DNA of 51,187 bases from Sphingobacteriaceae bacterium (GTDB lineage: Bacteria > Bacteroidota > Bacteroidia > B-17B0 > Aurantibacillaceae). The notes under the pieces were generated by a model. It did not search any database and had not been told where the DNA came from. It saw nothing but the letters and a program-made list of their open reading frames with translations. Each line of letters begins with the position of its first letter. The stretch's first letter is position 1. The DNA lies in NCBI GenBank assembly GCA_947453445.1, contig CANGGP010000018.1:1-51187 (forward strand), written 5' to 3'. Below are positions 1 to 51,187 of the stretch, piece after piece. Both the position numbers and the translations under genes were made by a program.

Positions 1-393
1 ATCATGCATGGCTTATTGTGGTATTTGCACGCTGATCATCACAAAAAAGATCACGATTCGTGGTTTGAGAGAAACGATTGGTTTTTTCTGATGTACGCCA
101 TCCCCAGTTTTTTTTGTATTCTGTTTGGCGCACTCGATCATTATGCCTGGTACACTTTTGTAGGCTTTGGCATTATGCTGTATGGTTTTGCCTATTTTAT
201 GGTGCACGATGTGATTATTCACCAAAGATTCAAATGGTTTACGCGCTCGAATAATGTTTATGTACTTGCATTAAGAAGGGCACATAAAATGCACCACAAA
301 CACATTGGCAAATATGATGGCGAAAGTTTTGGCATGTTGTTGGTGAAGCCAAAATATTTTGTGGAGGCTTTAAAGCTTCGTCAAAAGGCATAA
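1..393 (+). CDS. crtZ: Beta-carotene hydroxylase (CrtZ), 5' end outside window
   Basis: Di-iron membrane hydroxylase that adds 3-hydroxyl groups to the beta rings of beta-carotene, giving zeaxanthin. The reading frame is open from base 1 (Ile-Met-His-Gly), so the ATG at base 4 is internal and the N-terminus lies upstream. The histidine clusters of the fatty-acid hydroxylase superfamily are present: counting from that ATG, H2, HADHH (9-13), HDVIIH (68-73) and HKMHH (94-98). Hydrophobic segments lie around residues 27-65. About 130 of the usual 150-175 residues are seen. The stop is one base from the crtY start, so the two are co-transcribed; other crt genes probably lie upstream of the window. 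Confidence 0.9.
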   Translation: MMHGLLWYLHADHHKKDHDSWFERNDWFFLMYAIPSFFCILFGALDHYAWYTFVGFGIMLYGFAYFMVHDVIIHQRFKWFTRSNNVYVLALRRAHKMHHKHIGKYDGESFGMLLVKPKYFVEALKLRQKA

Positions 394-394
394 A

Positions 395-1537
395 ATGCGC
401 CAAGATTACGATTATATCATCGCCGGTATGGGCTGCGCAGGCCTCTCGTTGGCGGTGCAATTAAAACAATCAAAAGTTCCTTTTTCGAAAATCTTGTTAA
501 TTGACAAAACACCAAAAAACACCAACGACAGAACCTGGTGTTTTTGGACAAAAACTGAGGAACAGTGGTATGCGCCGATCATACACAAAAAGTGGAATCA
601 TTTAACTTTTGCTGCTGATAAAACAATGTCATTTGATATATCGCCCTATCGTTATTGTTTAATTAGAGGCATCGATTTTTACAATTATTGTTTGAATGAA
701 TTAAGTGGCGACGATCGTTTTGAAATTGTTTATGCCAACATTTTAAAAATAAAAGGTGATGGACATTTGGCCGAACTGCAAACCACACAAACAACTTATA
801 CTGCAAAATTAATTTTTAACAGCGCCATTCAAAAGGTAGATGCAAAGCAAAATCATGTGAATTTTGTACAACATTTTAAGGGATGGAAAGTGGCATTTGA
901 AAAAGAGGTGGTTGATGCGGAGAGCCCGGTTTTTATGGACTTTGGCATAGATCAAAAAAACGATTGTCGTTTTGTTTACACCATTCCATATTCTAAAAAA
1001 GTAGCATTAATTGAATACACCGGATTTTCGAATCATGCCATTTCGGTGGAGGAATATGATGCCGAGATAATGGCTTATATCCACAAAAAGTACAAGGATA
1101 TTGCTTATGAAATTTTAGAAGAAGAGCAGGGGCAAATACCCATGTTTGAAAGTGCGTTTATAAATCCATTTGGACCAAAAGTTGTGAATATAGGCACGGC
1201 GGGCAATGCCAGCAAAGCCAGCAGCGGCTACACTTTTTATTTTATACAGAAAGCGGTGAAAGACATTGTAATGCAATTGCAAAATCAGAATGATAAAATT
1301 AGCCTTGTAAAAAAACCGGCGCGTTTTCATTATTACGACAAGGTGCTTTTGGATGTGTTGAACAAAAAAGAAGTGCCGGCTAAAACGGTGTTTGAAAAAT
1401 TATTTCAAAACAACAAGATCAATGACCTTTTGGATTTTTTGAATGAAGAGAGTACTGTTGTACAGGATTTAAAAATTATCAATAGCTTACCTAAAAAACA
1501 TTTTATTTTTTCGGGGATAAAAAAATTATGGTGTTAG
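395..1537 (+). CDS. crtY: Lycopene beta-cyclase (CrtY type)
   Basis: Flavin-dependent cyclase that closes the beta-ionone rings of lycopene to give beta-carotene, the substrate of the CrtZ encoded just upstream. The 380-residue length fits the bacterial CrtY family. The N-terminal Rossmann motif GMGCAG is at residues 11-16, the acidic end of beta-2 is in LLIDK, and the family signature DRTWCFW is at 45-51. A C-terminal GTAGNASKASSGYTF block matches the conserved GYxF region of lycopene cyclases. The start is one base after the crtZ stop, so translation is likely coupled. No terminator hairpin is visible after the stop. Confidence 0.93.
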   Translation: MRQDYDYIIAGMGCAGLSLAVQLKQSKVPFSKILLIDKTPKNTNDRTWCFWTKTEEQWYAPIIHKKWNHLTFAADKTMSFDISPYRYCLIRGIDFYNYCLNELSGDDRFEIVYANILKIKGDGHLAELQTTQTTYTAKLIFNSAIQKVDAKQNHVNFVQHFKGWKVAFEKEVVDAESPVFMDFGIDQKNDCRFVYTIPYSKKVALIEYTGFSNHAISVEEYDAEIMAYIHKKYKDIAYEILEEEQGQIPMFESAFINPFGPKVVNIGTAGNASKASSGYTFYFIQKAVKDIVMQLQNQNDKISLVKKPARFHYYDKVLLDVLNKKEVPAKTVFEKLFQNNKINDLLDFLNEESTVVQDLKIINSLPKKHFIFSGIKKLWC

Positions 1538-1781
1538 AATTGAAATTAGCTTATTACTTTTTTTTCGCTAAACGCAGATAATTGTTCAATCGGAATATTT
1601 AAAAAGCAAACATTTTTATTAACCTACTAATTGAAAGGTGCATTTTTCCGGATTCAATTTTACAAATGGTGCTTTCTGAGACGCCAATGCCCTTGGCAAC
1701 ATTAATTATTTTGAATCCGGCAGTAGTTCTTGCTATTTTTAGAAATTTACCAATTTCCAAATCAATATTATCGGGTTTCAT
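1526..1781 (-). pseudogene. XRE-type HTH regulator with a frameshift in an A5 run
   Basis: A short helix-turn-helix protein of the Cro/XRE type. The start is taken at the ATG ending at 1781 (MKPDNIDLEIGKFLK) rather than a TTG at 1817, because 1807-1814 looks like its -7 promoter element. The HTH reads VAKGIGVSESTICKIESGKM. The frame stops at 1599 after LIKMFAF, but adding one base in the run 1601-1605 continues it as FLNIPIEQLSAFSEKK and on to a stop at 1526-1528, the expected fifth helix of such domains. This is therefore a one-base deletion or a sequencing error. The restored gene would overlap the last bases of crtY on the opposite strand. Target unknown. Confidence 0.6.
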
Positions 1782-1806
1782 AATTTGAATAGGGTTTAAA
1801 TTTATT

Positions 1807-1814
1807 TGAAGATA
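1807..1814 (-). promoter_or_regulatory. Possible -7 element of the XRE gene
   Basis: Read on the minus strand this is TATCTTCA, six of eight matches to the Bacteroidetes -7 element TATCTTTG, 26 bases before the ATG ending at 1781. It overlaps the alternative TTG start at 1817, which argues for the shorter protein. Confidence 0.3.
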
Positions 1815-1873
1815 CAATAAAATTTGTACTAACCGAAATTTGGGTTATTTCATTTTGCAAGTTTTTCAAAATT

Positions 1874-1890
1874 TAGGCCATGAGGGCCTA
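1874..1890. promoter_or_regulatory. GC-rich inverted repeat between divergent HTH remnants
   Basis: TAGGCC-ATGAG-GGCCTA, perfect 6-base arms around a 5-base centre, in otherwise very AT-rich DNA between two divergent XRE-type genes. It could be a regulator operator; this is inferred from symmetry and position only. Confidence 0.3.
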
Positions 1891-1916
1891 TTCACGTTAC
1901 ATTCATTTTATAAAAA

Positions 1917-2147
1917 TTTGGTAGGTGAATAAAACAAATTCGCAGAGAGGAAGGCATCAAGCAAAATTAATTACCTTTCGAATTAGGTTGAAGGGTAAAT
2001 CAAATAGGGCGAATTGAGCGGGGTGAAATAAATATAAGCCTGACACAAATACTCATGATTGCAAAAGCGCTGAATACCGAGCCCTATGAGTTGTTAAAAG
2101 TAAAAAAGGCAACTCTTAGAATAAATCCTAATATTCACTCATTCTAA
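1917..2147 (+). pseudogene. Decayed XRE-family HTH regulator with in-frame stops
   Basis: One frame reads through as a recognisable XRE helix-turn-helix protein with stops at about 1926, 1968 and 1989. The readable pieces are IKQIRREEGIKQN, then LPFELG, then RVNQIGRIERGEINISL, then TQILMIAKALNTEPYELL, followed by a short tail to the stop at 2145-2147. The conserved recognition-helix end (RIERGE), the following S-L and the A-K-A-L-N helix are all in the right order and spacing, so this is a dead gene and not chance similarity. It is divergent from the frameshifted XRE gene at 1526-1781. The remainder of 1782-2152 holds no other gene I can see. Confidence 0.65.
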
Positions 2148-2152
2148 CAAAC

Positions 2153-3814
2153 CTATTCTTTAATAAACTTAATTGTTTTTTGCGAAAATTGATTTTGAAT
2201 TTTTACAAAGTAAACGCCTGCGTTTAAAAACGAAACATCAAGACTTTGGTTTAAATCTGCATAATTTTTTTGATAAATGCTTTGGCCTAGAGTATTGTAT
2301 ATCTCTAAACTGGCAATTTTAAATGTTTGCGAATTAAAATTTAATACGGATGATGCTGGGTTAGGGAAAATATTTATTTCATTCTTTTCTAAAAATGATT
2401 CTTGAATGCCAACACCGTTGAGGAGTTTAATTTTGGCCATGAAAGAAGGCGCTTGTGATGTGTTTGATATTGTATAAGAGCCACAGACTAAATCTAATTG
2501 GTTGGTGCCCACTATATAGCCATTATTGTTTGCGTCCATCGAGATGGAAAAAGGAATTATATTACTAAATGATGTTGAATTAGGGCGACTTGATATCAAT
2601 ATGCACCAATCTTTGCCATGTGCATCAAATGCGGCAAAGAATAAATTATTAACTGTATTGCTACTTGCAACAGAATAATTACTGGTGGATAGCACGCTGC
2701 TTGAGCTGGTACCAGTTGCATAAACATAATTATTTTGATTTACGGCTAAGCTACCAATTCTGCCCCCATTGTTGCCGCTTATTAATTTGCTCCAATTATA
2801 ATTACCCAAACTATCTATTTGGGAAATTAAGCAATCGTTATTTTGACTTGCGTAGGTATTTGAACCTATACTTAAAGCAGATGAACTAAAAGAAATACCT
2901 AAATAAATTGCGTTTGTATTAAGTGCAGCAAGTTTTGGGTTGGATACATCCGCATTTGAAAACGTTTTCAACCATTTTATATTACCCATTGAATTCATTA
3001 GTGTAACAAAACCCAAATTGGTCGTGCCAGTAGGGTTTGAAATAGTGTAGTTTTCAATTGTCAATGATGGACTGGTTGTGCTGCCAGCAAAACAAACATC
3101 ATCGTTTTTTTGAACTATTAAATCGGAGAGAAAATCGTAACTTGGTGCACTATAAAATTTTACCCAATTTAAATTAGCATTTATGTCGAAACTAGCCATA
3201 AAAAAATCTGTATTTTGACTAACAAAAGTATTGTTACTTATAGAAAGAGTAGAACTTAATAGACTCGAACCATAAATTAGAACTGAATTTGTGCCAACTT
3301 TTATTTTCAATGAAATAGCAGAAAGATAATTGGTATGTCCGATAAATTTTAAAAACAAAAGATTTCCATTACTATCAAATTTGGAAATAAATGGAACAAT
3401 ATCGGGAAACGAAAACGCGCCTGAATTTGAAAAAGTAGAACTTCCGATTGTAACTAAAGTGCCTTCGGTCATGCCTGTCAGAAATAAATTGCCGCTACCA
3501 TCAATAGAAATCCCGCTAAATACTTCTCCGGCATTTCCGCTGATGACAACCGACCATAAAACATTGCCATTATTATCATATTTAATCAATACTCCGTCTC
3601 CATTAATTGGATTATACGTTGTGGTTCCAATCACAGTATTTGCTTGCCCTATTGAACCAACAACATAAGTATTGCCGCTATTATCTGTTACGTTTTGATA
3701 TGCTGTAAATCCATTTACTCCACCTTTTAACCAATCCCATTTGTAGTTTTGAGAATTAACGCTTAAATAAATTGAAGAAAATAATGTTATGAGTGGAATT
3801 AATAGACTTTTCAT
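2153..3814 (-). CDS. Secreted SBBP-like repeat protein with T9SS sorting domain
   Basis: A 553-residue exported protein. An N-terminal signal peptide (MKSLLIPLITLFSSIYLSVNS, cleaved before Gln) is followed by about 430 residues of repeating units such as GNTYVVGSI, GNLFLTGMT and NNGYIVGTN separated by GNxxW-type strands, as in SBBP/beta-propeller repeats. The last ~75 residues, beginning IFPNPASSVLNF and including LNAGVYFVKI, are a type A T9SS C-terminal sorting domain, so the protein should be carried across the outer membrane and anchored or released. Substrate and role are unknown. A TTG / TACATTTA promoter pair lies just upstream. The neighbouring minus-strand gene is another T9SS cargo, 99 bases away. 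Confidence 0.8.
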   Translation of the reverse strand: MKSLLIPLITLFSSIYLSVNSQNYKWDWLKGGVNGFTAYQNVTDNSGNTYVVGSIGQANTVIGTTTYNPINGDGVLIKYDNNGNVLWSVVISGNAGEVFSGISIDGSGNLFLTGMTEGTLVTIGSSTFSNSGAFSFPDIVPFISKFDSNGNLLFLKFIGHTNYLSAISLKIKVGTNSVLIYGSSLLSSTLSISNNTFVSQNTDFFMASFDINANLNWVKFYSAPSYDFLSDLIVQKNDDVCFAGSTTSPSLTIENYTISNPTGTTNLGFVTLMNSMGNIKWLKTFSNADVSNPKLAALNTNAIYLGISFSSSALSIGSNTYASQNNDCLISQIDSLGNYNWSKLISGNNGGRIGSLAVNQNNYVYATGTSSSSVLSTSNYSVASSNTVNNLFFAAFDAHGKDWCILISSRPNSTSFSNIIPFSISMDANNNGYIVGTNQLDLVCGSYTISNTSQAPSFMAKIKLLNGVGIQESFLEKNEINIFPNPASSVLNFNSQTFKIASLEIYNTLGQSIYQKNYADLNQSLDVSFLNAGVYFVKIQNQFSQKTIKFIKE

Positions 3815-3830
3815 AAAAGTATGACTATAG

Positions 3831-3861
3831 TAAATGTAATTTTATTAATTTAAAAAAACAA
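3831..3861 (-). promoter_or_regulatory. Probable Bacteroidetes-type promoter of the SBBP protein
   Basis: On the minus strand, TTG (plus 3859-3861) lies 20 bases before TACATTTA (plus 3831-3838), one mismatch from TAnnTTTG. The ATG follows 17 bases later. Spacing fits the -33/-7 arrangement of Bacteroidetes sigma-ABfr promoters. Confidence 0.4.
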
Positions 3862-3913
3862 TCTTTAAACAAAAATGCAATCTTGAAATTTTCAAGCTTT
3901 ATTTCTGTAGCTA

Positions 3914-5710
3914 TTATCTCGTAATAATAACTTTACCAAATTTATTAAATTCATTACATGAAACTTCCCAAAAATAAGTTCCATTCTCGAGATTCTGAAC
4001 ATCGGTTTTAATATGTTGCTCTTCACTTCCATTCAAATCGTCTTTTTTTATGGTTTTTACTACTCTTCCGCTTATGTCGAATAACTGAATCAATATAGAT
4101 CCGCCTGATTTGTTAATGAAATTAAAATTGAGTTCATTTTGAGCTGGGTTAGGATTCACTGACACTTTGCAACTATTATTTTCTAAATTATGAAGGTCTG
4201 TGATAGCCGCACGGTTAGAGGTATTTGTATTAAAATACAAGTATGCATATTTAGAAGTTGAGCTGCAAGGATTACGAAGTGTAACAATTAGTCTATAATA
4301 CTTAAATGCTATACTTGTTGTTTGAGAAACGAAATATGATTTGAAGCCACTATAGCCTCCGCTTGGAGAACTAATGTTACAAGTGGGTGCGGTAGAAGGA
4401 GGTGTAGTGAGCCAAGTAGAAAGAGGGGCACAAAAATTATTTAAATTCAAATTAGTTACTGTGTTGTTATTGAACCAGTTTCTATCTTCATTTATAATTA
4501 CAGGACCAATTGGGATGCCTAGTAAATTATCAAACTCCACAACATTTACATTCAATGTCGTTATATTTCCTGTGTTACCTGTAACTGTGAAACTAATAGA
4601 TTGAGAACCTACATTATTTGGAGTATTTATGTTCGTTGATGCAGGTAAATAACAATTTCCTCCGCCACAGAAACCTAGATTTGTGTTATTATAATCAAAA
4701 ATTTCTAAACTAAAATTCGGCGAAATCCCCGATAACACCCTCACATATGTTGAGGCGCTTGTCTTGTTCCCGCAACAATCTGTAACAATGGCAGTAAGTT
4801 TGTAGTAACCGGGTTTGGTGGTTAAGCCTTGTTCGTATTTGTCTTTTAAATCCAACAAATCAAAATTAGTAAGCGGATTAGCGCTGCTTAACGGAAAAGG
4901 AATGGAACCAAAAAAATGAAAACCAGCGGGATCTTCATCACAGTTTTTAGTTACCGGATCATATTTGATATCAATGCCGCACGCTTCACCGGATTCTAAA
5001 TTTAAATTAAGATTTATATGGTCACAATTGTACACTTCTTGCCAGTTATTAGGGTCGCAATTGGGATGAAATTGGCCGTTGATGTTCATACCGCTAATGG
5101 CAATGTTTGGATTGGTAAATTTCCAATAATCTTCTCCATCAATTTGATCAGGCAAGGTATAAACATTGTCATATGTTCGAAATAAAAACGTTTTATCAGC
5201 CTGATTTGCAGTTAAGGGGCTCGCGTCGTTCGGATTTAAATCAATACCCGCTCCTGCTGTGACGTCGAGTTGAACTGTATTAAATGACTGGGTATTGTCG
5301 TCGTATTCAACATAATATCTATGTCCGTATTGACATGTTGGATTGTTAAAGGCATAACATATATAGCTAACAAATGGTAAACAACATACATCAACATGAT
5401 AACTTACAATATCTGATAATAATGTAATACCTTGAATACTTTTTGATACTTGACATAAAATATCGCCTGAACCAGTGTTATTTATATCTACCGTAATCGA
5501 ATTTGCATTTGATGATGTGCCTTGGCTTATTTGTAAAAAACTAGGTAATGTCCAATTATAGGTTGCGCCTGAAGCAACAGCGGCGGGAACTGTTACTTGA
5601 TAAGTAAATGGGGAAATATTGTTGGAAAAATTACAGCCAAAATCGCTATAGCCGGTAATTGGAGTGATTGGCCCTATTTTCAATAACCCACTCTTTGGCG
5701 CTAATGCCAA
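3914..5710 (-). CDS. T9SS-sorted surface protein, apparently lacking its 5' end
   Basis: A 598-residue frame beginning only at a TTG (5710), with no ATG upstream before the in-frame stop at 5768-5770. No signal peptide is visible at the start or in the short upstream extension, yet the C-terminus (VNPNPAQNELNF through NGTYFWEVSCNEFNKFGKVI) is a standard type A T9SS sorting domain that needs Sec export first. The body has Cys-rich Ig/PKD-like segments (for example FRTYDNVYTLPDQIDGEDYW). It is most simply a truncated or frameshifted remnant of a larger adhesin; an ATG in another frame at 5757 gives a 13-codon peptide and does not obviously supply a signal sequence. It starts 78 bases after the glutaminyl cyclase stop. 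Confidence 0.6.
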   Translation of the reverse strand: MALAPKSGLLKIGPITPITGYSDFGCNFSNNISPFTYQVTVPAAVASGATYNWTLPSFLQISQGTSSNANSITVDINNTGSGDILCQVSKSIQGITLLSDIVSYHVDVCCLPFVSYICYAFNNPTCQYGHRYYVEYDDNTQSFNTVQLDVTAGAGIDLNPNDASPLTANQADKTFLFRTYDNVYTLPDQIDGEDYWKFTNPNIAISGMNINGQFHPNCDPNNWQEVYNCDHINLNLNLESGEACGIDIKYDPVTKNCDEDPAGFHFFGSIPFPLSSANPLTNFDLLDLKDKYEQGLTTKPGYYKLTAIVTDCCGNKTSASTYVRVLSGISPNFSLEIFDYNNTNLGFCGGGNCYLPASTNINTPNNVGSQSISFTVTGNTGNITTLNVNVVEFDNLLGIPIGPVIINEDRNWFNNNTVTNLNLNNFCAPLSTWLTTPPSTAPTCNISSPSGGYSGFKSYFVSQTTSIAFKYYRLIVTLRNPCSSTSKYAYLYFNTNTSNRAAITDLHNLENNSCKVSVNPNPAQNELNFNFINKSGGSILIQLFDISGRVVKTIKKDDLNGSEEQHIKTDVQNLENGTYFWEVSCNEFNKFGKVIITR

Positions 5711-5787
5711 ATAATTTATTGTTCCTTCAAAAAAATGCCCAAAAAAATATAAGGCATGACAAGTTAATTAGGCTAATCAGCCTTCCG

Positions 5788-6645
5788 CTAAATCTTTATC
5801 TCATACAAATACGGCCACAGCTTGCCTGTGATGTATATTTTGTTTGCATCCTTGTCGTAGGCAATACCATTCATTTCAAGCAGGTTGATGTTTTTTGCTT
5901 TGGCATCGCGGTACAAATCGTCTAAGTCGAATTTACCCAGCACCTTTCCGGTATTGGGATCAATTTTTACAATGAATTGGGTCATCCATACATTGGCATA
6001 AATAAAGCCATTGATAAATTCTAATTCATTTAAATGCTCAAGGGCAAAACCGTTTTCAGTCACCTGAATTGTTTTGGTGCTTTGAAAATTACTTGGATTG
6101 ATATAAGTTAAATTTTCGGTGCCATCGCTCATGATAATGGAGGTGCCATCGGTGGTCATGCCCCAGCCTTCTTTGTTGGTATAATTAAATTGAATTTTTT
6201 TCTCGAATGTATTGGCATCGTAAACAAAGGCCACTTGATTGGTGTAGGTTAATTGATACAATAAATTATTCATCACAATGATGCCTTCACCAAAATAAAT
6301 TTTTTTGTCGATTTCAATTTTCTTTTTGAATTCGCCGGTTTTTAAATCGGCAATACCAACGGCAGAGCGGGTTTGGTTTAAATATTCGGGCGCTCCTGTG
6401 CTTTCGAGCAGTTGCCCTTTGTAAAACAATAGTCCTTCGGTAAATGAATTTATATCGTGCGGATATTTTGCCACAAGTGAATACGAAAGCATGGGCACCA
6501 ATTCGATGTTTTTATTTTCTTGGGGTGCCGTTTCAGTTTTTTTCTCAGGTTGATTTGGTTCACAAGCGGCCACAACAATGGCAAGCAGCGTTATTCCAAT
6601 CCACCTCGAAAAATTAATTTTATTATAAAGTCCAGCTGCTTCCAT
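5788..6645 (-). CDS. Lipoprotein glutaminyl-peptide cyclotransferase (plant/bacterial type)
   Basis: Predicted to convert N-terminal glutamine of exported proteins to pyroglutamate. Residues 1-28 form a lipoprotein signal ending in the lipobox VVAAC (Cys28), so the enzyme should be membrane anchored outside the cytoplasm. The mature part matches the beta-propeller Glu_cyclase_2 family: YPHDINSFTEGL at 61-72, GEGI, GWGMTTDG, NELEFINGFIYANVW, and NGIAYD plus ITGKLWP near the end. The start overlaps the 3' end of cysS by 23 bases, so the two genes are probably one transcript. Its presence fits the many exported proteins in this window whose predicted mature N-terminus is Gln. Confidence 0.88.
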   Translation of the reverse strand: MEAAGLYNKINFSRWIGITLLAIVVAACEPNQPEKKTETAPQENKNIELVPMLSYSLVAKYPHDINSFTEGLLFYKGQLLESTGAPEYLNQTRSAVGIADLKTGEFKKKIEIDKKIYFGEGIIVMNNLLYQLTYTNQVAFVYDANTFEKKIQFNYTNKEGWGMTTDGTSIIMSDGTENLTYINPSNFQSTKTIQVTENGFALEHLNELEFINGFIYANVWMTQFIVKIDPNTGKVLGKFDLDDLYRDAKAKNINLLEMNGIAYDKDANKIYITGKLWPYLYEIKI

Positions 6646-8086
6646 CTTTTGAATCTTTGATTTGAAATCCTGAAGCGATTAATTGGTTTCGAATATCGTC
6701 GCTTAATTGAAAATTCTTGTCTTGTTTAGCTTTTGCACGAAGGTTCAAAACCATGGTCATGACTTGGTTTAAAGCCGCTTGTAATTTTTGGTTGCCTTCT
6801 TCTTCTTTTAGTCCGAGTACATCAAAAACAAAATCTTGGTAAATGCTTTTTAAAAGATCGATATCGGCTTGCGTTAAATTTAATTTATTGTCGTTGGCTG
6901 AATTGATGATTCGAACGGCATCGAACAATTGGGCAATTAATACTGAGGTATTAAAATCATCGTTCATGGCCTCGTAGCATTTGTTTTTTAATGCTGCAAT
7001 GTCTTCATCGGATGTGGCTGAGGCTTTTAAATTTTGCAATGTTTTGTAGGCATCCATTAAGCGAGCAAAACCTTTTTCGCTGGCCTGAAGCGCTTCATTG
7101 CTAAAATCAAGCGTGCTGCGGTAATGTGTTTGCAACATAAAAAACTTTACGGCCATGGGCTCATAACCTTTTTCCAACAAAGGATGATTTCCCGTAAAAA
7201 GTTCTAAAGGTAAAAAACCATTGCCGGCGCTTTTGCTCATGCGCACACCGTTAACCGTTAGCATGTTGGTATGCATCCAATAATTGACGGGCGCAGTATG
7301 ATAACAAGCTTGTGATTGGGCAATTTCATTGGTGTGGTGCGTGGCTTGTAAATCCATACCGCCACCATGAATATCAAAAGTATCGCCGAGGTATTTTCTG
7401 CTCATGGCCGAACATTCAATGTGCCAGCCGGGAAATCCCCAGCCCCATGGCGAGGGCCATTTCATGAGGGTTTCAGGCTTGGCCTTGATCCAAAGGGCAA
7501 AATCCAATCGCCCTTTTTTTTCATCTTGGCCGCTTAGTTCACGGGTGCCTTCCAATAACTCTTCAAGTTTTCTGTTGGTGAGTAAACCGTAATTATAAGA
7601 TGTGTTGTATTTTTCTACGTCGAAATAAACATTGCCATTTTTTTCATAAGCAAGTCCGTTTGCCATGATTTCTTTAATCATTTCAATTTGTTCGCTGATG
7701 TGGCCTGTGGCTGTAGGTTCGATGCTTGGCGGCAAGGTGTTGAACAATTGCATGATGGTTCTAAATCCAACCGTATATTTTTGAACAATTTCCATGGGTT
7801 CTAATTGTTCGAGTTTTGCTTTTTTCGCAAACTTGTCGTCACCTTCATCGCGGTCGCCTTCCAAATGGCCGGCATCGGTAATGTTGCGCACGTAACGCAC
7901 TTTGTAACCAAGGTGCAAAAGGTAACGGTAAATTAAATCGAAAGAAATAAATGTTCGGCAATTGCCTAAATGCACATCGCTGTATACCGTTGGTCCGCAA
8001 ACATATAATCCTACAAAAGGTGGATTAATGGCGTTGAATTCTTCTTTTTTTCTGCTTAATGTGTTGTATAAATAAAGGCCTTGCAT
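6623..8086 (-). CDS. cysS: Cysteinyl-tRNA synthetase
   Basis: Class I aminoacyl-tRNA synthetase that charges tRNA-Cys. From the ATG ending at 8086 the protein has 487 residues, normal for the family. The first zinc cysteine is in YVCGPTVYSDVHLGN (Cys30), where HLGN (39-42) is the HIGH motif; a second zinc site is WHIECSAMS; RMSKSAGN is the KMSKS motif. The C-terminal helical anticodon domain is complete. An upstream TTG at 8095 would add MCI only and sits at the end of the preceding terminator, so the ATG is preferred. The glutaminyl cyclase gene overlaps its end. Confidence 0.96.
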   Translation of the reverse strand: MQGLYLYNTLSRKKEEFNAINPPFVGLYVCGPTVYSDVHLGNCRTFISFDLIYRYLLHLGYKVRYVRNITDAGHLEGDRDEGDDKFAKKAKLEQLEPMEIVQKYTVGFRTIMQLFNTLPPSIEPTATGHISEQIEMIKEIMANGLAYEKNGNVYFDVEKYNTSYNYGLLTNRKLEELLEGTRELSGQDEKKGRLDFALWIKAKPETLMKWPSPWGWGFPGWHIECSAMSRKYLGDTFDIHGGGMDLQATHHTNEIAQSQACYHTAPVNYWMHTNMLTVNGVRMSKSAGNGFLPLELFTGNHPLLEKGYEPMAVKFFMLQTHYRSTLDFSNEALQASEKGFARLMDAYKTLQNLKASATSDEDIAALKNKCYEAMNDDFNTSVLIAQLFDAVRIINSANDNKLNLTQADIDLLKSIYQDFVFDVLGLKEEEGNQKLQAALNQVMTMVLNLRAKAKQDKNFQLSDDIRNQLIASGFQIKDSKDGSSWTL

Positions 8087-8103
8087 AATGCACAAAGTAA
8101 GGC

Positions 8104-8133
8104 AAAAAAAAAGACTGTAAAAAATTTACAGTC
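8104..8133 (-). terminator. Intrinsic terminator after the MerR-B12 gene
   Basis: GACTGTAAA / TTTACAGTC arms (8113-8121 and 8125-8133) around AAA, followed on the minus strand by a nine-T run (plus 8104-8112). It lies 20 bases after the regulator's stop and separates it from cysS. Confidence 0.88.
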
Positions 8134-8152
8134 TCATTAGGCAAGTAGCCAA

Positions 8153-9052
8153 TTAAATTAGTTTTTTAAAGTCCATGAACTCACGGAAGCTAAAGAAGCG
8201 ATCGGAGGGGAATGGAATGTTTTCGGGCTTGTTAACAATGAGTCGGCCACCCAATAAGAATTTAGCGTTTTGAATTTTGTTTTCGCAAATATCGAAGAAC
8301 TTAATCATGTTTTCATCGGCCATTTGTGCCGTTAAAATCGACACAAGAAAATCGGGATTGATTGACAAGTTAATTTTTTCAATGTCTTCAATGGGCACGC
8401 TTTGTCCTAAGTAAACGCATTTATGTCCTCTTGCCTTACAAAGGTAATAGGCATACAACAGGCCCATTTCGTGGAGTTCTTCGTTGGGAAGGAAAAAGAT
8501 AAATTTTTTGGAGGCGCTGTTTGGGCTGACATTGATTTTATCGATGCCTACAATCAGTTTTTGTCGTACAAGATTAGAAATATAGTGTTCTTGTGCCGGG
8601 CTAATGATGCCCGAGAGCCACATGTTTCCCATTTGTTTAAGGAAGGGGAAAACCACTTTTTCCATGGTGTTTTCAAATCCAAAATGAAGGATTGAATTGT
8701 TGATGGTGGATTCGAATTTATCTTCATCCATATCCATTAGTGAAAGCATTAGATTATCAACTTGGGCGCTTTCGGTACTAAAGGAATTAAGGATTTTATT
8801 GACTTTTTGTTTGAGTTCTTCTTCGTTTAATTCGGCAATATTTGATATTTTGTATCCATTGTTGTTCAACAAAGAGATATTTAATATGCGTTTTAAGTCG
8901 GAATTGGTATAATATCGGATGTTGGTATCGGTTCTTTCGGGGTTTAGAATTTCGTAACGTTGCTCCCAAATACGCAGGGTATGGGCTTTTATGCCCGAGA
9001 TTCTTTCCAAATCCTTAATTGAATATTTGTTTTGCATCATGGTGTGTTCCAT
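8153..9052 (-). CDS. MerR-family regulator with cobalamin-binding domain (CarH-like)
   Basis: Numbering is from the ATG ending at 9052; a TTG at 9085 lies inside the neighbour's terminator and is rejected. Residues 8-80 form a MerR winged-helix domain (YSIKDLERISGIK, LRIWEQRYEIL, RYYTNSDLKRIL). Residues ~95-170 are the helical cap of B12-binding proteins, with the Wx9EH signature of CarH photoreceptors (W145, E155, H156). Residues ~183-300 are a B12-binding Rossmann domain with ELHEMG (His194 as likely lower cobalt ligand) and the GH-V-YLG strand. CarH proteins bind adenosylcobalamin in the dark, repress carotenoid genes and release DNA on light. Carotenoid genes lie 6.6 kb away. The residue after the cap Trp is Leu, whereas in Thermus CarH, as I recall, it is the His that caps cobalt after photolysis, so light response is uncertain. 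Confidence 0.87.
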   Translation of the reverse strand: MEHTMMQNKYSIKDLERISGIKAHTLRIWEQRYEILNPERTDTNIRYYTNSDLKRILNISLLNNNGYKISNIAELNEEELKQKVNKILNSFSTESAQVDNLMLSLMDMDEDKFESTINNSILHFGFENTMEKVVFPFLKQMGNMWLSGIISPAQEHYISNLVRQKLIVGIDKINVSPNSASKKFIFFLPNEELHEMGLLYAYYLCKARGHKCVYLGQSVPIEDIEKINLSINPDFLVSILTAQMADENMIKFFDICENKIQNAKFLLGGRLIVNKPENIPFPSDRFFSFREFMDFKKLI

Positions 9053-9072
9053 AATAACAACGAAGCTTTGAA

Positions 9073-9086
9073 TTTGTTTAAACAAA
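9073..9086. promoter_or_regulatory. 14-base perfect palindrome upstream of the MerR-B12 gene
   Basis: TTTGTTTAAACAAA is fully self-complementary and ends 21 bases before the regulator's ATG, a good place for an autoregulatory operator. It partly overlaps the T-tract of the preceding ompH terminator, so symmetry could be partly incidental. Confidence 0.4.
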
Positions 9087-9109
9087 AAACCCTCAATGAA
9101 GAGGGTTTT
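9084..9109 (-). terminator. Intrinsic terminator of the uppS-bamA-ompH operon
   Basis: Arms AAAACCCTC (9086-9094) and GAGGGTTTT (9101-9109) around a six-base loop, followed on the minus strand by a T run. It lies just after the last ompH stop codon. Confidence 0.88.
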
Positions 9110-9112
9110 AAA

Positions 9113-9733
9113 TTATTTTCCGCCTTTTGCAGGGGCAGCAGGTGCGCCAGATTTTGCAGGAGGCAATGGTTTAATGCCGCCGGTACCAGGGCCACCAACG
9201 CCCGGAATAACAGCCAAAGGCATTGAATCAAGTTTCTTTTTTACCAAGGTTAAGATATCGTCGCCCATTTCGCTATAAAGCACAGCGGTGGTTTGAGGGG
9301 ATGTATCGAGAACATATTTATACCCGTTTTCTTTTGCAACTGCTTCAATGCCTTTTTTCGCTTTTTCCATAATAGGAGCGGTTAATTCGGCTTGTTTGCG
9401 CTTGTATTCCATTTCAGCCTGACGTTGAAATTCTTGAATACGGGTTTGTAATTGTTGTAAATCTTCTTGTTTGTTCTTTTTGATCATATCACTCATGGTT
9501 GGCTCCTTTTCGAGATAATCTTTGTATTTATTATCCATCTCGGTTTGCATGGCAACCAATTCTTGTTCAAGGCCTTTTAAGAAATTTTGAGCAGCTTCGG
9601 TGGCTGTTTTGGTTTCAGGCATTAAACTAATTAAAGAATCGTAGCTTAAATGCGCGATTTTTTGTGCTTGGGCAAAAGTTAAACAGCCAAGAGCGCCAAC
9701 CGTAAATACCAGTTTTTTAATTGATTTCATCAT
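9113..9733 (-). CDS. OmpH/Skp-family periplasmic chaperone (second copy)
   Basis: Skp-type holdase that protects unfolded outer-membrane proteins on the way to BamA. 206 residues: a signal peptide ending FAQA before Gln, then IAHLSYDSLISLMPE as the first strand, a long charged coiled coil (about residues 50-130, EKEPTMSDMIKKNKQ, QEFQRQAEMEYKRKQAEL), then the closing strand GYKYVLDTS. The C-terminal ~25 residues are Pro/Gly/Ala-rich (GVGGPGTGGIKPLPP), an extra low-complexity tail absent from the sister gene. It is the last gene of the bamA operon and is followed at once by a terminator. Confidence 0.88.
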   Translation of the reverse strand: MMKSIKKLVFTVGALGCLTFAQAQKIAHLSYDSLISLMPETKTATEAAQNFLKGLEQELVAMQTEMDNKYKDYLEKEPTMSDMIKKNKQEDLQQLQTRIQEFQRQAEMEYKRKQAELTAPIMEKAKKGIEAVAKENGYKYVLDTSPQTTAVLYSEMGDDILTLVKKKLDSMPLAVIPGVGGPGTGGIKPLPPAKSGAPAAPAKGGK

Positions 9734-9768
9734 TTTTTGGTTTGTTTATTTTTTCAAAGGTTTCAAAT

Positions 9769-10293
9769 TTACTTTTTATATCCAAGGTAAACTAATACTT
9801 CGTCACTTTTATCATATTTACTGTTGGCATACAGAATCGACACTTGGCCGCTTTTATCAAGGATAAATCCAAGTGCATTTTTTTCGGCAATCACTTTAAT
9901 GGCGTTGTAAACCTTGTCTTGAATGGGTTTTACGAGTTCCTGTCTCTTTTTATAAAATTCACCATCAACCCCAAAGCGTTGTTTTTGTAAGTCTTTTACT
10001 TCTTTTTCGCGGGCAGCAATTTCACCTTCGCGCTTCTTTTTCATTTCTTCGGTAAGTAAAATGGCATCGGCTTGATAGGCTTTATTTAGTTTTTCAACTT
10101 CGGCATATTTGTTTTCAATTTCTTTCTGCCAATTCATGCTTGTTTTATCTAATTCGCTTTGAGCGGCTTTGTATTCGGGGATTTGGCTCATGATATAATC
10201 GGTATCAACATAACCAAATTTAGCGGCTTGGTTTTGTGCAAAGCCGAAGAAGCTTGATAATAAAACAGTGATGGCGATTAAAGCGGTTTTCAT
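9769..10293 (-). CDS. OmpH/Skp-family periplasmic chaperone (first copy)
   Basis: 174 residues from the ATG ending at 10293, which begins a good signal peptide (MKTALIAITVLLSSFFGFA, cleaved before Gln); a longer frame from 10329 adds 12 residues before it and is unlikely. The mature protein has the Skp layout: FGYVDTDYIMSQIPEY, a charged coiled coil (KKKREGEIAAREKEVKDLQ), and a final strand ALGFILDKSGQVSILY. It follows bamA and precedes a related ompH gene, so the pair arose by tandem duplication, a common arrangement in Bacteroidota. Confidence 0.9.
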   Translation of the reverse strand: MKTALIAITVLLSSFFGFAQNQAAKFGYVDTDYIMSQIPEYKAAQSELDKTSMNWQKEIENKYAEVEKLNKAYQADAILLTEEMKKKREGEIAAREKEVKDLQKQRFGVDGEFYKKRQELVKPIQDKVYNAIKVIAEKNALGFILDKSGQVSILYANSKYDKSDEVLVYLGYKK

Positions 10294-10361
10294 TTTTATA
10301 ATATTTGAATTAGTCATAAAACGTGCCAATTTACGAGTTCTGCCGATATTAACATTTTTTG

Positions 10362-12965
10362 TTAAAGTTCACCCAAGGTTCCGCCAATGGTAAAGTGAAA
10401 CTGTCCTTTGCCATTACCGTTACTGGCATCTTTAACACCATTTACGTTAATGCTATCAAAGCCCCAACCATAATCGAGGCCCAATAAACCAAACATTGGC
10501 AAGAAAATTCTTAAACCAACACCGGCGCTGCGTTTAACTTGGAAGGGATTAAATTGTTTAAAATTAGCCCATGTATTGCCTGCTTCAGCGAAGCCCAAAA
10601 TAAAGATGGTGGCTTGCGGATTCAAACTTACGGGGTATCTTAATTCCATGGTGTATCTGGCGCAAATGGGATCACCAACACTCGATGATACAGTGTTGTC
10701 TTTATACCCTCTTAATGCAATAATTTCGCGTGCCACAAAGTTTTGGAAACCGCTTAAACCGCTACCGCCCATGTAAAAACGCTCAAAAGGAGAATAACCC
10801 ACATTTTTATTGTAATAACCCAAGAAACCATATCCAACTTTGGTTCTTAAAACCAAGTTACGGGCTTCTTTACCTTCAGCGGCTTTTTTATTGGTGAGTT
10901 GGGTGAACCATTCGGCGGTGATTTTATATTTTTGATACTCTACAAATTTATAGCGTTGTTCGGGCGAAAGTTTGGTGTAATCTTTTCCGTTTAATAAAGA
11001 ATAAGGTGGGGTAAATTGTCCGCTAAACACAAAGTTAGAACCTTGTTTAGGATAAATGGGTTGATCGATAGAGTTTCGCGAAATATTCACACCCAAATTT
11101 AAATCGTTGGCGTAACCGCTGCCAAAAACAAATACGTTGTTGTAGTTTGTAAGTTCGTAATAATTATAACTCAAGTGTGAATACATGTTGAAATAATTAT
11201 CAGGCCATTTTAAACGACGGCCTAATCCAATTGAACCGCCAATGATGGCCATGCTCGAACGATTTGGGTTTGGCACTTTAACGCCTTCGGTGGTGATGTA
11301 TTTCGATTGACCGGTGCTGTTTAACAAAGTGTGAAACAATGATACACTTAGGGTATTTGGTTTTTTACCACCCAACCAAGGCTCGGTAAATGAGAAGTTA
11401 TAACTTTGATAATAAATTCCGTTTGTTTGGGCGCGTATGCTTAAGCGTTGACCATCGCCGCTTGGCAAGGGTCTCCATGCCGAACGTTTAAACATGTTTC
11501 GGGTAGAGAAATTATTAAATGTAAGACCAAGTGTACCAATCACACCTAAGCCTGATTGTGTACTTGATCCCGCAATATAAGAGCGACCGCCCCAACCACC
11601 GCTTAATTCAATTTGATCGCTTGGTTTTTCTTCAACAGTGTATTCAATGTCAACGGTGCCATCGGCGGCATTTGGCGTGGGAACAACATTTAATTTTTCA
11701 GGATCAAAATAACCCAATTGTGATAATTCTCTATTCGTTCTGATAATGTCTGAACGGCGAAACAACTGCCCGGGCCTGGTTCTGATTTCGCGGTAAATCA
11801 CATGATCGTTGGTTTTATCGTTTCCTTTTATCGTTATTTTGTTAATAGTAGCTTGTTTGCCTTCGTACATCAACACATCAAAATCAATGGTATCATTGTG
11901 CACATTGCTTTCTTGCTGATTTACTTGAAAAAACAAATAACCATCATCTAAATACAAACTCGACACATCAAATCCATTGGGGTTCATGAATAATTTTTGT
12001 TCTAGTTTGCTTTGATCAAAAACATCTCCGGCATGAATGTTTAGCACAGTATCGAGTTGACCACTGCGGTATTTGGTATTGCCGTACCAAGCGAATTTGC
12101 CAAAATAATAGCGGTGCCCTTCTTCAATTTTAACGTCAATGGCAACGCGGTTGTCGCTAACAAAATACACTGAGTCTTTTACCACGCGCGCATCGCGGTA
12201 CCCTTTGGTATTGTACTTTTCGGCAATGGCAGGTAAATCTTTTTTCAAATTGTCTTCTAAATATTTACCCGAGTTAAAAGGATTGTACCACCTGAAACGC
12301 TTGCTGTCAGATAGTTTTCGGCGTAACTGCCATGATTTAAAAACGGTATTGCCAATAATGTTAACTTGTTCAATACGTACTTTACGGCCTTTTGTGACTT
12401 TAATCGTTAATATGGTATGTGGTGTTTTGGCGCTGCTATCGCGGGTTTGAATGATGTCGACCTTGTTAAAATAAAAACCTTTGTCTAAAAAATAATCGTT
12501 TACGGTATTTTTGATTGAACCAATCATGTAATCGGTCACAACTTTTTCTTTTAACAAGTGAATTCTGTTTCTGATGTCGTCGGCTTCGCCCCTTCTCACA
12601 TCGCCTTTAAAAGAGAACTTGGTTAATCGCGGGCGTTCAACCACATGAATATTGATGTAAATGGCATTGTCAACAATTTTTTCTTGTCGAATTTGAATGT
12701 CTTCAAACAAACCTTGTTTCCAAAGTTTCTTAATCGCGTCTTGAATTTTATCGCCCGGCACTGTAATCTCGTCACCTTCACTTAAGCCTGATAATAAGCT
12801 AATCACGTTTTTATCAGTAAAATCAGCACCACTAATTTGAATGCCGGCAATTTTATATTTCTTTTTATTTTTTGCCGTTTCCAAAAACAAACTATCACTG
12901 CTTTGCGAAAAAGCATACATAGCAATGAAGCTGAATAATAAGGCGAGACGCATTTTTAATCTCAT
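10362..12965 (-). CDS. bamA: Outer-membrane assembly factor BamA (Omp85)
   Basis: Core of the BAM machine that inserts beta-barrel proteins into the outer membrane. 867 residues, within the family range. A signal peptide ends AMYAFS before Gln. POTRA domains run to about residue 440 (for example IAGIQISGADFTDKNVI, VRIEQVNIIGNTVF, INKITIKGNDKTNDHV, FDPEKLNVVP). A 16-strand barrel follows, with SGGWGGRS at its start, FYMGGSGLSGFQ and LRGYKDN (the conserved inner-barrel RGF-type motif region), and RSAGVGLRIFLPMFGLLGLDYGWGFD near the end. The ATG overlaps the uppS stop by four bases (ATGA), so the two are translationally coupled; ompH genes follow. Confidence 0.95.
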   Translation of the reverse strand: MRLKMRLALLFSFIAMYAFSQSSDSLFLETAKNKKKYKIAGIQISGADFTDKNVISLLSGLSEGDEITVPGDKIQDAIKKLWKQGLFEDIQIRQEKIVDNAIYINIHVVERPRLTKFSFKGDVRRGEADDIRNRIHLLKEKVVTDYMIGSIKNTVNDYFLDKGFYFNKVDIIQTRDSSAKTPHTILTIKVTKGRKVRIEQVNIIGNTVFKSWQLRRKLSDSKRFRWYNPFNSGKYLEDNLKKDLPAIAEKYNTKGYRDARVVKDSVYFVSDNRVAIDVKIEEGHRYYFGKFAWYGNTKYRSGQLDTVLNIHAGDVFDQSKLEQKLFMNPNGFDVSSLYLDDGYLFFQVNQQESNVHNDTIDFDVLMYEGKQATINKITIKGNDKTNDHVIYREIRTRPGQLFRRSDIIRTNRELSQLGYFDPEKLNVVPTPNAADGTVDIEYTVEEKPSDQIELSGGWGGRSYIAGSSTQSGLGVIGTLGLTFNNFSTRNMFKRSAWRPLPSGDGQRLSIRAQTNGIYYQSYNFSFTEPWLGGKKPNTLSVSLFHTLLNSTGQSKYITTEGVKVPNPNRSSMAIIGGSIGLGRRLKWPDNYFNMYSHLSYNYYELTNYNNVFVFGSGYANDLNLGVNISRNSIDQPIYPKQGSNFVFSGQFTPPYSLLNGKDYTKLSPEQRYKFVEYQKYKITAEWFTQLTNKKAAEGKEARNLVLRTKVGYGFLGYYNKNVGYSPFERFYMGGSGLSGFQNFVAREIIALRGYKDNTVSSSVGDPICARYTMELRYPVSLNPQATIFILGFAEAGNTWANFKQFNPFQVKRSAGVGLRIFLPMFGLLGLDYGWGFDSINVNGVKDASNGNGKGQFHFTIGGTLGEL

Positions 12966-13711
12966 TGCAATTGATTTATTTGTTCGCTGGTTTGACCAAA
13001 ACGACGTTCGCGGTTTTGATATGAAAGGATGGCTTTGTAAAATTCTTCTTTTCTGAAATCAGGCCACAGCACATTGGTAAAGTAAAATTCGGCATAGGCC
13101 AATTGCCACAACAAAAAATTACTGATGCGGTGTTCGCCGCTGGTGCGAATCATGAGTTCAGGATCAGGAAAACGATTGGTGTTGAGGTGTTGTGAAATGA
13201 GATTTGAATTGATGTCGGAGATATTGAGTTTGTTATCTTTTACAGCTGCGGCAATTTTTTTAACGGCTTCAATAATTTCCCATTTGCTGGAATAACTTAA
13301 AGCCAAAATTAATGTTACCGTATTGTTGTGTTTGGTAATGTCGATCGATTCTTGTAATTCTTTTTGACATGATAAAGGCAAACTCTGAATATCGCCAATC
13401 ACGTCGAGTTTCACCCCTTTGCTGTTGAGGTTTGGTGTTTCCATGCTGATGGTACTCACCAATAATTCCATCAAAGCATCAACTTCATCTTTTGGTCGAT
13501 TCCAATTTTCGGTGCTAAAAGCATAAAGTGTGAGGTATTTTACACCAATTTCACCGCAAGCTTCAACAATTTCACGCACAGAGTTAACGCCTTCATGGTG
13601 ACCAAAAATCCGGTCTTCACCTTGCTGCTTTGCCCAACGGCCATTGCCATCCATGATGATGGCAACATGCTGAGGCACATTGAGTTGATTAATAGACTGC
13701 TTTAAATCCAT
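12962..13711 (-). CDS. uppS: Isoprenyl transferase / undecaprenyl diphosphate synthase
   Basis: Cis-prenyltransferase making the C55 carrier lipid for peptidoglycan and polysaccharide synthesis. 249 residues. Conserved blocks: VAIIMDGNGRWAKQ (catalytic Asp21, Asn23, Arg25 region), GHHEGVNSVREIV, LTLYAFSTENWNRP, and PDPELMIRTSGEHRISNFLLW followed by WPDF near the C-terminus. It is the first gene of the uppS-bamA-ompH-ompH operon, and a perfect TATCTTTG promoter element lies 16 bases upstream. Confidence 0.96.
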   Translation of the reverse strand: MDLKQSINQLNVPQHVAIIMDGNGRWAKQQGEDRIFGHHEGVNSVREIVEACGEIGVKYLTLYAFSTENWNRPKDEVDALMELLVSTISMETPNLNSKGVKLDVIGDIQSLPLSCQKELQESIDITKHNNTVTLILALSYSSKWEIIEAVKKIAAAVKDNKLNISDINSNLISQHLNTNRFPDPELMIRTSGEHRISNFLLWQLAYAEFYFTNVLWPDFRKEEFYKAILSYQNRERRFGQTSEQINQLQ

Positions 13712-13726
13712 TTTTTAGGCGTTGGG

Positions 13727-13734
13727 CAAAGATA
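13727..13734 (-). promoter_or_regulatory. -7 promoter element of the uppS operon
   Basis: TATCTTTG on the minus strand, an exact match to the Bacteroidetes consensus, 16-23 bases before the uppS ATG. No clear -33 TTG at the ideal spacing was found. Confidence 0.55.
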
Positions 13735-13842
13735 AACAAATACTAAAATGGAGGGCGCTTGAAGGTCGGCTTTTTAGTTTTTTAACAGCAAATGGGGGCA
13801 GGGGCAAAGGCACAGACCTTAAACATGGCCGGGAGCATGGTT

Positions 13843-14259
13843 TTAACTCGTATGGTCGGCCACTATCACCCATTTTCCGTCGATCTTTTGCCAAAGCAGG
13901 GTAAAATGCCCACCTACAGGTTTATCTTTTATCAATTGCCACTTGCCGATTATATAAATGCTTGTTGGCGAAAGTTCTTTGGTATACTCAATGGCAAAGT
14001 GCAAAGTACCCATGCTGTTTTTATCGGGGTAAGATTTTAAATAATTATCGAGCGTTTTTTGCCAGCCATATGTAATTCCTTTGCTGCCAATAAACATTAA
14101 ACTGTCGTTTTTCCAATAGTACTTCATGAATTCGGGAATGTTGCCATTGTTCCAACTTTTTTCTTGTTCAATCATAATTTTTAAAACGGCCGGCACATTG
14201 TTTTGTGCTTTCATTAAGGTCGAACAAAACACAATAATGGCTATAAATATTTTTGTCAT
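13843..14259 (-). CDS. Secreted NTF2-like (DUF4440/SnoaL-type) protein
   Basis: 138 residues. A signal peptide (MTKIFIAIIVFCSTLMKA, cleaved before Gln) precedes a cone-shaped NTF2-like domain: IEQEKSWNNGNIPEFMKYYW, DSLMFIGSKGITYGWQKTLDNY, and closing strands YIIGKWQLIKD, GGHFTLLWQKIDGKWVIVADH. Proteins of this family are often enzymes or ligand binders of unknown substrate, and no catalytic residues can be assigned here. Transcribed divergently from metH. The 131 bases between its stop and uppS hold nothing I recognise. Confidence 0.75.
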   Translation of the reverse strand: MTKIFIAIIVFCSTLMKAQNNVPAVLKIMIEQEKSWNNGNIPEFMKYYWKNDSLMFIGSKGITYGWQKTLDNYLKSYPDKNSMGTLHFAIEYTKELSPTSIYIIGKWQLIKDKPVGGHFTLLWQKIDGKWVIVADHTS

Positions 14260-14283
14260 GATTTAAAATTAATCAAAATATGA

Positions 14284-14291
14284 TACCTTTG
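14284..14291 (+). promoter_or_regulatory. -7 promoter element for the metH leader
   Basis: TACCTTTG matches TAnnTTTG and lies 20 bases upstream of the riboswitch P1 stem, so transcription would start just before the aptamer. A -33 element at ideal spacing is not clear. Confidence 0.5.
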
Positions 14292-14310
14292 TACTTCGTT
14301 CTTTAAAAAC

Positions 14311-14484
14311 ACTTATTAAGAAAAGCTGAGGGAAACGCCCTGAGAAGCTTTACCAACCCTTAATGAAATGCAAAATTAAAAATTAAAAATTTTGAATGAG
14401 CACCATTCAAAAATAGACATTCAACATTTAGCATCTCTCAAGAAGGTGGGAATTCGTCTCGTTTGAACAACGAGAAAAATAAGT
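14311..14484 (+). promoter_or_regulatory. SAM-I (S-box) riboswitch upstream of metH
   Basis: Aptamer for S-adenosylmethionine. P1 pairs ACTTATT (14311-14317) with AATAAGT (14478-14484). P2 with a kink-turn is AAGCTGAGGG...GCCCTGAGAAGCTT (about 14323-14351). The ACCAACCC segment (14352-14359) and AAGGTGGGAATTC (14443-14455) match the conserved S-box core around P3, and P4 is CTCGTT/AACGAG (14458-14473). P3 carries a long AT-rich insertion with its own perfect hairpin TTTGAATG/CATTCAAA (14391-14398 and 14404-14411). High SAM should favour the downstream terminator and shut off methionine synthase. Confidence 0.9.
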
Positions 14485-14536
14485 CGGAAACCATTAGTAA
14501 CAAATTAACAATTTAAATATACACTAATCCCTTCCG
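14485..14536 (+). promoter_or_regulatory. Predicted antiterminator of the metH riboswitch
   Basis: CGGAA (14485-14489) can pair with TTCCG (14532-14536), and ATTAGT (14493-14498) with ACTAAT (14523-14528), giving 11 pairs around a 3x3 internal loop. The stem uses the whole 5' arm of the terminator, so the two folds exclude each other. It abuts the P1 3' strand but does not clearly share bases with it. Confidence 0.55.
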
Positions 14537-14558
14537 AACAAACACGGAGGGGTTTTTT
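14529..14558 (+). terminator. Riboswitch expression-platform terminator before metH
   Basis: CCCTTCCG (14529-14536) pairs with CGGAGGGG (14545-14552), with one G-U, followed by six T. The ATG is at 14564, so the GGAGGGG of the 3' arm is also the only Shine-Dalgarno-like sequence for metH and would be hidden when the hairpin forms. Confidence 0.8.
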
Positions 14559-14563
14559 ATTTT

Positions 14564-17500
14564 ATGAGCACAATACAACAAGAACTGGAGAAAAGAGTTT
14601 TGGTAATTGATGGCGCCATGGGCACCATGATACAACAATACCAATTGGAAGAAAAAGATTACCGTGGCGAGCGTTTTGCAAACTGGCAAAAAGATTTAAA
14701 AGGGAACAACGATTTGTTATCGATTACTCAACCGCAAATCATTAAAGCCATTCACAAAGAGTATTTGAAAGCCGGCGCCGACATTATCGAAACAAATACT
14801 TTCAGTGGCACCACCATTGCCATGGCCGATTACGACATGCAAGCATTGGTGTACGAATTAAATTTTGAATCAGCTAAAATTGCCAAAGAAGCAGTGGTTG
14901 AGTTTAAAAAAGAATTTCCTGCATTATCGTCAACGCCAAAATTTGTTGCCGGATCCATTGGTCCTACAAATAAAACCTTGTCGCTGTCGCCAAACGTTAA
15001 TGACCCCGGATACAGGGCTGTGAGCTTTGATGAGATGGTGATTGCTTATGAAGAACAAATTAAAGGATTGATGGAGGGCGGCGCCGATTTAATTTTAATC
15101 GAAACTGTTTTCGACACCTTAAATGCAAAAGCGGCTTTATTCGCAGTGCAAAATTACGGCCAATCAATTCAAAAGAAAATTCCGGTGATGGTATCGGGAA
15201 CCATTACTGATGCCAGCGGTAGAACATTATCAGGACAAACCACCGAAGCTTTTTTGAATTCGATTTCACATGTTGATTTATTGAGCGTGGGATTAAATTG
15301 TGCGCTTGGCGCAAAAGACATGCGTCCTTATTTGGCGGAGTTATCAGAAAAAGCGCCTTTTTATGTGAGCGCTTATCCAAATGCAGGTTTACCGAATCAA
15401 TTTGGCGAATACGATCAAGATGCCCACGAAATGGGCCATCAAATAGAAGACTTTTTAAAATCAGGTTTTTTAAATATTGTTGGCGGATGTTGCGGCACAA
15501 CACCTGCGCACATTCAACGCATTGCCGAATTGGCGAAAGAAGCCAGTCCGAGAAAAAAACCTTCGCCCGATCATTTAATGCATTTGAGTGGCTTAGAGCC
15601 TTTAACCTTAAGGCCTGAAAGTAATTTTTTAAATGTTGGCGAGCGCACAAATGTTACGGGGTCTAAAAAATTTCTGCGCTTAATTAAAGAAGGAAATTTT
15701 GAAGAAGCTTTGTCGATTGCCAGAGAACAAGTAGATGGCGGCGCACAGGTGATTGATGTGAACATGGATGAGGGCATGCTGGATAGCGAAGCCAGTATGA
15801 CAAAATTTTTAAACCTGATAGCTGCTGAGCCCGATATTTCGCGCGTGCCCATTATGATTGATTCATCCAAATGGACAGTGATTGAAGCCGGCTTAAAATG
15901 TGTGCAAGGCAAAGCCATTGTAAATTCAATTTCATTAAAAGAAGGAGAAGAAAAATTTATTGAACAGGCACAAAAAATTAAACAATACGGCGCGGCTGTG
16001 ATTGTTATGGCCTTTGATGAAAAGGGCCAAGCCGACACTTATAACAGGCGAATTGAAATATGCAAAAGAGCTTATGACATATTGGTACATAAAGTTCAGT
16101 TTGTTGCACAAGACATCATTTTCGATCCAAATATTTTTCCGGTGGCAACAGGCATGGAAGAACACCGCTTAAATGCGCTTGATTTTTTTAATGCCACCAA
16201 ATGGATTAAAGAAAACTTACCATTTGCAAAAGTGAGCGGCGGTGTAAGTAACGTTTCTTTTTCATTCAGGGGCAACGACCATGTACGCGAAGCCATTCAC
16301 TCGGCATTTTTATACCACGCTGTTAAACACGGCATGGACATGGGCATTGTAAATCCATCGCAATTGGTGATTTATGACGACATTGATAAAACATTACTCA
16401 CTTTGGTAGAAGATGTTTTGTTAAACCGAACACCAGATGCAACTGAAAGATTGGTAGAACATGCCGAATCGTTAAAAGGTATAGTGAAGGAAAAAAATGA
16501 AGTGGATGAGGCTTGGCGTTCGTTAAGTGTAGAAGCGCGATTGAGCCATGCTTTGGTAAAAGGCCTGGTAGAGTTTATTGATGTTGATACCGAAGAGGCC
16601 AGACAAAAACTTGGCAGACCGTTGCATGTGATTGAAGGTCCGCTAATGGCGGGCATGAATGTGGTGGGCGATTTGTTTGGCAGTGGAAAAATGTTTTTGC
16701 CGCAAGTGGTTAAAAGCGCGCGCGTGATGAAAAAAGCGGTGGCTTATTTAGAACCGTATTTGCAAGCAGAAAAAGAAAGCAATCGTTTAGCAGGCATTGT
16801 GGGCAATGGCCGAAGCAACGCAGGAAAAATTCTTTTGGCGACAGTAAAAGGAGATGTACACGATATTGGTAAAAACATTGTAGGCGTGGTATTGGCTTGT
16901 AATAATTTTGAAATTATCGATTTGGGCGTAATGGTTTCGTGTGACAAAATTTTGGAAGAGGCGAAAAAACACCAAGTTGACGTGATTGGCTTAAGCGGAT
17001 TAATCACGCCTTCATTAGACGAAATGGTGCATGTGGCCAAAGAGATGGAGCGATTAAATTTTAAAACACCACTACTCATTGGCGGGGCTACTACTTCTAA
17101 AGTTCATACAGCCGTAAAGATTGCGCAAAATTATTCAGGCCCTGTGGTACACGTGAACGATGCCAGCAAATCGGTGCCCGTTGCCAGCAGCCTCATATCA
17201 GAAGAGTTGCGAGGTGCCTTTATGGAAGAATTGAACAAAGATTATGATCGCGTTCGCATACAAAATCAAAACGCACAAAGTCAAAACAAATTTGTTTCAT
17301 TAGAAGCCGCCCGACAAAATAAATTTCCAATCAATTGGTCTGAGGCAAAAATTCATCCGCCAAAAAAATTGGGCCAACAAGTTTTTAAAGATTATGATTT
17401 AAAAGAAATTGCTGAGTATATCGATTGGACACCATTTTTTCACAGTTGGGAAATGAAAGGCTCTTATCCAAAAATATTAAAGGATGCCGAAAGAGGCGCT

Positions 17501-18262
17501 GAAGCCACCAAGTTATTTAAGGACGCACAAGATATGCTTGCCAAAATTATCAATGAAAAATGGTTGGGGGCAAATGCAGTCATTGGTATTTATCCTGCCC
17601 TGGCTGTGCAAGATGATATTGAAGTATACGATGCCGAAAATAAAACCATTTGTCAGTTTCACAGCATTCGTCAACAAACAAAAAAGCCGGCAGGTCAGTA
17701 TAACATTGCCTTGGCAGATTTTGTAAAACCAAAAATGGATGCAAAAGGAACAGACTATATTGGTGCCTTTGCTTTAACCACAGGTATAGGCATTGATGCG
17801 AAAGTGGCTGAGTTTGAAAAAAACCACGATGATTACAGCGCCATTATGTTGAAAGCTTTGGCTGATCGATTGGCAGAAGCTTTTGCTGAACTGTTGCATA
17901 AAAAAGTGCGAACTGAAATTTGGGCATATGGTGCAAATGAAACATTTAATCAGCAAGAATTAATTGAAGAGAAATACGAAGGCATTCGTCCTGCCCCCGG
18001 TTACCCTGCACAACCTGATCACACCGAAAAACTAACAATTTGGAAATTGTTGGATGTGGAAAAAAATACCGGCATACAATTAACCGAAAGTTTGGCCATG
18101 ACGCCAACAGCAGCGGTGAGTGGTTTGTATATTGCACAAGCCCAATCGCATTATTTTGGTGTTGGTAAAATAACCAAAGAACAAGTTGAAGACTATGCTA
18201 AAAGAAAGCAGATGTCTTTTGAAACTATTGAAAAGTGGCTTGGACCTGTTTTGGCGTATTAA
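14564..18262 (+). CDS. metH: Cobalamin-dependent methionine synthase
   Basis: Transfers methyl from 5-methyltetrahydrofolate to homocysteine via methylcobalamin. At 1232 residues all four modules are on one chain: homocysteine/zinc domain (1-330, LDGAMGT-like [17 protein letters not shown], and [11 protein letters not shown] with Cys308-309), pterin-binding domain (about 350-610, [14 protein letters not shown], INVNxxxG-like [12 protein letters not shown]), cap plus B12 domain ([11 protein letters not shown], axial His766) and the SAM-dependent reactivation domain ([12 protein letters not shown] near 1142, FGVGKI at the end). The reactivation domain implies reductive repair of cob(II)alamin. 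Expression is controlled by the SAM-I riboswitch in the leader. Confidence 0.98.
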
Positions 18263-18317
18263 GACAAAACAAAGTAAAAGGATTTAATAAATAAATTTTT
18301 CCTGCTAACTTAATGGC

Positions 18318-21300
18318 GTGAAAGCATCCTTCATAAAGCAATTTTATGCCTACTTAAAAGGATCGTCTAAGACTATCTTATTCACAAGCATTTTTTATTC
18401 GCTTTGGATTGTTGTTGATCGGGTATTGCAGGTTGATTATGATTTAAAGACTTTTACCGACCGGCAAATAGGTATTGCTACTCTTGAAGCCTTTGATGTG
18501 AGCGCTCGCTTGCAGCTGTTTTACGGCAACATCATTTTTTTCTTCCTTGCCTTTTTCTGTTTCAATTTATTGGGGTTTTTTATTTATTTGAAACGTCCTA
18601 GCCTAATGAATGGTGCTGAATTGCGATTCATCAATTATCTTTCTGTTGCCGGGCTTTTTCTTTTTGTTTTTAAGTTATTCGACATTGAGGTTTATGAAAC
18701 GCAAGAACTCATTTATGCTTTGCATAAGCTGTTATTGTTTGCTTTGCTTTTAAAAGCACTTTTTTTTCGAAACAACCACATCAGCATTCAAACTTATGTG
18801 CTGCTCTTTGCTTTGGCATTTGCAATTTATTTCTTCGTCATTGATTTAAACAATGTTTTGGGTTTTACGCTAAATCCTGATTTTTATCTTGTGATGTCGG
18901 GCATTGCTTTGGTTTTAATTTTGTTTCTAAATCTCGCGTTAAAGTCAAAAAGTCGATTCATTCAAAAAAAACGCATTGAACAATTTGCATACTTTTTATT
19001 GCCGCTTTTATGTTTGCCAATAATTAGTGTTTTAAAGGATGAAGTATTTTTAGTTTTTAAAGCCAACGGTTTGCATACAATTTCGCAGGGCTTGCTTTTT
19101 GCTTTTTTGATTTGCTTAATGGTGTTGTGGATGTGGATGAGAATCAAAAAAAATAAAAACGGAATTGGTTTTAAGAAAGATGTCCTGGCCGAAAATTATC
19201 TTCCAATGTTTGTTTTTTCCATTACTGCGTTTACAGCCTATAGTTGGTTTGCCGAGTATTATGATGAGATATTTGAATCGGGCAATGTGTATTTGCCAAT
19301 TATGGAACATCAGTTGTTTGGCGTGTTGGCACCGCTTGAGAAACTAAATACCCACTTATTATCAGATTATTTTTTTGGCGCGATATATACTTTTTTTAAC
19401 GGCTTAAAGATAAGCGAAGTGGATTTGTATGATTTTTTATTGCTGCCGATTTCATATACACTGTATTATTATTTAATTTATTATTTAACAAGAAATCCAT
19501 TGTTGGCAATGTTTACCGTGTTTGTGTTTCCATTTGCCGAGGCCATAATGCCGGCGGGTTATTGTTTGGGTATACTGGCCATTTTCGCATTGATTAAGAT
19601 AATTAATCATAAACAAAGCCTCGGAACATACCTGCTGTTTTTTTCCATTTTGTTGTTCTTGGTATTGTGGCGAATTGATTTGGCCTATGTGAGTGTTGTA
19701 GCCATGCCCCTCATTTTAGTTTATTATCATTTTCGTGATGCAAACTTTCGGATCAACCTTAAAAGTTTAAGCAAGTCCGGTGTTTATATGGTTTTGTTTT
19801 GTACCATTATTTTGGTTGCTCTGGCATTCATTAGGCACATTGATGTGATAGAAAAGTTAAATTATTTCTTGCACTATTGTAGCTCGGCACAATCATACGG
19901 ATATAATACTGTGGGATGGAGCAATATGCCTGGTTATAAAATGCACTACTTTGTATTTCCGGCATTGGTGGGCATTTTGTTGATCACATTGCTGATTAAT
20001 CACAACTATTTAAATCAAAATAAGGCACAAACAAAATCATTTGTTGCCCTTTTGTTTATTTGTTTGTTTTACTTTTTGAACTTTAACAGGGGCCTCATTC
20101 GCCATAGTTTAATTGAATGGATCGACACCTTTACGGCCTCTTTTGTTTATATTATTTTGGCAACAACACCATTTTTATTTTTGCAAAAGCATGGTCAAAT
20201 AACCAAGGCCATTGGTTTTTGTATGATTGCCTTTTTGGCCGTTTCTAATTATCGTGTGCCTGATACCAAAGGTTTACAAAGTGGTTTTGAAAGAATGATT
20301 ATCAAATTAAAAACAAATAAAAACATCGATTTCTCAAAAGTTAAAAGCCGTATAAAAAACAAGCCGGCATTTGCAGAAGCGAAATACACAGCATTTATTG
20401 AATTCATAAAAAACAACTGTAAACCTGACGAAACCTTTATTGATTTTTCGAATAAAGGCATGTTGTATTTTTATACAAAGAAGGAAACGCCTTCTTGGTT
20501 TTACCAAAATCCGCTGTGTATTCAAGATGATTATTTGCAGAAACACTTTATTAAAGATTTAAAGAAATATAAAACGCCCTTTTTATTGTTTTCAGAGTTG
20601 AGTGAACAGGGATATGATTTGGTGGATCAAGTGCCCAATGTTTTAAGGCATTATAGGATGGCCGAATTTTTTTATCAAAATTTTGAACCGGCGGTAATCC
20701 TTGGTAATTATTGTGTTTGGAAGCAAAAGGGTTTATCCTTAAAGAACAATCTCGATACCCTTGTAAAATGGCATCAGGCAGATGCAGTGAAAAATGAAAT
20801 GCCATTTTTTCAATGGCCGCTACAAGCAAAGGCAAATAAAAAATACTATGCGAAAATTGTCTTTAAAAAAGGATTTGAAAATCAGGCGCCGAACATTTTG
20901 TGTGAAAGTAAGGACACCAATTATGTGAATCCGCCAAAACTTGTAAGGGTTGATGCAAACAGCGTATTTGTACTTTTTGATTTTATCAAAAACAATCATC
21001 GCATTACCTTAAACAACAACAGTAAAAGCATCGATAGCATCATGATTGTTGCCTGTGATAATGTGCCTGATTTTTCCACGCAAAGAAATTTAGAATTTAA
21101 TTTTCGGAAGTTACCATATGTATGGGGTCAATACGACGCCAAGGCTTCAAGTCAAAGTGTTTTATGGGAATACAAAGGTGTTTTCGCCAATAATGATGAA
21201 CAAATTACTTTCGATTTACCTGCTGCAATTGATCAATTAAGTGGCAATGAATTAATTATTTGGGCGGACAACAAAACAAAAGAAATTCAGAAACTAAAAA

Positions 21301-21497
21301 TTAGCATCAAAAAGAAGGGCCACGATCAAACAAGCAGCATATTGATGGAGCTATTGCCTAATGACTCGATAAAAAGGTATGCCATTCGAATAAGTAGTAT
21401 TTACGAGTGGTATAAAGATTTCAGGCAAATCATCATAAGACCTGAAAACAAGGACAAAGTGCACATCGAGCGGATTCAAATCAGCAAAGGCATGTAA
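18318..21497 (+). CDS. Large polytopic membrane protein of unknown function, possibly GT-C-like
   Basis: 1059 residues from a GTG at 18318; the only nearby ATG (18313) runs into a stop at once. Residues 1 to about 640 are strongly hydrophobic, with roughly 15 or more membrane segments and a loop near residues 300-350 (YSWFAEYYDEIFESGNVY, SDYFFGAIYTFFNG). The last ~400 residues are soluble and look alpha/beta then beta-rich. The long multi-span N-part plus soluble C-part, and a loop with FTEL/DFSN-type blocks (FIDFSNKGMLYFYTKKETPSWF), resemble lipid-linked-sugar glycosyltransferases of the GT-C fold, but I cannot see a decisive catalytic motif. It is downstream of metH with a 55-base gap and no strong terminator between. 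Confidence 0.6.
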   Translation: MKASFIKQFYAYLKGSSKTILFTSIFYSLWIVVDRVLQVDYDLKTFTDRQIGIATLEAFDVSARLQLFYGNIIFFFLAFFCFNLLGFFIYLKRPSLMNGAELRFINYLSVAGLFLFVFKLFDIEVYETQELIYALHKLLLFALLLKALFFRNNHISIQTYVLLFALAFAIYFFVIDLNNVLGFTLNPDFYLVMSGIALVLILFLNLALKSKSRFIQKKRIEQFAYFLLPLLCLPIISVLKDEVFLVFKANGLHTISQGLLFAFLICLMVLWMWMRIKKNKNGIGFKKDVLAENYLPMFVFSITAFTAYSWFAEYYDEIFESGNVYLPIMEHQLFGVLAPLEKLNTHLLSDYFFGAIYTFFNGLKISEVDLYDFLLLPISYTLYYYLIYYLTRNPLLAMFTVFVFPFAEAIMPAGYCLGILAIFALIKIINHKQSLGTYLLFFSILLFLVLWRIDLAYVSVVAMPLILVYYHFRDANFRINLKSLSKSGVYMVLFCTIILVALAFIRHIDVIEKLNYFLHYCSSAQSYGYNTVGWSNMPGYKMHYFVFPALVGILLITLLINHNYLNQNKAQTKSFVALLFICLFYFLNFNRGLIRHSLIEWIDTFTASFVYIILATTPFLFLQKHGQITKAIGFCMIAFLAVSNYRVPDTKGLQSGFERMIIKLKTNKNIDFSKVKSRIKNKPAFAEAKYTAFIEFIKNNCKPDETFIDFSNKGMLYFYTKKETPSWFYQNPLCIQDDYLQKHFIKDLKKYKTPFLLFSELSEQGYDLVDQVPNVLRHYRMAEFFYQNFEPAVILGNYCVWKQKGLSLKNNLDTLVKWHQADAVKNEMPFFQWPLQAKANKKYYAKIVFKKGFENQAPNILCESKDTNYVNPPKLVRVDANSVFVLFDFIKNNHRITLNNNSKSIDSIMIVACDNVPDFSTQRNLEFNFRKLPYVWGQYDAKASSQSVLWEYKGVFANNDEQITFDLPAAIDQLSGNELIIWADNKTKEIQKLKISIKKKGHDQTSSILMELLPNDSIKRYAIRISSIYEWYKDFRQIIIRPENKDKVHIERIQISKGM

Positions 21498-21545
21498 ATG
21501 GTTATCAAAGTTTTTAAACAAAAAGTTTCACATTAAATTCTTGTT

Positions 21546-21553
21546 TATCTTTG
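21546..21553 (+). promoter_or_regulatory. -7 promoter element of purH
   Basis: TATCTTTG, exact Bacteroidetes consensus, 18 bases before the ATG at 21571. It makes a start at 21541 impossible for a transcript from this promoter. Confidence 0.6.
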
Positions 21554-21570
21554 CGTTTTCAAATCAAGAA

Positions 21571-23097
21571 ATGAGCCATACAAAAACCATAAAAAGTGCA
21601 CTTATTTCGGTGTACTACAAAGATAACTTAGAACCCATCATTCAAAAACTGCATGCTTTAGGGGTAAAATTATACAGCACCGGCGGCACTTTGTCGTTTA
21701 TCGAAAAAATGAAAATTCCGGTAACTTCGGTTGATTCGGTAACAGGCTATCCCGAAATATTTGGCGGTAGGGTAAAAACTTTACATCCGGCTATTTTTGG
21801 AGGGATCTTAAATCGTCGCGAAAACGAGGGTGATAAAAAAGAAAAAGCGCAACACAACATTCCCGATATTGATTTGGTCATTGTTGATTTATATCCATTT
21901 GAGGAAACAGTTGCAGCAAAGGCTTCAGAAGAAGATACCATCGAAAAAATCGACATTGGCGGCATCTCTTTGATTCGTGCAGCTGCAAAAAACTTTAATG
22001 ATGTTTTGATTGTGTCTTCTCGCAATGATTACAGTGATTTACTTCAGGTTTTAGAAAATAAAAATGGCGCCAGTGATTTAAGTGATCGCAAACATTTTGC
22101 TGCCAAAGCATTTGCAACCAGTTCGCATTACGACACGGCAATTTTTAATTACTTTAATCAATCACAAAATTTAAATTTATTTAAACACAGCATCGATCAA
22201 CATCAAGTTTTGCGTTACGGCGAAAACCCACATCAGCGCGGTATTTTTTACGGCAACTTGGATGAGATGTTTACCAAATTACACGGCAAGGAATTATCAT
22301 ACAATAATTTATTGGATGTTGATGCGGCTGTTAATTTAATGGGTGATTTTATTGAACCAACATTTGCAATTTTAAAACACAACAACGCTTGTGGTGTTGC
22401 CTCAAGAAACAGCATTCACCAAGCATACATTGATGCATTGGCCGGCGATCCGGTATCGGCTTTTGGCGGTATATTAATCGCCAACAGAACCATCGACATG
22501 GCAACGGCCAAAGAAGTGAATCAACTTTTTTGCGAAGTGGTAATAGCGCCCGCCTACGATGAAGATGCTTTGACACTATTGAAGTCAAAACCAAATAGAA
22601 TTATTTTAATTCAAAATAAAATTGATTTACCGCGTAATTCTTTCAGAACCTTATTAAATGGTGTGATTGAGCAGGATAAAGATTTGAAGACCGAAACTGA
22701 AAACGATTTAAAATTTGAAACCACCAAACAGCCGACTGTTTCTGAAATAAAGGACTTGTTGTTTGCCAATAAATTGGTGAAGCACACCAAATCTAACACC
22801 ATTGTATTGGCTAAAAACGGACAATTATTGGCCAGTGGTACGGGTCAAACTTCACGCGTAGATGCTTTGCGTCAAGCCATTGCCAAAGCACAAAGTTTTG
22901 GTTTTGATTTATCAGGCGCAGTGATGGCCAGTGATGCCTTCTTTCCGTTTCCTGATTGTGTTGAAATTGCCCAAAACGCAGGTATCACAGCGGTTATTCA
23001 ACCCGGCGGATCAATCAAGGATAAAGAAAGTATTCAGTACTGCAATGCCAATGGTTTAAGCATGGTATTTACCGGCACCAGACACTTTAAACACTAG
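21571..23097 (+). CDS. purH: Bifunctional AICAR formyltransferase / IMP cyclohydrolase
   Basis: Carries out the last two steps of de novo purine synthesis, from AICAR to IMP. 508 residues from the ATG at 21571 (MSHTKTIKSALISVYYKD); an upstream TTG at 21541 precedes the promoter and is rejected. The N-terminal MGS-like cyclohydrolase domain has LYSTGGTLSFIEK, GGRVKTLHPAIFGGIL and VDLYPFE. The C-terminal transformylase has LRYGENPHQRG, LKHNNACGVA, GDPVSAFGGI, and ends ASDAFFPFPD and IQPGGSIKDKE. The stop is two bases from the convergent kup stop, with no terminator between. Confidence 0.97.
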   Translation: MSHTKTIKSALISVYYKDNLEPIIQKLHALGVKLYSTGGTLSFIEKMKIPVTSVDSVTGYPEIFGGRVKTLHPAIFGGILNRRENEGDKKEKAQHNIPDIDLVIVDLYPFEETVAAKASEEDTIEKIDIGGISLIRAAAKNFNDVLIVSSRNDYSDLLQVLENKNGASDLSDRKHFAAKAFATSSHYDTAIFNYFNQSQNLNLFKHSIDQHQVLRYGENPHQRGIFYGNLDEMFTKLHGKELSYNNLLDVDAAVNLMGDFIEPTFAILKHNNACGVASRNSIHQAYIDALAGDPVSAFGGILIANRTIDMATAKEVNQLFCEVVIAPAYDEDALTLLKSKPNRIILIQNKIDLPRNSFRTLLNGVIEQDKDLKTETENDLKFETTKQPTVSEIKDLLFANKLVKHTKSNTIVLAKNGQLLASGTGQTSRVDALRQAIAKAQSFGFDLSGAVMASDAFFPFPDCVEIAQNAGITAVIQPGGSIKDKESIQYCNANGLSMVFTGTRHFKH

Positions 23098-23099
23098 CA

Positions 23100-25046
23100 T
23101 TATTTTAAACGCTTCAAGTTATTGATTACGCCTGAAGTTTTAAAAATCATCGGAAATTTTTCGATTTTGGTTGAACTGTTGTCAAGCCCAAATGCTCGGG
23201 CTTCCGACAAACTTAAGTGTTTGATAAAGTAATAAAACTCCAAAATGATTTTTTCGAATATTGGCAAATCATTGTCGTAGCTCAAGTATTTTTCGATAAT
23301 CACAAATTTGAAATCACCGCTAACATTGTTTCTTTGCAATGAGTCGTAACGGCTGGTGATATCAACCTCCTTATTCATTACCAAGTCTTCAACAACTTTT
23401 CTAAACATCAAATTAATTTTAGGTGCTACACGGAATCCCAATCTAAAATCAACGCGAATAATGTCATCTTCTGCAATATGGTTCACAATATAATCCATGC
23501 GATAGGGTTCATCCATTACATCAACATGCACAAACCAATAAATATCGGCCTTCTTAGGACGTCGTTGCAAAATAGAATGAATGATTTTTTGTTCAATCAT
23601 TTTTGGGTCATTCACCGAAGTGAGGTAAACCAAATGGGTGGCGTATTTTGGAATACTTTCGTCGCGGCTTAAATCAATTAAAAATCTTTTGTAATCAGCC
23701 AAGGCCACCTCATCGGTATAACGCTTGCCGATTTTTTTAGCCAACAACCAAACCGCCATAATGAGCATGAGGGTACCTGCAATCAACAAGGTAATCCAAC
23801 CGCCATTTTTAAATTTACTCAAATTGGCATAAAGGAATGATAATTCCACTATGGCATAAACGGTGATAATTGAAACAATTAAAATGGGATTGTAACGCTT
23901 TAAATGCATGTAAAAATTTAAGAGTGTGGTGGTCATTAACATGCACAATACAATGGCCAAGCCGTATGCGGCACCCATGTTACTAGATTCTCTGAAATAC
24001 AATACCACGCCAATACAACCAAACATTAGCAACCAGTTGATGGAAGGAATATAAAGTTGTCCTTTTAAATCGCTCGGGTATTTTACTTTTACTTTTGGCC
24101 ACATGTTTAAACGCATGGCTTCGTTGATTAATGTAAATGAACCTGATATTAAAGCTTGAGAAGCAATCACGGTAGCGCAAGTGGCAATGATGATACCCGG
24201 CAATAAAAACCAAGCCGGCATAATGTCAAAAAATGGATTGGCGCCGTTCAATGTTTTGCCTTCGTTGCTCATTAAATAAGCACCTTGTCCGAAATAATTC
24301 AACACCAACATAATTTTTACAAACACCCATGATACGCGAATATTGGCTTTACCGCAGTGGCCCAAATCACTGTATAAAGCTTCTGCCCCTGTTGTACAAA
24401 GGAAAACGGAACTCAAAATTAAAATCCCGGCAGGGTGATCATGCAGTAGTTTGTAAGTATAATAAGGGTTTAAGGCTTCAATGATGTGCATGTTGGCGCC
24501 AATTTTATTTAAACCCAAAACACCAAGCATTCCAAACCACACAAACATCATGGGGCCGAAAAAGCGGCCCACCCATTTTGAACCAAAACGTTGAATTACA
24601 AAAAGCCCTACAATAATTCCGATCACAATGGGTACGGTGTTAATTTGCGGAAACAGCATACGGAGGCCTTCAACAGCAGCGGCAACGGAAATAGGCGGGG
24701 TAATGATGCCGTCGGCTAACAATGCACATCCGCCAACAATGGCAGGAACAACCAGCCATTTGTATTTGCTGCGCTTCACCAAAGTGTATAAAGAGAAAAT
24801 TCCGCCTTCACCTTTGTTGTCAGCTCTTAATGTAAGGATAACATATTTGATGGTTGTTTGCAGCGTGAGTGTCCAGAAAATTGCCGACACAGCGCCTTTA
24901 ACCAATTCAGCATTAATAGGGCTTTCGCCAACAATTTCTTTTAATACGTACAATGGTGAAGTACCAATGTCGCCATAAATAATACCAAGCGTAATAATCA
25001 GACCACCAAGCGTTATCTTTGAATGGCTGTTGTGAGTGTTTCCCAT
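23100..25046 (-). CDS. kup: Kup-family potassium uptake protein
   Basis: Inner-membrane K+/H+ symporter of the KUP/HAK/KT family. 648 residues. The family signature GIIYGDIGTSPLYVLKEIV begins near residue 21. About 12 membrane spans follow (for example WLVVPAIVGGCALLADGIITPP, GAEALYSDLGHCG), to about residue 450, and then the typical ~200-residue cytoplasmic tail (HLVYLTSVNDPKMIEQKIIH, YDSLQRNNVSGDFKFVIIEKYL). A small palindrome lies 20 bases upstream of the start. Confidence 0.95.
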   Translation of the reverse strand: MGNTHNSHSKITLGGLIITLGIIYGDIGTSPLYVLKEIVGESPINAELVKGAVSAIFWTLTLQTTIKYVILTLRADNKGEGGIFSLYTLVKRSKYKWLVVPAIVGGCALLADGIITPPISVAAAVEGLRMLFPQINTVPIVIGIIVGLFVIQRFGSKWVGRFFGPMMFVWFGMLGVLGLNKIGANMHIIEALNPYYTYKLLHDHPAGILILSSVFLCTTGAEALYSDLGHCGKANIRVSWVFVKIMLVLNYFGQGAYLMSNEGKTLNGANPFFDIMPAWFLLPGIIIATCATVIASQALISGSFTLINEAMRLNMWPKVKVKYPSDLKGQLYIPSINWLLMFGCIGVVLYFRESSNMGAAYGLAIVLCMLMTTTLLNFYMHLKRYNPILIVSIITVYAIVELSFLYANLSKFKNGGWITLLIAGTLMLIMAVWLLAKKIGKRYTDEVALADYKRFLIDLSRDESIPKYATHLVYLTSVNDPKMIEQKIIHSILQRRPKKADIYWFVHVDVMDEPYRMDYIVNHIAEDDIIRVDFRLGFRVAPKINLMFRKVVEDLVMNKEVDITSRYDSLQRNNVSGDFKFVIIEKYLSYDNDLPIFEKIILEFYYFIKHLSLSEARAFGLDNSSTKIEKFPMIFKTSGVINNLKRLK

Positions 25047-25065
25047 ATGGGGCTATTTAAACAAG

Positions 25066-25079
25066 TAGTAAAATTACTA
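25066..25079. promoter_or_regulatory. Inverted repeat upstream of kup
   Basis: TAGTAA-AA-TTACTA, six-base arms, 20 bases before the kup ATG. All A/T-rich, so chance symmetry is possible. The rest of the 202 bases between kup and the next gene shows nothing certain. Confidence 0.2.
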
Positions 25080-25248
25080 TAAAAACAAACATCTACATTA
25101 AACCGCAAAATATATTTTAAGAGTGCATTGTGTGATACTAACCTGCGTTCATTTACGTTAAATTAGGTAAAATGCTTAAAAAGCAGCCATTTTTTTACAT
25201 ACATTTATTTTCCCAATTACGATCGAAAATACATCATAACAAGAGATA

Positions 25249-27099
25249 ATGAAGCCAATCCCATTCTTACTTTTAGTGCCTTTTATTTTTCAAATGTCAA
25301 TGGCACAAAACAACAGCCAACAAGTGCGTTTTGTGTTTAATAAAGCGGCTACTACTACCTTTAGCAATATTAGCAGAGATCTTAGTCCGGGGCTATTAAT
25401 CAAAGAAATGCCTAAACAGAGTGCCGAAAAAGTAATAAAGTATGCCTATCCAAATCAAAAAAACACTGAGAGCAATCAAACGCAAAGTGTATCATTATTA
25501 CCAATAGTGAAGGGCATGAGTTTTTTAGGAAACTCATTTAATGTAAACACCCCGAACGATAACGACATGGCCATTTCAGACTCAGGTATTGTGGTGTCGG
25601 TGATCAATTCAAGTTTTTTTGTACGCAACACAAAAACAAATACGCCTACCAATACCAAATCATTGGCAGTTTTTACGGGAAGCAATATCAACAAGGGCCA
25701 AACATGTTTTGACCCAAAGGTGATGTATGATCCAAAATCGGATCGATTTGTTTTTGCTTGTTTGATGGGTTTTGTCGACACAACCAGTAAAGTTATTTTA
25801 GGTTTCTCGCAAAGTAATAATCCCTTGGGCGCATGGAATTTTTACACTTTGCCCGGAAATCCTTTGAATAATAATTTATGGACCGATTATCCGATGATTG
25901 CCATGACCGAAAACGAATTGTTTTTATCGGTGAATTTGCTCACCAATAACAGTTCATGGCAAACAGGTTTTGTTGAAAGTATTGTTTGGCAAATAAAAAA
26001 AGACAGCGCATATGCCGGCTTACCAATGTCGAGTATTTTACACCACAACATCAAGTACAACGGCGCATCTATTCGCAATCTTTGTCCGGTTAAAGGTGGC
26101 AGTAAATTATACGGACCCAACATGTATTTTTTATCGAACCGTAATTTTGCCTCTCAAAACGACACAGTGTTTTTGGTGAATGTTACCAATTCAATTACAG
26201 CCCCAACCAATACAGTAACGGTTAAAGCTTTGGTGACGAATCAATCGTATTATTTTCCGCCCGATGGCAGGCAAACAATTGCCACTGAATCACTGGCAAC
26301 AAATGATTCACGCAACTTGGGAGCCTTTTATGAAAACAATAAAATTCAATACGTGCACAACACAATGAATCCTTCAAACAACCATGTAACGGTTTATTAT
26401 GGCATCATTGATAATCCGGCGGCATCAACACCAACGGCGCGTGGTTATATTATTCCCAACGACAGTATGGATTTTGCTTATCCGAATATTTCTTATGCCG
26501 GTCTTTCGTCAAGCGACGATATGGCCATGATTAATTTTAATCATAGCTCGAACAAAGTGTTTCCGGGCTGTTCGGCGATAGAAACCGACGCCAATGGAAA
26601 TTTTTCACCGATTTTACGAATTCAAAACGGCACAACATATGTAAATCTATTGACTTCATCTTTGGAGCGTTGGGGTGATTATTCGGGTTCGCAAAGAAAA
26701 TACAGTAGCACCGATGGTGAAATTTGGGTCAGCGGATATTATGCGTACTCAAATGGAAATTATCCGCATGCTCATGCAGCATGGGTTTCGCAGTTGATTA
26801 CCGATAGAAATTATGTAGGCATTAAATCTGAATCACTTTCACAAAACAAGGAAGTGACAATTTTTCCAAATCCCGCTAACACTTTTTTTAGTGTAAGTTT
26901 TGAATTAAAAAATCCTGAGTATTTAAGTTTTGATTTATATGATGTAAGCGGTAAAAAAATAGAAACGCTTTTAAAAGATTGGGTGAAAGTGCATCAAAAT
27001 ACGTTTAGCTTCGATACAAGAGACTTGGAGAAAGGTGTTTATATTTTAAAAATTAGCGGAAGTACAACCAACATCAGTCAAAAAGTAATTAAGAATTAA
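25249..27099 (+). CDS. Secreted protein of unknown function with T9SS sorting domain
   Basis: 616 residues. The signal peptide MKPIPFLLLVPFIFQMSMA is cleaved before Gln. The body (about 60-520) has blocks such as NDNDMAISDSGIVVSVIN, CFDPKVMYDPKSDRFVF, LWTDYPMIAMTENELFLS and SLERWGDYSGSQRKYSS, which suggest a beta-propeller-like fold seen in uncharacterised Bacteroidota proteins; I recognise no enzyme motif. The last ~75 residues (IFPNPANTFFSVSFEL to GVYILKISGS) are a type A T9SS sorting domain. Only three bases separate it from the next surface-protein gene, so the two are one operon. Confidence 0.78.
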   Translation: MKPIPFLLLVPFIFQMSMAQNNSQQVRFVFNKAATTTFSNISRDLSPGLLIKEMPKQSAEKVIKYAYPNQKNTESNQTQSVSLLPIVKGMSFLGNSFNVNTPNDNDMAISDSGIVVSVINSSFFVRNTKTNTPTNTKSLAVFTGSNINKGQTCFDPKVMYDPKSDRFVFACLMGFVDTTSKVILGFSQSNNPLGAWNFYTLPGNPLNNNLWTDYPMIAMTENELFLSVNLLTNNSSWQTGFVESIVWQIKKDSAYAGLPMSSILHHNIKYNGASIRNLCPVKGGSKLYGPNMYFLSNRNFASQNDTVFLVNVTNSITAPTNTVTVKALVTNQSYYFPPDGRQTIATESLATNDSRNLGAFYENNKIQYVHNTMNPSNNHVTVYYGIIDNPAASTPTARGYIIPNDSMDFAYPNISYAGLSSSDDMAMINFNHSSNKVFPGCSAIETDANGNFSPILRIQNGTTYVNLLTSSLERWGDYSGSQRKYSSTDGEIWVSGYYAYSNGNYPHAHAAWVSQLITDRNYVGIKSESLSQNKEVTIFPNPANTFFSVSFELKNPEYLSFDLYDVSGKKIETLLKDWVKVHQNTFSFDTRDLEKGVYILKISGSTTNISQKVIKN

Positions 27100-27102
27100 A
27101 CC

Positions 27103-29850
27103 ATGTTTTCTTTTCGTTCCATAATCATACTTTTATTGTTTTGCTCCTTGCGAAGTTTAGCAACCCATAACCGTGCCGGAGAAATTACCTATAAAAGAAT
27201 TCAGCCTTTTACGTCGATTGTTGGCGGCGTGCAAGTGCAAGTATATACCTATTCAATTACAGTGACATTATACACTGATTTTGGCGATCAAAAAGCGGAT
27301 CGTTGTCAGGATACCTTGTATTTTGGTGATGGTGATAAGGCCATTTTAGATCGTTTAAATGGCACGGGGCCTATTGCAGGCTGCAGATGCGCACCTAGAT
27401 GTGGGGAGATTATAATCAATCAACCCGGTTATGGTGTTAAAAAGAATATTTATGCAACCATCCACACCTATCCGGGCGCAGGAACATATTTAATCAGAAC
27501 ATTCGATAGAAATAGAAATGATGAGGTGGTGAATATTCCGAATTCGGTGAATCAACCATTTTATGTTGAAGCTTATTTGGTCATTACAAGTTTTACTGGA
27601 GCCAACAGCTCACCCGTATTTAGTTTTCCGCCAATTGACAAAGCCTGCGCTTTGAAATGTTTTTACCACAATCCTGGGGCTTATGATCCCGATAAGGACG
27701 ATAGTTTGAGTTACGAAATAACTGCCTCTAGGGGTACCGGAGGTGTTCCTGTGGTTGGCTATACAACACCTGACGCAGGCAGCAATGGCACTTTTGGTAT
27801 TGATGCAAGAACGGGATTGGTTACCTGGTGTAAGCCTCAAGCCATTGGCGAATACAACATCGCATTTATTGTAAAAGAATGGCGAAAAAACACCAGCGGC
27901 ATTTACCAATTAATTGGGTATGTTTTGCGCGATATGCAAGTCATTGTTGAAGCTTGTCCTTTGAATGATCCGCCACAAATAGACTTGCCGGTTGATACAT
28001 GCGTAGAGGCAGGTACACGCATTGATAAATATCTTTATGTGTCGGATCCCAACAATGGTCAAGTTGTTACCATTGAAGGCGGAGGTGGCGCGTTTAATGC
28101 CGATTTCCCTCAGGCCACATTAACAAACACTACAGCCATTACTTATACCCCTTCATCAACCGGAGGCTATTATGCGCATTTTGTTTGGCAAACCACCTGC
28201 GATCATGTAAAAAATTTAGCTTACAATACCACGTTTAAGGCGCTGGACGACGGTAAACCATTGGGTATTAAACTACCGTATTTTAATACCTATGCCATTA
28301 AAGTTTTTCCGCCATCAATTAAAAACGTAACAGCCAGTCCTAGTGGCTCGAGCATTAAAATTTCATGGCAAAAAAGCACTTGTAGTCCGGTTAATAACCC
28401 ATTGGTGGCTTACAAGGTTTACCGAAAAAATGATTGCGCGCCTTTTATACCGCAACCTTGTAAAACCGGTATTTACGACAGCAAATCTTATACATTGGTT
28501 GCGCGGGTTAATCCAACCGTTACCAGTGTAACTGACAACAATAACGGTAACGGGCTTGTTGTAGGACAAGATTATGGATATATTGTTATTGGTGAATATG
28601 CCGACGGTACTGAAACATTTGGCAGTAGCCAAGTTTGCGCAAAATTAATTAGAGATGTGCCGGTATTAATTAATGTGGATGTATTGTCGACATCAACAAG
28701 CAGTGGAAGCATACTGGTGCGTTGGTGCAAACCAAGACCAAGAAAAGGAGATTTTGATACCACCGCCACGCCGGGGCCTTATCAGTTTGTATTAAAACAT
28801 AAAACCGACGCCGGCGACTATGAAGTAATTTTTACAAGTCAAAGTAGCAAATTTTTAAGTTTGGATACTGTGTACACCCACAAAGGCATTAACACCAAGG
28901 ATAAAAGCCATGAATATTATGTTGATTTTTTGGCGGCGAATAGTTTGGTTGGCGCTTCCCAAAAAGCAAAGTCTATTTTTCTTAATCTAAGTCCATCCGA
29001 CAGAAAAGTGCAATTAACATGGGATGTAAGCACGCCTTGGACAAATAAGCTATATACAGTATGGCGAAAGAATCCCGGAACAAGCACATTTACAGCCATT
29101 GGCAGCACAAGTTTAACAAACTACCTCGACACAAAAAATGTGGCCAATAGAAATACATATTGTTATAAGATTGAAAGTAACGGTTCTTTTTCTGATTCAT
29201 TATTACCACGACCATTAATTAATCATTCGCAAGAAAACTGTGCTGATGTAATTGATTTTACACCACCATGTTCTCCAACCTTGAGTATTGAAGCCGATTG
29301 TCCGGGTGGATATGTAAACGTAAAATGGAATTACTTAAAGGGTTTGTGCGACAGCAGTGATGATGTGGTTAAATATGTATTGTATTTTAAACCAACTTTA
29401 TCAGATGAGTATTATAAGATTGCCACGCTAACAAATACTTCTAACACCAATTATGTATTTGATGATTTAAAATTTGTTTCAGGCTGTTATGCCATGACGG
29501 CTATTGATTCGAGCAACAATTCTAGTAAATTGAGTATAGACTACTGTGTAGATAATTGTCCGGAGTTTGAGCTTCCAAACATCTTCACGCCAAATGGAGA
29601 CAATGTAAATGATTTTTACCAAGCAGTGAAGGTTCGGCAAATTAATGAAATTGATTTAAGTATATATGATCGTTGGGGCAATATTGTTTACCGCACAAAC
29701 GATCCATACTTTAAATGGGATGGAACCAGCACCATAAGTAAAAAGCAGGTCAGTGAGGGCACTTTCTTTTATGCCTGCATTGTTTATGAACCAAGAGTAA
29801 CCGGAATAGTTAAAAGAACCATTAAAGGCTTTTTACAACTTTCGAAGTAA
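27103..29850 (+). CDS. Large surface protein with FN3-like domains and CHU_C-type C-terminal domain
   Basis: 915 residues with a short signal peptide ending RSLA before Thr. The N-terminal part (HNRAGEITYKRIQ, CQDTLYFGDGDKA) and repeated PKD/cadherin-like units (for example DPDKDDSLSYEI, DPNNGQVVTIEGGGG) are followed by fibronectin type III-like modules (KVYRKNDCAPF, VWRKNPGTSTF, KYVLYFKPTLSDEYY). The end, from LPNIFTPNGDNVNDFY to YDRWGNIVYRTNDPYFKWDG and IKGFLQL, is the gliding-motility-associated (type B) T9SS sorting domain. It is likely an adhesin or cell-surface matrix protein, co-transcribed with the preceding T9SS gene; role inferred from architecture only. Confidence 0.85.
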   Translation: MFSFRSIIILLLFCSLRSLATHNRAGEITYKRIQPFTSIVGGVQVQVYTYSITVTLYTDFGDQKADRCQDTLYFGDGDKAILDRLNGTGPIAGCRCAPRCGEIIINQPGYGVKKNIYATIHTYPGAGTYLIRTFDRNRNDEVVNIPNSVNQPFYVEAYLVITSFTGANSSPVFSFPPIDKACALKCFYHNPGAYDPDKDDSLSYEITASRGTGGVPVVGYTTPDAGSNGTFGIDARTGLVTWCKPQAIGEYNIAFIVKEWRKNTSGIYQLIGYVLRDMQVIVEACPLNDPPQIDLPVDTCVEAGTRIDKYLYVSDPNNGQVVTIEGGGGAFNADFPQATLTNTTAITYTPSSTGGYYAHFVWQTTCDHVKNLAYNTTFKALDDGKPLGIKLPYFNTYAIKVFPPSIKNVTASPSGSSIKISWQKSTCSPVNNPLVAYKVYRKNDCAPFIPQPCKTGIYDSKSYTLVARVNPTVTSVTDNNNGNGLVVGQDYGYIVIGEYADGTETFGSSQVCAKLIRDVPVLINVDVLSTSTSSGSILVRWCKPRPRKGDFDTTATPGPYQFVLKHKTDAGDYEVIFTSQSSKFLSLDTVYTHKGINTKDKSHEYYVDFLAANSLVGASQKAKSIFLNLSPSDRKVQLTWDVSTPWTNKLYTVWRKNPGTSTFTAIGSTSLTNYLDTKNVANRNTYCYKIESNGSFSDSLLPRPLINHSQENCADVIDFTPPCSPTLSIEADCPGGYVNVKWNYLKGLCDSSDDVVKYVLYFKPTLSDEYYKIATLTNTSNTNYVFDDLKFVSGCYAMTAIDSSNNSSKLSIDYCVDNCPEFELPNIFTPNGDNVNDFYQAVKVRQINEIDLSIYDRWGNIVYRTNDPYFKWDGTSTISKKQVSEGTFFYACIVYEPRVTGIVKRTIKGFLQLSK

Positions 29851-29862
29851 ATTTTCTGATAG

Positions 29863-31053
29863 ATGAAGTTGTATAAAAATTTAGTGAATGCGGTTGCATT
29901 AATTCTTCAAGATATTTTTTCAAACAATGTTTATGCCGACAAGGCCATTGAAAAAAAATTCAAACAAAATGCGCAATGGGGTAGCCGCGACCGAAAGTTT
30001 GTTGCCGAAGCCGTTTATGATATTGTGAGGCATTACCGCTTGTATGAACATTTGGCTGAATCAAAAAACAACTTTTGGTTTATGACTGCGGTTTGGTGTG
30101 TACTTAAAAAAATTGAATTACCCGAGTGGCCCGAATTTAAACATGTTGATCAAGCGGGCATTTTGTCAAGAAATGAAAGTTTAAAATCAGAGCCATTAAT
30201 TTTTTATTCATATCCTGATTGGTTATGGCAGTTGATTGTAGATGAAATTGGCACCGACACTTGGCATGAACAAGCAAAGGCAATGAATGAACAAGCAGAG
30301 GTGTATTTGCGCGCCAATACTTTAAAAATTGACCGACAAAAATTACTAGAACGCCTCAAACTTGAAAACATTGAAACTGCTGAAATAAGTGATGCAAAGG
30401 ATGCTTTGGTTTTGGTAAAACGACAAAATGTGTTTAAGTCGAAATTGTTTGCAGAAGGATGTTTTGAAGTGCAAGATATCGGATCACAAATGATTGCTTC
30501 GTTCTTGAATCCGGTTGCGCAAGATTTTGTAATTGATGCTTGTGCAGGTGCCGGCGGAAAGTCGTTACACTTGGCCGCATTAATGAAAAACAAAGGGAAA
30601 ATTATCAGCATGGATGTGGCCGATTATAAGCTGAATGAGCTGCGCAGACGGGCAAAGCGGGCTGGTGTATCAACCATTGAAACACGGGTAATTGAAAACG
30701 ATCAAAGTATTGAAGTTTTAAAAAACAAAGCCGATAAATTATTATTAGATGTGCCTTGCAGTGGCTTAGGCGTTTTAAAAAGAAATCCTGACACCAAGTG
30801 GAAATTAAAACCTGAATCAATAGAATCTACAAAGGTACTACAAGCAAAAATATTATCGACGTATTCAGGTATGATTAAAGTCAATGGCGAGATGGTTTAC
30901 AGCACCTGTAGCATATTGCCATCAGAAAATGGAGAACAAGTAAAAAATTTCATACTAAAAAACCCTAACTTTGCGTTAGTAAAAGAAAGAACAATATTGC
31001 CAAGTGATGGAGGGGATGGCTTCTATATGGCATTGATAAAAAGAACCAAATAA
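29863..31053 (+). CDS. RsmB/NOP2-Sun family rRNA cytosine-C5 methyltransferase
   Basis: S-adenosylmethionine-dependent RNA m5C methyltransferase, most like RsmB. 396 residues: an N-terminal NusB-like helical part (AVYDIVRHYRLYEHLAE), a PUA-type region (VYLRANTLKIDRQKL), and a Rossmann domain with motif I DACAGAGGKSLHLA, motif IV DVPCSGLGVLKRNP (Pro-Cys) and motif VI STCSILPSENG, whose two Cys are the catalytic pair of this family. The start is 12 bases after the CHU_C surface-protein gene. Target base not determined by sequence alone. Confidence 0.9.
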   Translation: MKLYKNLVNAVALILQDIFSNNVYADKAIEKKFKQNAQWGSRDRKFVAEAVYDIVRHYRLYEHLAESKNNFWFMTAVWCVLKKIELPEWPEFKHVDQAGILSRNESLKSEPLIFYSYPDWLWQLIVDEIGTDTWHEQAKAMNEQAEVYLRANTLKIDRQKLLERLKLENIETAEISDAKDALVLVKRQNVFKSKLFAEGCFEVQDIGSQMIASFLNPVAQDFVIDACAGAGGKSLHLAALMKNKGKIISMDVADYKLNELRRRAKRAGVSTIETRVIENDQSIEVLKNKADKLLLDVPCSGLGVLKRNPDTKWKLKPESIESTKVLQAKILSTYSGMIKVNGEMVYSTCSILPSENGEQVKNFILKNPNFALVKERTILPSDGGDGFYMALIKRTK

Positions 31054-31059
31054 ATTTTT

Positions 31060-31689
31060 ATGAAAGCACTTGTTAGTTCTTTGTGCGCTGTAATTATTTT
31101 TTCAGGATGCGTGAAAAAAGTAGGCAACAAGGACGTCGTATTCAAAGATCAAATTTTACCCATATTCGTATCCAATTGTACCATGAGTGATTGTCATAAT
31201 TCCTTGAGCAAAAAACACATGATAAATTTAACCACATACGAAGGTATCATGCAGGGCGTTGTGCCGCGTTATCCATTGTTAAGTGAAGTATACACAAACA
31301 TTAGCGGACGCAATCCTTCGATGCCTACCAAACAATACCCCAAATTAAGCAGTAAAGATGTTGAGTTAATTAAACTTTGGATTAATATGGGAGCGACCAA
31401 TTCAACCATCGACTTGCCTTGCGATAGCAGCAATGTAACGTTTAGCGGAAGTGTAAAACCAATTTTTACAACTTGGTGTGTTGGTTGTCACAACACCACA
31501 AATCCGGGTAAAGGCATTGATTTAACGAGTTATGAAAGTACAATTGCCTCTGTAAACAGCGGCCAATTATTGGGAAGTATTAAACACATTGGTGCTTTTA
31601 CGCCAATGCCTCAAAACACTGATAAGCTATCAGATTGCGACATTGCTAAAATTGCTAAATGGATTAGGCAAGGCGCCGTGAATAATTAA
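31060..31689 (+). CDS. Small lipoprotein with two cytochrome c-like haem motifs
   Basis: 209 residues. A lipoprotein signal ends IIFSGC (Cys17). The mature part is two similar halves. The first half has C40-TMSD-C45-H46, a CX4CH haem-attachment motif; the second has C140-VG-C143-H144, the usual CXXCH. Met88 (SMPT) and Met183 (PMPQ) are possible distal haem ligands. The C-terminal helices VELIKLWINMGA and IAKIAKWIRQGA repeat, so the halves arose by duplication of a c-type domain like those of PSCyt-type proteins. It would carry electrons at the envelope; partner unknown. Its stop overlaps that of the convergent gene by four bases. Confidence 0.75.
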   Translation: MKALVSSLCAVIIFSGCVKKVGNKDVVFKDQILPIFVSNCTMSDCHNSLSKKHMINLTTYEGIMQGVVPRYPLLSEVYTNISGRNPSMPTKQYPKLSSKDVELIKLWINMGATNSTIDLPCDSSNVTFSGSVKPIFTTWCVGCHNTTNPGKGIDLTSYESTIASVNSGQLLGSIKHIGAFTPMPQNTDKLSDCDIAKIAKWIRQGAVNN

Positions 31690-32510
31690 TTTTTAATTTC
31701 AACGTCGTCGATAATTTCGTTGCCCAAATAAGTTTCTAAAATTTGATGGTATTTTTTGGTTGCTGTGAAACCAAATCCCGATTCAAAAAACTCATTCATT
31801 AAAGCTGCGTAACGACTGTTTTTAGGCATAATAAAGCCAAACATTTCATTTTGTGCATTGAATACTTTTTGAATTTTTAAGTATTTGTTTGAATTATTTT
31901 TGAGATACGACCAGTATGCAATGATGTCTACAAATCCAAAATTCTTTTTATCACTTGTTATTTTGTTTAACACATTGCTTTGGGTTTCGGTGGTGTTAAT
32001 TTTCAAGGAAGGAATATAACTTGTTTTTATCTCGTTCATGTATTTTTCATGACTCGAATTTTTTACGGCAAATGCCTCCATGTCTTTAAACACAAACGCA
32101 ATTTCTTCTTTGTTTTTTGATTTAAGAGATGCAACGTTGCCATCGGTAATGAGTACCGAAACATTTTTTAAATAAGGCGGTGAAAACAAAACTTCTTTCT
32201 CGCGATCAAGACTATTACTTACTGAGCCCATGCCAATCACCCCGGGTTTTGCGTTTTTTACATCATTGTAAAAGCTATTAAAATCGTTGTATTGACGTTT
32301 TACCAAAATCAAATTGAGGTCTTTTTTCTTTTGCATCCAAGCAACAAATTCATCCATGATTTCGAGCTCAATACCTTTGATGATGCCCATTTCGGTATAA
32401 GCATACGGGTAGTTTTCATAATAATACACACGTAGGGTGTCGGTTTTTTGCGCGCTAATGCCTAAAGATAAAAGCATTAAAAAAATTGACATGAAAGCGG
32501 TTTTTTTCAT
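31686..32510 (-). CDS. Periplasmic substrate-binding-like protein
   Basis: 274 residues from the ATG ending at 32510 (MKKTAFMSIFLMLLSLGISA, cleaved before Gln); an ATG six bases upstream is also possible. The fold matches extracellular solute-binding proteins of family 3: LRVYYYENYPYAYTE, KGIELEIMDEFVAW, GMGSVSNSLDREKEVLFSPPYLKN, and the C-terminal NFGFVDIIAYWSYL. No transporter permease or ATPase genes are adjacent, so it may serve as a sensor or an orphan binding protein; ligand unknown. Transcribed divergently from the rhodanese gene. Confidence 0.75.
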   Translation of the reverse strand: MKKTAFMSIFLMLLSLGISAQKTDTLRVYYYENYPYAYTEMGIIKGIELEIMDEFVAWMQKKKDLNLILVKRQYNDFNSFYNDVKNAKPGVIGMGSVSNSLDREKEVLFSPPYLKNVSVLITDGNVASLKSKNKEEIAFVFKDMEAFAVKNSSHEKYMNEIKTSYIPSLKINTTETQSNVLNKITSDKKNFGFVDIIAYWSYLKNNSNKYLKIQKVFNAQNEMFGFIMPKNSRYAALMNEFFESGFGFTATKKYHQILETYLGNEIIDDVEIKN

Positions 32511-32560
32511 AAGCATAAAATTTTTTCAAAGATGGGTATTAATCAAAAAGAAATTTAAGA

Positions 32561-32591
32561 AACAAAATCAAACTTTCCTTGTGATTTTGTT
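32561..32591. promoter_or_regulatory. Perfect 10-base inverted repeat in divergent promoter region
   Basis: AACAAAATCA (32561-32570) and TGATTTTGTT (32582-32591) are exact inverted copies around 11 bases, in the 165-base gap between two divergently transcribed genes. Not followed by a T run, so an operator or leader structure is more likely than a terminator. Confidence 0.35.
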
Positions 32592-32633
32592 AATAAGATA
32601 ATAGGTGAATAAAAAGCACAAAACTGTGGAAAG

Positions 32634-32660
32634 AGCATTACAAGTTTTGCTTGGAATGCT
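32634..32660. promoter_or_regulatory. Hairpin close to the rhodanese start
   Basis: AGCATTACAAG (32634-32644) pairs with CTTGGAATGCT (32650-32660), ten of eleven positions, with a five-base loop. It ends 15 bases before the ATG at 32676 and could shape translation of that mRNA. Confidence 0.35.
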
Positions 32661-32675
32661 TTATATTAGTGGCGT

Positions 32676-33056
32676 ATGATAAAAAAACTAAGCTTTCTAT
32701 TCATTATGCTGATTGGCATGTTGAAAGCCCAAAACATTAAAAATGTGGATGCGGCAACGTTTAAAAAATTAATTGAAGATAAAAAAGGCGAATTGGTTGA
32801 TTTAAGAACCAAGCCTGAAATTGAAAGCAAAGGCAAGATTAAAGGTGCAACAGAAATAGATTTTTTAGCCAAAGACATTGAAGCACAAATAGCCAAACTC
32901 GATAAGAATAAAACCTACCTCTTGTATTGTGCAGGAGGTGGTCGTAGTGGCGACTGCGCTTTAATGATGCAAAAAATGGGCTTTAAAGAAATATACAACC
33001 TTGAAAAAGGCTTCGGCGACTGGAAAAATAAAGGCTTTGACATTGAAAAAAAATAA
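32676..33056 (+). CDS. Exported single-domain rhodanese
   Basis: 126 residues. A signal peptide ends MLKA before Gln, so the protein works in the periplasm. The rhodanese fold is complete: ELVDLRTKPEIESKGKIKGA (substrate-site Arg), then the active-site loop CAGGGRSG at 85-92 with catalytic Cys85, then GFKEIYNLEKGFGDWK. Such proteins carry sulfane sulfur or act in redox repair. The cysQ frame begins within its 3' end. Confidence 0.88.
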   Translation: MIKKLSFLFIMLIGMLKAQNIKNVDAATFKKLIEDKKGELVDLRTKPEIESKGKIKGATEIDFLAKDIEAQIAKLDKNKTYLLYCAGGGRSGDCALMMQKMGFKEIYNLEKGFGDWKNKGFDIEKK

Positions 33057-33885
33057 TTGGTCGCATCACGAATTGTTAAAGTTGGCTGTAAAGGCTGCTT
33101 TGCATGCCGGTGAACAAATTCTCGAGATTTATAATACAGATTTTGCTGTTGAAACAAAATCTGACGACACGCCCGTGACCATTGCCGATAAAACCTCGGG
33201 ACAATGTATTTCAAAAATATTAGAAGAAACACAAATCCCAATCATCAGTGAAGAAGAAGACATTTGTGAGTATTCGGTGCGCCAACATTGGTCGAAGGTT
33301 TGGATTGTAGATCCATTAGATGGCACCAAAGAATACATTAAACGCAATGGTGAATTTGCTGTTAACATTGCTTTGGTAGAGAATGGAAAGCCTGTGATAG
33401 GGGTCATTTATGCGCCTGTGATTCACGATATTTATTTTGCAAGTACGGAGTTGGGGAGTTTTAAAATTACCCAGCACGATTTAATTTACGAGCTCACAAA
33501 GAAAAACATCAGCGATAATTTATTTGAGTTTGGGAAAAGATTGCCTTTACAAAAAACACCTAAAACATATACTTTGGTAGCGAGTCGTTCACACTTAAGC
33601 CAAGATGTGAATGCGCGCATCGCGCAACTTAAAAAAATTTATGGGGAGGTCGACATTATTAGTGTAGGCAGCAGCATTAAGCAATGTTGGGTGGCAGAAG
33701 GCAAGGCCCATGAATACCCGCGTTATGGTTTAACAATGGAGTGGGATACAGCCGCCGGACAATGCATTTTAGAAATGGCAGGAAGTGAGTTGATTGATTT
33801 GTCGAGCAATTTACCCATGCAATATAATAAGGCGAACATGCGCAATAATTTTTTTGTGGCGCGTCAAATAACTTCGCTATTATAA
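33043..33885 (+). CDS. cysQ: 3'(2'),5'-bisphosphate nucleotidase CysQ
   Basis: Magnesium-dependent, lithium-sensitive phosphatase that removes 3'-phosphate from PAP, the by-product of sulfate activation. Start chosen at the TTG 33043 (MKKNNWSHHELLKLAVKAAL), since no ATG is available upstream of the conserved N-terminus; a TTG at 33001 would add 14 residues. The family metal-site motifs are present: IISEEEDI, DPLDGTKEYIKRNGEFAVNIAL, and near the end EWDTAAGQCILEMAG. The frame overlaps the end of the rhodanese gene by 14 bases, so both are probably one transcript. Confidence 0.88.
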   Translation: MKKNNWSHHELLKLAVKAALHAGEQILEIYNTDFAVETKSDDTPVTIADKTSGQCISKILEETQIPIISEEEDICEYSVRQHWSKVWIVDPLDGTKEYIKRNGEFAVNIALVENGKPVIGVIYAPVIHDIYFASTELGSFKITQHDLIYELTKKNISDNLFEFGKRLPLQKTPKTYTLVASRSHLSQDVNARIAQLKKIYGEVDIISVGSSIKQCWVAEGKAHEYPRYGLTMEWDTAAGQCILEMAGSELIDLSSNLPMQYNKANMRNNFFVARQITSLL

Positions 33886-33886
33886 A

Positions 33887-34447
33887 CTAGCGGAAAATCA
33901 ATTTAGAAATAATGTAAGGTCCCTCGATGACCAACTGCTTAAAATCTTTTTTCTTTTTTATGATGATTTGATTGGTGGTATATTTGGTAATCGGGTAATC
34001 GTATTCGATGGCTTCTCTTCCTTTGTTTTCGAGCGACAAAAGTACTTTTAAGCCGGTATTACTTAAATAAAAAGTGCTGTCTTGTTTGAACTGCCAATAT
34101 TCTTTTTCGCGAATTTTTAATCCCGAAAATTTTTTATTCGGAAAAACTGTTAAAGATGCATTTGAATACCGTACAAAAAATTGCTCGGCTTTTTTAATGA
34201 GCACATATTTTTCAGTGATGGTATAAGCTTGTTCTTTACCGGTAATTGTTTGTCCGGATGCGCTCACCAAGCGTTGTACGCCTTGTTCAACGTGGCATTG
34301 GTAATAGGTCACAGAATCGCCTTCTTGCAAATTGTATAATAAGCTTTTGGGATCAACGGTTTGATCATAGGTTTGAGAAAAACAACAATTGGTATACAAC
34401 AAAATCAGGCTGCAAATAAATTTTATGCCTTTTGAAGAAATATACAT
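33887..34447 (-). CDS. Hypothetical exported protein
   Basis: 186 residues with a signal peptide (MYISSKGIKFICSLILLYTNCCFS, cleaved before Gln). The mature part is mostly strands (SVTYYQCHVEQGVQRLVSASG, KYVLIKKAEQFFVRYSN, EYWQFKQDSTFYLSN) with a Lys-rich C-terminus. I recognise no domain. The start shares one base with the mqnC stop, so it is the downstream gene of a mqnC operon, and its stop is one base from the convergent cysQ stop. Confidence 0.65.
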   Translation of the reverse strand: MYISSKGIKFICSLILLYTNCCFSQTYDQTVDPKSLLYNLQEGDSVTYYQCHVEQGVQRLVSASGQTITGKEQAYTITEKYVLIKKAEQFFVRYSNASLTVFPNKKFSGLKIREKEYWQFKQDSTFYLSNTGLKVLLSLENKGREAIEYDYPITKYTTNQIIIKKKKDFKQLVIEGPYIISKLIFR

Positions 34448-35574
34448 TAGTAATTAATCAATTGTTCTTCGATGTTTTCCGGCAATGCTCTTTCGCGGTA
34501 TTGTTGGTCGCGCAGTTGCGGAATAAATCCGGCCTCTTGAATCGACTCTTGAATTTGTTTATAGGTAAAGCGATGTGGTGCACCGGCGGCACTCACCACA
34601 TTTTCTTCAAGCATAATGCTGCCAAAATCATTGGCGCCTGCGTGTAAACAAAGCTGAGCCGTGGCTTTTCCAACCGTTAGCCAGCTGGCTTGAATGTTTT
34701 GAATATTGGGCAACATGATGCGGCTTAATGCAATCATCCGAATGTACTCATCAGCACTTACGTTGTTTTTAATGCCTTTAATGCGTTTTAATAAAGTGCC
34801 GTCGTCTTGAAATGGCCAAGGAATAAACGCCAGGAAACCATTGGCATCTTTGGGCTTTTGTGCTTGCACTTCACGTATCCACACCAAATGTTCGAAGCGC
34901 TCATAAATGGTTTCAACATGACCAAACATCATGGTGGCGCTGCTTGTAAGATTTAATTGGTGGGCCGCTTTCATCACTTCTAACCATTCGCGACCGGTAC
35001 ATTTTCCTTTGCTGATTAAACGGCGAACACGGTCGTTTAAAATCTCCGCGCCAGCGCCCGGCAAGCTGTCGAGGCCGGCATCCATCAATGATTTTAAAAC
35101 ATGCGTGTGAGTGCTTTTTTCAAGTTTGGTAATGTGGGCTATTTCAGGCGGACCAAGGGCATGCAATTTAAGCTGCGGATATAAATGTTTAAGTTCTTTA
35201 AATAAATCGACATAAAAAGACAAACCCAAATCGGGGTGATGACCGCCTTGCAACAATACTTGGTCGCCACCATACTTAAATGTTTCCTCAATTTTAATTT
35301 TATAGGTTGGAATATCGGTAACATAACTTTCGGCATGGCCGGGAATACGGTAAAAATTACAGAACTTACAATTGGCAATACACACATTGGTGGTGTTTAA
35401 GTTTCTGTCGATTTGCCAGGTTACTTTGTTGCTATTGTTCTTCGCGATTTTTCGCAGTTCATTACCCACAAAAACCAATTCGGCGGTTGCTGCATTGTGA
35501 AAAAGAAACATTCCTTCTTCTATACTGAGGAATTCGAAATTAAGGGCACGTTTTAATAGCTGATCAACTGTCAT
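34447..35574 (-). CDS. mqnC: Dehypoxanthine futalosine cyclase (radical SAM)
   Basis: Radical-SAM enzyme of the futalosine pathway to menaquinone; it closes the ring of dehypoxanthine futalosine. 375 residues. The [4Fe-4S] motif C65-IAN-C69-KF-C72 (CX3CX2C) follows the strand WQIDRNLNTTNVC. Other family blocks: GGDQVLLQGGHHPDLG, ALGPPEIAH, LDSLPGAGAEILNDRVR, ATMMFGHVET, and the C-terminal NDFGSIMLEENVVSAAG. It is distinguished from the sister MqnE by this last block and by the KFCNFYRIPG stretch. The rest of the mqn genes are not in the window. A TAAATTTG promoter element is just upstream. Confidence 0.93.
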   Translation of the reverse strand: MTVDQLLKRALNFEFLSIEEGMFLFHNAATAELVFVGNELRKIAKNNSNKVTWQIDRNLNTTNVCIANCKFCNFYRIPGHAESYVTDIPTYKIKIEETFKYGGDQVLLQGGHHPDLGLSFYVDLFKELKHLYPQLKLHALGPPEIAHITKLEKSTHTHVLKSLMDAGLDSLPGAGAEILNDRVRRLISKGKCTGREWLEVMKAAHQLNLTSSATMMFGHVETIYERFEHLVWIREVQAQKPKDANGFLAFIPWPFQDDGTLLKRIKGIKNNVSADEYIRMIALSRIMLPNIQNIQASWLTVGKATAQLCLHAGANDFGSIMLEENVVSAAGAPHRFTYKQIQESIQEAGFIPQLRDQQYRERALPENIEEQLINY

Positions 35575-35588
35575 AAAATAATTCGGGA

Positions 35589-35596
35589 CAAATTTA
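35589..35596 (-). promoter_or_regulatory. Possible -7 element of mqnC
   Basis: TAAATTTG on the minus strand matches TAnnTTTG, 15 bases before the ATG. It would leave a very short leader. Confidence 0.35.
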
Positions 35597-35623
35597 CCAT
35601 TTGTGTTTGAATTGTATTTAAAT

Positions 35624-35652
35624 AAAAAAGCCTGTCAGTATTTGACAGGCTT
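35624..35652 (-). terminator. Intrinsic terminator after the Ig-repeat adhesin gene
   Basis: Arms AAGCCTGTCA (35628-35637) and TGACAGGCTT (35643-35652) around five bases, followed on the minus strand by a T run (plus A at 35624-35629). Confidence 0.88.
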
Positions 35653-35672
35653 ACTTTATTGTAAGAACAAGG

Positions 35673-37745
35673 TTAATTTTTAATTAAACGCATGCTTTGT
35701 GTTTGCGCACTATTTGCATCGATTAATTTGAGAACATAAATGCCGTTTGGTAAACTGCTTGTGTTAAGCACTGTGTTAGATTGAACATTTTGTGTAAGCA
35801 CTTTTTCGCCTAACAAATTAAATAATTCAACTGAACCATTGAGGCCTTTTAAATTAATTTCAGCATTAAAAGGATTAGGGAACACAGAAACCTCATGTCC
35901 GTTAATATTTTCTAATCCTGTGCAGCTGCTAACCGATAAATTAACATTTTGAGTAGAGGTACAGCCATTGCTGCCTGTGCCGATTAATGTATACGACACA
36001 TTGGTTGGTGTTGAACCTGCCAAGTATGATACTGAAGCGGCGCTGCTATTACCTGCACCACTCCAAGCGTATGAACTGGCACCGCTTGCGCTGATAGAAA
36101 TGCTTTGGTTGATACAAACCACAGGAATTGCAGGCGTAATCACAAGTACCGGATTTGGATTCACGGCAAAGCTGTAAACTTTAGAAGATGAGCAACCAAA
36201 TGCATCTGTGCCGGTTAAAGTAAATTGACTATTAATAACAGCCGTTGCTGAAGGCGCAATAATGTTAATTGGATTTGAAGAAGAAATAAAATTAGGTCCT
36301 AAAATAAAATTGTAAGTACTGGCGCCACTCGCAGTTGCATTAATGGTTGCATTTGAACAAATGGTGGTTGAAGGGTTCATTACAATTGACAAGGTAGGAA
36401 GCGGATTAACAGTAATCGCGATGGTGTTAAATCCAACACAAGTACTGCCATTGGCTGCTGCCACTGTATATGTGGTGTTGATGCTTGGTGTTACTGCAAT
36501 TGAAGAACTTATACTGCCCGTGCTCCATGAATAAATATTGGCAGCGCTGATGGCATTTAATGTTACGGAGCCTCCTAAACAAACAGAATTAGCGCTACTG
36601 TTGATGAGAACAGACAATTGTGAACCAATGGTAATGGTAGACGTTTTGCTTGCTGGGCAATTGCTATTGCTGCCAATACCCGTTACGGTATAAACGGTAG
36701 TGGCTGTTGGTGTAATGGCGATGGCATTCACGGTTGAGCTGGTTCCGCCATTAAAGGCATATGATGTAGCCCCGGTGGCCACTAAATTCAAAGATGAGCC
36801 TGCACAAACCGTGTAGCTTGGTAATTGAAGGTTTGGTGTTGCGGTTACCGTGATGGCAATGGTTGCAGTTCCTACACAACCGCTTGCGCTGCTTCCGTAA
36901 ACAGAATAGGTACCGGTGGCATTAGGTGCAATCACATTCAAGGTGCCGGTGGTTCCGTTGTTCCAAGAATAAGATGTAGCGATTACGGTGCCCGGATTTG
37001 AAACAGTTAAACTTACAGTATTGCCGCCACATATACCGGCTGTATTAGAAGAGGCAATGCTGAGGCTAGGTTGTAAACAAGGCAAAGTATAACGCACAGC
37101 ATCTAATCCAATATAGCTGCTGTTTGAACCACCCGGTCCACCGCTGGTAACAAAATATCTGAAACCAATGCGACCTGTAACAGTACCTGTAATACCGCTC
37201 ACCACAGCCGTGTAAACGGTCCAGTTTTGCGGGTAAGTTCCAACTGTTGAACTAGTAGGCACAGCCGATGAAGAAGAGGTTGAAAGGTTAGGGTTCACAC
37301 TAAAGGCCGTAATTGAATAAGAACTTACGGTGGTAGCACCAATACCAATGGTGTTAGCGCCGGTTGGGCTAATTCTAACTTCTAATCTGTCGGGATAAAC
37401 AGTGGTGGCAGACACCGTACGGGTGGCAAATTGAATGGTGGCGCCATTCACCAAAGTAACTGTAGGCGAAATCAACCAATTGCTAATATCGCCGGTTCCT
37501 GAAGTGCTGTTGTAATTTGCAGCAAAATAATCAGTAGCGTTTGTGCCGTTAAAGGCGCTAAACACATTATTATTGCCTTGAAACCAAGATAAAGTTCCTG
37601 CAGGTGATGAGTTATTCTGAACGGTCCATCCCGTGGCGGCATTTAACAAGAATGGCGCATTAAAATCTTCTGATAAAGTCACTTGCGCATTTAAGCCAAG
37701 CCCCATGCCTAATGCCAATAATAAGAGTGTAAATTTTTGTTTCAT
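35673..37745 (-). CDS. Ig-like repeat adhesin with T9SS sorting domain
   Basis: 690 residues from the ATG ending at 37745 (MKQKFTLLLLALGMGLGLNA, cleaved before Gln); a longer frame adds MLKKDF. A choice-of-anchor/cleaved-adhesin-type domain comes first (about 20-215: EDFNAPFLLNAATGW, SNWLISPTVTL, RIGFRYFVTSGGPGG). It is followed by four to five Ser/Thr-rich repeats with a shared core (for example SYSWNNGTTGTLNV, SYAFNGGTSSTVNA, IYSWSTGSISSSIAV, SYAWSGAGNSS). The last ~70 residues (VFPNPFNAEINLKG to NGIYVLKLID) are a type A T9SS sorting domain. Likely a surface or released adhesin. A terminator follows the stop. Confidence 0.82.
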   Translation of the reverse strand: MKQKFTLLLLALGMGLGLNAQVTLSEDFNAPFLLNAATGWTVQNNSSPAGTLSWFQGNNNVFSAFNGTNATDYFAANYNSTSGTGDISNWLISPTVTLVNGATIQFATRTVSATTVYPDRLEVRISPTGANTIGIGATTVSSYSITAFSVNPNLSTSSSSAVPTSSTVGTYPQNWTVYTAVVSGITGTVTGRIGFRYFVTSGGPGGSNSSYIGLDAVRYTLPCLQPSLSIASSNTAGICGGNTVSLTVSNPGTVIATSYSWNNGTTGTLNVIAPNATGTYSVYGSSASGCVGTATIAITVTATPNLQLPSYTVCAGSSLNLVATGATSYAFNGGTSSTVNAIAITPTATTVYTVTGIGSNSNCPASKTSTITIGSQLSVLINSSANSVCLGGSVTLNAISAANIYSWSTGSISSSIAVTPSINTTYTVAAANGSTCVGFNTIAITVNPLPTLSIVMNPSTTICSNATINATASGASTYNFILGPNFISSSNPINIIAPSATAVINSQFTLTGTDAFGCSSSKVYSFAVNPNPVLVITPAIPVVCINQSISISASGASSYAWSGAGNSSAASVSYLAGSTPTNVSYTLIGTGSNGCTSTQNVNLSVSSCTGLENINGHEVSVFPNPFNAEINLKGLNGSVELFNLLGEKVLTQNVQSNTVLNTSSLPNGIYVLKLIDANSAQTQSMRLIKN

Positions 37746-37864
37746 AAAGTCCTTTTTTAACAATTTTGCCTTTTCAAGGCAGTTTTTTAATTCAGTTTAT
37801 CGAGTGCCGCTTTATTTTTTGCTACTAAAATAAGATTAATATTTAAGCTAATAAAATATCCAAT

Positions 37865-38224
37865 TTAATTTGAGGGCCCAATGCTGTTTTTTAGGCTTTT
37901 TGGAAGGCTGTTAAAAACCAAAAAATAGGAAGTTTTAATCCACTCAAAGGCCAAGTTTTTTGAGAGGTTGTTTTCGCATAGAATGGTGTTCCAATGCCTT
38001 TTATTCATGTGGTATCCGGGCAATACGCAAGCATATTTTTCGCGCAATTTTATGGTGTTTTCAGGCTCGCATTTTACATTAAATTGTACCGGGTTGGCAT
38101 CCAAAGCCAGAAGTAAAAAAATTTTGCCACCCACCTTAAAAACCAAAGTTTGATTATCAAAAGGAAAAGATTCTTCAACCCCTTGAAATTCGAGGCAAAA
38201 GGCCCTGATTTCTTCTACATTCAT
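37865..38224 (-). CDS. MmcQ/YjbR-family protein
   Basis: 119 residues from the ATG ending at 38224 (MNVEEIRAFCLEFQGVEESFPF); a longer frame to 38398 would add an unlikely hydrophobic leader. CyaY-like fold of the YjbR family: LVFKVGGKIFLLLALDANPVQFNVKCEPE, YHMNKRHWNTI, and the C-terminal helix LSKNLAFEWIKTSYFLV. Biochemical role unknown; proteins of this family are small, cytosolic and common in Bacteroidota. Confidence 0.85.
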   Translation of the reverse strand: MNVEEIRAFCLEFQGVEESFPFDNQTLVFKVGGKIFLLLALDANPVQFNVKCEPENTIKLREKYACVLPGYHMNKRHWNTILCENNLSKNLAFEWIKTSYFLVFNSLPKSLKNSIGPSN

Positions 38225-38252
38225 AACATAACAATTTCTTAATATCGCCTCC

Positions 38253-38321
38253 AAATATGCCAAAAATATGGCCACTTGTAAAATGCAGGGCAAATATGGA
38301 TGAAAAACTGCAAATATTTGC
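38253..38321. promoter_or_regulatory. Cluster of AAATAT motifs and a 12-base palindrome
   Basis: AAATATG occurs at 38253, 38264 and 38292, and the exact palindrome GCAAATATTTGC spans 38310-38321, between the divergent YjbR-like and exbB genes. Spacings of 11, 28 and 20 bases are near whole helical turns only in part. They could be operator sites for the TonB operon; no known motif is matched. Confidence 0.3.
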
Positions 38322-38386
38322 GGTAGAAAAAGCGTTATAGAAAGAAAATAGATGATTTGGCATTTTTTCTTCAAAACTATTTTCTT

Positions 38387-38394
38387 TAAGTTTG
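38387..38394 (+). promoter_or_regulatory. Possible -7 element of the exbB-tonB operon
   Basis: TAAGTTTG matches TAnnTTTG, 40 bases before the exbB ATG. No -33 element at ideal spacing. Confidence 0.4.
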
Positions 38395-38434
38395 GCACTC
38401 TGAAAATTAAAACTATTACAAAAAAATAAAAAAC

Positions 38435-39238
38435 ATGAGCAACAAAAAGACATCGGGAGGTTTCCCATTAGTGGTTTCGGCATTAGCCATCGTTATTTGC
38501 ATTGGCATTGGTGTATTTATTTACAAGGGAGTATTAGGCGCCGCATCTAACTTTGAGGGCGGAGATCCGGACAAGGGGCATCCACACAATATATTGGGTA
38601 CTATGTACAAAGGTGGATTTATCGTGCCTATTTTGATGGGCTTCTTCTTAACCGTAATTACATTTGCTATTGAGCGTTTTGTAACCATTCAAAGAGCAGC
38701 GGGCAGCGGCAACACCGATAAGTTTATCGCAAACATTAAAAACTTAATTTCTCAACATGATTTTGAAGGTGCTATGGCTGCTTGCGATAAGCAAAAAGGT
38801 TCTTTGGCCAATGTTGTGCACGAAGGTATTGCAAAATACAAATTTGTGATGAACGACACGTCAATGGATAAAGAAGCAAAAGTACACGCCATTCAAAAAG
38901 CATTGGAAGAAGCCACTGCATTAGAATTACCAATGTTATCAAAAAACATGGTGGTGATTTCAACCATGGCTTCAATTGGTACTTTGGCCGGACTAATCGG
39001 AACGGTTGTGGGGATGATTCGTGCCTTCGCGGCTTTAGCAAATGCGGGTGCGCCTGATACATCAGCTTTAGCAACAGGTATTTCTGAAGCCTTGGTAAAT
39101 ACCTTGGTGGGGATTTTAACTTCTGCTTTTGCGATTATCTTTTATAACGTATTCAGTAACCGTGTTGATCAAATTACTTATGCAATGGATGAAGCTGGCT
39201 TCTCTATCATTCAAGAATTTCAATCAAGCGGAAAATAA
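38435..39238 (+). CDS. exbB: ExbB/TolQ-type proton-channel protein
   Basis: Inner-membrane scaffold of the TonB energising complex, which uses the proton gradient to drive outer-membrane transport. 267 residues. One N-terminal span (about 10-32) is an addition common in Bacteroidota; three canonical spans follow (IVPILMGFFLTVITFAIERF, then MVVISTMASIGTLAGLIGTVVGMIRAF, then ALVNTLVGILTSAFAIIFYNVF). The Gly/Thr-rich TLAGLIGTVVGM segment is the family core. First gene of a run of seven plus-strand genes to 44476. Confidence 0.93.
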   Translation: MSNKKTSGGFPLVVSALAIVICIGIGVFIYKGVLGAASNFEGGDPDKGHPHNILGTMYKGGFIVPILMGFFLTVITFAIERFVTIQRAAGSGNTDKFIANIKNLISQHDFEGAMAACDKQKGSLANVVHEGIAKYKFVMNDTSMDKEAKVHAIQKALEEATALELPMLSKNMVVISTMASIGTLAGLIGTVVGMIRAFAALANAGAPDTSALATGISEALVNTLVGILTSAFAIIFYNVFSNRVDQITYAMDEAGFSIIQEFQSSGK

Positions 39239-39268
39239 TTTTTTAATCACCTATTAATAGTATAAGCG

Positions 39269-39937
39269 ATGTCAAAAAAACCATCCAAAGGCGGGGCACC
39301 ATCATTAGATATGACTCCCATGGTAGACCTTGCTTTCCTTTTGGTTACATTTTTTATGTTAACGGCCAGCTTTAGAATGGCTGAGCCCGTTACAGTTGAT
39401 CCACCTTCATCAATTGGCAATATTACTTTGCCTGATAACCACATCATGGTTAGTATTGATGAAAAAGGACGCGGTTTTTTTGGAATTAGTAATGCTGCAG
39501 CGAAAATGGCTGCTTTGCGTGAAATGAGCAAAAAATACAGCGTACCCTTTACCGAAGAACAAATTAAAAAGTTCAGCGGTTTACCAAGTTTTGGCGTAAA
39601 CATAAAAGATTTGCCACGTTATATTGATGCCAGTGAGAATGAACGATCAACATTTCAACCTCAAAAAGGTGTGCCTTTAGATTCAACCGACAACCAATTA
39701 AAAGATTGGGTTAGTTATGGTGGAGCTGAGGCCGTAAAAATTTATAACGAAGCGAAAGCAAAGGCCCAAGAAGCCAACCAAGAATTGAAAGCTGAAAAAC
39801 CACGTTACGCAATTAAATGCGACGGTAAAACGAAATACATTGTTGTGAAAGACATTGTAAAGGTTTTCACCGACTTGAAAATTTATCAGTTTAATTTAAT
39901 TACCAGTTTGGAGGCAGATCCAAACGAAAAAAAATAA
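39269..39937 (+). CDS. exbD: ExbD/TolR-type protein, first copy
   Basis: 222 residues. One membrane span with the proton-coupling Asp in LDMTPMVDLAFLLVTFFM, then a periplasmic alpha/beta domain (HIMVSIDEKGRGFFG, YAIKCDGKTKYIVVKDIVKVF). Residues ~70-160 are a long Lys/Glu-rich insert. It is followed 44 bases later by a second exbD, a frequent arrangement in Bacteroidota. Confidence 0.92.
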   Translation: MSKKPSKGGAPSLDMTPMVDLAFLLVTFFMLTASFRMAEPVTVDPPSSIGNITLPDNHIMVSIDEKGRGFFGISNAAAKMAALREMSKKYSVPFTEEQIKKFSGLPSFGVNIKDLPRYIDASENERSTFQPQKGVPLDSTDNQLKDWVSYGGAEAVKIYNEAKAKAQEANQELKAEKPRYAIKCDGKTKYIVVKDIVKVFTDLKIYQFNLITSLEADPNEKK

Positions 39938-39981
39938 TCATCTAAATTGAAGTAATTCAGTTTAAACTAAATTATTAAAAA

Positions 39982-40614
39982 ATGGCAGAAATAGCAGAAG
40001 GCGGCGGCGGCGGTGGACACAAAGGAAAAAAGCGCGCCAAGAAACAATCCACACGAATCGACATGACACCCATGGTAGATTTGGCTTTTTTGTTGCTTAC
40101 TTTCTTCGTGTTAACATCTACTTTTAGCAAGCCTAAATCAATGGAGTTAACCTTTCCTGTTCCTCCCGAAAACATAAAAGAACAACCACCGATTAAAAAC
40201 GGTATTACAATTTTATTGACCAAGGACGACCGGATTTTTTATTACGAAGGAGAATTTAAGCCAAAAGACACTGATAAAGGACTAAAAACTACTTTAACAG
40301 AATTAAATTTCTCACAAGAAAGTTTGCACAAATACTTGGCCGATAAAAATAAATGGGCCCAGGAAGAAATTGCAAAACTCGATGAAAAATTTAAAAACAA
40401 ACAATTGGCCGATACCACACATAAGCGTATGGTTAAGGAAATCAAGGCAAATAAAATTGCACCAACCATTCTCTTAAAAACAGATGATAAGGCAACTTAT
40501 AAAAATGTGATTGATTTAATTGATGAATTAAACATTAATTTAATCGGTAAGTATGTGGTGGTTGACATTTTGAAACCCGAGTTAGACATGATTAACGAAA
40601 AAACAGGAGGTTAA
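39982..40614 (+). CDS. exbD: ExbD/TolR-type protein, second copy
   Basis: 210 residues. A basic, Gly-rich N-terminus (EGGGGGHKGKKRAKK) precedes IDMTPMVDLAFLLLTFF with the conserved Asp. The periplasmic part (NGITILLTKDDRIFYYEGE, APTILLKTDDKATYKNVIDLI) has an inserted charged helix. It is two bases from tonB and probably translationally coupled. Two different ExbD chains could form one mixed complex. Confidence 0.92.
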   Translation: MAEIAEGGGGGGHKGKKRAKKQSTRIDMTPMVDLAFLLLTFFVLTSTFSKPKSMELTFPVPPENIKEQPPIKNGITILLTKDDRIFYYEGEFKPKDTDKGLKTTLTELNFSQESLHKYLADKNKWAQEEIAKLDEKFKNKQLADTTHKRMVKEIKANKIAPTILLKTDDKATYKNVIDLIDELNINLIGKYVVVDILKPELDMINEKTGG

Positions 40615-40616
40615 CG

Positions 40617-41411
40617 ATGAATACGTGGAACGATGCAACATTTGATAACCGCAACGATATTGTTTTTGAAGGACGAAATCAAGCGTATGGCGCTTATGAA
40701 ATAAGGCGAAATTATAATATGCGTGTAACATACATTGTTGCCGGCATGTTAGCATTTAGCTTGGTTTTATTAGGCGTGAAAAAATTTATCGATAATAAAC
40801 CTGATGAAAAAGAAATAGTACAAGACATGTCGAACATTGCGGTTGATTTAACACCACCGCCACCGGCAGAAGAATTACCGCCACCGCCACCACCACCGCC
40901 ACCACCCCCAATGGTTGAAATGGTGAAGTTTGTACCGCCGGTAATTAAAGATGATGCGGTTGAAGAAGAGCCTCAAAAACTTCAAGAAGAAGTAAAAGAC
41001 ATCAACGTGGGTGAAAAAGACCAAGAAGGTGAGAAAGACGTTGTTGCCCCACCTACCGAAAATACTGGTCCTGCCGAAGCGCAAGCCGAAATTTTTGCAG
41101 TTGTAGAAGAGATGCCTGAGCCTCCGGGTGGTATCACTGCTTTTTATAAATACATCGGATCTAATATTCAATATCCTGCCATGGCGCGTGAAGCCGGCAT
41201 TTCGGGAAAAGTATTCTTGAAGTTTGTGGTAGAAATGGATGGCTCATTATCGGATGTACAAGTATTAAAAGGTGTACCGGGTTGTGGTGATTGCGACAAA
41301 GAAGCTGTGCGTGTTTTAAAAGCGTATCCAAACAAATGGAAAGCGGGAAGACAAAACGGACGTGCTGCACGTGTATCTTATACCATTCCTGTAGCGTTTA
41401 AAATTCAATAA
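40617..41411 (+). CDS. tonB: TonB energy transducer
   Basis: 264 residues. N-terminal cytoplasmic segment (FEGRNQAYGAYEIRRNYN, typical of Bacteroidota TonB), one span at about 37-55, a Pro-rich spacer (PPPPAEELPPPPPPP, about 80-100), an acidic linker, and a C-terminal TonB domain (IQYPAMAREAGISGKVFLKFVVEMDGSL, CGDCDKEAVRVLKAYPNKWKAGRQNG, VSYTIPVAFKI) that binds TonB boxes of outer-membrane receptors. A strong terminator follows within 20 bases, yet more genes of the same run continue after it. Confidence 0.95.
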   Translation: MNTWNDATFDNRNDIVFEGRNQAYGAYEIRRNYNMRVTYIVAGMLAFSLVLLGVKKFIDNKPDEKEIVQDMSNIAVDLTPPPPAEELPPPPPPPPPPPMVEMVKFVPPVIKDDAVEEEPQKLQEEVKDINVGEKDQEGEKDVVAPPTENTGPAEAQAEIFAVVEEMPEPPGGITAFYKYIGSNIQYPAMAREAGISGKVFLKFVVEMDGSLSDVQVLKGVPGCGDCDKEAVRVLKAYPNKWKAGRQNGRAARVSYTIPVAFKIQ

Positions 41412-41431
41412 TGATTTAATCAAAAAGAATA

Positions 41432-41461
41432 AAAGCCATAACCCTTGTTATGGCTTTTTTT
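41432..41461 (+). terminator. Intrinsic terminator after tonB
   Basis: Arms AAAAGCCATAAC (41432-41443) and GTTATGGCTTTT (41448-41459) around CCTT, followed by T. The next ATG is only 14 bases further on, so it may be a partial terminator that lowers expression of the downstream genes. Confidence 0.85.
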
Positions 41462-41474
41462 ATAAAGTAAAAAA

Positions 41475-41687
41475 ATGAGACCAATAACAGGATTAGTATC
41501 GATATGGTTTGGCATTGTAATGGTTGTGATTGTGCTCTTTTTAGGCTGCTTGGTGGCATTTACCGACGTGATGACAGACCGATTATACGGCAATAAACGC
41601 AGCTTTTTTATCGGATTAATGTTTGCTTATGCGCTTTATCGAAGCTATCGAATTTACCAACAAATGAAGCAAAAACAGGATGATTAA
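41475..41687 (+). CDS. Small two-span membrane protein
   Basis: 70 residues with two hydrophobic segments (ITGLVSIWFGIVMVVIVLFLGCLVAF, about 4-29, and FFIGLMFAYALYRSYRIYQ, about 44-62) and a basic, Gln/Lys-rich tail. No family recognised. It overlaps the start of the next gene by eight bases and lies inside the exbB-tonB run, so it may help assemble or tune that system; this is inference from position. Confidence 0.7.
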   Translation: MRPITGLVSIWFGIVMVVIVLFLGCLVAFTDVMTDRLYGNKRSFFIGLMFAYALYRSYRIYQQMKQKQDD

Positions 41688-42654
41688 TTCTGCATTTCAT
41701 CATACAAGCAAAAAACAGGTTCTCAAAATCACTTTTGTGCTCTTTGCATGTAGCTTGTTTTTTTCCTGCAATGATTATTTCAAAAACGATTACAAGGATA
41801 ATTCACCAACATCGGGGCATTTGAATGTGTATTACGATGAAGGGCTTTACTTGCATTTAAAAAATCAAGCATACACCTTCGAGAGCCAATATCCGAGTGC
41901 ACACATCCATTTAAAGCCAAGCAATGATAACGATGCCGTTGAAGCCCTTTATAAGGATAGTTGTGAGGCCATTGTGATTTCACGTCTGTTGAATGATAAG
42001 GAAAAAAAAGCATTTGCATCAAAGCGCTTTGATCCTAAATATTCATGTTTGGCATACAGCGGAATTGCTTTCGTTATCAATAAAAACGCAGCTATAAAAA
42101 CCATTTCTTTAAATGAGGTTCTTCAACTTGCCGGCTCTGAAAATGCGGAGGTGATTGATACAAACGGTAACACAATAAAGCTTCAGTTGTTGTTGGATAA
42201 AAACAATTCTTCATTGGCACATTATGTGTTGGATTCGGTTTTAAAAGGTAAAAAATTATCGGCCAATGTGCGCGTGCTGAATTCTACTTTAGAAGCTTTA
42301 AACTACATTGAAAATAATAACAACACCATTGCTTGCATTGATTTTGCTTGGTTAAGCGATAAAGATGATTCCATCACAAAACATTATTCCCAACGCTTAA
42401 AATTATTGGGCATTCGCAAGGGAGAAGGAAAAATTACTTTTCCAAGTCAAAGCTCTTTTAAGTTGGGCGATTATCCACTTACAAGAAAAGTTTACTGTTA
42501 CCGTAAAACCGGTGATTTTACTTTGGCCAAAGGATTTGAGACTTATTTGGCAGGACCAAAAGGTCAGATGACCTTTTTGAAGCAAGGCTTACTGCCTTTT
42601 AAGCAACAGGAGAGAATGGTAGAAGTTAAGTTTGAAAGTTTAAACACCCAATAA
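41680..42654 (+). CDS. PstS-like substrate-binding lipoprotein
   Basis: 324 residues. The leader ends LFACSLFFSC, a lipobox, so the protein is membrane anchored. The fold fits the phosphate-binding PBP family (HLNVYYDEGLYLHLKNQAYTF, EAIVISRLLNDKEKKAF, AYSGIAFVINKN, FETYLAGPKGQMTFLKQGLLPF). No pst transport genes are nearby. In Bacteroidota such a protein is often seen next to exbB-exbD-tonB genes and a TPR protein, which suggests an envelope role other than classic phosphate uptake; ligand unknown. Confidence 0.78.
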   Translation: MINSAFHHTSKKQVLKITFVLFACSLFFSCNDYFKNDYKDNSPTSGHLNVYYDEGLYLHLKNQAYTFESQYPSAHIHLKPSNDNDAVEALYKDSCEAIVISRLLNDKEKKAFASKRFDPKYSCLAYSGIAFVINKNAAIKTISLNEVLQLAGSENAEVIDTNGNTIKLQLLLDKNNSSLAHYVLDSVLKGKKLSANVRVLNSTLEALNYIENNNNTIACIDFAWLSDKDDSITKHYSQRLKLLGIRKGEGKITFPSQSSFKLGDYPLTRKVYCYRKTGDFTLAKGFETYLAGPKGQMTFLKQGLLPFKQQERMVEVKFESLNTQ

Positions 42655-42751
42655 AAGAAGGCTTTAAGTCATAAAATTCATTAAAAAGAATAACCGGATG
42701 TAAAGTGGCACTTCCTTTGAACCAATGTAAATACCTATTTTTACACAGAAT

Positions 42752-44476
42752 ATGATCATGAAAAAACACATTTTATTTCTCAGCATTAGTTTAACAACTT
42801 TGGGCAGTTTTGCACAAGGCTTAAAAGACATTATTATAAAAACAGAAGGCGAAAATTTTGATGCAGCCGCAAAAGATTTTAGAGCCTTATTGCTAAAAGA
42901 ACCGGGTAAGGGAGAAAATTATTTTTATTTCGGAGAGAACTTTTTTAAACGTGGAGAAATTGACAGTGCTGAATATTTTTATTCGAAGGGCATTGAGGTG
43001 AATGCAACCAATCCTTTAAATTACGTGGGTTTGGGCAAGGTGTTTTTAACCAAAGCAAAAGCAGAAGATGCCAAGGCGCAATTTTACAAAGCCCTTACTT
43101 TGAGCGCCAGTAAAAACGCTGAGGTGTTTCGTCGTTTGTCGGAGGCAAGCTTAGCCACTGAAATAAAAAATCCGGACGACGCCATGAACTATGCCAATAG
43201 TGCCATTAAGTTGGATCCAAAAAATCCTGAGAACTATATTTTATTAGGAGATGCCCAGTTGGAAAAAAACCCAACCGACGGTAGCATGGCCATTAAAAGT
43301 TATAAAACGGCCACCACCTTAAACCCAAAAAGTGCCAAAGGAATTTTGAGCGAAGGAAAATTATATAAAAGAGCGCGCAACTGGCAGTTGGCTTTAGATA
43401 AGTACAAAGAAGCAGAGGCGGTTGATCCAAACTTTGCACCTGCTTATCGCGAAAAGGCCGAATTGTACTTCTTGTCAGGAAAACTTACCAATTCAATTGA
43501 GAACTGGAAAAAGTATCTTGAATTAAACAACAGTGATTTTGCACGTTACCGTTTTATGAGTGCTTTGTTTTCGAACAAACAATATGCTGATGCCATTGCC
43601 GAATATGAAAACCTTAAAAAACAAAACTACAACAGCATTTACATGGAGCGCTTAGCCGCATACAGTTATGCTGAGTTAGGTGATAAAACCGATAAGGAAG
43701 CTTACAACAAAGGCATGTTGGCCATCAACGATTTTTTTGCAAATGCCGGCGCAAATTTTAAATACATTGCTTTAGATTATAAATACAAAGGTATTTTACT
43801 ATTGCGCACCGGAAAAGACAGCCTAGGCATTATTGAAATGGAAAAAGGCATTGCTTTAGATCAAAACATTGCCGGCGATGTTTATAGCGAAATTGCCAAC
43901 ACGGCATACAAGCAAAAAAAATACGAGCGCGCCATTTCGTATTTTAATAAGAAAATTACAATTGATCAAAAGAGTTTAAACAACAACGATTGGTTTAGTT
44001 TGGGAAGAGCCTATTATTATTTGGCTGGCGCTAAACAAACGGAGGTAAACAATATCAAGGACGCCTCATTAAAGGCCATTAAGGAGCCTGAGTACAAACA
44101 ATTGTATGTGAAGGCAGATTCTGCTTTTTCACAATTGGCCAAATTAAATCCTACTTGGCCTACTGTTTATATTTGGCGAGGAAGAACCAATGCGTCATTA
44201 GATCCAATGGCGGAAAAAGATTTAGCAAAAACATGGTATGAGCGTGTTTTAAGTAATGTTAAACCCGAGGAGAAAAGCACCACCTATAAAAAAGAAACCA
44301 TCGAGTCGTATGAATATTTGGGCTACTATTATGTCACCAAAAAAGACAAAACCAATGCGGATTTAATGTTTACTGCCATTAAAGACATTGACCCAAACAA
44401 TCAAAAGCAAAAGGATTATTTTAATCCCCCTAAACCTACAGCACCTAAAGCAACGGGAAAAACCCCAAGCAAATAA
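42752..44476 (+). CDS. Exported TPR-repeat protein
   Basis: 574 residues. A signal peptide (MKKHILFLSISLTTLGSFA, cleaved before Gln; an upstream ATG adds Met-Ile) is followed by about ten tetratricopeptide repeats, for example YFYFGENFFKRGEIDSAEYFYSKGI, NYVGLGKVFLTKAKAEDAKAQFYKAL, APAYREKAELYFLSGKLTNSIENWKKYL. TPR arrays bind partner proteins. It follows the PstS-like gene of the TonB run, and a terminator ends the unit. Confidence 0.82.
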   Translation: MIMKKHILFLSISLTTLGSFAQGLKDIIIKTEGENFDAAAKDFRALLLKEPGKGENYFYFGENFFKRGEIDSAEYFYSKGIEVNATNPLNYVGLGKVFLTKAKAEDAKAQFYKALTLSASKNAEVFRRLSEASLATEIKNPDDAMNYANSAIKLDPKNPENYILLGDAQLEKNPTDGSMAIKSYKTATTLNPKSAKGILSEGKLYKRARNWQLALDKYKEAEAVDPNFAPAYREKAELYFLSGKLTNSIENWKKYLELNNSDFARYRFMSALFSNKQYADAIAEYENLKKQNYNSIYMERLAAYSYAELGDKTDKEAYNKGMLAINDFFANAGANFKYIALDYKYKGILLLRTGKDSLGIIEMEKGIALDQNIAGDVYSEIANTAYKQKKYERAISYFNKKITIDQKSLNNNDWFSLGRAYYYLAGAKQTEVNNIKDASLKAIKEPEYKQLYVKADSAFSQLAKLNPTWPTVYIWRGRTNASLDPMAEKDLAKTWYERVLSNVKPEEKSTTYKKETIESYEYLGYYYVTKKDKTNADLMFTAIKDIDPNNQKQKDYFNPPKPTAPKATGKTPSK

Positions 44477-44480
44477 TTTT

Positions 44481-44508
44481 AAGCCGCTTATGTTTAAGCG
44501 GCTTTTTT
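44481..44508 (+). terminator. Intrinsic terminator ending the TonB/TPR gene run
   Basis: Arms AAGCCGCTTA (44481-44490) and TAAGCGGCTT (44495-44504) around TGTT, followed by T. Confidence 0.9.
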
Positions 44509-44566
44509 ATTTACTACAAAATAAAGCAAGGCTTTTTGTAAAACTACATTAGTTTTACATCAGGAA

Positions 44567-45676
44567 GTGAAAAACGATTTATTATATCAAATTGCATTAA
44601 CCCTCATTAATGGCATAGGGGACGTGAATGCCAAAAGTCTTTTGGCTTATTGTGGCAACGCTGAAGAAATATTTAAACAAAAAAAAGGACACTTACTTAA
44701 AATTCCCGGTATCGGCGAAACCAACGCCAAATCTATTGTGTCGAGCCATCATTTATTAATGCGCGCCGAGCAAGAAATTAAATTTATTGAACAATATAAA
44801 ATACAAGCGCTTTTTTACACCAATGAAGCATACCCTTCGCGCTTAAAACTTTGCAGTGATAGTCCCATTATGCTTTACTACAAAGGCCATGCGGATTTAA
44901 ATGCAGAAAAAATTGTGGCGGTGGTTGGCACCCGAAAGCCCAGTGATTATGGCAAAGAAAAAACGAAGGAAATAGTTTCTGACTTAAAGGAACACAATGT
45001 GCTTGTTTTAAGTGGCCTCGCTTATGGGGTGGATGTGATTGCCCATAAAACGGCATTGGACAATGACATGCTAACGGTAGGCGTATTGGGGCACGGTTTG
45101 GATAGAATTTATCCACTGTCGCACGACAAAATTGCCAAACGCATGATTAAACAAGGTGGCTTGTTAACCGACTTCATGAGCGGTACCAATCCCGATGCGG
45201 TTAATTTTCCGAAGCGAAACAGAATTGTGGCCGGTTTGTGCGATGCCTTAATCATGATTGAAAGTAAAAGAACAGGCGGCAGTTTAATTACGGCAACCAT
45301 CGCCAACAGTTATAACAAAGATGTTTTTGCTTTACCCGGCCGCGCAGGGGATGTATTGGCTGAAGGGGGCAATGGTTTAATTAAGCGAAACAAAGCCGCG
45401 TTAATTGAAAATGTAGAAGATTTATTGGATGCCATGCAGTGGCAAAAAAAAGAAAATAAGAAAAGCAAAATAAAACAGATTCCTTTGATGTTGGATTTAA
45501 GTGTCGATGAAAGGGCCGTTGTTGACCAATTATCAGGCAAAGGCGCACAGCACTTAGACGTTCTTTGTCAAAGCACCCAAATGCCGATTAGCAAACTATC
45601 AGCCATTTTATTGCAATTGGAGTTTTCGAATTTGGTAAAAAGCAAACCCGGTAAAATGTTTGAATTGAGCCAATAA
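44567..45676 (+). CDS. dprA: DNA-processing protein DprA
   Basis: Loads RecA on incoming single-stranded DNA during natural transformation. 369 residues from a GTG at 44567 with AGGAA just before it. An N-terminal helix-hairpin-helix region (LINGIGDVNAKSLLAY, LKIPGIGETNAKSIV) is followed by the Rossmann-like DprA core (VVGTRKPSDYGKEK, LSGLAYGVDVIAHKTAL, GHGLDRIYP, FPKRNRIVAGLCDALIMIE, GGSLITATIA) and a C-terminal winged-helix domain (SAILLQLEFSNLVKSKPG). Other competence genes are not in the window. Confidence 0.93.
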   Translation: MKNDLLYQIALTLINGIGDVNAKSLLAYCGNAEEIFKQKKGHLLKIPGIGETNAKSIVSSHHLLMRAEQEIKFIEQYKIQALFYTNEAYPSRLKLCSDSPIMLYYKGHADLNAEKIVAVVGTRKPSDYGKEKTKEIVSDLKEHNVLVLSGLAYGVDVIAHKTALDNDMLTVGVLGHGLDRIYPLSHDKIAKRMIKQGGLLTDFMSGTNPDAVNFPKRNRIVAGLCDALIMIESKRTGGSLITATIANSYNKDVFALPGRAGDVLAEGGNGLIKRNKAALIENVEDLLDAMQWQKKENKKSKIKQIPLMLDLSVDERAVVDQLSGKGAQHLDVLCQSTQMPISKLSAILLQLEFSNLVKSKPGKMFELSQ

Positions 45677-45702
45677 AGTTCTCGTCAAAATTTAATACCT
45701 TC

Positions 45703-47934
45703 ATGTTTCAATACGAATCATTAGTTCTGAACATGCAAATAGACATTGAAGCAGAGAAGAAAGAGATTTTAAACCGCTACAAACTTTTAATGAAAGCTTG
45801 CAAGCGTCGCTTAGAAAAAGGTGATAAAGAAATTATTCGCAAAGCTTTTGAAGTGTCGGTTGAAGCGCATAAACAAATGCGCCGGAAAAGTGGGGAGCCA
45901 TACATTTATCATCCCATTGCGGTGGCGCAAATTTGTGCCGAAGAAATTGGTTTAGGAACTACTGGCATTGTTTGCGCCTTATTGCACGATACAGTTGAAG
46001 ACACTGATCTTTCGTTGGATGATGTGAAAGGTTTGTTCGGCGAAAAAGTAGCCCAAATCATCGATGGCTTAACTAAAATTTCAGGGGTTATTGATAACAC
46101 CTCTTCTATTCAAGCTGAGAATTTTAGAAAGGTGTTGTTGACCATGAGTGAGGACATTCGGGTGATACTGATAAAACTCGCCGACAGGTTGCACAACATG
46201 CGCACGCTCGATCACATGAAACGTGATAAGCAAATGAAGATAGCCAGCGAAACCCTCTATTTATATGCTCCTTTGGCACACCGCTTGGGTTTAAACACCA
46301 TTAAAACCGAATTGGAAGATTTGGGTTTAAAATACACCGATGTTGATTCATACAATGACCTTGCTAATAAATTAAAAGTCAGTGAACCCGAACGCAAACG
46401 TTTCATCCAAAAGTTTATTGAACCTTTAAAAGAAATTCTCACCGAACAAGGATTGAAGTTCAAAATTTTTGGTCGACCTAAATCGATTTACAGCATTTAT
46501 AACAAGATAAAATTCAAACACGTTAGTTTTGAAGAAATCTATGACTTGTTCGCCATTCGAATTGTGATTGATTCGCAATTAGAAAGCGAAAAAGCAGATT
46601 GCTGGAAAGTGTATTCAATCATCACCGATTTTTATCACCCGAGTCCGGAAAGGTTACGTGACTGGATTAGTACGCCAAAAAGTAACGGTTATGAAAGTTT
46701 GCACACAACGGTGATGGGCCCTGAAGGAAAATGGGTTGAGGTGCAAATTCGCACCACGCGTATGGATGATTTGGCTGAGAATGGTTATGCGGCGCATTGG
46801 AAATACAAAGACAGTGCAGCTGAGAAAGAAAGTAATTTAGAAAACTGGTTGTTGAGAATACGGGAAATGTTAGAAAATCCTGATCCCAATGCCTTGGAGT
46901 TTATCGATGATTTTAAACTGAATTTATTCAGCGACGAAATGTTTGTGTTCACACCCAAAGGTGATATGAAAACAATGCCGGTGGGTGCAACCGCTTTGGA
47001 TTTTGCTTTTGAAATTCACACCAAAGTTGGGGAGCATTGTATTGGCGCGAAGGTGAATCATAAGCTCGTGCCTTTAAGCAATGTACTTAGTAGTGGCGAT
47101 CAAGTTGAAATTTTAACCAGCAACAAACAAGTTCCGAAAGAAGATTGGATTAATTATGTGATTACGGCCAAAGCCAAATCAAAAATTAAAAGCAGCTTAA
47201 AGGATCAAAGAAAAAAAATAGCCGAAGAAGGCAAAGAGATTATTCAAAAGAAAATGGAGCGATTAAAGGTGGAGTATAATCACCAGATTGCACAAGAGTT
47301 TTGTAATTTCTTAAAATTGCCTTCAACACAAGAATTGTTTTATAGAGCGGCATTGGGGAATGTGGATGCCAATGAAATAAAAGAGTTTTTAAAATTCAGA
47401 CAAAATCCAAACAGAAGAGTAAAAAAACAAGATGCCCATCGATTAGAAGAATTGGTGACCAGCGCCAGGGGTAAAACCGACATGTTGGTAATTGGCGATG
47501 ATTTACAAAAATTAGATTATAAATTGGCGGCTTGCTGTAATCCTATTCCCGGGGATGATGTGTTTGGTTTCATAACAGTAGGCGAGGGTATAAAAATTCA
47601 CCGTGTCAATTGTCCAAATGCATTAAAATTATTATCCAATTACGCTTACCGCGTGGTGAAAGCCAAGTGGGTAAATGACCAATTGATTTCGTTTTTGGCG
47701 GGATTAAAAATTACGGGCACCGACGAATTGGGTATTGTAAATAATATTACCAAGGTGATTTCGAATGAAAACAACGTAAACATGCGTTCAATTAATTTTG
47801 ATACCGACGACGGATTGTTTGAAGGCACCATTATGGTGTATGTGCACGATACAAAACACTTAAACCACTTGATTGAGAACTTAAAGAAGGTGAAGGGGAT
47901 TAATAAAGTGGTGCGTGTTGATGAAAAGGACTAG
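45703..47934 (+). CDS. RelA/SpoT-family (p)ppGpp synthetase/hydrolase
   Basis: Controls the stringent-response alarmone (p)ppGpp. 743 residues from 45703; an ATG at 45733 (MQIDIEAEKKEIL) is an equally good start, and a weak TACCTTCA element ending at 45700 would favour it. Domains in order: HD hydrolase (YIYHPIAVAQIC, LLHDTVEDTDL with intact His-Asp, ADRLHNMRTL), nucleotidyltransferase/synthetase (FGRPKSIYSIYNKI, PKSNGYESLHTTVMG), TGS (DEMFVFTPKGDMKTMPVGATALDF), the zinc/CC region (LAACCNPIPGDDVFGFIT), and ACT (LGIVNNITKVISNENNVNM). Both hydrolase and synthetase appear intact. Confidence 0.95.
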   Translation: MFQYESLVLNMQIDIEAEKKEILNRYKLLMKACKRRLEKGDKEIIRKAFEVSVEAHKQMRRKSGEPYIYHPIAVAQICAEEIGLGTTGIVCALLHDTVEDTDLSLDDVKGLFGEKVAQIIDGLTKISGVIDNTSSIQAENFRKVLLTMSEDIRVILIKLADRLHNMRTLDHMKRDKQMKIASETLYLYAPLAHRLGLNTIKTELEDLGLKYTDVDSYNDLANKLKVSEPERKRFIQKFIEPLKEILTEQGLKFKIFGRPKSIYSIYNKIKFKHVSFEEIYDLFAIRIVIDSQLESEKADCWKVYSIITDFYHPSPERLRDWISTPKSNGYESLHTTVMGPEGKWVEVQIRTTRMDDLAENGYAAHWKYKDSAAEKESNLENWLLRIREMLENPDPNALEFIDDFKLNLFSDEMFVFTPKGDMKTMPVGATALDFAFEIHTKVGEHCIGAKVNHKLVPLSNVLSSGDQVEILTSNKQVPKEDWINYVITAKAKSKIKSSLKDQRKKIAEEGKEIIQKKMERLKVEYNHQIAQEFCNFLKLPSTQELFYRAALGNVDANEIKEFLKFRQNPNRRVKKQDAHRLEELVTSARGKTDMLVIGDDLQKLDYKLAACCNPIPGDDVFGFITVGEGIKIHRVNCPNALKLLSNYAYRVVKAKWVNDQLISFLAGLKITGTDELGIVNNITKVISNENNVNMRSINFDTDDGLFEGTIMVYVHDTKHLNHLIENLKKVKGINKVVRVDEKD

Positions 47935-48488
47935 GATTTAATTTCTCTTAATTTTATTTTCTTTGCTGGATTACCTTGGTAAATCCAGTTCGCTTCGAGC
48001 GAAGCTGTAGCAATACTGCCAACCGTTAGTAGGCTATTGCTGCCAAGTTTAACCCCCGGACAAACCACTGTTTTAGCACCTGCCCAGGCTCCTTCCTCCA
48101 AAGTGATTTCACCAACCAATAAATCGAAACTTGTTTTTTTGTAATTATGGTTGCCACAAAGCAACATGGCACCTTGCGAAATACAAGAATGGTCTTTTAA
48201 TGTCACTTTGGCCAAATTGTCAATCCATACTTCTTCGCCAATCCACACATGGTTACCAATGTTTAAATGCCAAGGGTATTTAATTGAAACATGCGGTTTA
48301 ATCACCACGCCTTTTCCAACCCTTGCCCCGAACAAACGCAACAAAAAGCGTTTCACAGCGTAACTGGGAAAAAAGGATTTAAAAAATATGCGATTGACAA
48401 TATACCAAATGCCAATGATGAGCGAAGAACGACCCGGCTTATACCAGTCGTTTTTAAAAGACGATAAATCAGTTTTTAATGCAGTCAT
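47931..48488 (-). CDS. WcaF-like hexapeptide acetyltransferase
   Basis: 185 residues. Left-handed beta-helix acyltransferase like the colanic acid enzyme WcaF: RFLLRLFGARVGKGVVIKPHV, YPWHLNIGNHVWIGEEVWIDNLAKV, a loop with LLCGNHNYKK containing the family His, then WAGAKTVVCPGVKLG and IYQGNPAKKIK at the end. Transfers an acetyl group to a sugar of an extracellular polysaccharide. It overlaps the glycosyltransferase start by 20 bases at its N-terminus, so both are one operon with asnB. The stop overlaps the convergent RelA/SpoT stop. Confidence 0.87.
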   Translation of the reverse strand: MTALKTDLSSFKNDWYKPGRSSLIIGIWYIVNRIFFKSFFPSYAVKRFLLRLFGARVGKGVVIKPHVSIKYPWHLNIGNHVWIGEEVWIDNLAKVTLKDHSCISQGAMLLCGNHNYKKTSFDLLVGEITLEEGAWAGAKTVVCPGVKLGSNSLLTVGSIATASLEANWIYQGNPAKKIKLREIKS

Positions 48489-49623
48489 TGAATAAGAATT
48501 TGTATTGTTGTGCAGAAGCGTTCGTGTTTATTTTTTTACCAATATACGATTGGGCGGATTGTGATTCGGCTTTAAAATCTGCATTGTTTAATGCAGCATA
48601 ATGCAAAAGCGCCGAAACAAACTCCTTGGGCTCATTGAGGGCAATGGCAAATCCTGCAGCGTTACTTTGTAAATCATTCCATGGTGTTTGATCGCTGATA
48701 ATTGCAGGGCAACCACACAATAAACTTTCGACAATGGCATGACCAAAATTTTCGTTCAAAGTAGGTAAATACAAACAGTGGTAATGCTTGATGCAATCTT
48801 GAATTTTATCAAATGAAACTTCATATTTTCGTTCAACCCGAATGTTTGCCGGTAATGACGCGATTATTTTTTCACATTCTTGCCAATAAAGTTTGTCTTC
48901 GAGATTTCCGTAAATGTGGTAATCAATTTGAACACTTGATGGTATGTCTTTTAAAATTTCTAAGGCGAAGTGTAAATTTTTAACGCGGGCAATGCGCGAT
49001 AAATAAAATAATTTTAAAAGACCTTCAGTTTTCTCACAAACGTTATCCGTTGGTGTTAAGGCGTTAATGTTAGGGGCAATGGTAATTTTGGCCGAAGGAA
49101 AAAGAGCAAGAATATCCTTTTCTTCTTGGCTTTGAGTAGCATGAAAGCGAATGTCTTTATACCAATTCATTTGTTTGGCCGCAAAGAGGTAAAGATTTTT
49201 TTTGAATGCTTTTAAGCTACGCGCGCCTTTGCCCAGCATGCCCCTTGGTGCCAATAATACAGGAGGTCCAATTTTTTTTGCTTGTTTCAAACGAACAATA
49301 TTGATTGAAAAATGCAATGACCAAAAGCTGTTGAGGTAAATTAAATCGGGTTTTATTTCATTCAGCAGTTCAATGATTTTTGTATTGTTTAAATTGGAAC
49401 GATCAAAATAAAAATAGTGTATTTGATCCTTATAAATGAGTGTATTGGCTTGAATGTTGGGATAAGGAACAGCGTCACCCAAATCGGTGTTGGCCGTAAT
49501 CACAAATAAATCAAAATCATTTTTAAGCACTGTAATCAATGAATACACCGAACGTACGGGTCCGCCTGCCTTGGTGCCCGGCAAAAACCAGTCGATGAAA
49601 ACAGCTATTTTTGGTTTAGTCAA
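48469..49623 (-). CDS. Glycosyltransferase, GT4-like
   Basis: 384 residues. GT-B fold: the N-terminal half has IDWFLPGTKAGGPVRSVYSL (nucleotide-sugar acceptor side) and KPDLIYLNSFWS; the C-terminal half has LLKLFYLSRIARVKNLHFAL, and the donor-binding block HCLYLPTLNENFGHAIVESLLCGCPAII with the E-x7-E pair (EN...E). Likely adds a sugar in the assembly of a capsule or exopolysaccharide. One base separates it from asnB; wcaF-like gene overlaps its end. Confidence 0.85.
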   Translation of the reverse strand: MTKPKIAVFIDWFLPGTKAGGPVRSVYSLITVLKNDFDLFVITANTDLGDAVPYPNIQANTLIYKDQIHYFYFDRSNLNNTKIIELLNEIKPDLIYLNSFWSLHFSINIVRLKQAKKIGPPVLLAPRGMLGKGARSLKAFKKNLYLFAAKQMNWYKDIRFHATQSQEEKDILALFPSAKITIAPNINALTPTDNVCEKTEGLLKLFYLSRIARVKNLHFALEILKDIPSSVQIDYHIYGNLEDKLYWQECEKIIASLPANIRVERKYEVSFDKIQDCIKHYHCLYLPTLNENFGHAIVESLLCGCPAIISDQTPWNDLQSNAAGFAIALNEPKEFVSALLHYAALNNADFKAESQSAQSYIGKKINTNASAQQYKFLFNDCIKN

Positions 49624-49624
49624 A

Positions 49625-51187
49625 TTAAGCGTTTAATTGATTTTCGTTTAACCAATGGTTTAATACCACCAAATGCCAAACCCTACTCCAACTTGTTTGC
49701 GGATGATTGTTCAAGAAGTTGTTCCACAAATTGAGAATCTCTGTTTTGGAATTAAAGGGCAGGTTGGCGAATTCAATAATATTTTTTTCGCAGAAAGATT
49801 TTAATTCTTTTTTCATCCATTTTTGCCAAGGCAAGGTAAAGCCCATTTTAGGTCGGTTTACAATTTCGGATGGCAGTAATTCTCCTAAAGCATCAACCAA
49901 TAGTTTTTTTGGACTGTGTGGAAACTTTTGTGTATCGTTTATGCCCAATACAAATTCAAGTAATTGGTAATCTAAAAATGGTTCACGCACTTCCAAAGCC
50001 ACCGCCATGCTCATTTGATCGGTATCACGCAGCAAAGTGTTTTGCATGTATGTTTGTATTTCTGCCAATGAAACTGCACTTAATAAGTGATTTTGTTTTT
50101 GCGGAATTTGTTTAATGATATTTTCAATATTGGCAAATGGCGAGGCCTTTGTTATTAATTGCTTTAGTTCGCGCTGCGTGTACAAACTTCTGTTTAAAGG
50201 GTAAGCCGATTGAAAATTAATTTTTTCTTGTGATAATAACTCCTCAATTTTATTACCGCTTACCGATTTGTTTTTTAAGCGAATAATTCTGCCACCAATT
50301 TTTCTAGCAGCACCGGGCACTGCATTTAACCAAGCCTTATTCTGCAAGCTGTGCATGCGCTTAAACACATCGTAACCGGCAAAAAGTTCATCGCCGCCAA
50401 TACCACTTAAAGCCATGGTGATGCCGGCATTTTTGGTTGCCTTCGACACAATGTATGTATTGGGTCCGTCGCCACTCGGATGATCCATTGCATTTAATGC
50501 TTCGGGTAATTGTTTTAAAAAATCGGCAGGACTCAACTTAATTTCGTGGTGTTGGGTGTTGAATTTTTTCGCAATTAATTGGGCGTATTTCGATTCTGAG
50601 AATTCACTTTCATCGAAGTTCACATTAAAAGTTTGAATTTTTTCGCTACTGACCTTACTCATTAAACCAACAATGGCACTCGAATCAATGCCGCCTGAAA
50701 GAAAGGCCCCAAAAGGCACATCTGCAATCAATCGTCGTTGAACCGATAAACTGAGAAGTTCATTCACCTTGTGACAGCTTTCTTGGTAGTTTAAATTTTT
50801 GGCTTCCGATGAAATGTTGTTGACCTGATAGTATTGTACAATGCTTGCCTTTTCATCTTTCAATTCTAAATAATGACCGGGCATCAGCATCTTAATGCCT
50901 TTTACAATGGTGTTAGGCGCAAACACTGTTTGGTACATGGCATATTCTGCCACCACATCTGTATTGAGTTGAAAACGTTTTAATTCTGAATGAATAATAG
51001 GACGAATTTCGCTTGAAAAAATAAAACCCTCATCACCATAATGGTAGTACAATGGTTTAACGCCCAATCGATCGCGGCCAATAAAAAGTGTTTTATTTTG
51101 TTTGTCGTATATGGCAAAGGCATACATGCCATTAAAGCGCTTTAAACAATCGGACCCCCAGCGCATAAATGCGGCCAAAACCACTTC
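49625..51187 (-). CDS. asnB: Glutamine-hydrolysing asparagine synthase, 5' end outside window
   Basis: The frame is open to base 51187 (Glu before VVLAAFMRWG), so the true start and the catalytic Cys1 of the glutaminase domain lie beyond the window. The end of the glutaminase domain is visible (CLKRFNGMYAFAIYD, FIGRDRLGVKPLYYH, FIFSSEIRPI), then the synthetase domain with the PP-loop SGGIDSSAIVGL and the substrate blocks DHPSGDGPNTYIVSKATK and ALSGIGGDELFAGYD, and a late EPFLDYQLLEF. AsnB-like enzymes in polysaccharide clusters often amidate sugars; here it leads an operon with a glycosyltransferase and an acetyltransferase. Confidence 0.9.
   Translation of the reverse strand, partial: EVVLAAFMRWGSDCLKRFNGMYAFAIYDKQNKTLFIGRDRLGVKPLYYHYGDEGFIFSSEIRPIIHSELKRFQLNTDVVAEYAMYQTVFAPNTIVKGIKMLMPGHYLELKDEKASIVQYYQVNNISSEAKNLNYQESCHKVNELLSLSVQRRLIADVPFGAFLSGGIDSSAIVGLMSKVSSEKIQTFNVNFDESEFSESKYAQLIAKKFNTQHHEIKLSPADFLKQLPEALNAMDHPSGDGPNTYIVSKATKNAGITMALSGIGGDELFAGYDVFKRMHSLQNKAWLNAVPGAARKIGGRIIRLKNKSVSGNKIEELLSQEKINFQSAYPLNRSLYTQRELKQLITKASPFANIENIIKQIPQKQNHLLSAVSLAEIQTYMQNTLLRDTDQMSMAVALEVREPFLDYQLLEFVLGINDTQKFPHSPKKLLVDALGELLPSEIVNRPKMGFTLPWQKWMKKELKSFCEKNIIEFANLPFNSKTEILNLWNNFLNNHPQTSWSRVWHLVVLNHWLNENQLNA

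Follow-up and report, generated by a model that had tools for sequence, protein, structure and literature searches.

An open reading frame of 299 amino acids was found at 8153-9052 on the minus strand of the window, the whole stretch of 51,187 nucleotides analysed here. As the orthologues align from M6 onward, the start of translation is more likely to be 9040 or 9037 than 9052. The open reading frame, Pfam, an alignment with Thermus CarH and an AlphaFold2 model identified the product as a MerR-type regulator with a C-terminal cobalamin-binding domain. The MerR DNA-binding domain (residues 10-75, 8828-9025, minus strand) contained the recognition helix LRIWEQRY and matched Pfam MerR_1 at 8.6e-18. 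In the B12 domain, the four-helix cap (residues 101-166, 8555-8752, minus strand) contained G142xxW145 and E155-H156 and matched B12-binding_2 at 1.6e-7. The Pfam B12-binding model gave 24.5 bits, under its cut-off of 32.1, but the match to the Rossmann fold was nonetheless clear. On the minus strand, the gene order was uppS, bamA, ompH, ompH, the regulator, cysS and a glutamine cyclotransferase gene. The OmpH-like gene directly upstream of the regulator (9113-9733, minus strand, from Pfam) was a common neighbour at the genus loci. A terminator-like stem behind it (9086-9109, minus strand, by consensus match) separated the regulator gene from ompH-bamA; six such stems were present in the region, against a shuffle mean of 2.0.

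The carotenoid genes were located at the beginning of the window on the plus strand. The first-pass annotation had placed crtZ and crtY near the regulator, and Pfam bore this out. The 3' part of crtZ lay at 4-393 (FA_hydroxylase) and crtY, a lycopene cyclase gene presumed to share one transcript with crtZ, at 395-1537 (Lycopene_cycl), ending 6.6 kb from the regulator. The contig of the window (C18) starts inside crtZ. The start of crtZ was found on another contig, C101, at 9065 or 9071, and the end of C101 overlapped the start of the window with 135 of 137 bases identical. This end carried crtB-crtI with the divergent start of crtZ. The regulator, cysS, cyclotransferase, crtY and crtI genes were found within one stretch of 16-18 kb at five loci of close relatives (L034, L035, L036, L040 and L042). 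The stretch included crtZ at all of them except L040, and crtB only at L034 and L040. Between crtY and the cyclotransferase gene, two adjacent genes (2153-3814 and 3914-5710) encoded large proteins that carry sorting tails for type IX secretion. At another locus (L033, 6227-6787), a small ORF with no Pfam match was found beside crtB, and its homologues (about 30-44% identity) came after crtB in many crt clusters.

Thermus CarH was the best solved relative of the regulator by sequence (1.4e-17). The NCBIfam CarH equivalog gave 97 bits, which did not reach the cut-off of 400 but was still the top model in NCBIfam. The AlphaFold2 model was built with 48 relatives and showed a mean pLDDT of 88. 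Its cobalamin part was closest to CtMerR of Chloracidobacterium thermophilum (8JBS/8JBT), with Z of 22.9 and an rmsd of 2.5 over 212 residues. TtCarH (Z 22.5) and photocobilin (Z 22.2) were tied with CtMerR within 1, and methionine synthase (Z 18.6) was below the photoreceptor cobalamin domains. CtMerR is described as a light-responsive MerR cobalamin protein with Arg, not His, at position 132 (PMC11796333), and the regulator was 16% identical to it over the domain. The architecture of CarH and class I LitR, an N-terminal MerR helix-turn-helix followed by a two-part cobalamin domain at the C-terminus, was thus present. In a plasmid collection, all matches were below 60% identity.

The cobalamin pocket was compared with that of Thermus CarH. 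The alignment paired 'MWLSGIISPAQEH' with 'AWHRGEIGVAEEH', so that W145 corresponded to Trp131, L146 to His132 and E155/H156 to Glu141/His142. The ELHEMG sequence supplied the ExHxxG motif, with H194 (codon 8471-8473, minus strand) as the predicted lower axial cobalt ligand equivalent to His177. The layout noted earlier, a MerR DNA-binding domain followed by Wx9EH (W145, E155 and H156) and ELHEMG, was confirmed by Pfam, by this alignment with a characterised CarH and by an alignment of 120 distinct proteins. The pocket residues matched, and Leu (codon 8615-8617, minus strand) took the place of His132, as had been claimed. Besides the query, the 120 proteins comprised 39 encoded by genomes of the same family and the best 80 of at least 568 relatives detected when species genomes were scanned. 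Of these 80, 79 stood under Bacteroidota-type titles (the exception was L297, Thalassovita sp.); several species names of the metagenome records resembled placeholders. Position 146 was Gln in 69, Leu in 21, Val in 9, Ile in 7, Ser in 6, Thr in 4, Ala in 3 and Phe in one, and His in none of this Bacteroidota-branch sample. Leu146 as a peculiarity of the query was therefore rejected. For the same reason, the changed ligand was not supported as a special trait, and PMC11796333 already describes light-responsive cobalamin domains in which this position is Arg (CtMerR), Gln (SasPcob) or Tyr (AbDPcob). Of the light-responsive signature of that paper, GxxW, EH and GxxxP were present. Its GxxH element read ExxH (Glu191), at a position that was Gly in 69 of the 120 proteins, and this departure counts against the light-released repressor proposed below.

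Trp145 and Glu155 were invariant among the 120 proteins, and His156 and His194 were kept in 118 and 119. This near invariance indicated strong constraint on the AdoCbl pocket. It also bears on whether the regulator could be a B12-independent protein like CarA that has lost its own light sensing. Myxococcus CarA is such a relative (PMC9304148), and one relative in the genus (L054 in G019) was without the lower His and the His of EH. However, the query keeps W, E, H156 and H194, and CarA itself is without the cap Trp according to the same paper, so we give this explanation hardly any weight. The divergent relative (L054, 8310-9233) was located beside ompH and showed RxxW, EQ instead of EH and Tyr in place of the lower His. 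Its genome had no crtI match at 1e-120 and retained the sigma gene described below; from its sequence, the protein is a candidate for natural loss of B12. Many crt-linked relatives seemed at first to be without the lower His because the HxxG pattern was too strict. This reading was rejected, since the alignment showed that His was kept and Gly was replaced.

The oligomer contacts also differed from those of TtCarH. Arg176 and Asp201 of the TtCarH dimer interface corresponded to Leu193 and Ser218, so the regulator was without this pair as well as without an equivalent of His132. Among 18 proteins, those of the query and of its relatives L034-L050, the Arg176 position was Leu in 17 and Met in one, and the Asp201 position was always Ser. 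TtCarH H132A is described as mostly tetrameric in light in PMC10442372, which also mentions an earlier report of dissociation. On that account, a regulator without His132 might fail to release. These comparisons suggested that oligomerisation and release probably differ from those of TtCarH. They raise the testable question of how a B12 repressor is released in light without the histidine used by TtCarH.

An inverted pair, TTAAACAA-N13-TTGTTTAA, was found between crtI and crtZ at C101:9030-9058. It was separated by 11 bp from the ATG of crtI and by 6 bp from the first ATG of crtZ, and crtZ is a predicted target through this site. It was the sole perfect inverted pair in its own genome (3.72 Mb). 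Among the matches listed for this genome and the genus genomes, 10 sites were perfect; seven were at crtI promoters, one was upstream of a DUF2452 gene and two were elsewhere. Genome-wide totals equalled the control, with 94 matches at up to one mismatch in 40 genus genomes against 92 for the reversed pattern, which means that the placement of an inverted site counts and its mere presence does not. In the own genome, sites with 2-3 mismatches were at background level, the reversed control being commoner, and several of ten sites inspected by eye fell within long ORFs.

The promoters of crtI were scored for inverted and everted pairs in 42 of 57 crtI-bearing genomes (G042 was unparsed, G072 was cut by a contig end and 13 were outside the set). 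In genomes whose best regulator match was at least 50% identical, the inverted element was present at crtI with 0-3 mismatches in 21 of the 27 scored, and with 0-1 mismatches in 13 of the 27. It was absent in six (G077, G067, G085, G038, G033 and G004). G033 and G004 carried a perfect everted pair at crtI instead, and both forms were absent there in G038, G067, G077 and G085, which bear the orthologue. Where the regulator relative was more distant (n=11), six promoters had the inverted and five the everted form at up to three mismatches, two of them having both. The two forms therefore split uncleanly between the sub-branches, as G033 has the orthologue and yet the everted type. In four genomes (G007, G009, G010 and G022), the crt genes and the regulator were on separate contigs, at a distance of at least 39 kb in G007, G009 and G010 even if the contigs adjoined. 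In these genomes the regulator would therefore act in trans. The tie to the carotenoid genes proposed in the first-pass annotation gained a shared DNA element, beyond distance alone, while the light response and the binding of cobalamin and DNA are predicted from sequence.

The everted form led to a second group of genes. The sole perfect everted pair in the own genome, TTGTTTAA-N16-TTAAACAA, was located at C23:5511-5542. Its last base directly adjoined the ATG of an ECF sigma gene (Sigma70_r2, Sigma70_r4_2 and Sigma70_ECF), and a photolyase gene came next. A copy with one mismatch was present 44 bp upstream. The everted pattern at up to two mismatches gave 26 matches in the own genome against 46 for the reversed control. 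Since the reversed controls equal or exceed the loose patterns, only perfect or well-placed sites count. At the sigma promoters of relatives (30 loci out of 46 gene-bearing genomes, with G049 unparsed), the everted pair was present in 28 of 29 parsed, and in a shuffle-controlled set it was present in 19 of 20, against a shuffle mean of 0.04.

The relatives in the phylum showed a similar arrangement. In 41 of 80 phylum loci, the regulator gene was followed on its own strand, at a distance of up to about 0.9 kb, by a sigma homologue. The next genes were crtI-crtB in 21 of these 41 and a photolyase-like gene in five, two having both. The everted 24-bp pair was present in 36 of the 41 sigma promoters, against a shuffle mean of 0.14 (41 of 42 loci were used; L316, with an upstream sigma match 25% identical, was omitted). 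About a dozen of the 41 promoters had two everted copies 44 bp apart. The tandem pairs at L289, L274 and in the own genome (G000, C23:5467-5542) were separated by about 42-44 bp, near four helical turns. This spacing suggests stacked dimers or a tetramer, as judged from the DNA.

The distribution of the two genes was then counted. Among 87 family genomes, 46 had both the regulator and the sigma gene, 13 had the regulator alone, none had the sigma gene alone and 28 had neither, part of the regulator-less genomes being incomplete. The sigma gene was thus present in 46 of 59 genomes with the regulator and in 0 of 28 without it (Fisher 3.5e-13, uncorrected for descent). In the 57 crtI-bearing genomes, the corresponding numbers were 43, 10, 0 and 4 (p 0.0025). 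These numbers bear on whether a different factor binds the TTAAACAA pairs, be it another regulator or, in part, the ECF sigma, with the regulator described here controlling other genes such as ompH-bamA. The regulator was beside ompH in 11 of 11 genus loci (L034-L044), even where the crt genes were elsewhere. In addition, the sigma promoters were the best conserved sites, and binding of the regulator to the element is only predicted. However, none of the 28 genomes without the regulator had the sigma gene. The four crtI genomes without it (one of which, G062, is only 58% complete) gave one inverted site with three mismatches and no everted pair. Within the stretch covered at each of the 80 phylum loci, a sigma (downstream only), crt or photolyase marker was present in 48, whereas ompH was present in two. 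The half-site TTAAACAA includes the CarH core TnnACA, and a symmetric pair with this core suits a dimeric regulator. In some relatives, the element is also found ahead of the regulator's own gene. We consider binding by another factor unlikely on this evidence, and the regulator itself is favoured as the factor that binds the pairs.

The site before the regulator gene was a weaker element and a candidate autoregulatory operator, TTAAACAA-N13-TTGTTATT, at 9053-9081 on the minus strand, with three mismatches to the inverted consensus. Its p value was 0.005 in shuffles of its own 110-bp upstream region. By count alone, it was no more than chance would give, as the window had 3 matches at up to three mismatches against 3.3 expected, and its weight comes from its place and its conservation. 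When the pair upstream of the regulator was scored for the query and its relatives L034-L050 (18 in all), p was 0.05 or less in 8 and above 0.05 in 10, with p of at least 0.39 at L036, L038, L040, L041, L042 and L050; the promoter of L068 was unparsed. Upstream of the regulator in the 80 phylum loci, the inverted 21-bp pair was the commonest (seven loci, against a mean of 0.1 and a maximum of 2 in shuffles), ahead of the everted 24-bp pair in five and the everted 25-bp pair in four. Only 15 of the 80 had at least one of the three geometries. A palindrome at 9073-9086 had been put forward earlier for DNA-binding assays. It was real but partly coincidental, because its right half was the T-run of the terminator-like stem at 9086-9109. 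The palindrome was rejected as an operator; it combines one half-site with this T-run, and conservation points to the wider element at 9053-9081.

Computation showed the fold, a conserved pocket, the absence of His132, the DNA element with its gene partners, and a gene for making AdoCbl. We consider it probable that the regulator is an AdoCbl-dependent, light-released repressor and represents the Bacteroidota variant of class I LitR/CarH, which would differ in its operator geometry and in the cobalt ligand after light. In the dark, AdoCbl between Trp145/Glu155 and His194 would hold the regulator as an oligomer, which would sit on paired TTAAACAA half-sites near or on core promoters. The crtI-crtB and crtZ-crtY genes, the ECF sigma-photolyase operon and the gene of the regulator itself would be repressed. 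Light would cleave the Co-C bond, the repressor would leave the DNA, and the sigma, photolyase and carotenoid genes would be freed. The light state cannot be the bis-His form of Thermus CarH because position 146 is Leu. Instead, water or a turned Glu155 may fill the cobalt site, by analogy with CtMerR, for which a turned Glu and water at the cobalt are described (PMC11796333). Binding of the regulator to the element, repression and light as the signal are what we infer. The link between regulator and element draws on their co-occurrence among related genomes, on the partial autoregulatory sites and on the shared core.

The genome contained a cobalamin adenosyltransferase gene and two cobalamin riboswitches. 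These suggested that AdoCbl is plausibly available and that cobalamin supply is separately controlled. The first-pass annotation had left a choice between a light sensor and a sensor of cobalamin level, in which the abundance of AdoCbl, not light, would set the repression of these genes. AdoCbl supply affects any AdoCbl-dependent repressor, and the absence of His132 takes away the best-known light-specific step, as described for TtCarH. However, the predicted targets were carotenoid, ECF sigma and photolyase genes, and no cobalamin gene was recognised by eye at ten further sites in the own genome. In addition, near invariance was seen in the Trp/Glu pocket, the part that recognises the photolabile adenosyl group, and the two riboswitches were already present. 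A cobalamin-level sensor is thus quite unlikely, and the light sensor fits better as a prediction from targets and riboswitches.

The proposed light-released repressor was compared with known systems. Thermus thermophilus CarH, a class I LitR, shares the MerR domain, the four-helix cap and Rossmann cobalamin domain, Wx9EH and the lower His, and would share a carotenoid target and a half-site with the TnnACA core. The candidate operators are pairs of half-sites, either inverted with 21 bp between them or everted with 24 bp, whereas those of Thermus CarH are tandem 11-bp direct repeats. In Streptomyces, which belongs to another phylum, the B12-type MerR regulator LitR is linked with the ECF sigma factor LitS for carotenoid genes. 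TnnACA is the core of the 11-bp CarH repeat, and the known CarH operators are described as tandem direct repeats (PMC9304148, PMC8156234). The class II LitR proteins of Pseudomonas (PplR/PmlR) are similar in their light regulon, which includes photolyase, cryptochrome-like, folE and regulator genes (PMC9758184). They differ in having only the four-helix domain, thought unable to bind B12, and PmlR2 is the effector of a LOV protein.

These results provide a candidate light-response circuit for a phylum with a readable DNA code, so that its target genes are predictable and testable. We tentatively propose, with somewhat less than even confidence, a phylum-wide branch of B12 light repressors in Bacteroidota. 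It would combine the absence of bis-His capping and of the Thermus head-to-tail contacts with inverted or everted half-sites and a module of regulator, sigma, photolyase and carotenoid genes. Chryseobacterium lacus is described as making its carotenoid in the light only, and no car or lit operon was found by the authors of that study (PMC7064467). If the phylum-wide branch is true, it would supply the missing light regulator of Bacteroidota such as this species. No CarH/LitR circuit in Bacteroidota appeared in the titles and abstract openings among the matches listed, subscription papers and preprints being outside the scope of this search. MliR, a MerR-like regulator of Bacteroidota, is described as a protein of 109 residues for iron homeostasis (PMC9478572) and on that basis falls outside the family of the regulator. 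Compared with the changed residue at the 132 position, the regulon deduced from DNA is the stronger result.

The element was also observed at other sites. In the own genome, an inverted element with two mismatches (C56:12195-12223, L121) was located between two genes like 6-pyruvoyl-tetrahydropterin synthase, upstream of a folE-like gene. An element with one mismatch was found at the equivalent place in G018 (C280:3235-3263, L139). By analogy, this site could be a parallel to folE of the Pseudomonas light regulon; the genes were named by eye, and the match may be due to chance. A DUF2452 gene adjoined about 10 crt-linked regulator relatives, including L133, L137, L152 and L157; the family had no match in the own genome. 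Where this gene was elsewhere, the inverted element was present at it in G003 (perfect) and G004 (one mismatch), and p was 0.03 or less in five of nine parsed orthologue-bearing genomes, with three more unparsed. The folE and DUF2452 leads are weak and carry no part of the argument above. In addition, inverted elements with one and three mismatches were located at the start of operon-like runs in G010 (L200, 10554) and G022 (L201, 672). These runs included DUF2805, SDR, flavin reductase, cryptochrome/photolyase and photolyase-related genes, with families assigned from G022 only.
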